NCBI GenBank assembly: GCA_015178975.1
Contig: WHVD01000042.1
Location: 425,501 to 489,500 of the forward strand
From: Hysterangium stoloniferum
Taxonomy: Eukaryota; Basidiomycota; Agaricomycetes; Hysterangiales; Hysterangiaceae
Direction: 5' to 3'
Length of the DNA stretch: 64,000 bases
How positions within the stretch are numbered: position 1 is the first letter of the stretch; every line of letters starts with the position of its first letter. Below are positions 1 through 64,000 of the stretch, piece after piece. A program made the translations under genes and the position numbers. Under the pieces are notes generated by a model, which made no database searches, had not been told where the DNA came from, and worked only from the letters and a program-made list of their open reading frames with translations.

Positions 1-3000
1 CATTCTTAGCTCTTAGATCCCGTCCCTTCACTCGGATCTTTTCGTGAGCTTGGAAAACGTCAGTATGATAAGTGTGAGCCGGTGGGAAAAAATGTCATGA
101 ATCAGTCAAATCAGGTTAAGATGATTATATCTGCAAGACCGAAAACCTTTCCCACCTGATCGACGTGGCTGACTTAACGTTGAGGCACTTTTAGGCAAAA
201 GAGATAGGGCAGAACGGCGTTTGATGAACATTATATGGAAAAGTTAACAACTTGAATAGCAACCGGGCCGAAACGAAACTAAAAGGGATTTTTACCACTT
301 ACACGTCCGACTTGAGTTGTACTTCTTCCATTAGCGAGTGAGAATTACCGATGAGCTGGCAGGGGCAATGTTCATAAATAAGGGCAATATTAAGAGGGTT
401 ATCACGAACTTATAACAATATGTTTGTTCCCGTCTTTGCAGCGACGGGCAAAGAGGCACATTATTTTTGCCATGTCATGGTGTCCAGAGGCACCTTTATA
501 ATCCCTGATCGCCATTTTTCTAGTTTTAAGATTTAATCCTCGATCGGTGATCCCCTCCCTTGATGTGGAGAAAAAGAAGCCTTCGAGGGGGTGTGGCAGT
601 ACCCTTGCAGACTCCGACTAATCATATCAGGCTGAAAAACATGTCGTCGCTGCATTAGAAATACCCGATTGCTAACAAATATCCCCTCCGATTCGGTCCT
701 CATTTTTAGGAGTATCCAATCCCCGGCGCGCTCGTGGAAGACCATCACCATTCATCACAGTTTTAATTGGATGACTTGTCTATCATACAACCATCATCGC
801 GCGCTGTTTGTGGAGTTATCATCATAGAATATAGAAATTATTGGATCACATTACTTCGGATACATTTTTCGTTTTTCGCTTATGCGTCCTCCGGGTTGCA
901 TCAAAGGCGCACCGATTCTGTCACTGCCTCTGCAAAGTCTTATATACCTGTGGGAGACGCCCCGATCAATCCAAATCTCCGCACCTTCTGAAGTACGACG
1001 TCAACGACGGCGTCCAAGGTGTCTTGATCAATCAGCACTCATTAAAAGTGGAAGACTAATAATACGTTTTAACATTATAATGCATCATTGATATTTACCC
1101 CCGAATCTCAGACTCTACTTATCGTATAGTACTAGTCCGCAGTAATGTATCTGCACGTTAACACCCCTGATATATCTCATCTAACATCTTAAAAAAATAG
1201 GAGTTGACAGCCGTTACGGTATCACTAGCACGATTGAAACATTTGTTCCTCCAGAGCGCCTTATTCAACAAAATACTTAGCATTCAATATTTGCGCCTCT
1301 TCCGAATGAGTACAGGCGATTATTGTGAACGGGCGGTCATTAGTCGCTATGAAAAGCTGGTCGATGGCGTTTTCTTTTTCTCTTTGTTCCACATCCGCCA
1401 CAGGGAGTGATCCTAATGATGGCGTTTTTTTTTGAAGGGGGGGGGGGTGAGGGGGTGGCATATACAGTGTAACCCGTGCATAGTGGTGTCCCAGCCGGGA
1501 GTAGATAATTTCTAATTCGATGTCGAGTAGTTTAAGAGGGCTAAACCCATTAATTTACTAATATAAACAAACAGATCGAATGTATGGGGACAATAAAAGA
1601 ATTCAAAAAGGTATGGCAATATTGCGGATGGGCGCCCATGAAATATTTTTCCGCACATGGGGTAGGACCTAGGGGAAAAAAGGAAGGGTGATGAACCGAT
1701 GTGTCTTCGGAGTATATCCTGCCCTATGTGTTACGGTTCGACGATGACTCCCTTATATCAGGGATTTGGGAATGTCTGGAAAGCCACACTCGCTATGCAG
1801 ACCACAGAGACTGCTTGGACTCTCCTGAACTACACGCAGTGATAGTAAGTCGTTTTAATGGCCAATAAATCAGAAGTAGTAGTGTGTTAAGCGAGCCTAG
1901 TTGAACTAGCGAACGCTCCCAAATGGATCTAGACAATATATACGGCATATATGATGGTTCCCATTTTCTTGATCTACAGAACGCCGGGCTATGGCGGGAG
2001 CTTACAATCCACCTTTTTAAAGCCTTGAATGGGAAGGGTTCATTGTGCACTATAAAAAAAGTCATCATCCTCAAAAATATTAGAGGGGACGCATTTCTGG
2101 TATGGGAGGGACAATCCAATATATTCTGACATAATACCGTGTCTAGAACATCTGTCTTTTCTGGGCTCCTCGTAACACTAATAATACGAGGTAGTTCGCT
2201 ATGTCGATAGACTTTTGATTCTTCAGGCCACTAACAGACTCGCTAGTCCCCGTCCTCCGTCCCGAGCCATTTTCCATCCAACATGCGCCTCCTTTGGCAC
2301 TCATGTGATCGCTCTTCTCGCTTCATATAACGCCGGATAACTAGACAGCACACTGTCTTTCAGTTTCGACTTTCGACTTCCACATTTTTTAGTTTCCATC
2401 GAGTAAAATACGACTTCCCATGCAATAATTAAATTACCTTTGTGACCATGCACACCACGGTCCACCTCCATAACACAACATTAAAAACATACACCGTGGA
2501 TGCCACCAGGCAGATGATCGGCGCATTTGCCACATAGCAAACCTCGGTGTATGTAAATTATCTTTAATGTGAAGGCTTGTGCCTTTCCCTCGGGGAAAGA
2601 CACTCCCGACAGTCACACTTGATGCCTCGCGCACTGGCACTGTCTAGCAGCCCGAATATTAAATGTGATTAATGTGGTGGAGGTGTGTGTGGTATAAACA
2701 GTAAATGGTGAAACACGTAATGAATTGTAGGGGTAGAAAATGTATATGCGCTAGTGAGGAGCCAAAAGCCACGCGGTGGAGAGCCCGGATGGTACTCATA
2801 GATGAATATCATATGACAGGAAATGTCGAACTTCCAGCTTATTTCTGTGTGGAAATGATTGCTTGGCTTATTCGGATCATTTTGAATGTGGTAAGCTTGG
2901 AGAAATAGTAGGGCACGAAGGTTTCGTGCCCTGCACGTCGATCACTTGCAGTTGGAGCGTGATTGGCCCTGACTAGTGACTGGTGGTCTTGCGGGGTCTG

Positions 3001-6000
3001 TTTGGCTTGTTTATTTTCTTTATCGTATACTTATTAAGGCATATACTTTATTTTATTTTATTTGTGGTCATTGTAAGGCTCTGTAGGAATTTTACAGTGA
3101 TATAATTGTTCTATATTTTATTTATTTATTTATTTTGCCTTAGAGAACATTATCACAAATAAATGTAGAACCACCCCAATAGTTTGTTGCAGCATATTAT
3201 AATTGCATAAGAAGACAAATTTCCCCAAAAAGTCTGCTCAGGAAATAAAAGGTTCCAATGGTAACATAACTCCTAATAAATAAATAAAGAAAAATGTTGT
3301 AATGGCATCAAATCTTTGTGTTAGTCGATGCTTATAATGATTAACAAGTAAACGTATGCATGCATGTAAAAATGTCCCATGACAGGTGATAATTAACAAA
3401 GGCCTCACCACTTTGTGTTTGTTTGCCTTGGCGTTGTTTAAACCCTAGTTTCAAGTACCCCGAGACCGGAAGATTCTCTTATGTATTAACTCAGGTGACG
3501 GAGTACATAGATGTCAGGAGGCTCGGACCGTGATCAATTGCTTTTTTATTTTATTTTATTTTATTTTATTTATTTTTATATTGGTGAATGAACTTGAGGA
3601 GCCCCGGCGGAAGAAGACGAAACCGATCCCCGCCGTTTGGATCGTTTGAATTTGCCCGTTTTCCGGGTAGGAGATAGACAGATAGATAGCGGTATGAAAT
3701 TGTGTAAACGCAATTAACATGTTCAAAAAATAAGGAGATCTAAAGAGAAAACAAAAACGATGGAATATGTAAGCTCAACTTGAAACACACCGCCCAAGTC
3801 CCCTTCCAGGCAGGGTAAGTTCAAATTGAAACCTCAGACATCAATTACAATTGTTGTTAACAAATTCGGCTTGACAAGTTGAGCTTCTGTGGGCACTTCA
3901 AACACTCTGAATAATGCCATATCTGTACTTGTGCGTGATAAATTCACCGTGGGGCCCCGCGACACGTGCCAGTGCACAAAGGGAACATTTCAAAACCAGT
4001 GCCAGGGCTTTTAATTGTATCAATTATGGGAAATGAATGATGGCATAGAGTAGGCATGGATTTACGTCCAGCTCGCCAGTGAGCCTATTCAGCCACAGGG
4101 GTGTGCGTACGACCAGTTAGGAAGACTTCAAGTTTGTGTGTTTTATGTGAATTGGGTGTCAATCGAGTTAAACCTCGGAGATTCAGGCCATGACAAGAGA
4201 CTGTGTCGGCATGTTATTTCAAGTATTTATTTTTTAGGGATGCTACAGAATACAGTGTCTTTGTTGCCATTGAGCTATGACACAAGTAGACTCTGTCATA
4301 CCAGAATAACGTTGACACATGGAACCGTTTACCTGGTTGCCGCTGGCCGAAAAAGAGAGAACCCTCAGTTCTCTAATCAAAGAGTTCTGTTTGACAAAAG
4401 AGAACTTCTAAATGGATACGTTTGTTTGGCCTCAAAATACAAGGGGATACGATCTCCAATCGGGTGGAGTTTAACCCCATAAGTACGGCAGAAGCGTAGC
4501 ATATTTCGGATATCTATCTAGTGTTTTGATGTGTGTTCTGGGATACTACTATAGTTTAAGCCTCTACGCTTGAGTTATTGAAAAATCCATGAGAATGGTC
4601 AACTAATGCAGATTCAGTTTGATATTATACGGCAAATTCGGCAGTTGTCGTCCAGCATAGTTATGGAGAAGCTACGCATGTATTGGACAATGATAGACGC
4701 TCGTATCGTCTCACGCTCCGGATTATCATCGTTAGTACAGGTACGATGAGCTTCTCATTCAACTTTTTATCCTCACTAGTACAGCTTGGGTGAAAACTAA
4801 GCTTACGTATTTTTACTGCGGATTGATAAATTAGAATGATCGATCTGGAAACCAATTTGCAGAAAATGTGGCTGCCTGCATGAATCTGATTATCTCATGG
4901 TCACATACGCGGTGCCTACCGAGTGAATTCAATACGATTCGGGTGGATGTAACGAGATCATTCCTCGCGTGGAGCATGATTCCTGCATAAATGCGGAGAT
5001 CTGAATCAACGTCGATGGATATGTTGCATGGGCACAACTACGTGGGTATCGAAATCTTCTAGATCTTGAACACGGTAGCGTGGGGAATTCACATGAAGAA
5101 GAGAGTTTCGACGAGATGGCCTTGATCGCGTTAGTGGAAACTTATTCAACGTCTAACTCGGAGTGCACTGTTTTGTTGCTTTCGGGTGTGAATTTGGGAT
5201 GAGGCTGGATTTAGGCGGCATTGAACAGCGATCTTTCCGCTTGGGTGCTGCTACAAAGATGTGGCGTTAAAGTTCTTTGAATTGGTCGCGATACCTTCGT
5301 GGTACTTGTGGGTAAAGTATGTACAGAAAATTTGTTCCCCTTGTTGTCATCTACAAATTATACCTCCCGCCCGGGCAATATATCTTGTGCCACAGATCAA
5401 TTGAAAAAAAAATACATGCGAGATCGGCGGGTAACCTGTATAGGCAAGATGTTCTGCGAACATATTTCTCTAACAGTGAGAATGCAGGGCCGCAAAGACT
5501 TGGCGGTAGTGCTAGCACAGTTTACCACTCGATATCGATCCACCTGTCGGACACGAAGTGTACCTCTAACCACTGTATCTTTGATTCGTGGGTAAAAACA
5601 TCGGTTACTGCCGGAGACCGATGTTACAAGGAGCGCCAATACCGTGGGGATTACTAACGGGCCTACACTACTGGCTAGAATATGTTCGCGACCCCGACGC
5701 TTCTTGTGGTTGTGAGAAGACCGGAAGTGAAGATGCGGAAGTGAAGAAGTGAAGGAATATTGATCAGAGGTTAGATTTCTTTATGGCAATTTACCCCGGG
5801 GTGAAGAATATTGTATCAATTATCAGAGATATACGTACCTTACGACGATGACGGTGCCAGTATTGCCCAGGGATGTTATCGACGATGGGCGAGCGAGGCT
5901 CGACGGTGGTTACCAACCTGCACACGGATCAGAGCCCATTGGGTCCGTTCGCCTTTAGGCAGCGCCGAAGGGACTACATGTACCTTCTATCCACATGATG

Positions 6001-6092
6001 CAAATATCTTTATCCCATTTTCTCCAGCCAGTGCGATACCGACTCACCTCGATTTAATCACTCAATCTTGACTTGGACTGTCCCGCCCTGCA
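1..6092. other. Gene-poor stretch, no supported gene
   Basis: No open frame here has recognisable protein similarity, a plausible intron chain or low-complexity coding bias; the longest frames are about 110 codons and look random. The part from about 2,650 to 3,750 is AT-rich with short tandem tracts: TTTA repeats near 3,110-3,135, TTTTA repeats at 3,542-3,580 and a short GATA run near 3,675. A G-run lies at about 1,437-1,455. A hairpin sits at 2911-2931. Nothing else is supported. Confidence 0.5.
2911..2931. repeat. Perfect 9-bp inverted repeat
   Basis: The arms GGGCACGAA and TTCGTGCCC are separated by 3 nt and give a stable hairpin. It stands at the boundary between ordinary sequence and an AT-rich, tandem-repeat-rich stretch. 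No gene or element end could be tied to it, so a function is not assigned. Confidence 0.6.
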
Positions 6093-9000
6093 ATGATCCA
6101 AAAGCCTTCTGCGACGCCGCACCTGGACCAGCTTCGTGCAGACTGGACCGAACTAACTGGCTACCGCAATGGCACCAAAAAACCCTTCATAGATGGGGAA
6201 TCATTCTCTATTGCAGCTGTTATCGCTGTTTCTAGGTGAGGACTTTGTTTCCCTTGTAGTTTATGTTATATGCGATAACCACAATCGTATACACAATCGC
6301 GATAATCGCACTCATGTGTATCCAAATCCCGAACATATTGATTAAATCCCGAGCTGACGCCCCTTTTCTCTTTTATTTTGTGATTATAGATTTCGCATTG
6401 TACCCAGTTTATCACAAACACCGGAGGTTCTCGACCGCGTCACGGCTTCTGCTGAATTTGCGAGTGATTTTGTTAAAAATGCTGCTGCGGGTGCCGTCTC
6501 TGGTTCGGGTGGCGCTGACGCCGTCAACTCTGAAGCCAATTCTGCATTCAACGCCAACAATAGCGATGCTGTCAAGCCCGGTAACATCGCATTGCAACCC
6601 ATTCAAGCCCAGGTGCAAAGTATGTACGGTGTCACAACCGGATTTGGTGGAAGTGGTAAGTGCATGTTTATCTTCGTCTTCGTCCTTCATACCTCCATCT
6701 TTGTCATCATCGCCACCTTCGTCATCATCTGCAACTACATATTCGCCGTTACCTTCGCCTTGACCGATGCTTACTATCTGCCCCTCTAGCAAACACCCGC
6801 CTGCCGCCTTCAAAGGCTGCCACGCTACAACAAGTCTTGATTAAGGGCCTGCAGGCGGGTATTATCCCGTTGGATGACACTGGTAGTGCAGCAACAAAGG
6901 ATGAGGGACAAGATCTCAACACGCTTGGGAACGAAAAGCTACTTATGCCCGAGGCCTGGGTTAAAGGTGTGTGCCTATGCGTTACTCAGCGATTCATTCG
7001 CCTTTGCTTCGTGGTGTCCGAAGAGGTTGCCGATCCTTTGCTGTTGTTTATCATTAATTCACACCCACTACCTATCGTATCTGGTCTCCTTCCGCCATCC
7101 CTATCGTTTGCCATTCTCCATCGACATTGTCTTTACCGTTGACTAACATCGTTTCCTTACCCCACAAAGGCTCTCTCGCAATCCGCCTCAACTCCTTGAT
7201 CCGTGGGCACAGCGGCTGCAGATATGACGTTCTCCTCGCACTGTATAGTCTTTTTGAGAAGAATATCGTTCCATGTGTTCCATTGAGGTGGGTATTATGC
7301 TAAACCTCCCGTGATTACCATAAATTGACCTCCGTCTCCACCAGAATGTCGATCTCTGCCTCCGGAGATCTCGGTCCCCTGGCATACATAGCAGCCGCCG
7401 TGACTGGAGAAGGAAAAGCAAAGGTGTGGTATGGTGAGGGGTAAGTTCTATTTCTTATATGTGTATATCCAGCCCTTCGTTCTGGACCCTTCACCCGTGT
7501 CGCGTACTTTGTATACCCTCAACTTCGACCCTTCTTTCTCCTACTTAACCTTGACCTTCGCCTTCCTTTCCACGTTTTCTATTTCAACTCAGCACTACTA
7601 ATACCTCTTTCCTCCCAGCCCATCCCGCGTACCAATTCCCGCGCCTCTCGCCTTAACCAAATCCAACCTCCCTGCAACGCCCCTGCTGCCGAAGGAAGGT
7701 CTTGCAGTCGTGAACGGGACCGCGCCGAGCTGTGCGGTTGCTGTGGGTGGAATCTGGGATGGTGGATGGGCGCTCCTGGGGGGTGTTGTGAGTTTTCTTT
7801 CTCTTTTGTGCTCTTAGCTAGGATGCTTCGACGTGCTCATGCGAGCCAACCCTCTCCATTCGTCATCTCTAGGCACTAACAGCACTCGCCCTTGAAGCCC
7901 TCCATGGGACAATGGAATCTTTCGTACCCTTCCTGCATGACGTCGTGAGACCGCACCCTGGACAAGTAGAGGTTGCGGCGGCGGTGAGGAACGCATTGGA
8001 GGGATCGAGGCTCGTTACGACGGGGTGGGAGGAGGGGACTGTTGGTGTTACGGCTGAGGAGAGGTGAGTCTTGGGTTAGGTTTCGGTTTCGCCTCGATTG
8101 CTTGCTTTTTTGCGTTTACTTGTTTATTATCTCCGCGCCCTCTCACCATCATCTCGGTCTCATTTATCTCTTCCCACTTTCTATGGGCGTAACAGTATCT
8201 AATCTATTTACCTTCTCAGACTCCGTCAAGACCGCTACAGTCTCCGCACAGCTCCCCAATGGCTCGGGCCGCAGATCGAAGAAGCCCTTGCTGCACACCG
8301 GACGGTGACGGTGGAGATCAATTCCACGACGGATAACCCGATTATTGACGCGAGGAAGGAAGAGGGTTAGTGTTTCTTTCTGTCACTTTTTCTTCACTTT
8401 CTGTGTTATTGTTTTTGCATGCTTTGCGCTACAATGATACTGACTAACTTCTTCATCCCCTACTCTATTAATAGAACGCTCCTCCTCCGAGAAATGGAGC
8501 GGAAACCTTTGTGGTGGAAACTTTCAAGGGACGAGTATTACTGTTGCGATGGAAAAGATGAGAATTGGATTGCAGCATGTTGGTGCGTTTGTGCTCTACA
8601 CTTGGGTTATCTTTGCTTGAACTCCGCGCCGACAACTAACACTGCTACCACTTAGGACGCATCGCCTATGCCCAAATGGTTGAGCTTGGACAGCCCGCCA
8701 TGAACCGCGGTCTTCCTCCTGATCTTGCCGCCAACGAGCCTAGTTTAGATTATGGACAAAAAGCGCTTGATATTGCTGCTGCGAGCTATCTGGGAGGTGA
8801 GTTATTTCTTTGTATTTCTCGCGCTTTTTTGGAGGAAAGAAGGAGTTTTAAATGGAGATTATGTGTGTATGATTGATGGACATATGTCCTGGTTCATATG
8901 ATGACGCTTGGGTCTGTACCTTTTGCGGGTGTCTCGGCCGGCTATGTGGACTCTGCGGAGTGGATCTGGGGTTGATTGTCCCAATTGTTTTGCATCTTCC

Positions 9001-9905
9001 TCCCGCTGAAGCTGATCTGATCGTCTCTCTTTAGAATTATCCTTCATATCCAACACGGTCTCGAATCATGTGCAACCCGCAGAGATGCATAACCAGAGTC
9101 TTAACTCGCTCGCGCTCGTGTCAGCGCGGTATACGGCAGAAGCGGTGCAGCTTATTCAGATGGTGCGAATGACAACCTTCGTTGTTGTTTCCATGTGTTG
9201 CAATTCAACCTTGTGGGCTGATGTTTGCGCTTAGATCCATGCCAACCTGTTGGTCTCGCTTTGTCAGGCACTCGATCTTCGTGCGATGTATGCGGACTTT
9301 TTCGTGTTGATGAAGAACGATATCGAGCGTGCTGTAGAGGAGTTTATTGAGCCAAAGTTGACGGGAGAGGCAAAGAAGGGATTGGTCGATATGTTGAATA
9401 AGCAAGTACGTATTTGTCTATTTGTCTACCTATACATCAATACTGACAAGTCATCTCGTCTCTCCAGGCGAATATTAGTTTCGCCCTAACTAGCACGCTC
9501 GACACACCCGAACGTTTCCCAGCCCTCGTTCGCCCCCTTATCGCAGACATATTTACTTACCTCTCTTCCCTCTCTTCTTCCTTCTCCTTCTCCGCCCCAC
9601 ACTTCCACACCGCCCTCGCCTCCAGTCTTGCAACCTCTTTCCTCTCAAACCGTGGCCGCTACTTCCTCCTCCCATCTGGTGCAGCAGCTCCCCTCCTTGG
9701 GAACGGCACGCGCCATTTATACCTCTGGGTCCGCAAAACGCTCGGGGTACCCATGTGTGTGGGGCTGCAGGGGGCGCCTGCTTTTGGTGTGGAGGGTGAT
9801 CGTGATGAGATGGATGTACATGTTAGTAAGGTGTACAGAGGCATTGCTAAGGGAGAAGTGAATTCTGTATTGTTGGATGTGTTGAATAGCAGACAGATCG
9901 GGTGA
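6093..9905 (+). CDS. PAL: Phenylalanine/aromatic amino acid ammonia-lyase, 13 exons
   Basis: The enzyme family deaminates phenylalanine (or tyrosine) to cinnamate (or coumarate) with a self-made MIO cofactor. Exons: 6093-6235, 6390-6655, 6790-6966, 7170-7287, 7345-7440, 7619-7787, 7873-8063, 8220-8365, 8475-8582, 8656-8796, 9035-9162, 9235-9405 and 9468-9905, all GT..AG and phase-consistent, giving 763 residues, normal for fungal PAL. Visible family blocks are [11 protein letters not shown] with catalytic Tyr127, the MIO triad Ala240-Ser241-Gly242 in [28 protein letters not shown], the [12 protein letters not shown] block, [14 protein letters not shown] and [13 protein letters not shown]. At the substrate-switch position (Phe in plant PAL, His in TAL) the protein has Gly156 followed by Leu157, so phenylalanine preference is inferred, not shown. 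The start is the first ATG before an N-terminal block typical of the family. An O-methyltransferase follows in tandem. Confidence 0.93.
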
Positions 9906-10553
9906 TGGGAAGAGCTGGGCTGGGCTGCATTGCTAGGGGGTTAGTCGGTAGGGTGAGAAAGCGAGTGAGGTTAGGCGGCGGCGGCGGCGGTGATCACGCG
10001 ACACAGTTGAGTGAGGGCGCGGCTGAAATTAATATGCTTAAACTTATTGTGTCTCGTTCCCGTGTGACTGATTAGATTAGATGTGTGGTAGTACTGGTAC
10101 TTAATGTAAGGTTTGATGGAGCGTGGTTCATAAATCTGTCAGGGGTGTTTATTGAATCTTGAGATGCATCGGCGTTTTTATAGGGTAAGTACCCGAGACT
10201 GGCGTGAGCCGAGGCCGGTTGGTGCCATTATGATAACTATTTTTAATAACGATATTATTTGATTTTTTATTGTTAGAATTAGCCTCATGTAATTATTTTT
10301 TCGGCGTTGGTGAGACGTAAAGTGAGTATACGAGTTGCACCATCGCTTTAGGCTTCTCACATCGGAAACTTAGGGATCTTCGGGTCCAATCTCCTTATCC
10401 GCTGGGAAATTGCAACCTATCCCTCGTAATTTATTTTTGATGTGATGTACCTCTCAAGTCACTCCTGCACAGCGGCCTGGAGGGGTACATCTACATCGCA
10501 GGGCTTTAAACGGTGCCTCCTCCTCAACCGTGTTCCCTCACTCCCCTCCACAC
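9906..10553. other. Intergenic region between PAL and O-methyltransferase
   Basis: About 650 bases separate the PAL stop from the next start on the same strand, so the two genes are tandem, not divergent. It contains a short GGC run near 9973-9990 and an AT-rich stretch near 10,220-10,300. It presumably holds the PAL 3' end and the promoter of the next gene; no individual site can be named. Confidence 0.5.
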
Positions 10554-13500
10554 ATGGCCCCTTCCACACCGAGCACATTTTCGTCTTCGCCCTCATCATC
10601 GCCCTCGCTGCTTTCTTCACTCGTAGATTTAATCTCGACATCGACACTACGCTTACAAACCGAACTTGCGACCGCAGGTTTGCCGGAGCCATGGATCGAT
10701 CGGGCAGAGCTACACCCATGGGACGAAGAGTCTCCCTCAAAGGGATATTGGGAGGCCCGTCGCACGCTAATAAGTGCACTGGGCATGCTCACGGTAAGAC
10801 CGCATACATCGTCTATACATTCAACACTCAGTATTTACACAGGCAGTCGTCCAAAATCCCCGTGAAAAGCTTCTATGTGAAGGAATGGGCGTACGTAAAC
10901 TTCGTTGTTCATTATCTCAAATCTCGCGTGCGTGTACTTAATATATGCTTATTCGCCTGCAGTATCACCACCCCGCCGCGTTAAACTTTATCGCGCATAC
11001 ACAGATTGCTGATATTCTCGCGTCGCCTGATGTGGATGAGAAGGTTGGGCTGCCTATCCGTGAAATTGCCAGACGCGCGGGAACACATGTCGCCAAGACG
11101 GGTAAGTTATTTCTTTTTTGACTTCGATGCATATGTTTTCGATTATTGTTGGGCTCTTGCATAGCGTCCTTTTTTGTCATGAACTAATGTGATCCTCTGC
11201 AGAACGCATCCTGCGATTTTTATGCATATATCACGTATTTCAAGAGACACGGCCGAATGTTTTCGCGAATACTAGATTATCAACGTGTCTGAAGAAGGGG
11301 TCGCCCAATGCGGATGTGCCGCTTTATTGGTGAGTTCTTTCTGGTTTCTTAATCCTGTGGGATTTCACTTCCCTTTCATGCACGAGGCTTGAGGTCACTG
11401 CCCCCTTTTGTGAGGGGCAGGCACAGTGTCACCTTTCGGGGTATACCTGCTTCTCAGCCTTGACACAACCCATTTATCCATTTTTGTGCGCTTCACTATG
11501 CTTATCACGCACTCTTTTCATTTATTCCTATTTTTCACTTGTTCTCACTTCACTGCCAAAGACCTATGCTTTGATCTTTTGTGGGTTGTCTAACAGACAC
11601 GCCACTTTGTCTATTATTCAGCCCTTTTGTTTGTCTCCATTTGGATTTCATATTTGTTTTTTTTATTATCCCTCCCTTCAACACTCGATTGCACTACAGG
11701 CCACCTTTTTTCTTTCTCATTTTAATCGTTTTCATTTCTGTTTGGGTTCCTTCGCTAACCTTGATCTAATCGGCGGTGGCGGCCACGCTTTTTTAATAAT
11801 CAACTCCCATCAGTCTCATGATGTGCCGCATTTTTCCTACATGCTATTTTTGTCAAACTGCCTTTTACTGACATGCCCTTCCGAACTTGCCAGGGGCGAC
11901 ATCTCCTTCCGATCCGCGACTGCATTCTCGCGCACCCTCCGTGATCCCTCTACGGCATTTAGTGAATCTCTTGAAGATGCCCCTTTCTGTAAAGTTTTCG
12001 GCGGGATAACAGCTTCCTCCACTAGTGAGATAGATGGCGAGCTGAGCGGGGAAGAAAGCTGGAGTGGAAGCGATACTGATGTTGAGTTGGAAGGGGAGGT
12101 CGGCGCCTTTCACTTGGTCGGAGGCAAGTTGGAAAAGGACGTGGAGGAGGCTGCGCTCGATGTGAAGGATTGCGTAGATATCCTGGTAGACGCCCCCGCC
12201 GACATCACAAGCGCCCCCAATTTCCTTCCTCGTGATTCAGAGGAAGACTCCGACAGCGCCTCTTCTGCGGGTGAAACGGAATCAATCACGCAGGGTCAGC
12301 TTAATGACAGCGACGGCGCACCGCCAAAGGCACCAGATATCATTATCCCCAACGATGTATCGCACGATCTCGATCCCCCGGATTGCATTACTTCGGAGAG
12401 CTTCATCAGCAATGATGACGGAACATTCCAGGCCATTCCCATCAAAGGGAGCGTATTCTCCGAACCACGTCAGGTAACAACCGCCTTCCCTTTCCTCGCG
12501 CTGCCGCAATGTTCCCTTTACCGTCGCGCCTTTGCGCAAGGGATGGTCAGCCTAAATATCATGAACGGTGCTCTTGGTTATCTCGATTTGGATTGGAAAT
12601 CGTGGGAAGGTGATTCGGATGAGCCGACTTTTGTTGAAGTGAGTTTGGTCTCTGATATAAAATAATATATTTGATTAACTTCACGATTAATTAGGTTGGC
12701 GCTTCCACTGGTCATTTGTCACTCACGGTTTTACCTGTTGTCAATAAGGCCAAGTTTATCAACCAGGACCGTCCAGAGGTGTGCGTAGAAGGAGAAAAGG
12801 TATTTATTCTTAACTTGTTTACTCTCGTCGATTTCTCTTGTGTTGAGCGTCTTCCTCTCTCCCCGTAGTTTTTTGCAAAATATAATCCAGAAGCACTCAC
12901 TTCTGGACAAGTGTCATTCGAGCCTGTTGATTTCTTCCAACCCCAACCTATTCAAGGGTATGTGCTCGTAGTCATCCTAAAACCCTCTTTTTAACCATTT
13001 CGGTAGTGCGGAGGTATACATACTCTCAAACATCCTACACGATTGGCCAGATCGACAAGCATTAGATATTCTAAAAAATGTGGGTTGAGATAGCTTCTAC
13101 TCACTCCCCCATTGGTTTGCTTATCGCAATCACCCCCTCAAAGATCGCAGATGCCATGACCTTAACATCCCGTCTTCTCGTCATGGAAATCGTTCTCACG
13201 CCTTCAATTTCGCAATCACTCAATCCCCCTGACGAGGTATATCGTCTTCAGACTATAAAAGGCGATCACGTTAATAATATGATTATCTAGAACACTGAGA
13301 CAGATGCGAATAGTGCGCCGTGGCCGTTACTTAAAGATTATGGCATCGTAAATCGCTATGCTCATCATCAGAGCATAGAATTGATTACACTATTCAACGG
13401 GCTGGATCGGTAAGTCGCCATTTGTTCCCTCTTTGTACGTCTCATAATGACTCCCTCCTTAGAACTCTCCAAGAATATCTCACATTATTTGAACAAGCCG

Positions 13501-13574
13501 GCTTGGAGCTGGTAAAAGTACACAGGATTCGCAAATTAGTATCCGTCATGGAAGTAAAGAAAATAAATTTATAA
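10554..13574 (+). pseudogene. COMT-like O-methyltransferase, 10 exons, one frameshift
   Basis: A plant-COMT-like class I enzyme that would move a methyl group from S-adenosylmethionine to a hydroxyl. Exons: 10554-10793, 10843-10890, 10963-11101, 11203-11329, 11894-12638, 12695-12799, 12869-12957, 13007-13236, 13291-13409, 13463-13574. The N-terminal part carries the winged-helix dimerisation segment (IREIARRAGTHVAKTERIL). The SAM-binding motif is FVEVGASTGHLSL, and the catalytic region is ILSNILHDWPDRQALDIL with the expected His. SRLLVMEIVL and the C-terminal helix follow. The exons sum to 1954 nt, one too many: an A6 run at 13073-13078 shifts the frame just after the HDWPD block, so this copy is broken or the run has a sequencing error. 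Residues about 222-387 form an acidic, Ser/Asp/Glu-rich insert absent from typical members. Intron 4 is long (11330-11893). It lies tandem downstream of PAL. Confidence 0.82.
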
Positions 13575-13846
13575 TAGAGAGCTGGAAATTTTAGATGCTG
13601 GCTATGGTACATAGAAGAGTAGGGCTGGGGGGGGATGGCGCGTACTAGGAACTTGAGATGTTGCTTACTATACATAATTTCTACTGTCTCGTGAATTTTT
13701 ATATCGGATACAACTACAGATTCTCCCCCTCAAGTTTATCTAAGTGTTGAGACCTGAGGTCTCGGTCTCCCCCTTTCCACCATCTGTATCTAACGAGGGC
13801 CGTACCCAATACAAAATGTTGTAATTCCCTATAAATTCCTTAAGAG

Positions 13847-14449
13847 ATGCTTGTTCAGAGTCGCATTCCTCGTTCTCAGCTGGAGCAGTTTGCTCGTGTG
13901 TCTTTTATCCAGCAGGTTAGTGATTTTCCAGAACTTCGAAGATGGCACAGCCTTGGCCTCGTGCCAATGACTACGCCTCAGTCGTGTACACATGTACGGG
14001 CACGGGACATGGTCATTGAAGGTGCCCATGCCCAGCTCGTTGTACAGAACCATCATCTGCATTCAATTAATCAGGGTATGTACAATTGCGAGAACCAGAA
14101 ACAGAACGATCGGGCGAAGCGGTATTATTATCAGAAGAGTTTGAGGCAAAGCTGAGGAATCTCGCTCAGAGAAAGAAAGAGGCAGCTCAGAAAGCAAGGA
14201 GTGCAGAGGTGAGAGCTGCATGCAAAGATGCCCTCGCTGCGATCGAGGAAGATTGGTTGAGAATCACAGCAGAGTATGAGGCAAATGTCAAGGCTTGGGA
14301 GCAACCTGTGTAAATGAGCCGAACAAAACGCTGTGAGGAAGAATTTCCCAAAAAAGCCGGTCAGACCCCGCAAGCCAAAGTTACCAGAGGCTCTCGAGGA
14401 CGGTGTTACGCCAGAGGAGGGCGTAAATGACGGTGGCGATATTGATTAG
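13847..14449 (+). pseudogene. C-terminal fragment of a pogo-like transposase (probable)
   Basis: Three stretches in shifting frames fit one degenerate protein. The first (13847-14075) holds ARVSFIQQVSDFPELRRWHS and LVVQNHHLHSINQ; the second (14086-14310) is a Lys/Glu/Ala-rich helix with AALAAIEEDWLRI-like spacing; the third (about 14326-14449) is basic, with KNFPKKPVRPRKPKLPEA. From memory this order resembles the C-terminal tail of basidiomycete pogo/CENP-B-type DDE transposases: a helix with QNLxL, a charged coiled coil, then a PKKP..KPK tail. The HTH and DDE core are missing, so it is a truncated relic 270 bases downstream of the O-methyltransferase. Family assignment is by motif order only. 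Confidence 0.45.
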
Positions 14450-15158
14450 ATTGGCAGCGGGATGACTTTGTCAGGAGCCCGCAGTGTGACCAATGCTCGT
14501 GGTATTCAATGGTTCATATTACACCACTTTACAACCATATAATATATCTATCCCCCTAATACGTTTCTCAAGATGCCTAGCTAACACCTTACCCCAAAAA
14601 TAATGTGTATTTTTGATTGTAGGCAAATAGATTTCGTATTTACAAAGTTGTGTCCCAAGGAACACTCCTACACTGTGAGAAAGTCTGAACAACGAAAGTT
14701 TCGCGCAGAACAGTTGATTTGAACAATAGATGTCTCTGAATATTTAGGCCTTGATATTATAATATTAGCCCACCGATAGACATGAAAACCAAACTCTTTG
14801 AGTTTGATCACATGTCCAGGAGGTCAGAAATTCTTGGAAAAGCCATTACAACCCCACAGAAAGCCGGAGAACCATCCAAAGAGTCTCAGACTTAGTTATC
14901 ATCTTCTGTGCAAGATCGCCTTTACTGGACAAAGCATTTGTGTTTATTAACCTCTGTAAATAGTCTCGAATGTGAATACATGTTAAAATTAAATTTGAAA
15001 AATTACTTTTATGTAAAGTGACGTTTGGCGTTACAAAATGCTTCGATTCCTGGAGAGTCATCCCTCCCATCGGCCGTTTGAGAGCTCGAATTAGATGGCG
15101 TAAGTTAACGCGTTGTCTCAAATCGTGCTCCTGAATCAAATATATGATGGCGTTTCAG
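14450..15158. other. Intergenic, no gene seen
   Basis: AT-rich sequence between the transposase relic and the tRNA gene. No frame longer than about 100 codons with coding character, and no repeat boundary, was found. Confidence 0.5.
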
Positions 15159-15239
15159 GGGCGTTTGGTTTAGGGGTATAACATTCGCTTCGCATACTCT
15201 GAGTGCGAAAGGTCCTGGGTTCAATTCCCAGAACGTCCA
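15159..15239 (+). tRNA. tRNA-Ala(CGC) with 9-nt intron
   Basis: A full cloverleaf can be drawn. Acceptor stem GGGCGTT (15159-15165) pairs with AACGTCC (15232-15238), followed by discriminator A. The D arm is 15168-15182. Anticodon stem TTCGC (15184-15188) pairs with GCGAA (15205-15209). T stem CTGGG/CCCAG flanks loop TTCAATT. The anticodon CGC is 15191-15193 and a 9-nt intron (15195-15203) follows base 37, the usual eukaryotic position. The third acceptor pair is G:U (G3-U70), the identity mark of tRNA-Ala, and it agrees with the anticodon. Confidence 0.93.
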
Positions 15240-18200
15240 TTCCTTTTACTCCTTGGTCCTCTGATACACGTGGCAAGCCGATCGGGAGGCTGTAATTCAG
15301 GACTGGTAATGGCATGTGTCAATCGGAATCTCGAACAAAGAACAAGAACACAGTGCTCGACGGTTAAAACCGACCATTGGCATACCGTAGAGACGCGCAT
15401 TGAATCTGTTCCTCAGAAAAATAATAAGCCAGCATGTAAGAGTCCAGCTTCAATTCTATCTGATTACTTTCCTGAAATTCCAATGAGCCCCATGTCTGGA
15501 CTTTTGCGGAGATGGCCGTGAGCGCCACTTCCTCGGCAATCGATTAAATAGACATTTTATTCAACTAGACGCCACAATTTGTTAACAGTGTCATCAGGAT
15601 TATCCATAATCAAGCTCATCATAGCCTGGGCAATAATAAGAGTGGGTATTTTGTAACAGCCAGATGGCGGTCACACTCTAGTCTGTGACGCTCATCTCCC
15701 AGTCCTTCTCTGCTTGGCATCTATTTCTGCAACATCTTCGTAGACCATATCTACTTCAAGTTATTCAGAGGAATGCGCACGTGAAGTTATCAAAATTAAA
15801 GCCTTCTTTGTTTGATCCAACCTGTGGAAGAATTAAAAGGATCGGGCACATATATCGGGCCTAAAAAATCATTTAACTGGCCGTTGGCAAATCCAGAATC
15901 AAAGTTAGAAGCACCAGATGGCCTCTGTTGCCTTGCCTGACAGCGCTGGCATTAGGAACTGAACTGAGGAAGTTGAGAAAATCGAGTCAATATCTGGACT
16001 AAATTTTAAGCGTCTAAAAACGAAACTCCAGTTTTACGCTTCTTTTGGTAATCTTTTCTTCTAAATTTTAAATTTGGCGGTCCAATACAGTCAGCCGAGA
16101 GAAGCCGAGCTTTAGTGTAGAGCACTGTAGTCCACCGGTAAATATTAAAATCTACGCCAAAGGGAAGGTAGTCAGCACATTATTCCAATAGAACCTACGC
16201 TATGAGACTGTACGGACAGCGCTAACATACAACGCGAGCTGTGGCTGAGTAGCGGTCGCCCACAGTGATATAACCAACGACAAGCAACCAATCTAACGTG
16301 CTAAATATACCTCCGATCGTCAACGGTGCAAGTAAAGTACCTAATGCGAAGTCGATTGCAAGTGTCGACAGTATCTGAGCTAACACCAGGAACTATATGC
16401 TTCATTGAATTTTCGTTGCCATCTAAGACACCTCACCGCCATGGACCGATGCCAGTGCCACGGCTATAGCCTTGACACTCGGATCATGAGCACTGCCTGT
16501 GGCAAATAGTAATGAAGCTGAAACGACCCACTGGATAAAATATCGCGCTAGCGAAAACATAACACTCACAAATGAGCATGGCTACGGTCGACCTTGACAG
16601 TCCCATCCCAACGGCATCCAAACTCCAGAGAATCGTGGATACAACGGCAATGCACAGGTCAAGCCGTATTGTGGCAGACACTTCCTCAGCATGTCGGCCA
16701 ATTAATGGCTGTTTAGAAGCTGCCTTTTGCAGGCGATATCCGGTATCCAACGGCTGAATCAACCGAACCATGAGAGAGAAAAACTGGAGACATCCAGATG
16801 ACGTGGGGCCAGGCTAGTCCACTCAGTGCTAGACCAAGCTGCATGCACACCAAGCGGCCGAAAGTCAATTAGTATGGCTTGCCCGTTAGAAATACTGCGA
16901 CTTACGTCGTTTGGCTAAACGGAAGTGAAGAGTGGCATAAAGTGCGACAGCAGTAAGTATACATTGTGACCCCATGGACGTTGCTGGGTGGGATACCGTG
17001 AGCTGAGAAGACGCATATTGAGTCGTCCAGTTTGAGGGTTTCGCGTCGGTTTGGAAAAAACTGGAGGGGTTCGACGATAGGTGTTAGAAAATTAATTATC
17101 CTTCGCATTATCGGTGTTGTGGAGTCGGAAGAGGTTCTATTATGTGAAGTTGCTTCTAGTTGTGCCGCCTTCCGTTTATCTATGGAGGACGACTCCGGTA
17201 ATGCAGAGACGACATACGGTGATGGCGAGGAGGACTGCTAACTAACTTAACCCAGAATGGCACGATAGCGCCTACATTTTGAGATACGACCCCTCCTGGC
17301 CCACAGGTTGGGACTGTAGCGAAGAGACCCAGCCCATTTACAAAACCGAGCATGGATGTCTTCGGGTTCCGAAATTTAGATAATTACACATATGTAAAAT
17401 TTATTCGAACCTACCTCTGTGTCTGTTCCGTGGTGTCCACGATGTACATGTTACACACTAATGTTGTTACTGACATTCTACTTGACGCGTCGAACACCTC
17501 CAGGCTCCTGATAAGTAGATCCGTAAGAGATTGTTGCTGGTCTGTGTTGCCGAAAGAAAGCACGCGGTTTTCACAATATTTATCAATACAAAAACTAATA
17601 ATACAGCCGTTCGACCATATAGCGTTGCAAAGTGACTGGCAATGCCGGACGTGACGAGCCCCAAATAAAAAGGTTTTGGTGAACTTGTAGTAAGAATAAT
17701 ACGAGTTAGAAGATATACCTTCAATGCCACTCAATACTAATAGTAACGGCAACAGCCAGCGCTTTATCAAGCCTGGTATTGAACATTGTTGTTCAGTGGG
17801 GTTGTTCTCATTATTTGGGAGACATATATGGTGTACCACCAATAACAGACTAGGTGATTAGCGAGAACGAGCGCTGCAGCTGCGGCCATGTCTGTATTAT
17901 GTTCTCTCCATTAGTAACAAGGTGCAGCTATGGAAATAAGGTAAGAAAATATCAGTGAGGCCCCAGTAGTGCTGAGATTATAAGATAAGCGTGTGGGAGC
18001 TTCAAGGGCTCCCTGAAATAGTCCGAGTCAGCAGTACTGGCATCGTTTGTAATGGCAAGCAGGGGCGATGATTCCGTTGGAGCATTGATCTGAGCCTGCG
18101 AGTGAGCGTTGCCGGGCATGAACTACTAGTGGACGACTGGCGGGTGGAATGCACAGTAGGAGGCTTTATACGAGATCTACAGAGGTTGGGCTTAGAAAGC

Positions 18201-20313
18201 AGATTTTGCTTTGGGAGAACGGTGATGCGTCGCTCATATCTACATCACAGACTGGCCTTCACGGAGATACAGCGGCTAGGAATGCTAGCCGGCTCTGTAT
18301 TCTAGCTATGTTACATAGCACTCAAACACCACCACGTTCGTACAGATAAAACAGATTCTACCCAATTTCCTATCTATCTGGTAAAATTGCTCCTTTTGAT
18401 GGTGCGATTAATTCTACCAGAGCGATTTTGATAATACTCAAAACTGACAGAGTTTTCCTCTTTTTTACATGCGAGATTCGTCACATGCTATATCGGGAGT
18501 ATTCCATAGTGCGATAAGCGCCATCAGTTGAGCAAGGTAAGCCTCTCTGGACTATGTCGATGCGACTTGTACCGCCTTGGACTGAATTTTTTATCTGGAT
18601 TAAGCGATTGAGCATCTTTACAAACCTGCCCGGTATACTTGCGTCGCGATACCTTTTACTTCTTCCCATTGTTATTCAGTTGCCAGATGTATGAATATAC
18701 TCTAATGCTACTAAAACCTCCCAAGTCAATTGCAATGAGCGCTGTCCAGTGGTGTTCAGAGCCACTTAAGGGACCCCGGGTGTTAAAATTTTTTTCTGTG
18801 GCCAGTTTGGCCGCTGTCCAAGGCTTGGACAGCGGCGGTCACTAGTGTTGTGCACCCACAGCTTGTACAGATATGTCCCCGCATTCCAAGAGAGCAATTA
18901 GACTTCGTACTCCATTTTCCTGATGTAGTGGAACAATAAATATGTGATTCTCCTTTATATAAAATCAAGAGAGTACCTTATTAAAGCCTGACACGGGTCT
19001 GTAAATTGTCCATAATTAGCATGGGTAACCACAAGTTATCCGTTTTTCAGGGTTTTACCCCAAACCTTCCTGCGAGACTAATTCTACCTAGTTTTCCAAG
19101 AACTTCTGATGGGAAATATAGCAGACGAACACTATAAACACAGATTAACACGTGCTATATTGGGCACCGGCTTCTAAGTGGCAGGCTGCTGGCGTTCAGC
19201 ACACAAAGGGCAGTGAGGTCTGCGGGTTTTGAATCCTACCCTGGTAGAGTTTTGATGAGCTCAGCTGCTGAGTGATGATAAAGCTACATTTTTATAGTTA
19301 CATTGAGCCATTTATGTCCTATGAGCGCAACCACCCTACATAAAGGGGCTTAAGGCTCTAAGTCTTGGGGGACCGAGAGGCATTGGTGGGGAAGGGAAAG
19401 GGAATAGCATGTCGCAGGGAAGGTGGCGCTGCAGGGGCAACTGACAATGAAAAAGGCACAATCGGGAAACTGGGAATATGAAACAGAAACAAGGTGGCTG
19501 CATTAATAATGCCACTAGGGAGTTTCGATGGGTTTTTTTTTGGCTCTGGTGGTGTATAACAAATATAATATCTATCATATGACAATTAGTACGCTAAAGT
19601 AACAAAGAGACTAAATTGTGGGTAACGCACCTCAGTCGACACAAAGGGGAAAAATCGGCTGAGGTATGAGATGTTGAAATAACGAGTAATTATGTGAAAG
19701 TAGAACAATGAGAAGAAAAAAATAAATGGCTGTATAAGACGATTGGGGGTGCTTTGCTGACACATTCCAACTCCACCACCTGCGTAAGCCTTGATTCATA
19801 ACACGGGAATCGCCACTGGTGGATCTCTGGGTGTGTTTGCGTAAATGCATTTCCTCTTTGTGGCCTATCCTGACAAAGGCTGGCCGATAAATAATGAAGA
19901 GTGGCTATGCTGCATTGTCCTGACTCACCACAAAAAAAAAAAAAAAACTAAGTATTTAACACGACTCGTTGTGCAGCAGATTAAAAATTAGAAAGAAAAA
20001 AACGAGAGAAAAACTTCTACTTGTTTTGCCTCCCATTATTGACTGTCTTTTGTTCACCTACAACAGACGCTTGGGAATGACGTTGAGATCCTGACAACCG
20101 GCAATTTGCGCCGCGGAAGCAAATCATCGTCAGTGTATGATCCCCTTGTTCTCATCCCCTTGTCTTTCTATCCAAAAAAAAAACGCCTCGATTGTACAGT
20201 AGTATTTTTTAAATAAATCGCATGGATGCTGTTAGAAAGGATCTTCCTGACAATTACCTCTTTCTCTTTATCCTCAATCCAACAATCGATCCTCTACTGA
20301 GAATACGTATGCT
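15240..20313. other. Five-kb gene-poor stretch
   Basis: No gene could be supported. Minus-strand frames at 16484-16771 and 17411-17842 contain hydrophobic stretches but no family motif, no intron chain and no continuity, so they are not called. A 27-bp palindrome sits at 18810-18836 and an A-run at about 19,931-19,946. The last 300 bases are pyrimidine-rich and may be the promoter of the next gene. Confidence 0.45.
18810..18836. repeat. Perfect 13-bp-arm palindrome
   Basis: The two 13-nt arms (GCCGCTGTCCAAG and its exact reverse complement) are separated by a single G. The GC-rich palindrome stands out in AT-rich flanks. It could be a dimeric protein-binding site or a hairpin. No gene start lies close enough to decide. 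Confidence 0.6.
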
Positions 20314-22490
20314 ATGGATATTGAACCGATTTCCTTGACCTCCTTCTCGACTACTTCACCCTCACTCTCTACAGGTTCTACGTTTTCCGAGTCACAGGCA
20401 TCTAGCTTCGGCACCTCGTCTTCTGTTGGACGCTTGACAACCCACTCTCATCAGAACGAAGACAGCGATGAAATCCATTATCCTTTGGAAGACTTTTTTA
20501 AACGATTCACTTTAGAACCAATGAGCTATGGACCGAGGGCTCCTGATTTTCCACATGGTAGAAGTATTATGATGCCTTTGCGTATGTCACCAGGCGGCTA
20601 CCGTACTCTACGTGAAATGTCCAGAATACCGCGTTTGGAAGCTGAGATGTCATATTGTAAGGCGTTTAGGGGCGCGTTTCTCCATGCAACACTAACAAAA
20701 AAAAATAGTCTTCAACGAATCGAAGGCTACATTAGGTCTGGAGAAGGAACTGGAGGACCTTCAATTATCTGTTCAATTGCCACCTGAGCAATTACAGGCA
20801 ATGATGGGTTTCGACCCTTATCTCGTCGAAGAACGCAGTGCGGTGATATTTGCGCTGGAACGTGGACCAATTCAAAGCGCAGTGAAATTAGCAGCGGTAT
20901 TTGATAAAGAATTAGTGGACTGGCGGTTCGTCACACCTCCTAGAATCCATGAATTAAACAGGCAGGGAATCCAGTCGAAGTATTACTGTACACTTGACGA
21001 AAATGGAAAGATGGAAAACGTACGATGTATTCTTATCCCACTTACGACGTGGGAGTTTTCGGGTACCGATTTCGAAGAGTTTTCCAACAAGACACAGGCG
21101 AGTATATCTGCATTGTCCAATTATATATTTCGTCTCATTGTGCCCAGTTTATCGATGGTCATGCCAGTGTAAACGGACGCAATCTTAACCCGCCGTGGGT
21201 TAACGCAGATCTCATGTGGGCATTTGTATGAAATCCCCCCCTTTCTTTGAGCATCAACAAGCTAACGTTTCCCAATGATTTTCTCAGGTTCACGACCTAT
21301 GCTTCAGCTACGAATGCCACCATTTTGTCATCACATCGTATGAAGACTGGGTTTTTGGATCGTTTACTGACTGTATGTACTAACGCTGGGAAGCTTCCAC
21401 TCTATTCTAATCGTACCTAGACTACACACGTGGATACGTATCTCCAGTAATTATGTGTACTGCACAGCCAAAATCCCCACTGGAGTACCTTACATATTGG
21501 ATCCTGTCCTCGTATGGTGCCTTCGATACGGCTCTCGTGGACCAGGTTAGTAGTGAGGACATCCATTTTACAAATGAATTCGTCGCTACTCTGAGGCCTA
21601 TTGTGGACCAGTTCCCCGCTGTAGCTTATGCTCTCGCTACTGTCACATAACTATCATCCCTTTCCACTTTGACTCAAACCTTGTTACTTTGCTTTTATTC
21701 ATACTTGTTATTTTTTCCCATGTAGGATCGCCCTAAAGCAAGTGTGATCCGACATTTATTTGCCAAACCGACTGCTCCAGCTAAGAGGGGAGCTGAGATC
21801 GTGGGAGAGGACTCTGGCCTGATCCAACCTGTAGCAAAACGTCTGCGTCGAGATCCTTTCGAAGTTCGTCTGGGATGGGTCCCATTAGAGGGCCATCATT
21901 CGGAGAAGTATTCCTCCGCCTCTCCGAAAATCTCGAAAAAGACGAAACCTCGACGTCATTACAAACGACCATACCCAAAGAACAAAATATTGTCAGAGTT
22001 TCCAACGGTCCGGCCACTATGGAACAAATTCATGTCTAAAAGAAAACGTCTGACCGTTGAATTATCCCATAATGATAAGAAGAGCAGCGACATGGAGAAG
22101 AGACGACTAACTCCGAATGAAAATAATATGTTCAAATTTTCATTAATTCCCACATTTGATTATGAGATGGACTTGACGCAGAGTCGTTATCATTCCGAAG
22201 CATATAGCCCAGTGGAGGATAGCATATTGCCGTCATTCGGGGCTACCTCAAGTTTTCAAACTGCCCATAACTCAGGGTTACAGTACGATTTATCACAGAT
22301 GGAAGTCGAATGGGGACAACCCAAGATCACCACCATGATCTGCCAAAGTTTCGATCCGTCTCTCGAGGAAGAGCAGTGCGACGCAGATATTGGGCCCACT
22401 TCTGTTACGATGCACGTTGAGGCTACCAGGGACGCACATCCAATGGAGGGGAGACAAATTTCCACGACCTCCAGTGTACCAGCGCTGTAA
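20314..22490 (+). CDS. Unrecognised multi-exon protein
   Basis: I do not recognise the family with confidence. Exon 1 is 20314-20656 and starts MDIEPISLTSF with a Ser/Thr-rich head. A clean intron 20657-20708 (GTAAGG, CTAAC branch site, TAG) joins it to exon 2, which runs to about 21040-21110 and contains ELEDLQLSVQLPPEQL and EERSAVIFALERG. The next splice is unresolved because the frame changes between 21040 and 21170. Further exons encode VNGRNLNPPWVNADLMWAF (to 21230), then FVITSYEDWVFGSFTD (about 21290-21373), then DYYTRGYVSPVI through 21600. A last large exon (from about 21726) has basic clusters (KPRRHYKRPYPKNK) like a nuclear localisation signal. The ITSYEDWVFGSF...RGYVSPV block resembles, from memory, a block in many uncharacterised agaricomycete proteins. 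Function unknown. Confidence 0.55.
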
Positions 22491-23664
22491 ATTACTTCTG
22501 TCATCGGTATTCTGCAAACATCTTCAACTATCACTTGATGTCTTGTCAGGGGGCAGGCAGGCCTTTACCATCCATACGTCTATGCTTCACGCACTACCTC
22601 TTGAAGACACTCATTATCAATATTCATGACATCGCTCATATACCACGACCTAGTTACTGAAATTCCTTTCCCAAAAATGAATTTGTATTATAATCCATCT
22701 CCGGAAGCCTACCACCCATCAACTTGTACTAGTGGCACCAATTGTTACGATATGTATGGTATTGTAACAACATTAAATCATTGATCAAATGGAAATGACG
22801 CCGACATGACTGTTACAAGTCGTGAGCAACCTTGGGAAGTACTTACAATATTGGGATTTCTTTTGATAAAAACAAACAGACAGGATTGCACGTCACTCGG
22901 AACCGAACAGTGGAGAGGTGTCATACTCCCGTATTGCTTGACGCGTGCAGCATGATTACAGCATACCTGATATGTATATTATGCACGACTACTGATGAAG
23001 TCCCTTACTGGGTTTTTCCCTCGATTGTCGATCCATCATTCCTCATTCGCCGACTCGTCTTATGCAAACCCTTCCACTTCGCTATCCTAACTAGAAAATC
23101 GAACACACGCTCCCCATAGAATATGTGTTTCCTCTATGTCATGGCACTTAGTAATTTGCACTACTAGCTAGATACTCAGTGAAATTCTCATGACTTGAAA
23201 AGCCGGTGGCAACTTCCCAATCCCTTCTTCCGCCTCACTTGCATCCCCCTCATCCATATCCTTTGCCTCTGCCCTTTTCCAATGTTGCAGCGAAGATGGA
23301 AAGACTACAAACATATTTTTTCCTTCATCAGCGAGAGGGCAATCGCATCTTGCGCAGTACAGCTTAGCTTTCACCATTTATCGGTTATTATCAGGGAGCA
23401 TATGACCAGTTACGATGGGGGAAAATGAGGACAATATGTAGGACTTAGTTACTTTAATATAAGATAGTAAACACTTCGAGTGGTTCGTCACACGGCTTGA
23501 AGTAAGTACCCAGTCGGAACGGACACGTGTTCAAGATAAGAATCAGAGTTTTAAATGCATGTATGGTAGACCGTAGTATTTATAACGAGGGGGGCGAGCG
23601 TCTAGCTCGTTGGTAAAGTATCCAAATCGGATGTTTTTCAGATCGGTGAATAATCGGTCTAGAT
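22491..23664. other. Intergenic, no gene seen
   Basis: Several frames of 60-95 codons have no coding character. A tRNA-like A-box (TAGCTCGTTGGTAAAG) at about 23605 lies just upstream of the copia insertion, but a cloverleaf cannot be completed. Confidence 0.45.
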
Positions 23665-23669
23665 TCTAA

Positions 23670-23789
23670 TGTTAGATTACGTTGTATTGCAAGCCATTGA
23701 TGTGTTTTACGCTCGGCTATTTCGTACTTTACAGTAGCTTAGTCATCGTACATAAACCTTGTCCGTTTTCCTTACGCTGTCATCGAACA
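23670..23789 (+). repeat. Copia 5' LTR
   Basis: A 120-bp repeat with TG..CA ends, very short for an LTR. The 5-bp target duplication TCTAA directly precedes it. Confidence 0.88.
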
Positions 23790-23801
23790 GGTTATGGGCC
23801 C
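23790..23801 (+). promoter_or_regulatory. Primer-binding site, internal tRNA-iMet type
   Basis: GGTTATGGGCCC directly abuts the 5' LTR. It is complementary to the anticodon-arm region of initiator tRNA-Met (CCCAUAACC contains the CAU anticodon), not to the tRNA 3' end. Drosophila copia is known to use this half-tRNA priming mode, so the site supports both the copia assignment and the LTR boundary. Confidence 0.75.
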
Positions 23802-23846
23802 CGCCCCGTTGCTTTAAAAGTCACACTAATACTATCTCATCATCTT

Positions 23847-24641
23847 ATGTCTAATATCAACACCTTACTTGCGAGTATCCCAAAACTCTCGGGTGATAAC
23901 TACCACGAATGGAAGTTTTCACTGTCAATGGTTTTGTGGCGTGCTGGATCATGGAGTGTTGTTAATGATGGAACAAAGGCACCTAAGGATGAGAATAGCA
24001 AGGAGTATTTGGATTGGGCAAAGCATTCGGAGGATGGTTACACGGCAATTGGATTGACAATCGCGTCAAGCCAACAATCGTATATTCGGGATTGCACCAC
24101 TGGACCAGAGGCATGGCAAGCGCTTGCAAAAATCTATCAGGCAAATAATCGGGCCAATCGGATTTCGTTGAAACGCCAGCTCTATATGTACCAGCACGAT
24201 GTCAAAAATCCAGTGATGGAATATGTCCATGGCATTTTGACTCTGGCTTCGCAGCTTCGAGCGATTGGAGTCGAGTTACGTGATGAGGATGTGCCGGATG
24301 TCCTCATCTATTGTTTGGCTCCGGAATTTGGTGCGGTAGCAACTGCTCTTATGCAGTGTGTGGGATCACTTACAGTCGAAGAAATTTCCGCGGCGCTGGT
24401 AGAAGAAGAAAGCCATCTAAAAGGGTGGAAAGAAAATGAGAGTCAAATTGCCATGAAAATGAAAGTTGACTCACCAAATATGCGACAGCCGAAGAATTGC
24501 TATAGATGCAACGGCGAAGGTCACATTGCGCGTTTTTGTCCCACGCCGAGGCCGGTTGTTTCGTCTTCAAGTGGATTACCTACCGAAAACCAGGAGATCC
24601 CCACTGATAGTGCAGGGAGTGCTTATATTTTACGCACTTGA
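23847..24641 (+). CDS. gag: Copia Gag protein (264 aa)
   Basis: The capsid/nucleocapsid protein that packages element RNA in virus-like particles. The N-terminal part has the pattern of Ty1/copia Gag: PKLSGDNYHEWKFSLSMVLW, then the WQALAKIYQANNRANRISLKRQLYMY-type block, then VHGILTLASQLRAIG. A CCHC zinc knuckle, CYRCNGEGHIARFC, lies near residues 217-230. The frame is uninterrupted. I chose the ATG at 23847 because the family block starts right after it and the longer upstream frame runs back into the LTR. No protease follows; the stop is about 340 bases before the 3' LTR. Confidence 0.85.
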   Translation: MSNINTLLASIPKLSGDNYHEWKFSLSMVLWRAGSWSVVNDGTKAPKDENSKEYLDWAKHSEDGYTAIGLTIASSQQSYIRDCTTGPEAWQALAKIYQANNRANRISLKRQLYMYQHDVKNPVMEYVHGILTLASQLRAIGVELRDEDVPDVLIYCLAPEFGAVATALMQCVGSLTVEEISAALVEEESHLKGWKENESQIAMKMKVDSPNMRQPKNCYRCNGEGHIARFCPTPRPVVSSSSGLPTENQEIPTDSAGSAYILRT

Positions 24642-24780
24642 AATCATCGCGTGGACTAGGAGTTGCGGGTAGAGCTCCAAGGTCCGGCATTTGTTTGTAA
24701 TCTGGGAGGTTGGGGGAACGCGTTCTAAGAGTGAGGATGCTCTGAGGTTCGGTTCGACGCCAAATGTACCAGACGAATAT

Positions 24781-24903
24781 TGCGTCTAGTGGGCGCAGTG
24801 GGTTTCTCAAAAATTTCGAGTGGATTCTGCATCTAGTGGGCGCAGCGGGTTTTTTCGTGTCAATTTTTGGATGGGTTTTGCGTCGAGTGGGCGCAATATT
24901 TTG
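24781..24903 (+). repeat. Three spaced copies of a 20-nt motif in copia 3' region
   Basis: Copies of GCGTCTAGTGGGCGCAG and close variants start at about 24782, 24829 and 24880, spaced 47-51 bp. The first two are followed by a GGGTTT tail. They lie between the gag stop and the 3' LTR, where a small non-autonomous element could keep packaging or dimerisation signals. Confidence 0.65.
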
Positions 24904-24978
24904 TGTTAAAACTGGTTTATTTCTCGTTTTTCGTGTGTATGGTCTTACTGCACACTTCAATGACTTGCAAAGTGGGCG

Positions 24979-25098
24979 TGTTAGATTATGTTGTATTGCA
25001 AGCCATTGATGCGTTTTACGCTCGGCTATTTCGTACTTTACAGTAGCTTAGTCATCGTACATAAACCTTGTCCGTTTTCCTTACGCTGTCATCGAACA
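24979..25098 (+). repeat. Copia 3' LTR
   Basis: A 120-bp repeat nearly identical to the 5' LTR, followed directly by the target duplication TCTAA. The purine-rich AAAGTGGGCG just before it is the probable polypurine tract. Confidence 0.88.
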
Positions 25099-25103
25099 TC
25101 TAA

Positions 25104-25901
25104 GACAGTTGAATCTGTAGTAAAATTTTTCCGTGGACATCTCGGGGTATGAGTTACCAAAGGGTTCCTGCGAGCCAGTTCGGTAGATAAAAAATCAGAT
25201 GGATTTTCATAGATTATGGGACATCACAACTATGGGTTATTACAGATTCGACTGTACAACAAAACAAAAGTACAATTTTGTGCCACAGAACTTGAATATC
25301 AGTATAGTTCGTAAAATTCAATCCCCCTACTTCCAAAATAACGATACAAGTATTATGTCCACGGTTGTCGTGGCTCATGATGGGCGTCTAGCATATTGGC
25401 ACCTCCCAATCAGGCAAGCTGTACTATCCTTAGAGTTTGTACAGAACCGAGATCTAAATTAGATGCAACAAGGTCTGTGCTTCGACCCACGTTGAAATCA
25501 GAGGCACTGTAATGGCCCATCACCCATCACCGTTCCGGGCCGATGATTTGTTTCCGTATTAAATCACTTCAATGACGGCATTAATAGCATGCAATTGGAT
25601 AAAGCAGCAGACCGATGAACTTATTGTTCATTGCGGGTAACGAAACTCTTCACGGGCCATTCTGGCGTAACATAGCAGGGTAGACGTACTCTGTTATTTT
25701 TTTCCGTTGAGTTAATTGATGACTGCCCCTGCCAGACGTGCAGTGCGTGTCGAGTGAGATGATCTAACATAGTGTTTCACAGCTTCATGTAAGCAACCCA
25801 TCAGAATGTGATATGATCAGCGCGCAGTGCCAATTTGTAATTGTCACCATATATAACGTACATGCAAGCCACCGCCATACCCACCATCCATCCACGTCAA
25901 A
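25104..25901. other. Intergenic, probable promoter of the GNAT gene
   Basis: No gene is supported. The last 50 bases before the GNAT start read TATATAACGTACATGCAAGCC and then a C-rich leader; TATATAA at about 25,851 is a plausible TATA box roughly 50 bases upstream of the ATG. Confidence 0.45.
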
Positions 25902-27068
25902 ATGGTCAACGTAGATTACTCGAAAGACTCCATCCTGGAGGCACCATCCACGGAAGAAATCAGGTTAAATCCGTATACCCTGGGAGCGATGATGCCGGTC
26001 GATTTTAGTATGTGGAACGAGTTGAAATATTCTTCCCTCGAAGCGGCAGTCACTCACAGTCAAGATCTGGAGTATTGGCAGTTCGCATCAAATGAATGCC
26101 TCTATTTCGCCCGCATAGATTCTCTCCGTCGTTCTCTAAAAGGACCATCCAAACCATCATCCTCATCTTCTTCCCTCTCATTCACTAGCGACAATCCTTG
26201 GGTTGTTGAAACCCAGCCCATTGGCCTCGTTTACTTGACCCCATCACAATTCACTGGTGAATTGAATGTGGGTATTTCCCTCACCTATGAGCAGCGTGGT
26301 GCTGGACGTGCAAGGATCGCCATGAATAAATTACTCAAGTGGGTCTTCGAGGAGGCAGGCTATCATCGCGTTCAAGCCGCCATCATGGGTGGACGGCATC
26401 GCCATGCAGCCATGAACTTGTTTGCCAACGTAGGGTTTTCACATGAAGGCGTACGACGGAGACAGGTGTACAATCGTCAATCCCAGCAGTGGATTGACGT
26501 TACATATATGGCTATAGTCGATACTGACTGGACTCTACGAAAACTCCGTCCTGATTTGCCGAAGACAAGGTGGGACGATCTTTTTGAAAGGCAACAGCGC
26601 GAGAGGGAGGAGCTTCTTGAATTGGAGATTACGGATCCGAGTAGGACCCCGAAGAGGTGGGGGAGTCTGGAGACGATAAGAGAAGGCGATTTGGAGACCA
26701 CTCCTTTTGACTCCGAGTCTGAGCTGGAAGAGATGAGTGAGGGAACTAAAATAACCATTGAAGCATCCGTGGAGAATGCCATCCAGTCAAAGCGGTGCTA
26801 CGAGCCAGAAGGTGACCTTCCGTTAGGAAGTTCTGCGCCACAGAGGAACTCTGTCTTATCGGAGCGAGGCGAGCATCCGCGGAGCAATATCGAGGAGGAC
26901 AGGAGGGTTGTGAACGATAACGATGAGCACGAGAGGGATACCTCTGATCTTGATATAGAACAGCCTCCGGAGTCAGATCATCCTGAGTCAATATCATCTG
27001 ACAGCGATTTCGACGAGGACATGTCGATGAGGAGCTGGGATCGTTGTTCAGTGGTCGAGTCTGTGTGA
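25902..27068 (+). CDS. GNAT-family N-acetyltransferase (RimJ/RimL-like), 388 aa
   Basis: An uninterrupted single-exon gene. GNAT enzymes move acetyl from acetyl-CoA to an amine. Residues about 107-210 hold the GNAT core: a beta strand PIGLVYLT, then GISLTYEQRGAGRARIAMNKLLKWVFEE with the acetyl-CoA pyrophosphate loop QRGAGRA (131-137). The VQAAIM strand and the NLFANVGFSHEGVRRR motif follow; the latter (AxNxxAxxxGFxxEGxxR) is typical of RimJ/RimL-type members. The C-terminal third (about 215-388) is very acidic, Ser/Glu/Asp-rich and probably disordered. The ATG at 25902 has an A at -3 (AAAATGG). The substrate cannot be told from sequence. Related fungal proteins are common and mostly uncharacterised. 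Confidence 0.88.
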   Translation: MVNVDYSKDSILEAPSTEEIRLNPYTLGAMMPVDFSMWNELKYSSLEAAVTHSQDLEYWQFASNECLYFARIDSLRRSLKGPSKPSSSSSSLSFTSDNPWVVETQPIGLVYLTPSQFTGELNVGISLTYEQRGAGRARIAMNKLLKWVFEEAGYHRVQAAIMGGRHRHAAMNLFANVGFSHEGVRRRQVYNRQSQQWIDVTYMAIVDTDWTLRKLRPDLPKTRWDDLFERQQREREELLELEITDPSRTPKRWGSLETIREGDLETTPFDSESELEEMSEGTKITIEASVENAIQSKRCYEPEGDLPLGSSAPQRNSVLSERGEHPRSNIEEDRRVVNDNDEHERDTSDLDIEQPPESDHPESISSDSDFDEDMSMRSWDRCSVVESV

Positions 27069-29382
27069 GATGTGGTAAAAGCCTTTGTTTTCAACTTCCT
27101 GCCATTGTTTCATGTAGTCTACAGTCATGTCGTGTATTCTTATCAGTGATCACCCAGAGGTCTGTAAATCCAAAAATATTAGTTATATGTATACCCTCGT
27201 GTAGTTTAATACCATCAAGACATGTCGGAATAATATATTCCATCATCCCAGGTTCTGCTATGCATGTGTCCTAATATTGCTGCACTGATTTCTGCCTTGT
27301 TAAGAATCCCCCACATGCCGCTGACATCAGCAGACATGAAGGTTAATGTGATCAAAGCTTTATTACTCTTGTGTTTAGCGTCTACTGTGCTAGTACAGAG
27401 CTTTTTTAAACTGTGCTGAAGTCAGACTTACGTGGTAGCTACATATCAAAAAGGACTGTCTACAGGTCTTTTCTCCCGGAATTAAGGACTCTAGGCCTAA
27501 TATTATTGGTACAGTTGGCTCTCTGCTCACGATTCGGATGGTAATACCTGACTGCCAAGGAGGCGATATCGTTCAATAAGTGGGGAGTAGATTTGCGGAC
27601 TTTTCTTGGAGTATGGGCTTAAACAATGCTTCACCAAAGTTGACCGTGGTTCATTTTCCTAGTTTAGGTCTCAATGGAGAAAGAAATGTATTGACGCAAA
27701 AGAATATGAGGTGATTCATCTTTGCTAATAGTAATATATCGACTGCTTTTGAGGAAGGTGACCTTACTATGTCTAATGCTGAGGGAAGAACTATGTGAGA
27801 GTGGGGCTGAGTCCACAAAGGAATTAAAAAAAAGGAAAAACATTTGTACTTTTATTTATCAGTGAGGTCGAGTGGATCATCCGTCTCACAGCGTTCCCAT
27901 TTGTCATAACTATTATTCAGAAAATCAAAGTACAAGTCGCAGACATAACAAATACGGAAAGATTAAAGCTTAAAAGCATTCGGCTGTGACTATATACAGT
28001 CTTCCTTTCGAATATAGTCTGTACGCACACCTTCAGTGCAATTAATTTCACCCGTCTCCGTAGCGTTGGGTTTCTACTTGCCGAACATTACGGACGGTGG
28101 GCGGTTGAGCCGCACTGCCCTATGACCGTCGATTGTATGACCGTAATAGTACCCGTCAGATGGTGCGATTGTGCAGCCCTAGAGCCTAGGCCAACACTCA
28201 AGTGGCTATGGTAAAGAATCCCAGCGACGCCGTATTCAAGATATACATGGCGAATAGGCAGCGGGGATGCCATTTTCAAGATAAGCTCGTGGTGAGAACA
28301 AGGTAACGATTGCTAACATACGGGTATTTTTTACGGAAAATACGGATACAGATCGTATTACGGTCGTCGTAAATACGGTGTGTACGATCACGTTGCTGAT
28401 CTCTATTCACATATCTGAGCTAAGTGGCGGTTGGTCGTCGCAGCCGTGCGGGGGAGTATATGAGTACAATAGCTAAACATATAGCGAGCACAAAGGATCT
28501 CTTGAATAAGCAAACAACAGGAAATGGAATAAAAGAGGACAAGGGGAACAAGGGAACTGGTTAGCAAGCGCCAATCTGCTGCCGCTTCGCAAGGAAATAC
28601 GAACTTGGATGATGCTCGAAATCCACGAGAAGCCCGTATTATAGAAGATAAGTGAGAAACGAATACTGTGAATAAAGAAGATAACCTAGTCCAAAGACCT
28701 ACACTGAGACTTTTGACTTGAGTTGCATGTCCGTTTGCAATATAGAGGAGCAGAGAACTGTGGTGATATCTCGATGAGTAAGTACATGCTGCTGTAGATC
28801 GGCTTCCGTACGTGCTTCTTGAGTGTTTGTTGTTACATGTCTTATACATCCTCCCTTAACGTCTTTCCTGTGAAAACGACTGTCTACCCAATCAAAATAC
28901 TCAGCTTGAGAAATCTTGAGTACCGTCATATGTTCCGTTCTCGTATACGAACCAAGCATTGGCTGGGCGAGTGGCTTATGGCCGTCAATACCCGTGCGCT
29001 TCTCCCAAGCCTCTGCCTGGGTGTAAATCCCTCAGATATTGACATACGCGTCGGGTGGCGCCATTCGGAGAGGGGTTGTGCGTTGTCGGCGAATGCTGAT
29101 GCTGGGTGGAGAGATGGGGGTGGGCTTAGAGGAAGACATGATGGGCTTGCGATGATCGTCATTAGTAGTGGCGATTTTGAGATGGATGCGGGATACGCAC
29201 ATGTGTTTAAGGCAGTTAAGTGCGAAAAAGGCTGGATCTTGAACGATGGGAAAAGCCAGTTGGCGGCGAGGTGGTCCTCAACAAAACAACACTATATACA
29301 TTCGGCTCTGACGAGTCCAGAAGCGACGCATCGCAAGGCCAAACATCTATAGTACGTTGAATAGAAGCATCACGCCACATTA
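27069..29382. other. Intergenic, no supported gene
   Basis: Short frames on both strands (for example plus 28819-29352 and minus 28403-28849) lack family motifs and intron signals. The stretch 28,920-29,300 is more GC-rich than its surroundings and could hold a decayed exon, but nothing definite is seen. Confidence 0.4.
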
Positions 29383-29476
29383 TTGCTGTTTGCATAATTC
29401 ATGGCGGAGTCCAAAACCTTCATTTTTTGCCACCGTTTTGAAGTAAGAAGTTGTAAAGGGCATATCTCCTCAAATA
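29383..29476 (+). repeat. Element E left terminal inverted repeat
   Basis: These 94 bp match 40417-40510 in inverse orientation with a few mismatches, nearly all transitions (for example CATGGCGGAG versus CATGGTGGAG). Weaker similarity continues inward for about 50 bp. Confidence 0.85.
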
Positions 29477-29884
29477 CTTAAATCAAGTGTATTATATGAA
29501 ATTTGATCTAACGTATTTTCTCTTATTTCCTATGGTGCCGGATTGTCACAAAAAGTATGTGCTGCTGGTGCTGCCGGTATGATTACCTCACATAAGTTAG
29601 TCAATTTTCCAAGAAATCTAGCGGTTTAAGTAAATGGTGACCTTTTCATTCCCAATTATAACACTATATTGAGACTCTTTACAGTTGGAATAAGTAATCT
29701 GTGTGCTCAATGTCGTGTAAAAATGGTTTTGCTTTGTCACACAGTCACGGTTTGTGCCATGACAGTTCTTCTCCCCATCATGCTCGCTATGCCACCACGA
29801 CAATGACCTTTGTCTGATGACTTATGGTGGACCCTTGTTTTCATGGCAAAACACTTATCTATAGCTAAAATTATGGAATACATG

Positions 29885-30953
29885 GGTCAGTGGCGCCAAA
29901 CGATCAAATGTATCTTGTCCATCTATAAGCACACTGGACAAGTTGTCCACTCCCCTAGCAGACACAAAGGATGAAAGTCAATACTTGATGAAGACGATCG
30001 AGAGGTGAGTGTTCACATAGACTTTCATATTATAATTACCTGACATTCTTTTCTAGTTTCTGCTTGGTTCAATTGCAAAGGCATCGGACATTTACCTGGA
30101 CGAGCTGAAGGATAGCCTAGAAGATATGTATGTGTGGGACTTCAGTATCATTATCAACTGTGTGGAGAGCACTTCAGAAGTCGGGTTTCACTATGAAGAA
30201 GGTATGTGCTTTATTATTACTCATTTAGTGGTGTTACTAATATTCAATGGTATTGTTTCTCATGTAGCTTACAAAGATTGCAAGAGAACGTAGTGCAGAG
30301 AAATGTGCAGCCTACGTGTATCACATGGGTAAGACATACATTGCAGACCAACTCGTCTTTGTAGATGAGTGCTCATTCAACCATCAGACAACTTATCGTG
30401 GGTATGGGTGGGCACTAAAGGGTCAGTGGCTCTGCAGAAATGTTTTTTTATGTGGGGAAGATGGTATGTCTCTTTTCTGTTTTTTACTTTAAACTACTAA
30501 AGTAAATATAAGGTATTCTGTTCTTCTGGCCATCTCACATAGTGGCATGATATCCGTAAAAGTTGTTGAAGGATCTTTCAATACGGAGCTTTTCATGGAA
30601 TTTATTGAGGGCCTTCTGGACTGCATGCAGCCATACCCTGCCTGGAATTCAGTTATTGTGATGGACAACTGCAAGATTCACAAGGATCCAGCAATTATTG
30701 GTCTAATTCATTCACGGTATTCTCTTAATCCTCTTTTATTTATACTACTAATTGGATTTTATACAGTGGAATGCAAATTGAATTCTTACCTCCTTATTCC
30801 CCTGACTACAACCCCATTGAGCTTGCATTTTCTGCTATCAAAGCACAAATTCGGCATGAGGGTGGTGTTGGGCAAGCTGCTTGGACTGCAAAAGATGATT
30901 CAGATGTATATGTGTGGTTGATAAGTGCGGTTTTTTTCAATTATGGCAGATGA
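29885..30953 (+). pseudogene. Element E transposase, IS630-Tc1/mariner DDE, degenerate
   Basis: Exons can be joined across several short introns, for example 30717-30766. The first part reads ILSIYKHTGQVVHSPSRHKG, a TGA, then KSILDEDDRE: an HTH-type DNA-binding region. It continues with DIYLDELKDSLE, a one-base frameshift near 30128, and SLSTVWRALQKSGFTMKKLTK. The catalytic core is clear: Asp in LVFVDECSFN (codon 30364), Asp in VIVMDNCKIH (30664), Glu in YSPDYNPIELAFSAIK (30820). The last two are separated by 34 residues (DD34E). From memory this matches the abundant agaricomycete DDE superfamily endonucleases. The stop and frameshift make it inactive. Confidence 0.8.
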
Positions 30954-31553
30954 TGCACATGCGTTCTATGATAAATGTGGATATGTATGTCTAAATGTAA
31001 TGACCAAATAGAATGTTTTCTTTTACCCATACTATTCATGGTGTGATTTCTTGCGAAGGGGTTCCACTGAAAGTATGGTAGAGTCCTCTTTTGCCCATCT
31101 GATCAGTCAATTGGCTGTTCCTGCATTCATTCCATGCTGTTCAAATAAATCAAGCAAGTCTTTTCCTGACAAATCAGTGAGGTCATCCAATCGAAGAAAC
31201 CCTTGTTCTATGAACAAGGGATGGAACCAACTGTAATTTTGGTTGTCATGACCACAAAGTGAATGCACATCCAGGCTACCCAGCCACTGTTTGAGAGTAG
31301 GATAATCCACTTCTGATGCCATTTTGTGAGACTCTGCTTTATAGACATTCTTTGGAGAGGCAGAGCCTGGACGCCCATGAAAATGGAGTGTACCTTCATC
31401 ACCAACTCGAATAGGTGTATATGGTGTTGGTACAGCTGCCTTTTGGGAACTTGATTTCAGGCTGATTGAGGGCCATTGGTAATACGAAATCTTTAAGCTG
31501 CTGCATTTCTGTGAGTAATTTTTGAGTTTCAGTGACTGCAGAATTGTCATCTA

Positions 31554-31772
31554 CAGTAAGCAAAAAAAGGGTTGCAATGTTCAGTAACTTTCAACTCGAA
31601 TGCTTATAAATCCAGAAATAAATTAGCTAAAATCAAGGAAAAATATAAGTTAGAAAGCCCTGTTTCTGAACTTTAACATGATAACCAAGTTTGTTCAAAA
31701 ATATTCACTCATTGTTGAGAGATTAAATATTTTGTACAGGAGTATCATTGCAACCCTTTTTTTGCTTTCATT
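31554..31772 (+). repeat. Element F left long inverted repeat
   Basis: This arm is itself bounded by an inverted motif: AGCAAAAAAAGGGTTGCAATG at its outer end and the reverse complement of it at its inner end. The same is true of the right arm. Each arm thus looks like a small MITE. Confidence 0.8.
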
Positions 31773-31905
31773 CTGTAGATGAAAGAGCAGGTTGTACTGG
31801 TGTTTCTGATCCATTGTTAGGTTGTATTTGATTGTGTGATTGTGTGACATGTTCAAAACATTCAACACATGACAAACAGACTACAACAGTCTTGTTGATT
31901 TTAAC

Positions 31906-32926
31906 ATGCAGCCTCTTTCTACTTCTCAATGCAAACACATCCTCTCCCTCTTGGATTCTAGTCATTCTGCCCACCAGATCTCATCATCCACTGGTCTACA
32001 CATCAGTACCATCTCTAGACTTCACAGAAAATACCATCCTTCCCTGCAGAAGCCTACTGGTGGATGTCCTTCCAAGCTTTCTGAGGCTAATAGTCACTAT
32101 GCTCAGTATCTCATCACCTCAGGGAAGGCTGAAAATGCCTTTTAGATCACCCAGATCCTTCAGAACACTATCAACTAGTCTCTCACATCCCAGACAACTC
32201 AGAACCACCTGAAGTTAGCTGGTATGAAAGCTGTGGTAAAGGCCAAGAAGCCCCTTCTTACCAAGAGACATAGGAAGAAGAGGATGGATTTTGCTCTGGC
32301 TCATTTGGATTGGACTATAGAGGACTGGGAGACTGTTGTATGGTCTGATGAGATCAAAATTAATAGGCTGGGGTCAGATGGGAAAAGGTGGGCTTGGAAG
32401 AAGGCAGGAGAGGGTCTGAGTGATAGGCTTGTGAAGGAGACTGTCAAGTTTGGGGGTGGATCTCTGATAATGTGGGGCTGCATGCTGTGGGAGGGAGTTG
32501 GGTATGCATGCAAGATTGATGGGAGGATGGATGGAGAGTTATACACCAAGATTCTGCAAGATGAACTCCAGAAAAGCCTTGCCTTCTATGGCAAGAATCC
32601 CTCCACTATCATCTTCCAGCAGGATAATGATCCCAAGCACAAGTCCAAGAAAGCTACAACTTGGTTTGAAGATCATGGATATATGTAAGGTCCTTTCTTG
32701 GCCAGCATAGTCCCCTGACCTCAATCCTATTGAACATCTCTGGGATCATCTAAAAAAGAAGCTGAGAGAGCATGAGAGTGCCCCAGGAGGGATATTGAAG
32801 CTGTGGGAGAGGGTACAAGTAGAGTGGGACAAATTAATGCCAGAGGTGTGCCAGAATTTGATTGAAAGTATTCCTAGGAGGGTTGCAGCAGTGGTTAAGG
32901 CTAAAGGAGGTCATACCAAGTACTAG
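31906..32926 (+). pseudogene. Element F Tc1 transposase, DD34E, degenerate
   Basis: The start is ATG 31906 (MQPLSTSQCKHILSLLDSS), opening a paired-like HTH DNA-binding region. Two in-frame TAG codons follow (32143 and about 32176; the second reads as CAG changed to TAG). Then comes the Tc1 core: VVWSDEIKIN with the first Asp, IIFQQDNDPKHKSK with the second, and SPDLNPIEHLWDHLKKK with the Glu, spaced 34 residues. A frameshift lies near 32686 and another TAG (WPA*SPD) just after. The end is GGHTKY and TAG at 32924. Length and motifs are normal for Tc1 (about 340 aa); the copy is dead. Confidence 0.85.
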
Positions 32927-32972
32927 AATGCATAGCTTTATGTTTATAAAATGAAAGCAAAAAAAGGGTTGC

Positions 32973-33340
32973 TGTAATCCTGGTGGCTTACCATATCGCA
33001 TTAACACTGATCACTCGCCTATCGGTTCCCAGATTGTTCCCTTTTATTTTTCGTCTCACTGCCCTGATCAAGATCGCTAATTTCCCATCTCCGCGATCAT
33101 TCCCCTTGTCCGATCATTCCCCTTGTTCCTTCGTTCTGGATACCTTTTCAGTTGTCTTATTGCTCCACCAAAAGATATATTAACCTCGGAAGAAGTCCGT
33201 TTAGAGATATAGATTTTTTAGTAGCTACTTTCCACCTACATTTCGAACATCTCCACTCATTGTATATTCCTACCCTTCTCAAAAAGATAACCTTGTCCTG
33301 TCCGCTACCGACTGAGTGAGGTTGACACAACAACCTTACA
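32973..33340 (+). repeat. Element D 5' LTR
   Basis: 368 bp. A TATATTAA box at 33176-33183 would place the RNA start near 33207. No tRNA-type primer site (TGG) follows the LTR; the next bases are C then T10, then GACATCGAC. Confidence 0.93.
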
Positions 33341-33635
33341 CTTTTTTTTTGACATCGACAAAAGAACATTGACCATCGTGTCTCGGCTACCATCAACACC
33401 CACACCACTACTCACTCGCGCTGAGACGAGACGGAGACGCCAAGTTGGACTACCTCCACTCCTCATTGACCCACTAACAAACACCGTACACCAACCAACC
33501 TCCCCCCCAACTTCTTCACAAAACGAACCTGATCCTTCGGACACCGAATCAGACACAGATACCGAAACCCAGAAGAAATACACCTACTTCTGGCACACTG
33601 AACCTACAATCCCTCCCCGAACCAATAACCCTAGA

Positions 33636-36600
33636 ATGCCGCAAGTAGAGACCACCACACCCATAGCAGAAGTTAAAGTCAGCAAGCTCAAGGAATGTCC
33701 TATGCTCACAGCCGGAAGATATACACCCCTTGTCCACCAAAGCTGGTCTACGGCTTGTCGCCGATATATGAAGTTTGGAGAAAGGAAGCCTGACGAGATT
33801 GTGAGCTATGTGGCGGATGCCATGATGGAACCGAGGCTCATGGCCTGGTATCAAGGAGACCAAGCACGGATTGACACCCTCACCCTAGATCAGTATCTAG
33901 AAGAACTCGCATCCATCACTCTCGAAAAAAACTGGGCACACCTTATCAGGGAAAAGATCCTCACAACCCCTCAAGGAAACCGGAAGTTCATAGACTGGAA
34001 GATTGAGATGGAGAACCTCAATGCGATTCTCAACACCTCCGCAAAATCCTTCGCACTATCCACCACTGCCCTAAAGACGCAGCTAGAAGCCAACTTGGAC
34101 AAGACGCTCAAACGCAACCTCCTTGTCGAGCCTGTCCTTTCAACAGAGCTTGCCACCTGGGCTAACGAGGTGAAAGAACGTGATGAACGTGTTCGCGAAC
34201 AACAGGAAATTGTCCAAGAACAGATCTTAGCCAATAATGCTGCCCGTGCCCTCCGCCGCAATGAGAGGAAGGATTTACTTTCCAGGCAATCAGATCCTCC
34301 CTCCAGTTCCTCTACCAAAACAACTGGGACCAAACTCCCCAGGCTAACGGATGATGAACGAAAACTCCTTCAAGACCATGAAGGATGCACTCGCTGCCGC
34401 AATTTCTATACTGGACATCGTTCGGACACTTGCCCAATGAAAACCACCAACTCATGGCCTGACGCTGCAACATACAAACCACTCACAATGTCAATGGCCC
34501 GTGCAGCTGCCCCTCGGATTACTGCCGGCCTTGCCATGGCACGAATTGAAAACTGCATGGATGAAGACACGGACATGTACGTCATCTCCCCCCCTGAATC
34601 ACAAACCCCTTTCACGGTCCCACATCTCTACGCACCTGTAGAGCTGACGGGACCCTTCATTTCCGACTTTCCTCTTTCGATAAAGGCGTTACTTGACATA
34701 GGCTGCCCTTCCACAGTGATTAGTGATACCTTGGTTTCACAACTGGGCCTACGTCGATTCATTCTCCCAGATGAGGAAGACAACCTATCGTCGCTGTCGG
34801 AAACACCCTTGAATTGCAAGGAATTTGTGAGATTGAAAATTACATCAGGAAAGGGGATGTGGCAGTCAAGTGTTTTTAGGGCTAAAGTGAATATCGGACT
34901 ACCTGTACCACTTATCTTGGGAATGCCATTTCTTTCATCCCACCACATTTTGATTGATACTGCCAAACGTACGGCCTGTGACAAGCGGGTCAATTACGAC
35001 CTTGTCAATCTGACAATGCCTAGACGAGGAACAACTGCAATCACCCCCAAATCAAAGGCTGCACAGCCACCCTCACCAACATCACCGAGCCCCGAAATAT
35101 CTGAACCACCACTAGCAGGAGATGTACGACCAGTCCCTATTATGGCAGCGGTACGTGAACGCATTGAGGCCCTCACATTTGAAGAAAAATTAGCAAAGAA
35201 AGACCTCGAATCTAAGAAGACCTTCGCTGACTGCTTCCCATTGCGGTTGCCAGACACGGCAGACATACCCACACACATCTACCACCGTATTCGTCTCAAG
35301 GATCCTTCCAAGGTCACAGCTGGACGGGGATACTCTGCTCCAAAAAGATTTCATGACTCCTGGAAGCTTCTCCTTGAAGAGCATCTGGCAGCCGGACGCA
35401 TAAGACCCTCTTCCTCGGAATACGTGTCACCTGCTTTCTGTGTTCCCAAATATCGAAATGGGGTGCCTGTGTTTGACATACCACCACGATGGGTAAATGA
35501 CTACCGCGAGCTAAATAAAAACACCATACGTGATAATTATCCCCTACCCCGTGTTGATGACATCCTATCTGACTGTGGGCGAGGTGTCATTTTCGGTAAA
35601 TTAGATATGACCAACTCATTTTTCCAGACCAGAGTACATCCGGATGATATACATCTAACAGCGGTACGCACACCTTGGGGCCTTTATGAGTGGACCGTCA
35701 TGCCAATGGGGGGTTGCAATGGGCCATCGACACACCAACGTCGCATGACTGATGCCTTACGACACCTCCTGGGAAAAATATGTCATGTTTATCTTGATGA
35801 TATCATCATTTGGTCAAAGACCCTGGAGGAACATGAAACAAACATTGCTACTGTCTTACAGGCACTCCGCATTACCCAGCTATACTGTAATCCGGACAAA
35901 TCCATACTATTTGCCACAGATATTTCCTTTCTTGGACATCACATCTCCTCCACAGGCATTCGTCCAGATGCCCGCAAAACTGAACGCATTATCAACTGGC
36001 CACAACCAACAACAGCCACCAACATCAGGGGTTTTTTGGGCCTCACCCGATACATTTCAGCATTCCTCCCTGCCCTAGCGGAATACACCAGTATACTCAC
36101 TCCACTCACCACGAAAGAATGTGATCGACATTTTCCCACCTGGACCACTGAACATCAACATGCCTTTGATGCCATTAAACAGTTGGTCACGGGTGCAGAT
36201 TGCCTCACAGTCATTGACTATGACGATACATCTAGAAAAATTTTCCTGACCACAGATGCCAGCGACAGACGTACCGGGGCTGTCCTCAGCTTCGGAAAGG
36301 ACTGGGATACAGCCCGGCCAGTCGCCTATGACTCTTACCAACTCAACCCCGCTGAGCGGAATTACCCTGTCCACGAAAAAGAACTGTTAGCCATAATCAA
36401 GGCACTCAAGAAGTGGCGCACCAGCCTATTAGGATGCCATTTCGACATCTACACAGATCATCGGACGCTGGAATACTTTCAATCACAAAAAGACATGTCC
36501 CGCCGCCAAATGCGCTGGTCCATGTACCTTGCGGATTTTGATTTTGATATCATCTATATTCGTGGGGAAGATAATACTGTTGCTGATGCGTTATCCCGTA

Positions 36601-38180
36601 TGCCAGATTGTGACCCCGATGCTAGACATGCTGCCTGTGCCTTGGCATACACCCGCTCACCACCCAAACAACTTGCTGGTGGTACCCTAAGCATCACAAC
36701 CGACCCCTCACTCCTGGATCAGATCCGCCAAGGCTACCTTGAGGACGAGTTCTGCAAGCAACTAGACACCGGTATTGCAGCAGGAAGTATCGAGGGTGCC
36801 AGGAAGGAATTGGGGCTCCTATACGTTGGACGTCGACTTGTCATCCCACGTGATATCACTATTCGAGAAACACTTTATCACCTAGCCCACGACACTCTGG
36901 GCCATTTCGGCTTTGACAAGAGTTATGAATCCCTACGCCATGCCTATTACTGGCCAAACATGAGGCGGGACTTACAGGCGGCATATATACCTTCTTGCAC
37001 AGAATGTCAACGCAATAAGGACTCCACTGGCCAGCCCCACGGTCCTCTACACCCGCTCCCTATCCCTGATGGCCGTTTTGATACTGTTGCCATCGATTTT
37101 GTTGGCCCACTTCCTGAAGAAAATGGCAAGGACACAGTCATGACCATGACGGACACGCTAGGGGCCGATATTCGCCTGGCCGCCATACATTCTTCATACA
37201 CTGCCGCACAGGTTGCTGTCGTGCTGTTTGATGAGTGGTATTGCGAAAATGGACTAATGCTCAACCTAGTCTCAGATCGGGACCCTCTTTTTACATCAGA
37301 ACTCTGGAGTGCGTTACACAAGCTCTCAGGAGTCAAGCTGAAGATGTCCACCGCCTACCACCCACAAAGCGATGGTGCCAGTGAGCGCACCAACAAAACC
37401 TTAAACCAGGTTATCCGTTATCATGTAGATATCAACCAGAAAGGCTGGACAGCGCAACTGCCCCGTGTGCGTTTCGCTGTCATGAACACAGTAAATACAT
37501 CCACGGGTTTCTCTCCTTTCCAGCTAAAGACTGGTCGCTCCCCCCGTATCATCCCACCATTGATCTCCCTGCCTGCAGACGCGACTCCCGCTGACATCTC
37601 CGCACACGAGATCCTGCGTCGCCTGGAATTTGATGTCCAGGAGGCACAGGACAACCTCACTGCTGCTAAGATCCGACAAGCTCATCACGCGAATGAGAGC
37701 CGGGCAGCGGAAATCCCATACCGAGTAGGCGATTTAGTCATGTTGTCCACTACTCACCGCCGCCGTAACTACAAACGGAAGGGCAAGCAACGTGCCGCTA
37801 AATTCATGCCCAGGTTTGACGGGCCTTATGAGATCACTCACGCTTTCCCTGAAAAATCTGTCTATACCCTGCGGTTGCCGAACAACCCTACATCATACCC
37901 AGGTTTCCACTCGAGCCTCCTCAAGCCGTTTATCCCCAACGACCCTACCCTCTTCCCCAACCGGGAGCTCATCCGCCCCGGAATCGTAGTCACTGAGGAT
38001 GGTTCCGAGGAGACACTCATAGACAAAATTGTCGATGCGCGGCGGCGTGGCCGTGGACTCCAATACTTAGTACGTTGGGTGGGCTATGGAAAGGACCATG
38101 ACGAATGGTTACCCCGCAGGGCCCTCGAAGATACCGAAGCACTGGACGTTTGGGAGAGTGAAAACGGACCAGATGTTTAA
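33636..38180 (+). CDS. gag-pol: Element D Gag-Pol polyprotein with chromodomain (1514 aa)
   Basis: The polyprotein holds all functions of a chromovirus in one frame: Gag capsid, then a zinc knuckle CTRCRNFYTGHRSDTC (CX2CX6HX4C, spacing longer than usual, about 34,387). Protease has ALLDIGCPSTVIS (DIG where DSG or DTG is usual). Reverse transcriptase has DYRELNKNTIRDNYPLPR, KLDMTNSFFQ and the VYLDDIIIWS catalytic block (about 35,790). RNase H has TTDASDRRTGAVLS. Integrase has an HHCC zinc motif and the D, D, E residues in AIDFVGPLP, SDRDPLF and GASERTNKTLN. Last is a chromodomain with LQYLVRWVGYGKDHDEWLP. The first in-frame ATG is 33636; the frame is open upstream past 33369 without an ATG. 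Confidence 0.93.
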   Translation: MPQVETTTPIAEVKVSKLKECPMLTAGRYTPLVHQSWSTACRRYMKFGERKPDEIVSYVADAMMEPRLMAWYQGDQARIDTLTLDQYLEELASITLEKNWAHLIREKILTTPQGNRKFIDWKIEMENLNAILNTSAKSFALSTTALKTQLEANLDKTLKRNLLVEPVLSTELATWANEVKERDERVREQQEIVQEQILANNAARALRRNERKDLLSRQSDPPSSSSTKTTGTKLPRLTDDERKLLQDHEGCTRCRNFYTGHRSDTCPMKTTNSWPDAATYKPLTMSMARAAAPRITAGLAMARIENCMDEDTDMYVISPPESQTPFTVPHLYAPVELTGPFISDFPLSIKALLDIGCPSTVISDTLVSQLGLRRFILPDEEDNLSSLSETPLNCKEFVRLKITSGKGMWQSSVFRAKVNIGLPVPLILGMPFLSSHHILIDTAKRTACDKRVNYDLVNLTMPRRGTTAITPKSKAAQPPSPTSPSPEISEPPLAGDVRPVPIMAAVRERIEALTFEEKLAKKDLESKKTFADCFPLRLPDTADIPTHIYHRIRLKDPSKVTAGRGYSAPKRFHDSWKLLLEEHLAAGRIRPSSSEYVSPAFCVPKYRNGVPVFDIPPRWVNDYRELNKNTIRDNYPLPRVDDILSDCGRGVIFGKLDMTNSFFQTRVHPDDIHLTAVRTPWGLYEWTVMPMGGCNGPSTHQRRMTDALRHLLGKICHVYLDDIIIWSKTLEEHETNIATVLQALRITQLYCNPDKSILFATDISFLGHHISSTGIRPDARKTERIINWPQPTTATNIRGFLGLTRYISAFLPALAEYTSILTPLTTKECDRHFPTWTTEHQHAFDAIKQLVTGADCLTVIDYDDTSRKIFLTTDASDRRTGAVLSFGKDWDTARPVAYDSYQLNPAERNYPVHEKELLAIIKALKKWRTSLLGCHFDIYTDHRTLEYFQSQKDMSRRQMRWSMYLADFDFDIIYIRGEDNTVADALSRMPDCDPDARHAACALAYTRSPPKQLAGGTLSITTDPSLLDQIRQGYLEDEFCKQLDTGIAAGSIEGARKELGLLYVGRRLVIPRDITIRETLYHLAHDTLGHFGFDKSYESLRHAYYWPNMRRDLQAAYIPSCTECQRNKDSTGQPHGPLHPLPIPDGRFDTVAIDFVGPLPEENGKDTVMTMTDTLGADIRLAAIHSSYTAAQVAVVLFDEWYCENGLMLNLVSDRDPLFTSELWSALHKLSGVKLKMSTAYHPQSDGASERTNKTLNQVIRYHVDINQKGWTAQLPRVRFAVMNTVNTSTGFSPFQLKTGRSPRIIPPLISLPADATPADISAHEILRRLEFDVQEAQDNLTAAKIRQAHHANESRAAEIPYRVGDLVMLSTTHRRRNYKRKGKQRAAKFMPRFDGPYEITHAFPEKSVYTLRLPNNPTSYPGFHSSLLKPFIPNDPTLFPNRELIRPGIVVTEDGSEETLIDKIVDARRRGRGLQYLVRWVGYGKDHDEWLPRRALEDTEALDVWESENGPDV

Positions 38181-38211
38181 TCCCAATTTATTTTTTCAGA
38201 GGGGGGAGGGG

Positions 38212-38579
38212 TGTAATCCTGGTGGCTTACCATATCGCATTAACACTGATCACTCGCCTATCGGTTCCCAGATTGTTCCCTTTTATTTTTCGTCTCACTG
38301 CCCTGATCAAGATCGCTAATTTCCCATCTCCGCGATCATTCCCCTTGTCCGATCATTCCCCTTGTTCCTTCGTTCTGGATACCTTTTCAGTTGTCTTATT
38401 GCTCCACCAAAAGATATATTAACCTCGGAAGAAGTCCGTTTAGAGATATAGATTTTTTAGTAGCTACTTTCCACCTACATTTCGAACATCTCCACTCATT
38501 GTATATTCCTACCCTTCTCAAAAAGATAACCTTGTCCTGTCCGCTACCGACTGAGTGAGGTTGACACAACAACCTTACA
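38212..38579 (+). repeat. Element D 3' LTR
   Basis: 368 bp, same sequence as the 5' LTR by eye; ends CCTTACA and is followed by target duplication GTTGC and the rest of element F. Confidence 0.93.
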
Positions 38580-38584
38580 GTTGC

Positions 38585-38776
38585 AATGATACTCCTCTAC
38601 AAAATATTTAATATCTCAACAATGAGTGAGTATTTTTGAACAAACTTGGTTATCATGTTAAAGTTCAGAAACAGGGCTTTCTAATATTTTTTCCTAATTT
38701 TAGCTAATTTATTTCTGCAGTTATAAGCATTTGAGTTAAAATTTGCTGAACATTGCAACCCTTTTTTTGCTTACTG
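38585..38776 (-). repeat. Element F right inverted repeat (outer part)
   Basis: Inverse copy of the left arm of F, continued across the D insertion from 32949-32972. It ends GCTTACTG, then the TA target. Confidence 0.83.
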
Positions 38777-40416
38777 TAGCTTTGCTTTGAGGTCACAAAG
38801 CTGGATATGAGGTGTTAAGTCCAATGATGTTGGTGGCTTGGTAATGGATGCTTTGCCTTGGGACTTTTACGTGTTAGTACAGAAAAATAGACGTCTTATG
38901 GATATTATACATACCACAAGATTGGCCCAAATAGCTTTATCTGCCATTGTATAAACATAGTGATCCCGACTCTTAGGTAGAGTAGTGCAAGTTGCATTAC
39001 ACTTGTCGCATGCGTGAAATTTCTCAATGTCCTTGATTATGTCGTGTTCCTTTGTGAAAGCATCAATGCTATCTCCCATGCAGCTCTACAGGGCTGGCTG
39101 GTTGACATCATCTGTTGGTATCTTTTTTTGCTAATAAATAGGTTAAGTTTCAAATTGTCTCTGATATAATTTAACTTACCTTTCCATGTGTGACAGCTAT
39201 ATCTTTATTGAGATCCTCAATGCGAACTGACCAAGGCTAGACAATCCCTTTTCCTTTATTTTTACGCTTTTCAGCCTCAATCCAAGTAGCCAAATCACAT
39301 ATCAGTATGTTCCAGCATTTTTCACTCTCCAACAGTTTGGGTTTGGGTTTAGGGGACTTTGGCAAGAAAGAGAAAATGTATCCCACCCAAAGGTTGGAAA
39401 CCTTCAAACCCATAGAATCTGCTAAGTCAACCAGGAAGTCTGTGTATCTCACATCTGAGTTTATTCTGAGGTTGTGTGTAGCAGCTCCATATGGAATTTC
39501 AAATTGGATCTTGGATATGTTTTTAACTTGTCCAGCAGATACCATATTCTTGCCATCATTTTCAACTTCATCATATTCTTCACTGTAGTCACTTGTGTCC
39601 TTAAATATATCATCACTACCTTGTGTATTTAAGAACTATTAGCTGAAATATTAAGAATCTAGTAAATTATAAAAAAATACCTTTGGCCAAATAATCTTCT
39701 TTAAGATCTCCTGTGATTGTGTTGTTCTTGTGATAGCCATGGGTATGAGCTATAAATAAATAAAAGTACAAGAGTAGAGTAGGAGATATTAGATTACTTA
39801 CTAGTAGTGCCAGATGCTGCCCGAAAACCTGCCTCCTGTTTTTTGTTATGTATGGCAGAAGAACCCTTTTTCATCTCCAAAAGGACATTTGCAACACGCA
39901 TCTCATCTATCTCAGGGTCATTCTGTTGATTTGCAAGTTTTTTGTGGCAGCATCCTTGAAAATTGGCCATAGTTTAGGATGCCGATTCTGAGGAGCTGCC
40001 GGTGCAGGGATGGATAGTTCAGTGACATGGTGGTGGCTATGAATTGGCCTCTGGAACCTCTGATAGTCTTTCTAGTGCCTCCCATGATTGTAATTGGATG
40101 CAGTTTCCGAAGAACCACTGCTTATACACTGATGAAAAATGTAGAGCACCTATCCCAAAAATAAATTGCTTTAGAGGCTAAATATCTATAGCAAATCCCT
40201 CCATGAGAATCTTTATATGTATAATGAAATCACTCTGGTATATTCTCACAAAAAATTGACCATTAAATACCATATAAAAGGAGTCTTATAACACTTACTC
40301 ATTAGGTTGTAATGCATTTTATCTGTTGAGATAATGGAAATTTTGGCTCCATAGTTTTCAAGAAAGACAAAAATACATCAATTTTATGTATATACAACAC
40401 TTGACCTGAATCACAA

Positions 40417-40510
40417 TATTTGAGGAGATATACCCTTTACAACTTCTCACTTCAAAATGGTGGCAAAAAATGAAGGTTTTGGACTCCACCATGAATTATG
40501 CAAACAGCAA
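40417..40510 (-). repeat. Element E right terminal inverted repeat
   Basis: Inverse copy of 29383-29476, followed by the TA target at 40511-40512. Confidence 0.85.
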
Positions 40511-40512
40511 TA

Positions 40513-40942
40513 AATAGTATATAATCACTTCAGGTACATGAGGGAAATATATCGCGAGACTAGAAGTTCGCTTGGGGGATGCATTGTAAAATGGCTCTGA
40601 TCTCCCCTTCAAGACCATGGTGACCTGACAATCTTAAGTACATATATATATATTGTACATAGTATGTAAGGTTAGAGTTGCGGTTACTTTAGTATCCTCC
40701 ATTACAGAATGTCACTTTAACTTTTGGATTTACCAATCATGGGGAATGGTTATGATGACGATGCAGTAACAAAGGGCCATAGGCTGAGATTTTATTCATC
40801 GGCTATCGATGCCATCTAAAAATCTAGTGCAGCCTCTCAATATCACCCCCAGTGGGATGACTCTTTGTAGCACTAAAACTCTAAGTTTCTAATTCAAACT
40901 GATGGCTGTGACAGGTGAGGATAAAACTGTAGAGCCAATTTC
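40513..40942. other. Spacer between element E and element A
   Basis: 430 bases with no gene. A short TA/TATA run lies near 40,642-40,660. Confidence 0.5.
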
Positions 40943-41745
40943 TGTTAGGATACATACAGGGCAGGTCTCCGGAGAAACCTGCGGAATATCCGGTAGGACT
41001 TGGCTTCAGCTTATAGGCTGCACCCTCGCTAGAATGTGTCGTCCAATTTCAGACAGGCAGACGGGAATCCTGGGGAGTCCAGGTGGGGGTCGTGGTCGTG
41101 AGTCGTAAGTCAGAGGTCATGGGTCGTGAGTCGAGACTGGTGAGAGAGATAGATATGCCAGAGCCCGTGGGCTCTGACTAGTGCGAGTGGTGTGAATCAA
41201 GTAGGGTTTTAGAGTGGAAAATGTATTAGATTACTGGGGGGAATCTAAGCTGATTTTCTGACTGGATTGTATGTACAACATCTGCCAGTTTAAATAGACC
41301 ATGGAGCAAATGTCATACCGAATCCAGTAATAATGAAATGAAACAAGCAAAACATGAAATGGGAATAGTAAACACCAAATTGGTGTTAGGAACGGGACAG
41401 AACGGAGCAGAGTCCGAATAGTGACAAATCATAAACCATAACAGGAAACAGAGCGGAGGCGGGGTCCAAATTGTGACAGGTCATTTGACTAAAATGGGAA
41501 CGGGGCTCAGTTAGAGAGGTGATGGGTTTTCTGAGCGGGGTCCAGTGACTGATGCGTGGGACGAGGTTGGAAATAGACAGAGACAGAGTCCGGTGAGTAT
41601 TCTGGTGACTGAAACACAACGTAATGAAGATGAGTCTGATGTACGGAGTCCAGTGGGAATTCCGGTGAACTGATAATGGGTGTGTATAGGGCGTGGGTGC
41701 GTATAAGTTGGTGCCCAAAGTCCGGTGGGATTTCCGGTCGTAACA
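40943..41745 (-). repeat. Element A LTR (3' LTR in element sense)
   Basis: 803 bp, TGTTAGGATAC...GTCGTAACA on the plus strand. The polypurine tract in sense orientation (AAAGGGAGGGTAC) lies just inside at about 41746-41758. Confidence 0.88.
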
Positions 41746-41954
41746 GTACCCTCCCTTTATGCCGAAGTCCCAAAGAGGCTCTAGACCTCGGTAAGGTTCT
41801 TGTCGGCTACACGCATGTGTCAAAAGTCATGTCGGTTACACGTATGTGTCAAAGAGTCATGTGATCTGGAAGGTAAGGTTCAAACGCGACAAGCCTATAT
41901 ATAAATTTGAAAAAATAGAAATTCTTCTTCTTTATTACTCCCATCATCGACAAA

Positions 41955-42909
41955 ATGGGACCAAAGCCAACACCAAGACAGGCAATGCCAACCACCATGG
42001 GCACTCCACATCGGATGACTTGGAGTGCAGCCCAACTCTTGGCACAGTGAGAAGAGCAGTGCCAACTTCGTGAAGAAGCAGAGAAGGAGGCCACAGAGGC
42101 CAAAGAGGCCTTAGACAGGGAATACCAGGTGGCATTGGCTGTGGAGGAAGAGGCTGAGAGGCAGAGGAAGAGAGATGAGGAGGAGGCTGCGTGGGTGGCC
42201 GTGGAGAAAGCGCAGATGGCTGCGGACAGAGCTGCAATTGTCGCGGGAAAGGTAAGTCCCAATATTTCAACTTGTCGTTTTTTTTTTTTGACTTGGCATT
42301 TTCAGTGCAAGGCGACAGAAGTTGAGTTGGAGTCTGAGGGGGAGCCGGAGAGCCCCAAAAAGGTAAGCCTCAGGTCTGTGGGATATACTGTGGAACTAAC
42401 CGTATCAACAGAAAGCAAAGAAGGCGGCGCCAGTCCGTCTTCCGACACGGAACGATCCATGGTGTTCTGGTTGCAATGACCAGAACACAGAGTGTAATCA
42501 AAAGTCCGGCCGGGATCCGGGCTGCTACCAATGTGCACTTCTCAAGGCGAGGTGCTTGCTCGTTCACAAGCAGGCCATGGGATCTGGGGCATGGGACATC
42601 AGCGGGTCGGACGGGTTCTCTGGGTTGGATGAAGTCCTGGGACAGATCGCCGAGGGCATCGAGGCCCAAAACGAGTTGCTCCGGAAGAGCAACAAGGTCC
42701 ACATAGTGGTGGTGAAGGAACTGTGCGGACTCTGCAAGGAGTTTTGGAGGTTCCTGGTGGAGTATGGCGGCTATGTGTATGAAGAGCCACAAGTCAGGAG
42801 TTCCGAGGATGCCGGGTTGGATGAGGATGGGGTTGCCGCAGAGGTCGAGGAGCTACCTGAGGAGGTGGCTGAGGTGGGGAAGAAACACAGTCCCATAAAT
42901 GTAGACTGA
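41955..42909 (+). pseudogene. Antisense Zn2Cys6 protein gene of element A
   Basis: Runs opposite to gag-pol, between the integrase end and the 3' LTR. Exons 41955-42251, 42306-42362 and 42412-42909, joined by two clean GT..AG introns, give 283 residues with a single TGA (42048-42050, readable as CGA to TGA). The N-terminal half is a Glu/Ala/Lys-rich coiled coil. Then comes a Zn2Cys6 pattern CX2CX6CX9CX2CX6C starting WCSGCNDQNTEC and ending CYQCALLKARC, the spacing of GAL4-type DNA-binding domains. The C-terminal part has a helical and then acidic tail. Element B has the same gene with the same intron positions, which argues for a real, maintained TE gene. Role unknown; DNA binding is inferred. 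Confidence 0.75.
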
Positions 42910-43110
42910 GAAAAGTAATATAGAAATATAAAAGTTTAATAATTTTTTGAACATAAAAGTAAAGCGTGAAAAGTATAAAAGTCAAAGTCCGTGGGAAATC
43001 CACTTAAGGACTTGAAAACATGTCAGAACCTGTAAAAGCAAAGAGAGACATAGGACGACAGGGAATAGTGAAAATGAGTCCAAACGTAACACGGGGTCCA
43101 CGGAGTGTGG

Positions 43111-45641
43111 TCAGAGAGACGATAATGGTCCAGGTTTGAGTGGGTAAGCTGTATGAAAGTCAGTAACAATTTCCGTGGCATTACTGAGTTCCGTGGCCAA
43201 AATCCATGAGGTTTCTTTATTGGTGCCCTCGTAACCCGCCCACTTGACCAAGTAAAGCAGTTTACAAGTGCATTGACGCTTGTCAATTTTTGAATCTAAA
43301 ATCTGTGAGATTTCAAACTTGGGTTCTCCGTCAATAATGACCGGAGGAGGTGGAGATTGCACACGATCCGGGATAGTGTTAGCAGTACAAGGTTCTAGCA
43401 TAGAAACATGAAATACCGGGTGTACCGCGCACATGCTATCTGGAAGCCGTAGACTCCAAGAGACTGAACCTACTTGTGCGATAATTTCAAAAGGACCTAA
43501 ATATTTTTCAGCAAGCTTTTTTGATGGATGGGTAGTCCAGAAGAATTGAGCTTTGACAAAAACACAATCGCCAATCTTGAAGTTTGGTGGCAGGATCCAG
43601 TGTTTGTCCACTGAATGTTGGTATTGCTCTTGGGTGGACATTATTGCAGTCCGGAGTTCCTCGTGGAGCTCGTGGAGGTCTGTGGTGAACTCTTGAGCAC
43701 GAGCAGAGGTGAGATTTCGTTCTGGATGTACTGTAATATTTGGATTATATCCTTTATTTGCAAAGAACGGGGAAATGCCAGTAGTGGCCAAAGGTGCATC
43801 GTTGTAAGCAAACTCTGCAAGTGGTAACAAGGATTTCCAATTGTCCTGTTGGTAGTTGCAATATACACGGAGATATTGTTCCAATGTCTGGTTGGCATGT
43901 TCGGTTTATCCGTCGCCTTCCGGGTGATGTCCAGATGTGAAATGTAATGTCATGTCCAAGGATTTCCTGAGGGATCTAAAGAAGTGAGATATGAACTCTG
44001 ATCCTCAATTGGAAGTCACGTGGGATGGAACTCCATGCTTGGAAAATACGTGGATGATAAAAAGTTCCACTAACTGTATGGACGTAATTGTGTCATAGGT
44101 AGGGATGAATATACCTTGTTTTGAGAATCTGTCAACAACAACTAGAATGGCAGAAAAGCCTTTGGAATCCGGTAGGTGTTCAATGAAATCCATAGAGATA
44201 GAATTCCATGGGTGTTCCGGTACCGGGAGTTGTTTCAAAAGGCCGTATGGCTTGTGTCACTGAGATTTCGAGCAGGGACAAGTAGTGCAAGATTTACAAT
44301 AGTGCTTAACAAATCCACGGAGTCTGGGCCAAGTATATTCTCTTCTTATTAATGATAGAGTTTTGTTGTACCCGAAATGTCCTGAGAGTGGATGATCATG
44401 TTTGTATTGAAGGATCCTGAGGTGGAGGCCATCGGAATCCAGTATATAGATCCTATCGTCAAGTCTAATGAAATCATGCTGATCAAGAGACCACTGAGGT
44501 TGATCGGGGTCCACAGGATTGTCTAGGTGAGCTTTAGTTATCGGGTCTAGCAGAATTGCCAATAGAATATCTTGATGTAACTTCTCAATATCCATAATGA
44601 TAATTCCATGGACAATGGGATTGATGAGGAAAGTTGCACGGACCGATGCGGTAAGTTGTTGATTCATGAAAATAGGTTTCAGGTTGTGTGGGTTTACCAT
44701 GGCATAGTCGTTGCTCCCCTCTTTAGGATAGACATCCCATCATCTAGTTAAAGTGTCGGGTTTGCCACCGAGACGGCCGGGTTGAAAGCAGATAATCATG
44801 TTGAAGGCAGATAGATATTCAGACCAGCGGGCCTGCCGGCGGGTCAAAAGTTTTGTGGTAGAAAAGTATTCCAGGTTTTTGTGATCTGTTACAATATCAA
44901 TCGGAGTTCCTGAGCCTTCCAAATAGTGTTGCCACACTTCGAAAGCTGAAAAGATTGCTAGGAGTTCCTTATCATGAACATCATAGTTGAGCTCTGCTCC
45001 AGTGAAAGTCCGGGACAGAAAAGCCACGGGGTGGACTTCTCTGTCAGAGTCCTGGATAGACAGAATGGCTCCAAGTGCATAATCGGAGGCGTCCATTTCA
45101 ACAATGAGCGGGAAGTCCGGTTTCCAATGTGACAGAATAGGAGCTGTAGAAAAAGAATTTTTTAAAAGATTGAAAGCTTTTTGACACTTATTGTTAAAAT
45201 TCCATGGAGTACCCTTATGCGTAAGATGGGTAAGGGGTACCATGATGTCAGAATATCCGCGGATAAACCGTCTGTAAAAATTGGCAAAGCCAAGGAAGGA
45301 TTGTATATCTTTAACTTTTCGGGGTTCAGGCCAATCTTTGATGACTTGCACTTTAGTTTCATCCATTCGGAGTCTGTCAGGTCCCATCATGAAACCCAGG
45401 TATTCCACGGAGTCCGTGTCAAAAGTACATTTTTTACCATTCGTGAATAAACCATGTTGTCTGAGTTTCTGGAGAACTTCACGGACTTGTTTGTCATGTT
45501 CCATGGGATTCTTGGAGTAGATAAGAATGTCGTCCAAGTAAACAATGATGCATACATCAAGCATGTCGGAGAAAATGTCGTTGATAAAATGCTGAAAAAC
45601 AGACGGAGCATTGGTGAGTCCAAAGGGCATCACCAACCACT
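43111..45641 (-). pseudogene. pol: Element A pol, downstream part (RT to chromodomain)
   Basis: Continues the reverse transcriptase after the B insertion: LVMPFGLTNAPSVFQHFIND, VYLDDILIYSKN catalytic block, then RNase H (EMDASDYALGAILS, YDVHDKELLAI). Integrase follows with its zinc motif (HFGYNKTLSLIRREY...CKSCTTC) and MDFIEHLPDSKG with the first Asp. The second catalytic Asp is lost: the expected SDRGSEF reads SN*GSEF. Further stops are LTR*WDVYP and SKSQ*HKPYG. A chromodomain closes the frame (LLYLVKWAGYEGTNKETSW). Most stops can be read as CGA changed to TGA, and the Asp loss also fits a CpG transition. Confidence 0.88.
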
Positions 45642-46363
45642 TGTTAAGAACTGAAAACTGACTAATGTCGGTGGCCGACAGGGACCGATCGGAAGGACTT
45701 GGCTTCAGCTTATGTGCTGCGCCCTCGCAAATATCCGTAGGGTGTCCTTAGATTTTGGGCGGGCGAAGACTAATCCTAAAGAGTTCCTTTCGGCGAGATA
45801 CCGATTGGAACTGAAGGACAAGTCGAGCGTCGGGCCAGGGGTCGGGGCCGGGAGTGGGCGAGCGCACGCGGAGGCGGATGGGAGGATTCTTAGTATGAGA
45901 CTATTACAGGCGTATGAGGGTATTCTGAGTCGATATTCTGATTGCCTAGTAACTACAACTACAGCGGGTTCATATACAAGTAACAGGCATCTAGAAAATA
46001 CCAATGGGGAGAAGGGCAGAAAACGGTATTAACAATAAGCTTGACTAGGAACAGGAGGTTTATGATTAGTTCGGAGGCCGATGATAACTGAGAGCGGGAT
46101 TACGATAAAAGGAAATAGTTCAAGGACTACAAATATAGATAGACATATGTGAAGCATAAGATTGAATGGATCAACATAATAAAAGGGGATGTATCAAAGT
46201 TTGACCAGACAATACAAGTTATTTTGATGTGGGCGTAAACGGAGTTTGATCTTCGCGAAAACATACGTCAGCTTCGGGGCCGATGGTTTCTGAGATGGTG
46301 GCTTGAAACATTGATAGGTGGCGATAACCTCGGGACCGATAGGGTTGCGACACAGTCGTAACA
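45642..46363 (-). repeat. Element B LTR (3' LTR in element sense)
   Basis: 722 bp, TGTTAAGAACTG...GTCGTAACA on the plus strand. The sense-strand polypurine tract AAAAGGGGAGATAC lies at about 46364-46377. Confidence 0.9.
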
Positions 46364-46537
46364 GTATCTCCCCTTTTGGCCGAAATCCCAAGGAGGCCGA
46401 AAATCTAGATCCCGTACGTAAAAACTTGTCGGGTACGGCTGGGTGTGTCAAAACATCATGTGACTCGGCAAAATTTTACATATAAAAATTCGAGGGGTCC
46501 TGGCACTTGAAATTTTGCTTCTCTTCCCTTAACCACC

Positions 46538-47517
46538 ATGACCATAGGCTCGGGGTCAAAACCCTTCCCGGTTAGGTTAACAGTTGCTCCCATGTCGGTG
46601 CTGAGTGGTACGGGGAACGTGAAGGAGCGTCGGTGTATACTCAAGCAGAAGAAAAAGGCACGTGAAGAGGAGGAGTGGAAGGAGAAGGAGGAGTTGGCGG
46701 CCATCGAGGCCGAGGAGAAGAAACAGGCGGCAGAAGAGGCCGCGCGCAAGCACTGGGAAGCAGTGCTTGCAAAGAACAAGCAGCAGGAGGCTGATCAGGT
46801 GCGGGAGGAGGCGGCGAAAAAGAAGCAGGAGGGAAAGGTAAGTCGGCTCTGGTATCTTTTGCGAACCTTACTGACAATATTTGTTAGCACAAGGCTGCGA
46901 CGCCTTTGGAGTCCGATGACGAAGAGGGAGAGGAGGATGAGGAGGATGCACCGGGGCCGTTGAGCCCCAAAGTGGGTTCGGTTTCCCTAAGTAAAAACTT
47001 TCTCTAAATAATTTTCCTATAGAACCAAAAGCAGGCCGCCAAGGTGGGGCCCAAAAATGACCCTAAGTGCAATCGGTGCACGAAACGGGGTTGAACCTGT
47101 CATCCCCAGGCCAATGGTTGGGGCCGCACTTGTCAAGAGTGCGCCGATCAGAAGCTTGGGTGTGTTTTCCCGGGGGCCAATGGTTCGTTCCAGGAGCGAC
47201 AGGCCAATGCTCTAGAAGAGCAAAACTGCCTTATGTGGACCTACTTCTCGGAGACGAGTCGGTTCCGATACGAGATGTTGTGACAACAAGGGCTCATAAC
47301 CGAGCAATTGCGACTCCTGGGCGTCGGGCTGGAGAAACAGACCAGTGTTATCGAGTCTCAGGGTGGTCAACTTGAGCAGTATTTGGAAGTCTCGAGTTGC
47401 AATGGGCATGAGATTGGGGTGTCGGAGAAGGTCGGTGGTGCAGTATCGGTGGCTGTCGGTGCGGAGGAGGGTTCAGAGGCTGGGGAGGAGGGAGAAGTTG
47501 TAGAGGGAGAAACTTAG
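46538..47517 (+). pseudogene. Antisense Zn2Cys6 protein gene of element B
   Basis: Same place, orientation and architecture as the gene in element A. Exons 46538-46837, 46888-46971 and 47023-47517, 293 codons. Exon 1 encodes an EEEWKEKEELAAIEAEEKKQ-type coiled coil; introns fall after AGK/EGK and after SPK exactly as in A. The zinc cluster is CX2CX6CX10CX2CX6C (from CNRCTKRG to CQECADQKLGC) but is interrupted by a TGA at 47092-47094; a second TGA is at 47281-47283. Both stand where Arg (CGA) would fit. The tail is acidic. Conservation between A and B with divergent DNA suggests past selection on the protein. Confidence 0.73.
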
Positions 47518-47614
47518 ATAGTAAAAATATATCGGTTTTTTCTTTAAAACAAACAAATCATAGCGTGAAGACATAAGGCATAGTCGGGAAAAGGTCGGAT
47601 ACTGCGTGATAGAC

Positions 47615-49045
47615 TTATAAAGGATTGAGAGGACCGGGTTTGTTCAGATAAGCTTGGTGAAAACCTAAAATGATTTCCGAAGCATTACCGAGCTCTGTAG
47701 CTAGGATCCATGAAGTTTCTTCATCTGTACCTTCATAGCCAGCCCATTTGACCAAATAAAGTAATTTGCATGAGCGTCGGCGATTGTCGATTTTTGAGTC
47801 TAGAATCTCTGATATCTCGAATTCGGGTTCCCCATCGATAATCACGGGTGGGGGTGGTGGTTGTATGCGATCCGGTATATTGTTAGGAACACAAGGTTCT
47901 AACATAGATACATGAAATACTGGGTGCACTGCACGCATGTTGTCGGGGAGCCGAAGCGTCCATGAAAGTGTGCCAGCTTGTGCTATAACTTCAAAAGGAC
48001 CTAAATATTTTTCAGAGAGCTTCTTAGAGGGTCTAGTAGTTCGGAAAAACTCGGCTTTAACGAATACTCGGTCTCCGATCCTAAAGTCAGGAGGTGGAAG
48101 TCGGTTCTTATCCGCAGACCGTTGGTATCGTTCTTGAGCCATTGCGATAGTTTTACGAAGTTCTTGATGTAGCTCGTCAAGGTTGGTAACAAAGTCTTGA
48201 GCACGGGCAGATGCGAGATCGCGTTCCGGGTGGATTGCGATGTTGGGGTTGTAGCCTTTATTTGCGAAGAAAGGCGAAATGCCAGTAGTGGCATTTGGTG
48301 TGTTGTTATATGTGAATTCGGCTAGCGGTAGTAGTGATTTCCAATTGTCTTGTTGATAGTTGCAATAGACACGGATGTATTGTTCCAAGGTTTGATTCAT
48401 GCATTCGGTTTGGCCATCGCCTTCCGGGTGATAGCCGGAAGTGAAGTGTAGCTTCATGTCTAGTGCTTTCCCGAGTGACCTAAAGAAGTGAGAGACAAAC
48501 TCGGATCCACGATCGGATGTGACATGCGACGGAACGCCATGCTTGGAAAATACATGGGTGACAAATAATTCAGCTAACTGTACAGATGTTATCATGTCAT
48601 ATGTTGGAATGAAAATACTTTGCTTTGTGAGCCGATCCACAACAACTAGGATTGCTGTGTGACCTTCGGATACCGGTAGGTGCTCAATGAAATCCATAGA
48701 AATCGAGTTCCAAGGTTTTTCCGGTATTGGTAATTGTTTGAGTAGGCCATATGGTTTGTGTCACTGTGATTTAGAGCGTAAACACATAGTACAGGATTTA
48801 CAATAGTGCTTAACAAAATCTCGGATGCCGGGCCATGTATATTCTCTTCTAATGAGTGAGAGGGTCTTATTGAGGCCGAAATGTCCTGAGATTGGGTGGT
48901 CGTGCTTATGTTGTAGGATTCACAGCCAAAGGGTGTCGGAGTCCGGTACATAAATGCGATTGTCAAGTCTAATGAAACCTTGTGAGTCTAATGACCATCA
49001 GGGTTGATCGGGGTCAGACGGGTTATCGAGGTGTGCTTTGGTGAC
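47615..49045 (-). pseudogene. pol: Element B integrase and chromodomain
   Basis: Minus-strand continuation of pol after the C insertion. The zinc motif region around 48,780-48,900 is broken by stops (SKSQ*HKPYG, the same codon as in A). From 48697 the frame is open for 360 residues: MDFIEHLPVSEGHTAILVVVDRL with the first catalytic Asp, HVTSDRGSEFVSHFF with the second, and HPEGDGQTECMNQTLE with the Glu. A GPY-like module follows (FRIGDRVFVKAEF) and then the chromodomain FEISEILDSKI...LLYLVKWAGYEGTDEETSW. All catalytic residues of integrase are kept here, unlike in A. Confidence 0.88.
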
Positions 49046-49048
49046 TGG

Positions 49049-49668
49049 GGAGGATAGTCACAATTCATTGAATACACGAAATTTTATGAAAAACTCCTCA
49101 TATTTTTAAGTGAGACTATTTCTCCTGGCTATGACTACATGTTTTAGAAATTTATATTTCATTAACCCAAAATTTCATCTTTAAGACTTGTACATTCCCT
49201 TAAAATATGCACAAATGTCATGGTTATACAAGATTATCTGGGTTGTTACCTAATCTTTGGGATAAAATACATTCTCTAGTATCTCCATGACTTTTAAAAT
49301 GTCCACAAACATTATAGTTAACCAAAATTATTTGGGTTATGACTTAATCCTTGGGATGAGATGCATTCTCTTGTATATTATACAAACTTTCAAATGTAGT
49401 TCATATAATTTAAATTTATTTGGTTTAGAAAGTTAACCAGAACTATCTGGCCAACCAATCCATGTTGTGGAATTTATCCCCAAAAGGATAATCTATATAT
49501 GTTTGTTTGACTAACTTTTGTCAGATACAAGATAAATATTAATATTTCCTTATCCTCCAGAATATTATCTGATAGGCTGAATTTGATTAAATATTAATTT
49601 TACAACAAACAATATAAATATATATACTTTAGTGGATAAACAACTTTTAAAGTTTTCGGTTATCCTCC
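49049..49668 (+). repeat. Element C left 620-bp terminal repeat
   Basis: Starts GGAGGATAGTCACAATTC, ends TTTCGGTTATCCTCC, no coding frame. Extremely AT-rich. Confidence 0.9.
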
Positions 49669-49747
49669 TAGATGATGACAAAAGGATGCAAATTAAAAAA
49701 ATGAATTTTTTGACAACCAAATACCCTATGATAGTAATCACTATACA

Positions 49748-50932
49748 ATGCAAGCACACACTGTTTTTAAGATGATGGAATCATTCTTCAATAACTTCAC
49801 AGAAGAACAAGCTGAAAGGGAGGAAAGACTGACAGAAATGTTTTCTAAAAGGGTTTTCAGGATAATGAAATCATTCTTTGGTGAGGTCATGGAAGAACAA
49901 GTTAAAATGGAGGAAAGAGTGACAAAAATTTTTAATATACTTTCTACAAGAGAGAGTAAACTAATGAAAGAAATAGAATCCTTAAAACAACAGTTAAGTG
50001 ATCAAAACAAACACAATAGAAACTATGGTGACCGAGGATTTATCATAAAGAAGCAAAAAGGCTGTATTATTCTAGATCTAGATAATGTAGGTATAATTGA
50101 CTTAGAAGGATATAAACTTAATATTAATGGTAATCCTAGAGCTTTATCTACTATTTATAGGTATAAGGATGACTTTATTGATGTAGAGGAAATTTATTGT
50201 GGATATAACTTTATTACAGATAAAGGAAAGAAACAAAATAATGAAAATAATACATCTTCAGATACTAATGTAGAAGATATTATAGATGATGACATAAAGC
50301 CAAAATCAAGTCTTGATTGGAGTTCCAATTGGATTCCAAAGAATAAAGGAAAGAAACAAAATAATGAAAATAATACAACTTCAGATACTAATGTAGAAGA
50401 TATTATAGATGATGACATAAAGCCAAAATCAAGTCTTGATTGGAGTTCCAATTGGATTCCAAAGAATAAAGGAAAGAAACAAAATAATGAAAATAATACA
50501 TCTTCAGATACTAAGGTAGAAGATAATAATACAGATGAAGATAATAATACAGATGAAGATAATAATACAGATGAAGATAATAATACAGATGAAGATAATA
50601 ATACAGATGAAGATAATAATACAGATGAAGATAATAATACAGATGAAGGTATTACTATAGATGAAGATGGTGATGTTATTATAAATGAAGATGGTGATGA
50701 GATTATTATTACAACTGAGGGTCATATTATTATGACAGATAAAAATAATTACACTATAATCATCAATAAAGATAATTGCACTATTGAAGATGAGGATGGC
50801 TATATTATGGATGTAGATGATGATCTAGAACGTTCAATATTAAAATATAGAAAGAGAGCTGAAAAAGCAAGAGAAAAGAGAGGTAAAGGTGATGGATCTG
50901 GATTGTTGTATAACACACTTCTCTTGACATAA
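49748..50932 (+). CDS. Element C accessory protein 1, repeat-rich (394 aa)
   Basis: I do not recognise this protein. Residues about 1-95 are predicted coiled coil from heptads and charge pattern (EEQAEREERLTEMFSKRV, then a second similar copy, then KLMKEIESLKQQLS). A globular-looking part (KKQKGCIILDLDNVGIIDLEGYKLN) follows. Then comes a 41-residue unit in two full copies and a partial third (containing DDDIKPKSSLDWSSNW), then seven copies of NNTDED, then an acidic and finally basic tail (RKRAEKAREKRGK). Position upstream of the transposase suggests a partner protein, as the second gene of Harbinger elements is; no Myb/SANT motif is visible, so that is only a guess. Confidence 0.7.
   Translation: MQAHTVFKMMESFFNNFTEEQAEREERLTEMFSKRVFRIMKSFFGEVMEEQVKMEERVTKIFNILSTRESKLMKEIESLKQQLSDQNKHNRNYGDRGFIIKKQKGCIILDLDNVGIIDLEGYKLNINGNPRALSTIYRYKDDFIDVEEIYCGYNFITDKGKKQNNENNTSSDTNVEDIIDDDIKPKSSLDWSSNWIPKNKGKKQNNENNTTSDTNVEDIIDDDIKPKSSLDWSSNWIPKNKGKKQNNENNTSSDTKVEDNNTDEDNNTDEDNNTDEDNNTDEDNNTDEDNNTDEDNNTDEGITIDEDGDVIINEDGDEIIITTEGHIIMTDKNNYTIIINKDNCTIEDEDGYIMDVDDDLERSILKYRKRAEKAREKRGKGDGSGLLYNTLLLT
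50222..50524 (+). repeat. 123-bp tandem repeat inside accessory gene 1
   Basis: Units start at 50222, 50345 and 50468; the third is truncated after about 57 bp. The period is a multiple of three, so the frame is kept. Confidence 0.9.
50525..50650 (+). repeat. 18-bp tandem repeat, seven copies
   Basis: Unit AATAATACAGATGAAGAT encodes NNTDED; the last copy ends in Gly. Near-perfect copies at the DNA level suggest recent expansion. Confidence 0.92.
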
Positions 50933-51393
50933 GACAGAGAATCAAGCATCAGTGCTTACAGCACTTTCTCCAATATCACTCTCAATCACATATAACTCAG
51001 AAGGAAAGAAAGCATAGTGTAAAATACTACAAGTCCATGAGAAGAGCCTTAGTAGTATTTTGCAATATGCTTTCCCAACCGAGATTAGACATGCATGATA
51101 GACCGTATAGACCTATACATATAGATGATTATCAAATTAGATTCAATTTATGATACATTGATATTGGCCTAAAAGGAGACATAAACCTTCTTTTGTCATT
51201 TATGTAGTCACAATATAGGGATATTGATGATCTTATTTGGAGAAATCTATTATTTATATAGTTATATTAAGAGTAGATATGAATGAATATATAACCTCTG
51301 GTAGATACTTAAGGGAAGGGATATTGTAAGAAGACATACTTTCAGACATATAAAAATGAAATATTCAATTGTTTAATCTAATTTTATTGCAGC
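50933..51393. other. Spacer between element C genes 1 and 2
   Basis: AT-rich, no frame. It ends TTTATTGCAGC just before the transposase ATG, which looks like a splice acceptor, so an untranslated first exon is possible. Confidence 0.45.
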
Positions 51394-52797
51394 ATGCCTA
51401 CAGCATCTTATAAACAAAAGCTTGAGTTAGAATTTCAAAGCTTAATGAGAGAACACTGGACTTTTCTTAATGAAGACTGGCCAATTGTGGGGACTGAAAA
51501 GTATCATAGAACTGAGTTGAAACCTGTGAAAGATCTTCAAGCAGTAAAACAACTTCTTTTTGACCATCTTGGACCAATTCCTGTATTCTTTTTCCTTGTT
51601 CTTATATTTCCCACTCAAGATTATCCTGGTCCATACAGAAATATTGATAAAGGACTCCTTATCCTCTATCATTTATTAACAGGAAAGACAATAAATGATA
51701 TGAAAAATCACATTCCTTCTTCTAGTTTTGAGAAGCTTCAATCTAATTTCTATAAAAAGAATCAGAAAATTAATAATCAACTCATGAAAGATATATCATT
51801 AATGCTTTTAACTATGTTTTCAAACATAAAAATTAGAATTTTATCAGCAAGAATAAAAAATCCACAAGGTTTCAAGGCTATTACCTTGTTCCTTGATGGA
51901 CATGATACAAGGTTAAGCTGTACTGGTGAGGACAAAGCAGCACAATATTCTTACAAGTTAAAGAAATCTGGATGCCGAACACAGGTAGCTATGGATGTGA
52001 ATGGTATGGTCTTATTTCTATCTAAATCAGAGCCATGTGCTCAAAATCCAGATGGACCAATGTTTACAAAATTACATATAGAAAGATTTATACATGAAGA
52101 TGACTGTATGGGACTTGATGGAGCATATAAACCATATATCAATAAGATTGTTGAAATTACAGATCTAAAAGAACATAACTTTATATGTCCTATTCGGAAA
52201 CCTAGAGGTGTTGATTTAACTCCAGAGGAAAGTAATTATAATACAAAATTTGGAAGTTTCAGATCTCAGATTGAACATCTATTTGGTCATATAGGACATA
52301 AATTTGAAAGGTTTAATAATAAATCTGTGATTAGAACTTATTCCCCTGAAGTTTTTACCCTACAATTTAAACTAGCATGTTTATTATTGAATATACAGAA
52401 ATTTGTTGAGATGGGTGACATAAAACCTCAGCCACATCATTCTATGTGGATGGAAGATAATTTTGACTATAGAAAAGATGAAACAGAAGAATTAACATCC
52501 ATAATAACATTGACAGATCAGATATCATTAAATACTTCTGCATTAAGGGCTCAAGATCTACTTTTACAAGGAATGGAGATTGATACTAACAATCACAACC
52601 ATCCATTCCAAAAAAAGAGAAAATTATCAGAGCACCAAGAGTATGAAGTTGAAAGCATATTAAAACATAGAGAAGTTAATGGGAAGATGCAATATCTTGT
52701 AAAATGGAAAGGATACTTCCATAAAACTTGGGAACCAGAAGAAAGCTTCAATACTCAAGGATGCATTGATGACTATTGGAATATGGAGCAGGACTAA
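51394..52797 (+). CDS. Element C transposase, PIF/IS5-like DDE with C-terminal chromodomain (467 aa)
   Basis: Cut-and-paste transposase of the DDE_4 (PIF/Harbinger/IS5) type by motif. An N-terminal helical region of about residues 80-150 includes LLTGKTINDMKNHIPSSSF. Probable catalytic residues: Asp168 in TLFLDGHDTRLS, Asp242 in CMGLDGAYKPYI, Glu294 in SFRSQIEHLFGHIGHKFERF (the RxxIEHxFG signature). A basic KKRK at 407-410 could be a nuclear signal. Residues about 417-462 form a chromodomain (YEVESILKHREVNG, MQYLVKWKGYFHKTWEPEE), normally a reader of methylated histone tails. The frame is open and complete. A 3-bp target duplication agrees with this superfamily. From memory, similar AT-rich DDE proteins are numerous in Rhizophagus (Glomeromycotina). 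The frame being intact suggests recent activity. Confidence 0.82.
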   Translation: MPTASYKQKLELEFQSLMREHWTFLNEDWPIVGTEKYHRTELKPVKDLQAVKQLLFDHLGPIPVFFFLVLIFPTQDYPGPYRNIDKGLLILYHLLTGKTINDMKNHIPSSSFEKLQSNFYKKNQKINNQLMKDISLMLLTMFSNIKIRILSARIKNPQGFKAITLFLDGHDTRLSCTGEDKAAQYSYKLKKSGCRTQVAMDVNGMVLFLSKSEPCAQNPDGPMFTKLHIERFIHEDDCMGLDGAYKPYINKIVEITDLKEHNFICPIRKPRGVDLTPEESNYNTKFGSFRSQIEHLFGHIGHKFERFNNKSVIRTYSPEVFTLQFKLACLLLNIQKFVEMGDIKPQPHHSMWMEDNFDYRKDETEELTSIITLTDQISLNTSALRAQDLLLQGMEIDTNNHNHPFQKKRKLSEHQEYEVESILKHREVNGKMQYLVKWKGYFHKTWEPEESFNTQGCIDDYWNMEQD

Positions 52798-53071
52798 TTT
52801 TAAAACAATATTCATGGTACATCTTCATATATTCAGTATTTTAAAAATACTCAGGTATAGATTATACTATTCTATATTTTCATCATCTACTATTAGACCA
52901 AATCTTGGTAATATTTTATTATTTTTTTTTAAAATACCATTAAATTTATTATTATTCTACTATATTATATATTATATCTGATTATATTAAGAATGAAAAA
53001 TGAATTATTCCAACTTTAAATATCTTAGGTAGGATATAAGCACATATCACTTACAATCTTTCCAAATCAAT

Positions 53072-53563
53072 ATGTCCACCTGTTCAACTTCACTTTTTAT
53101 TCAACAAACTGCATATAACATTTTTGTCCCTAACAAAATGGTAACTATTACCAGAACTAGGAGGCCAAACCCTTACATTCCAAAATGTCATCAAATGCCA
53201 ATTGATGGTTCTAAGGAAATCACATATTACATCAATTATGATGATTTGGGACTAAGTCCCCCATATAAATTTCAAGATGAGATTGATTTTCCTTTCTTAT
53301 CTAATGAAATGGGACATTACAAGTTTATAGGGCTTGAACCAATCCCTCTGAGGTCATATGACAATGTCCAGATGTACAATGCAGTCTTTACTCACCATAA
53401 CATGGCTATAGTAGATAAAATCAGTTTTGAGGTGTTTGTATCTTTTAGAAAAAGGATTGATGAATACCCAGTTGAAGAGAGAGTTGAAAGAGTTGAAGAA
53501 GTTCCAACATCTTCTGGTTGGTGGAAGGGACTACTTTCTTATTTCTGTGTTTGTTATTTCTAA
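53072..53563 (+). CDS. Element C accessory protein 2 (163 aa)
   Basis: Not recognised. The open frame starts MSTCSTSLFIQQTAYN; an inner ATG at the MVTITRTRRPNP segment is an alternative start. The middle is rich in Pro and Tyr (YYINYDDLGLSPPYKF, GLEPIPLRSYDNV). A Glu/Arg/Val helix (PVEERVERVEEVP) precedes a short hydrophobic, aromatic and Cys-rich C-terminus (WWKGLLSYFCVCYF) that could be a membrane or protein contact. It shares codon bias and AT-richness with the transposase, so it belongs to element C. Confidence 0.6.
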   Translation: MSTCSTSLFIQQTAYNIFVPNKMVTITRTRRPNPYIPKCHQMPIDGSKEITYYINYDDLGLSPPYKFQDEIDFPFLSNEMGHYKFIGLEPIPLRSYDNVQMYNAVFTHHNMAIVDKISFEVFVSFRKRIDEYPVEERVERVEEVPTSSGWWKGLLSYFCVCYF

Positions 53564-53970
53564 CTGTCATTAGCATTTGGCTGCAAATTTTAAAAGTTAT
53601 ATAATTGTTAATACAATTTCAGAAAAAAAGTGGAATATTTTGATACAATATAATAAAAATATTACATGAGGTAAAATGAAAATACATGTATTCAATAACT
53701 AATTATAAGTATTTTGTGAATACAATCCCCATATTCTAAAATGACAGAAATTATGAAATCATTTGCCCAAAAGTTTATCTTTGTATAATAAATATTGGAA
53801 AATCACCTGGCATAAGTAAAAGAAAACAGAAATGTAAAAAAAGAAAAGATTATGAAAATAGAGAAGAAGGTAAAAAGATTTTACATAACTTAAAAAAACT
53901 TAAGTTTATATGGTGATGCTAATGTGATATAAATTTTATATTGTTCTAAATACTTTTAAAAGTTAATGTA
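53564..53970. other. Element C 3' non-coding region
   Basis: Very AT-rich, no frame; leads into the right terminal repeat. Confidence 0.5.
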
Positions 53971-54590
53971 GGAGGATAGTCACAATTCATTGAATACACG
54001 AAAGTTTATGAAAAACTCCTCATATTTTTAAGTGAGACTATTTCTCCTGGCTATGACTACATGTTTTAGAAATTTATATTTCATTAACCCAAAATTTCAT
54101 CTTTAAGACTTGTACATTCCCTTAAAATATGCACAAATGTCATGGTTATACAAGATTATCTGGGTTGTTACCTAATCTTTGGGATAAAATACATTCTCTA
54201 GTATCTCCATGACTTTTAAAATGTCCACAAACATTATAGTTAACCAAAATTATTTGGGTTATGACTTAATCCTTAGGATGAGATGCATTCTCTTGTATAT
54301 TATACAAACTTTCAAATGTAGTTCATATAATTTAAATTTATTTGGTTTAGAAAGTTAACCAGAACTATCTGGCCAACCAATCCATGTTGTGGAATTTATC
54401 CCCAAAAGGATAATCTATATATGTTTGTTTGACTAACTTTTGTCAGATACACGATAAATATTAATATTTCCTTATTCTCCAGAATATTATCTGATAGGCT
54501 GAATTTGATTAAATATTAATTTTACAACAAACAATATAAATATATATACTTTAGTGGATAAACAACTTTTAAAGTTTTCGGTTATCCTCC
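53971..54590 (+). repeat. Element C right 620-bp terminal repeat
   Basis: Same length and orientation as the left copy, about four single-base differences (for example near 54,004 and 54,275). Confidence 0.9.
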
Positions 54591-54593
54591 TGG

Positions 54594-56972
54594 GTCTAAT
54601 GGAATTGCCGATAGTATACCTTGATGTAACTTTTCGGTATCCATAAGGATAACACTTCGCAAGACTGGATGAATGAGGTAAGTGGCTTGGATAGACGCAG
54701 ACAGTTGTTCCGATGAAAACATAGGCTTGAAATTATGTGGGTTAACTGTGGCGTAGTCGCTACTCACCTCTTTAGGATAGACGTCCCATTGTCTAGTCAT
54801 AGCGTCGGGTTTTCCACCAAGGTGGCCGGGACGGAAGTGAATTACCATGTTGAAAGCAGAGAGGTATTCGGACCATCGAGCTTGTCAACGGGTGAGAAGT
54901 TTTGTGGTTGAAAAGTAAACTAAATTTTTGTGGTCTGTAATAACATCTACTGGGTGGGCCGAGCCTTCCAAATAATGTCGCCATGTCTTGAAAGCTTCAA
55001 ATATTGCAAGTAGTTCCTTATCGTGAACGTCATAGTTGAGTTCGGGCGCCGAAAATGTGCGAGACAGAAAAGCTACTGGGTGTACTTCACCATTGGTGTC
55101 CAGAATGGACAGTATTGCAGCAAGCGCATAGTCTGAGGCATCAGTTTCCACGATGAGTTGAACGTCGGGCTTCCAGTGCGACAAAATAGGGGCAGATGTA
55201 AACGCACTTTTCACTTCCTGGAATGCCGATCGGCATTCTTCGGAGAAATTCCACAGGGCGTCTTTACGAGTAAGATGAGTGAGCGGAATGGTAATTTTTG
55301 AGTAGTTGTGAATGAAACGACGATAAAAATTGGCGAAGCCTAAAAAGGATTGAATATCCTTAACCTTTCGGGGTTCCAGCCAATCTTGAATGACTTGAAT
55401 TTTAGAGTCGTCCATGCGGAGACCGTCTGGTCCCATCATAAACCCTAAATATTCAACCATATCGACATCAAAGGAACATTTTTTACCATTCGCAAAAAGA
55501 CCATGTTTTCGGAGTCTTTGGAGAACTTCACGAACATGTTCGTCATGAAGTGTAGGATCTTCGGAGAATATGAGGATGTCGTCTAAGTACACAATGACAA
55601 AAACATCGAGGAGGTTGGAAAAAACGTCGTTGATAAAACATTGAAAGACCGACGGAGCGTTGGTGAGGCCAAAAGGCATTACTAACCATTCAAAGGAGCC
55701 ATAGCGAGTGCGAAAAGCCGTTTTCCATTTGTCGCCTTCGGCGATCTGAACCAAATGATAGGCGTGCTTGAGATCTATCTTTGTATAGATTCGGGCCTTC
55801 CGAGGGGCATCGAGTAGATCGGAGATTAGTGGTAATGGGTACTTGTCTTTTCGAGTGATCGCATTTAGTCCTCGAAAGTCAACGCAAAGTCGAAGGGAAC
55901 CGTCTTTTTTCCGAACAAATAGGACAGGGGCTCCATAAGGAGACTTTGAGGTTTGGATAAAACCTATAGCCAAATGTTCGTCCAAGAAATCTCAGATAGC
56001 CAATAATTCGGACTGTGAGAGAGGATAAACTGGGCCTAGGGGCGGATGTGAACCATCTTCAATATCAATTTTCAAATCGTAAGGCCTGTGAGGGGCGAGT
56101 CGATCTGCTTTTTGTTTACTGAATACATCTGCAAATTCATGGTATTTTTTGGGAACACCTTCCAAATCTGCGATCGGTTCAGCCACCGGGGAAGCAAAGC
56201 GACCGGTGACTTTGTCAACTTTAAGATTGACTGTCAATGCTTGGGAGCCGTCCAACTTGATGGCTCTCATAAAAGCTGCGGCATTTATTAGAGAGACGGG
56301 TGGCGGAGAGCTCGGATTTGCCACTAGGGCCGGAGGTGCTGTAGAGGCCATATTTGCTGAAACAGGCGGAAATGGACCAGTCGTATCGGGTGCCAACGGG
56401 GTTCGGAAATGGATACTGCCCAATACCCAATCAATCAACGGATTGTAGCGGGTGAGCCAGTTATGTCCTAGAACCACGGAGCAACTCGGGTCCAACTGTG
56501 TTACAAAAAACGTAACTGTCTGAAAGGTTCCACATGGGAACCGAAGTCGGAGTTCGCAGGCTTGCGAGATTACGGAGTTTGAGGTACCATCAAAGAGTCG
56601 GAGCGGAATCGGATCTATTGCATAGGTTTTTAACTGATTTTTTCGGGAAAAACTTGTATCTATAAAACAATGGGTTGAACCTGAATCTATGAGAGCTCGA
56701 AAAGTGAGACTCCCGAGAGGTTCCGAAGTAAGATTTATGAACAAAGAATTAGGATCATACAAGGCGGATGCGTTAAGATGACAATTTTCCGGTGTGCGAG
56801 GAGATTCAACGCAACTCTCCAACTGCACGGAATCCAGAGAGTTGCTTAATCTTTTTTCGACTCGGTAGCCGGCTTGGCCAGTTGTGAGGTCGTGGCCGTA
56901 TTGGCCGATCAGGCTTTTGTGGCTTTTGGGCATGCAGCGACTCGGTGTCCGGGATCTGCGCACAACAAACAA
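54594..56972 (-). pseudogene. pol: Element B pol, upstream part (protease to RNase H)
   Basis: Minus strand. Protease has FRALIDSGSTHCFIDTSF with the DSG active site, then VVLGHNWLTRYNPLIDW. A TGA after LSQSELLAI (expected Arg of the IRDFLDEHL motif, CGA to TGA) splits it from reverse transcriptase. RT contains [63 protein letters not shown] and the VYLDDILIFSED catalytic block. RNase H follows (TDASDYALAAILS, YDVHDKELLAI). Beyond LLTR another stop, then [22 protein letters not shown], before element C interrupts it. Confidence 0.88.
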
Positions 56973-58134
56973 AGGTTGTTGTCCATTTGGTGTTGCTTTT
57001 CCTGTGGTAGAAGCTTGCCATCGGAGCCGAGTTAGCCAGTTAAGTCGGGTTTGTCTTTGTCTTGAGACTTATTCGACTGTTTTCCCTTGCCTTTTTTGTC
57101 GTTACCCCCTTTGTTTTCGGGCTTCTTATCGGAGGTCGAATTGCCACTGTTGTTGGTGTTTTGATTACCAGACTTGTTGGTGTTCTTATTGTCCGATGAT
57201 TTCTTGTCCGAAGGGTTTTCGCGACTAATTTCCGAACGTCGTTCCCAGTATCAAGCGTCTGCATTTTGGGCTTTCAGATGCATGAGAGGGAGGGTCTTCG
57301 GCTTGCTGGTTTCTCCTTTGGAAACTTCGTCTTTGAGGCGAGACGGAAGGCCAGAGTAAAACTGGTAACGGAGGGCGGAATCGCCCCAGTCGCAACGCAC
57401 GGCGAGGTTGTTGAACTGGACGATGTACTCGGTGATGCGCTGAGTGTCTTTCATTTTGAGATTAGAAAGCATGGTTTCGGCATCGCCGGTTTAATTGTAG
57501 GGACCGAAGTTGGTTTCGAGTTCCTCGACAAAGGCATCCCAATCGTGAAGCCAATCGGGGTCTTTGGAGGTGAGGCCAGAGAATGCGGGTTCAAACCAGG
57601 CTGCTGCGGAATCCTTAAGGTATGAGAGTGCGAAGTTTACCTTTCGGTCATCCATTGCAAATGCAGCCGGGTGGTCCCGAAAGTTGAATCGACATTGCAT
57701 AAGGAAAGTCGACAATTTCTTCGGGTTTGAGCCAGTGAATGGCTCGGGTTTGTTGACTCGGGTTTGCCCAGGTTCCTTTTCCTTGATATTGCTTTTAAGG
57801 AATTCGTTAAGGGATCCTAGAGTACCTGAAAACAATTCCCATGTCTCTTCAGGGTCGAGAGCAGGTTTCTTTTTTGCGGACTTCTTGGAGCCACTAGCCT
57901 GAGGTTGGTCGCCACCCTCGGGTTCGTGTTCCGGAGCTGATTGATTGTTAATCTCTTCAGTTGCTTCGGGTTCGGTTGCTTCAGTTACTTCTTCAGCATC
58001 GCTGGTAATCTCCACAAAGTGAGATTCTTCGGAGGTTTCTGGTAGCGAGTAGCTCAGGCTGTATACAGGAAAGGAGACTTGAGAGTGGAAGATTCTGCTT
58101 CGCCGCTAGGCTTGGCATTTTTCCTCGGAGGCAT
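56810..58134 (-). pseudogene. gag: Element B gag
   Basis: The start ATG at 58134 gives MPPRKNAKPSGEAES; a frameshift near 58,070-58,090 is needed to reach the long frame. That frame has an acidic stretch, then NKPEPFTGSNPKKLSTFLMQCRFNF and the capsid block with WFEPAFSGL and WDAFVEELETNFGPYN. After a stop it goes on with the FNNLAVRCDWGD block, SRLKDEVSKGE, a Lys/Asn-rich linker with more stops and a zinc knuckle CLLCADPGHRVAAC. Retrotrans_gag architecture is clear; the gene is dead. Confidence 0.83.
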
Positions 58135-58157
58135 GATTAAACAGAAAATGCGAGTGT

Positions 58158-58170
58158 GCAATCAGAATAT
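58158..58170 (-). promoter_or_regulatory. Element B self-primer binding site
   Basis: On the minus (sense) strand ATATTCTGATTGC lies 2 nt inside the 5' LTR. It is the exact 13-nt complement of GCAATCAGAATAT in the sense strand of the LTR at 58465-58477, and a TATATGAA box (58501-58508) ends about 31 nt upstream of that. The predicted RNA 5' end could fold back on this site, as known for Tf1. Confidence 0.72.
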
Positions 58171-58172
58171 AC

Positions 58173-58895
58173 TGTTAAGAACTGAAAACTGACTAATGTC
58201 GGTGGCCGACAGGGACCGATCGGAAGGACTTGGCTTCAGCTTATATGCTGCGCCCTCGCAAATATCCATAGGGTGTCCTTAGATTTTGGGCGGGCGAAGA
58301 CTAATCCTAAAGAGTTCCTTTCAGTGAGATACCGATCGGAACCGAAGGACAAGTCGAGCGTCAGGCCAGGGGGTCGGGGCCAGGAGTGGGCAAGCACACG
58401 CAGAGGCGGATGGGAGGATTCTTAGTATGAGACTATTACAGGCGTATGAGGGTATTCTGAGTCAATATTCTGATTGCCTAGTAACTACAACTACAGTGGG
58501 TTCATATACAAGTAACAGGCGTCTAGAAAATACTAATGGGGAGAAGGGCGGAAAACGGTATTAACAATAAGCTTGACTAGGAACGGGAGTTTTATGATTA
58601 GTTCGGAGGCCGATGATAACCGAGAGCGGGATTACGATAAAAGGAAATAGTTCAAGGACTACAAATATAGATAGACATATGTGAAACATAAGATTGAACG
58701 GATCAACATAATAAAAGGGGACGTATCAAAGTTTGACCAGACAATACAAGTTATTTTGACGTGGGTGTAAATGGAGTTTGATCTTCACGAAAACATACGT
58801 CAGCTTCGGGGCCGATGGTTTCCGAGATGGTGACTTGAAACATTGATAGGTGGCGATAACCTCGGGACTGATAGGGTTGCGACACGGTCGTAACA
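58173..58895 (-). repeat. Element B LTR (5' LTR in element sense)
   Basis: 723 bp. Carries the TATATGAA box and the complement of the primer site. Followed on the plus strand by the target duplication CCACT. Confidence 0.9.
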
Positions 58896-58900
58896 CCACT

Positions 58901-59978
58901 CAAAGGCCCCATAACGGGTTCTTAAAGTGGTTTTCCATTCGTCACCTGTGGCAATCCAGACCAAATGATAGGCGTGTTTGAGATCTATTTTGGTGTAAAT
59001 CCGGGCATTCCGCGGAGCATCAAGCAGATCAGATATAAGTGGGAGTGGATATTTATCCTTTTTGGTGACAGCATTGAGTCCTCTAAAATCAACACATAGT
59101 CGAAGGGATCCATCCTTTTTTCTGAAAAACAGAACAGGTGCTCCAAAAGGAGACTTTGAGGGTCAGATAAAACCTATGGACAAATGTTCATCCAGGAAAT
59201 CGTGGATTGCAGAAAGTTCCATGGATGAGAGTGGGTAAATATGTCCTAGGGGTGGCTGGGCGCCATCTTCGAGATCGATTTTTAAGTCATATTCTCTGTG
59301 AGCCGGAAGCCGGTTAGCTTTCCGCTTGCTAAAAAAATCCGCGAAGTCTTGATATTTCTCCGGGACACCTTCTAGGTCAGCGGCTTGCTCAGATTTGGAT
59401 ACCGGGGTTGAAAAATGTCCAGTTGCTTCATCAATTTTTAAGTTGATAGTGAACGCCTGGGACCCATCCATCTTTGAAGCCCTAATAAAAGCTGCAGCAT
59501 TAATCAGAGAAATGGATGGAGGTGCTGTGGGTTCCAGGGAAGCCATGGGTGCCATAGGGATCACAGGAGTCCTCGAGACTGCAGGTGCTGGGAAGGCCAT
59601 GGGTGCTGTGGAGGCTGAGACAGCCGCAGTTTCCTCAGCTGCCATGGGAGTCCGGAATGTTATGCTGTTAGCTATCCAGTCAATCAACAGATTGTAGTGG
59701 GTAAGCCAGTTGTGTCCAAGGACCACCGAGCAACTTGAGTCTAACTGGGTCACATAGAAAGTGACCAATTGAGATGTTCCACACGGGAAACAGATGGGTA
59801 AATCACAAGCTTGGGTAACAACCAAATTACTTGTGCCATTGAAGAGGTGGAGGCTGACAGGATTTATCAAATAAGTTGACAAAGAATTTTTTTGCATGAA
59901 TTTTGTATCTAAAAAACAATGAGTCAAGCCTGAATCTATAAGAGCTGAAAAAATGAATTTCGGGATCATATTAGACAT
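58901..59978 (-). pseudogene. pol: Element A protease and start of reverse transcriptase
   Basis: Minus strand. Protease has FSALIDSGLTHCFLD (DSG) and VVLGHNWLTHYNLLIDW. A Pro/Ala/Ser-rich linker is followed by the RT entry: DLEGVPEKYQDFADFFSK, YDLKIDLEDGAQPPLG, IHDFLDEHLSIGFI, then a TGA (expected Arg or Gln) and [12 protein letters not shown]. The frame reaches RYGAFEW where element B lies. The gene continues at 45641. Confidence 0.86.
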
Positions 59979-60099
59979 AAGGTTAACGAAAAATGAATCA
60001 GAATGTGAAAGAGCAGATGTGTTGAGGTGAGTAAACTCTTGAATGTGTGGAGAGGCAATGCAACCCCCAACCTGTGCGGAGTCCGCAGGGTTGCTTACT

Positions 60100-60443
60100 C
60101 TTTTTTCGAGTCGGAAGCCAGTTTGTCCTTCGATGCTATTGCCCTAGATGGGATCAAGTCCTAAAAACGCATCCTAACGGTATGCGCTTTTCAGTGTTCA
60201 ATGATAACGGCGATCTGTTGGCGTGGAGGCCTTGGCTGTTCGACCCTTTGAAGAGTTTGCTTTTGCCAGCGGACATTCTGGGACTCAATGACCGGGTTTC
60301 CCGCACAAGAGACAGAGGTTGTTATCCATGCAACGTTGTCTTTCCTGTGGGGTCAATTTGCCATTGGGTCCGAGTTTGCCTGAGAGGTCGGGTTTTCTGG
60401 CTTGCTTGCCAGACTGTTGACCCTTGTTATTGTCCTTGTTGTT

Positions 60444-60477
<34 letters not shown>

Positions 60478-61458
60478 GAAGACTTTTTATCATTCTTCTT
60501 GTCAGATTGCGTGGAGTTTTGGTTGCTGGTTGACAAATTGTTGTTGTTGTTTTTATTGGCTGTGGACTTGTTTACTTTGTCTGCAGAGGTCTTGCGGGCA
60601 ACTTCTGCGTGACGTTCCCAATAACGTGTGTCCACATTTTGAGCTTTGAGGCGCATATGGGACAGGGTTTTTGGCTTGCCATCTTCTCCTTTCGAGACTT
60701 CGTCTTTAAGGCGGGATGGCAGACAGGCATAGAATTGGTGGCGGAGAGCGGGATCGCCCCACTGACAATGAGCTGCAAGATTATTGAATTGGACAATGTA
60801 GTCCATGATGCACTGTGTGTCCTTCATATGAAGATTTGTGAGACTATTCTCGGCTTCTCCTGTCGGGTCATATGGGCCAAAGTTGGTTTCAAGCTCCTCA
60901 ACAAAAGCATCCCAATTTTCAAGTGGCTCTTCCTTGGAAATTCCACTAAAAGCCAGTTCGAACCATTTCAATGCAGATCCCGACAAGTATGAAAGTGTGT
61001 AGTTGACTTTTTGGGAGTCCATGGAGAATGCAGCAGATCGATCATGGAAATTGAAGTGACATTGCATGAGAAAAGTAGAGAGCTTTTTTGGAACCTGTGA
61101 AGGGTTCCGGAGGATTGACTTTTGACCGTGGAGGTTCTTGTTCCTTTTTCTTTTGTTCTTCGAGCAGGTGTGTCATAAATTTATCTATAGTACCTGCTAA
61201 AAATTCCAAAGTAGGATCCCCCAAGTGTGGTCGTTGACTAGGCAGAGGATTTTCGACACCTTTGCCCTTGTCGGGGGCCACAGATTCATCCTCGTGCTCG
61301 GATTCGTCCTGGTTTTCCGGGACTTCTTCGATACAGGCTTCTTCCATGGGTTCCGACTGGTTCACAAGTGTCTGACTGGTATACAGAGTTAATGGGGAAT
61401 GAAGAGTCAACGGTCCAGGTAATGATGCCTATGCGCATGTATTTCTTCTTGGTGGCAT
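60100..61458 (-). pseudogene. gag: Element A gag
   Basis: Minus strand from ATG 61458 (MPPRRN) with a stop after nine codons. It continues EACIEEVPENQDESEHEDES, then VNPPEPFTGS and a frameshift near 61,085 where a few bases seem lost relative to element B. The capsid block includes WFELAFSGI, WDAFVEELETNFGPYDPTG and FNNLAAHCQWGD. A Lys/Asn linker contains a run of 13 Asn coded by an AAC-type repeat. A zinc knuckle starts CLLCGKPGH, then stops. Homologous to element B gag along its length. Confidence 0.82.
60441..60477. repeat. TTG/AAC trinucleotide run
   Basis: About 12 TTG units with one interruption; encodes the poly-Asn stretch in element A Gag on the minus strand. Confidence 0.9.
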
Positions 61459-61481
61459 ATTGAAAACAATCTGCAAGTGTT

Positions 61482-61492
61482 AGTCAGAAAAT
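61482..61492 (-). promoter_or_regulatory. Element A self-primer binding site
   Basis: Sense-strand ATTTTCTGACT, 2 nt inside the 5' LTR, complements AGTCAGAAAAT within the LTR (61806-61816). A TATTTAAA box at 61842-61849 is about 33 nt upstream of it. Same geometry as in element B with a different sequence. Confidence 0.68.
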
Positions 61493-61897
61493 ACTGTTAG
61501 GATATGTACAGGGTGGGTCTCCGGAGAAACCCACAGAATATCCGGTAGGACTTGGCTTCAGCTTATAGGCTGCACCTTCGCTAGAATGTGTCGTCCAATT
61601 TCAGACAGGTGGATGGGAATCCTGGGGAGTCCAGGCGGGGGTCATGGGTCGTGAGTCATAAGTCGGAGGTTGTGGGTCGTGAGTCGAGACTGGTGAGAGA
61701 GATAGATACACCAGAGCCTGTGGGCTCCGACTAGTGTGAGTGGTGTGAACCAAGTAGGGTTTTAGAGCAGAAAATGTATTAGATTACTGGGGGGAATCTA
61801 AGCCGATTTTCTGACTGGATTGTATGTACAACATCTGCCAGTTTAAATAGACCGTGGAGCAAATGTCATACCGAATCCAGTAATAATGAAACAAAAC

Positions 61898-62314
61898 TGT
61901 GAAGAGTGGTATAAATTCTGACCATTCTATATACGAAGAAATGAGTAGAATGGGAGGAAGGATGAGTCGAGAAGGATGATTCGAGTGGAGGCCTCGACTG
62001 CTATAGTTCGAGGCCTGAAGTGTTAGATAGTTCAGATATTGCTACCTATGTAGTAGCTGACACGTTACCCTGATCACCACTTGTAGTAGACCTAGTTTGT
62101 GTCTTACGAGTGGTGGTGCTTGGGTTAAAGTGTGTCTGAGTTTCATTAGGTGCTGAGTGCACCCACAAGTATACACAATGCTTCGAACTAATGAAATATG
62201 CAATATTCGAAGAATATAAAAGATAGAAAAATATGAATAAAATGTGTAAAATATAAATGAAATAAAAGGAGTGTTTTACCACAATGAAACTGTGGTAAAA
62301 GCATACTCCTCACA
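61898..62314. mobile_element. Solo LTR of another family inside element A LTR
   Basis: 417 bp, TGTGAAGAG...CTCACA with TG..CA ends, flanked by AAAAC (61893-61897) and GAAAC (62315-62319), a 5-bp target duplication with one change. The other A LTR has an empty site of matching length, which fixes the boundaries. Orientation unknown. No other copy of this LTR was noticed in the window. Confidence 0.78.
62267..62311. repeat. Hairpin at the end of the solo LTR
   Basis: Arms of a TTTTACCACA/TGTGGTAAAA stem with 7-nt loop, extended by AGGAGT/ACTCCT across a small bulge. Lies just inside the LTR edge. Confidence 0.7.
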
Positions 62315-62721
62315 GAAACGAGCAAAACATGAAATGGGAATAGTAAACACCAAATTGGTGTTAGGAACGGGACGGAATGGAGCAGAGTCCGAATAGTGAC
62401 AAATCATAAACCATAACGGGAAACGGAGCGGAGGCAGAGTCCAAATCGTGACAGGTCATTTGACTAAAACGGGAATGGGGCTCAGTTAGAGAGGTGACGG
62501 GTTTTCTGAGCGGGGTCCAGTGACTGACGAGGTCAGAAATAGACAGAGATGGAGTCCGGTGAGTATTCCGGTGACTGAAACACAATGTAACAAAGACAAA
62601 TGTAGACAGGTCTGACGTACAGAGTCTGGTGGGAATTCCGGTGAACTGATAATGGGTGTGTATAGGGCACAGGTGCGTATAAGTTGGTGCCCAGAGTCCG
62701 GCGGGATTTCCGGTTGTAACA

Positions 62722-64000
62722 CCATGACATGAGCTGCAGAAAACTGAAGAGCAGCTTGTATAGCCTAAAGATCACTTCCAGATCTCAGCCCATGATAATT
62801 AAAAATGGTGAGATGGATTCGAATGAACTGTGAACTTTTCCTACCCTAATTCTAAGATTGCCTGAGGATTAGACTCCTTAAGGGTGCTAGTGAGAGTTTT
62901 CCATCCAAGTACTCCTGACAGGCATGGTGCATCTCCTCCAATCTATCTGGGGCACACAACTCCATGATTGCAATATACAGTTAAAAGAAATATACCTGGT
63001 GAGTTCCTCATCCATAGTGCCTATATGCTGGGGAGGGGGTTCATAAATACTTGATTTCTCGACTCAGGAAATATGTAGGGTGCTGTGGCCACAGTGGCTG
63101 CTGTTGAACCGGTTTGCAGGGCAGCAGCTCTAGGAGTCACGGTGGGTACCATTAGTGTGAAAACAACAAATTGACTCTTTATGAAGGTGCAATTATAGAA
63201 ATCCAAGTCTGTGTCGGTGGTGTTGACAACCCGAAGAGAGCTAGCCCAAGAAGGCATGGTTTCTGGTTGACAATTCACAATTTGGGCGGAAAGTCTACAA
63301 CAAAGCTGGTTTTGGAGTTTTTAGTCGAAATTATGTCCAATAAATTGTTGGAATGAGACGAGAAAATATCGATTGAATAAATTCACACACATTCAGGTGA
63401 GTTCAGCATGCATATATGGTGTCACACTGGCATGGTGTATTTATGGTTTAAAAATGTTTTTGCACAGGACTAGTCAATCTCAGATCAGTTAGCAGGACTC
63501 TGGTCCGTTTTGGAATTATCTCTCAGAGTGAGCTCATGGCTTGTGCCGGTTGGCAGGATATAGGGCAGAGTCCTCTCACGCACCCTGCTTGTATCGACGC
63601 TCCGGGAGTTTGTCACAGAGCAGCACCAGGGCTTAGACTTATCAGTCTTATCCTTGTCTGCAAATATATTTTTATCACATCTATGGCTCCCTTCTCTGAG
63701 AGACAACGGTTAGCGTTAATCTTAGTTTATTTTTGACGTACCAACTCTGCCATATAGATTCCCCCGTGTTAAAACATATATAAGGGGGGAACTTACCCGA
63801 TCATCGCAACGCCATAGATCTCAACCCAATACCGCCGCAAACCAAAATTGTGGATTGGTTACTTAGGCTGCTTGAATATGTATTTTTACATTGGTCTAAT
63901 CAGCTTTGGGATAGATGCAGAGTAATGAGTTTGGAACTCACGGATGTCAAAAGCGGGTGTGGAATTGGATGTTGAGACGGAAAGCGAGCATACAAAGTAG
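62722..64000. other. Right flank, no recognised gene
   Basis: A minus-strand frame (63021-63278) and a few shorter ones lack recognisable motifs. Composition resembles the left host region. The window ends here, so a gene running off the edge cannot be excluded. Confidence 0.4.

Follow-up and report, generated by a model that had tools for sequence, protein, structure and literature searches.

A putative DDE transposon lineage with long terminal direct repeats in the genome of Hysterangium stoloniferum

Introduction

In bacterial composite transposons and the translocatable units of the IS26 type, a cargo lies between two mobile elements in direct orientation and can move together with them. 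PIF/Harbinger transposons in the strict sense duplicate a TWA target and encode a second, Myb/SANT-like protein. Long terminal direct repeats around a Kolobok transposase characterize KolobokP, which the sections of Kojima and Bao (2022; PMC9587614) used here report from seven animal phyla and describe as unlike any other DNA transposon on account of those repeats. The same sections assign to the Kolobok transposase a C/DxxH signature between the second D and the E and a CCHC zinc finger downstream of the first D, and state that KolobokP usually carries a His-Me finger nuclease (PMC9587614).

Here we describe a unit at positions 49049–54590 of a 64,000-nucleotide stretch of the H. stoloniferum genome (the window) that resembles a retrovirus-type element by its repeats, yet carries a DNA transposase.

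Results

A precise insertion bounded by direct repeats

The features of the unit and its surroundings are as follows.

47615..48697, minus strand: host chromovirus, integrase and chromodomain part (domain matches)
49046..49048, no strand: outer target-site duplication TGG, left copy (sequence and empty site)
49049..49668, plus strand: left long terminal direct repeat (LTDR1), 620 bp, ends GGAGGATA/TATCCTCC; hundreds of copies elsewhere
49669..53970, plus strand: interior (INT1), with TAG at its start and GTA at its end; GTA/GGAGGAT junction at 11 of 11 interior-1 right ends
49748..50932, plus strand: ORF1, 394 aa, acidic, with 123-bp and 18-bp tandem repeats (ORF list; no Pfam family above cut-off)
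51394..52797, plus strand: transposase, 467 aa, with a DDE_Tnp_4 core (D168, D242, E294) and a C-terminal chromodomain (residues 417–463)
53072..53563, plus strand: ORF3, 163 aa (ORF list; alignment with subfamily-2 copies)
53971..54590, plus strand: right LTDR1, 620 bp, ends GGAGGATA/TATCCTCC
54591..54593, no strand: outer target-site duplication TGG, right copy (sequence and empty site)
54885..55985, minus strand: host chromovirus, reverse transcriptase and RNase H part (domain matches)

The two LTDR1 repeats show four differences over 620 bp each, with TAG immediately 3′ of the left repeat and GTA immediately 5′ of the right one. The TGG is duplicated outside the unit only, and not at the inner edges of the repeats. 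When the two flanks were joined with a single TGG, the resulting 120-base query aligned over its full length, at 97–99%, with all 40 places scored among 929 candidates (39 alignments cover query positions 1–120 and one covers 2–120). This uninterrupted empty site at every chromovirus place scored, together with the flanking TGG, shows that the unit is one precise insertion into the chromovirus. The original prediction had described a 3-bp TGG duplication, 8-bp inverted ends, 620-bp direct repeats with about four differences, three plus-strand genes between them and a location inside a chromovirus; each of these is borne out by the features above, the two repeats being of equal length and both starting with GGAGGATA and finishing with TATCCTCC.

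Proteins encoded by the interior

Pfam matches of the transposase to DDE_Tnp_4 (E 2.2e-7) and to Chromo (E 3.9e-12) both exceed the cut-offs, as expected from the D..D..E core and chromodomain that had been predicted for it. We aligned the window transposase with one subfamily-2 copy (described below) and 16 database relatives. A PF13359 (DDE_Tnp_4) match is present in all 18 sequences, the catalytic residues D168, D242 and E294 are kept in 18/18, and a chromodomain is found in 14. The C/DxxH signature is absent in every one of the 18, and on this ground we reject membership in Kolobok. The NCBIfam IS5 model matches the transposase weakly, far below its cut-off. The protein resembles PIF/Harbinger/IS5 transposases. 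Its chromodomain, with Y417, W438 and Y441, probably binds methylated histone H3 and may direct insertion to heterochromatin, as the original prediction held plausible.

A protein search returned 255 relatives of the transposase at E 0.001 or better. Among the 120 listed, those with named organisms are from fungi (Mortierella, Apophysomyces, Cunninghamella, Rhizomucor, Linnemannia, Dissophora, Gamsiella and Haplosporangium), most entries being without an organism name, and no relatives were found in the viral contigs scanned. With Foldseek alone no match to the transposase reached E 0.001, and chromodomains made up the 50 matches listed; the DDE core was recovered on a second look at the structure matches. 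Harbinger structures are absent among the matches listed in that second look, which has no bearing either way.

Neither ORF1 nor ORF3 has a Pfam family, Myb/SANT-like or other, above cut-off. The same scan found no match to reverse transcriptase or integrase in the three interior ORFs; we therefore reject an LTR retrotransposon, the reverse transcriptase and integrase nearby being those of the interrupted chromovirus. No Pfam nuclease family was found in the ORFs scanned, a kind of scan that diverged nucleases could escape. ORF3 has counterparts of 73–78% identity in the four aligned copies of subfamily 2, at a different place and in a different orientation there, and a protein search with ORF3 gave 0 of 8 candidates scored at E 0.001. 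The structure model of ORF3 is too poor for use (pLDDT 43).

Full units are conserved in two subfamilies

A search of the host genome (111 Mb, 554 contigs) with the transposase yielded 93 matches (91 of 501 candidates scored). In a close group, the four longest members besides that of the window have 79–82% identity, and a second group (subfamily 2) has about 50% identity and includes several open frames of 458 codons. Wherever both outer flanks of a full unit were readable, an outer duplication was present (8/8, in two subfamilies): in addition to the window unit these are C141 (L071; TAA) of the first group, and C152 (AAT), C113 (ATT), C71 (AAT), C1:500215 (TAT), C442 (TAT) and C537 (TTA) of the second. 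The count does not extend to C212, whose right repeat is cut short, or to the left ends of further units of subfamily 2, among them C441, C464 and C177.

The second group has a repeat of its own, LTDR2, of 675 bp, the two copies of which in C152 are identical over 675 bp. The C152 interior harbours a nested element, probably of the LTR type, whose repeats measure 390 bp. For C212, C442, C1 and C71 we predicted the place of the left repeat from the spacing in C113, and repeat sequence was found at 4/4. In C1:1534149 (L072) the right repeat is present and the left repeat is absent from the 6.4 kb read. The 11 interior-1 right ends read where the interior runs to its end, all with the GTA/GGAGGAT junction, correspond to about eight independent sites (C321, C315, C133 and C487 have one right flank in common). 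The junction pattern of the second group occurs at 19 places with at most one mismatch and at 3 more with two or three, and in a comparison of the two lists all 17 subfamily-2 transposase places that reach the 3′ end fall among the 19; the pattern contains the first bases of the repeat and therefore cannot count interiors without one. The left inner flanks start with TA in 4/4 read.

LTDR1 and LTDR2 are alike only over about 22 terminal bases. The terminus that they share, GGAGGATA-C-GAAAACT, lies on the right in LTDR1 and on the left in LTDR2, and is a candidate site for the transposase.

Two MITE insertions that landed by chance on either side of unrelated genes might be thought to produce such a structure, all the more as the repeat is an abundant MITE-like sequence and TAG and GTA, at the inner edges, might represent half-duplications from two ancient insertions. 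However, eight units with outer duplications, from two subfamilies at 50% transposase identity, have the same right inner boundary, and true neighbours look different: on C64, two same-strand LTDR1 copies lie 4.4 kb apart and, in contrast to the full units, each has its own duplication. Given the eight conserved units and the contrast with C64, we reject neighbouring insertions for the window unit and regard chance as an extremely improbable explanation, although such insertions may have given rise to the lineage in the first place. What the full units represent is a conserved architecture rather than a fresh composite.

Solo repeats have target-site duplications of their own

The left end of LTDR1 (26 bases, ≤3 mismatches) occurs 571 times in the host genome, as against 0 for the reversed control. 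Scoring 40 of 986 candidates gave 30 loci, two of which are the window's own. None of the 28 others has interior sequence within 1.5 kb, and 25 of them carry a perfect 3-bp duplication of their own, the exceptions being L009, L014 and L019. We reduced the set to 27 independent copies by dropping two loci that repeat the L011 flanks and adding a diverged second copy in L002; a 3-bp match is present in 24 of these, compared with a mean of 1.8 (maximum 11) after shuffling, and a 4-bp match in none. The target consensus is C-NWN-G, with a preceding C in 15/24, A or T in the middle in 21/24 and a following G in 13/24. TWA duplications occur at 0/24 of the solo LTDR1 copies and in 2/8 full units (TAA, TTA). 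Chromovirus pol lies within 1.5 kb of 8 of the 28 solo loci, a figure that stands without a background rate. On C24 a pair of repeats lies 5.5 kb apart.

The LTDR1 copies make up a burst: the sequences of L002 and L003, which lie at different sites, are the same and have one difference from the window left repeat, and 25 solo loci (three with the same flanks) have ≤10/620 differences from it. The window unit is the only full unit found whose repeats are that close to the solo burst (≤10/620).

One reading of the solo repeats is that all of them are recombination scars, left as in solo LTRs when the interior was deleted between the repeats, and that the repeat never moves alone. Scars of this kind would also keep the outer 3-bp duplication seen at solo loci, and some recombination is to be expected between repeats that are direct and often nearly identical. 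Three observations argue otherwise: LTDR2 has 820 left ends in the host genome and only 19 interior junctions; the 25 close LTDR1 solo loci, two of them identical at different sites, are accompanied by one full unit so close; and every repeat has a complete pair of ends. The first two comparisons suggest that independent movement of lone repeats is a more likely source of the solo copies than recombination scars, and we consider it unlikely that the repeat never moves alone. Neither a clean excision of a single repeat nor the empty ancestral site of a solo copy was seen in the host genome.

The original prediction had proposed that the repeat may be mobile by itself and that two repeats plus cargo move as one, looking for support to lone repeats that each have a 3-bp duplication and to full units duplicated at their outer flanks only, and to genes without flanking repeats as the contrary case. 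Both supporting classes are present (25/28 non-window loci and 8/8 readable units, respectively), and where the interior reaches its right end the contrary case is absent (11/11 and 17/17). The composite model is supported by these results, to which three points are added: the plan is conserved and not newly assembled, the repeats within a unit tend to stay alike, and KolobokP already has such a plan.

Likeness of the repeats within a unit

For six second-group units (C152, C71, C442, C1, C212 and C537, with several left repeats and the C212 right repeat partly read), the pairing that joins every left repeat to the right repeat of its own unit has the lowest total distance among the 720 possible. 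C113, with 88 bases of its left repeat read and many ties, was left out. The C442 left repeat is equally close to the C71 right repeat and to its own partner. In C1 the partner repeat is the nearest of 40 places scored out of 1108 candidates (1145 versus 1105 bits; 98% versus 96% for the next copy). The C152 repeat is identical to its partner and also to a copy on C332, which has a right flank in common with C152 and is probably a duplicated locus; the next copy scores 1191 versus 1218 bits.

Since own-partner pairing is the best of 720, the repeats within units tend to be kept alike, probably through some re-homogenising step. This step would not act in every unit, since the window left repeat has one difference from solo copies and four from its own partner. 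Repeat lengths can also be unequal, with 781 and 511 bp in C141 and 370 (left) and 593 bp in C537, and the C141 left repeat is absent among the 40 matches scored for the C141 right repeat. LTDR1 and LTDR2 hardly align with one another but the repeats within each unit do, which suggests that both repeats of a unit were renewed together at some point.

Alternatively, the repeats of a unit may be alike merely through common membership in an active repeat burst, with no homogenisation at all. The window unit is consistent with this, as its two repeats have one and three differences from L002, the most central solo sequence. Pairing by unit nevertheless beats 719 other pairings, the C1 repeats are closer to each other than to the next copy scored, and LTDR1 and LTDR2 have only their termini in common, so that both sides must have changed together. 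On this evidence we hold burst membership as the sole cause to be rather unlikely and favour a re-homogenising step.

Discussion

Taken together, these data make it very probable that the unit belongs to a lineage of DDE DNA transposons marked by long terminal direct repeats and is an autonomous-looking member of it. This explanation draws on the complete pair of inverted ends in every repeat, on the position of the full unit, as one piece, and of the lone repeats inside 3-bp duplications of their own, and on a plan common to two subfamilies. Under this explanation the interior transposase would move the whole unit by pairing the two outermost ends and would move a single repeat as a MITE by pairing the two ends of that repeat. 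A recombination step would keep the repeats of a unit alike, either by conversion between them or by a cycle in which the interior is lost and then regained via a circle with one repeat.

A bolder proposal is an LTR-like life cycle in which the long repeats evolved independently of KolobokP and the interior repeatedly passes through a single-repeat state (a circle or a conversion tract), then re-enters scattered solo repeats that serve as landing pads. We put this forward as possible, though on balance doubtful; if true, the solo copies would be both offspring and docking sites, and the likeness of a unit's two repeats would be explained. With a DDE transposon of this plan, the genome provides a natural master-plus-MITE system comprising hundreds of copies. 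It also gives a warning for annotation pipelines in which direct repeats are taken to mark LTR elements.

Like LTR retrotransposons, the units have long direct terminal repeats, solo repeats and repeats that are often alike within a unit; unlike them, they have transposon ends on each repeat and a DDE DNA transposase, and the three ORFs of the window unit match neither reverse transcriptase nor integrase. They differ from bacterial composite and IS26-type units in having an interior transposase and in keeping their plan among diverged copies. With PIF/Harbinger and bacterial IS5 they have in common the DDE_Tnp_4 match, the 3-bp duplication and short inverted ends. No Myb-like second protein with a Pfam match above cut-off was found in ORF1 or ORF3. 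Long direct repeats, the chromodomain and duplications other than TWA set the units apart from PIF/Harbinger, so that the PIF/Harbinger/IS5-like class originally predicted holds for the DDE_Tnp_4 domain and the 3-bp duplication and fails for the strict TWA target.

Among titles and abstract openings, in a search that had most subscription journals and Repbase outside it, no other DNA transposon lineage with such a plan was found. The closest counterpart is KolobokP, to the extent that it is described in the sections used of Kojima and Bao (2022; PMC9587614). In both, long direct repeats with inverted ends of their own (about 450 or 660 bp in KolobokP, 620 and 675 bp in the clearest units here) surround an interior holding the transposase, solo repeats with duplications (3–5 bp in KolobokP) are abundant, and the ends are 5′-RR and YY-3′. 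In contrast to KolobokP as described there, the present units have DDE_Tnp_4 with a chromodomain, a duplication of exactly 3 bp, other accessory ORFs and named relatives in fungi. The known architecture thus apparently recurs, convergently, in a new lineage with another type of transposase. A second lineage, in a fungus and with a different transposase, would make the long-repeat plan a repeatable solution and not a one-off, and would provide two apparently independent cases for three questions: what makes a transposon retain an entire small transposon at both ends, how the unit escapes break-up by its own repeats, and how those repeats stay alike without reverse transcription.

The ORF3 cassette and other interior sequence

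The gene for ORF3 lies in a cassette that is found both in the unit under study and in subfamily 2, the second transposase group:

window 52939-53602: ORF3-bearing cassette of the unit under study
L073:4464-5127: ORF3-bearing cassette of the subfamily-2 unit on contig C537

In the four subfamily-2 copies aligned, the ORF3 protein is 73-78% identical, even though for the transposases the figure is 50%. The subfamily-2 cassette lies on the other strand, upstream of the transposase and flanked by direct repeats of ~25 bp, and some copies (L039 and L042) have no cassette and only a single copy of the ~25-bp sequence. The cassette looks like a separately acquired insertion.

At locus L035 (C2:158650-160055 region), within the ORF3 of an interior copy, an LTDR-like repeat begins exactly at its own terminal base, preceded by CAT and with CAA after it; the arrangement resembles a deletion or an insertion guided by the repeat end. 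ORF1 (window 49748-50932) contains 123-bp tandem units, two of them 99% alike with a partial third, and a run of 18-bp units encoding acidic NNTDED repeats.

Subfamily-2 units carry other sequence as well, and the C152 unit has a palindrome similar to that of C537:

L073:6225-6824: inverted palindrome of ~600 bp, 89% identity, interior of the C537 unit
L076:2157-6613: probable LTR element lying within an ORF of the C152 unit; its 390-bp repeats are identical

Flanks are shared across different contigs by the four interior right ends L062, L063, L064 and L065 (C321, C315, C133 and C487), by the three solo repeats L011, L012 and L013, and by C152 and C332. These loci are either segmental duplications or unmerged assembly haplotypes.

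A possibly protease-linked relative and the 210-aa protein

One relative, the predicted protein P0065 from Cunninghamella blakesleeana, combines an aspartyl protease domain of retroviral type with the transposase and chromodomain of this lineage; the fusion may be genuine or may reflect a mistaken gene model.

Subfamily 2 encodes a further protein:

L073:5175-5807: 210-aa protein

It matched no Pfam family above cut-off, and two relatives were found, P0121 and one Hysterangium stoloniferum protein. Since the longest contig is 2983 bases both for P0121 and for transposase P0008, these two may be neighbours in another organism. Judged by eye, the protein has a D...ExK-like stretch, which we take to be reminiscent of PD-(D/E)XK nucleases. 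KolobokP elements, animal transposons with long terminal direct repeats, carry a nuclease too, according to their published description (PMC9587614).
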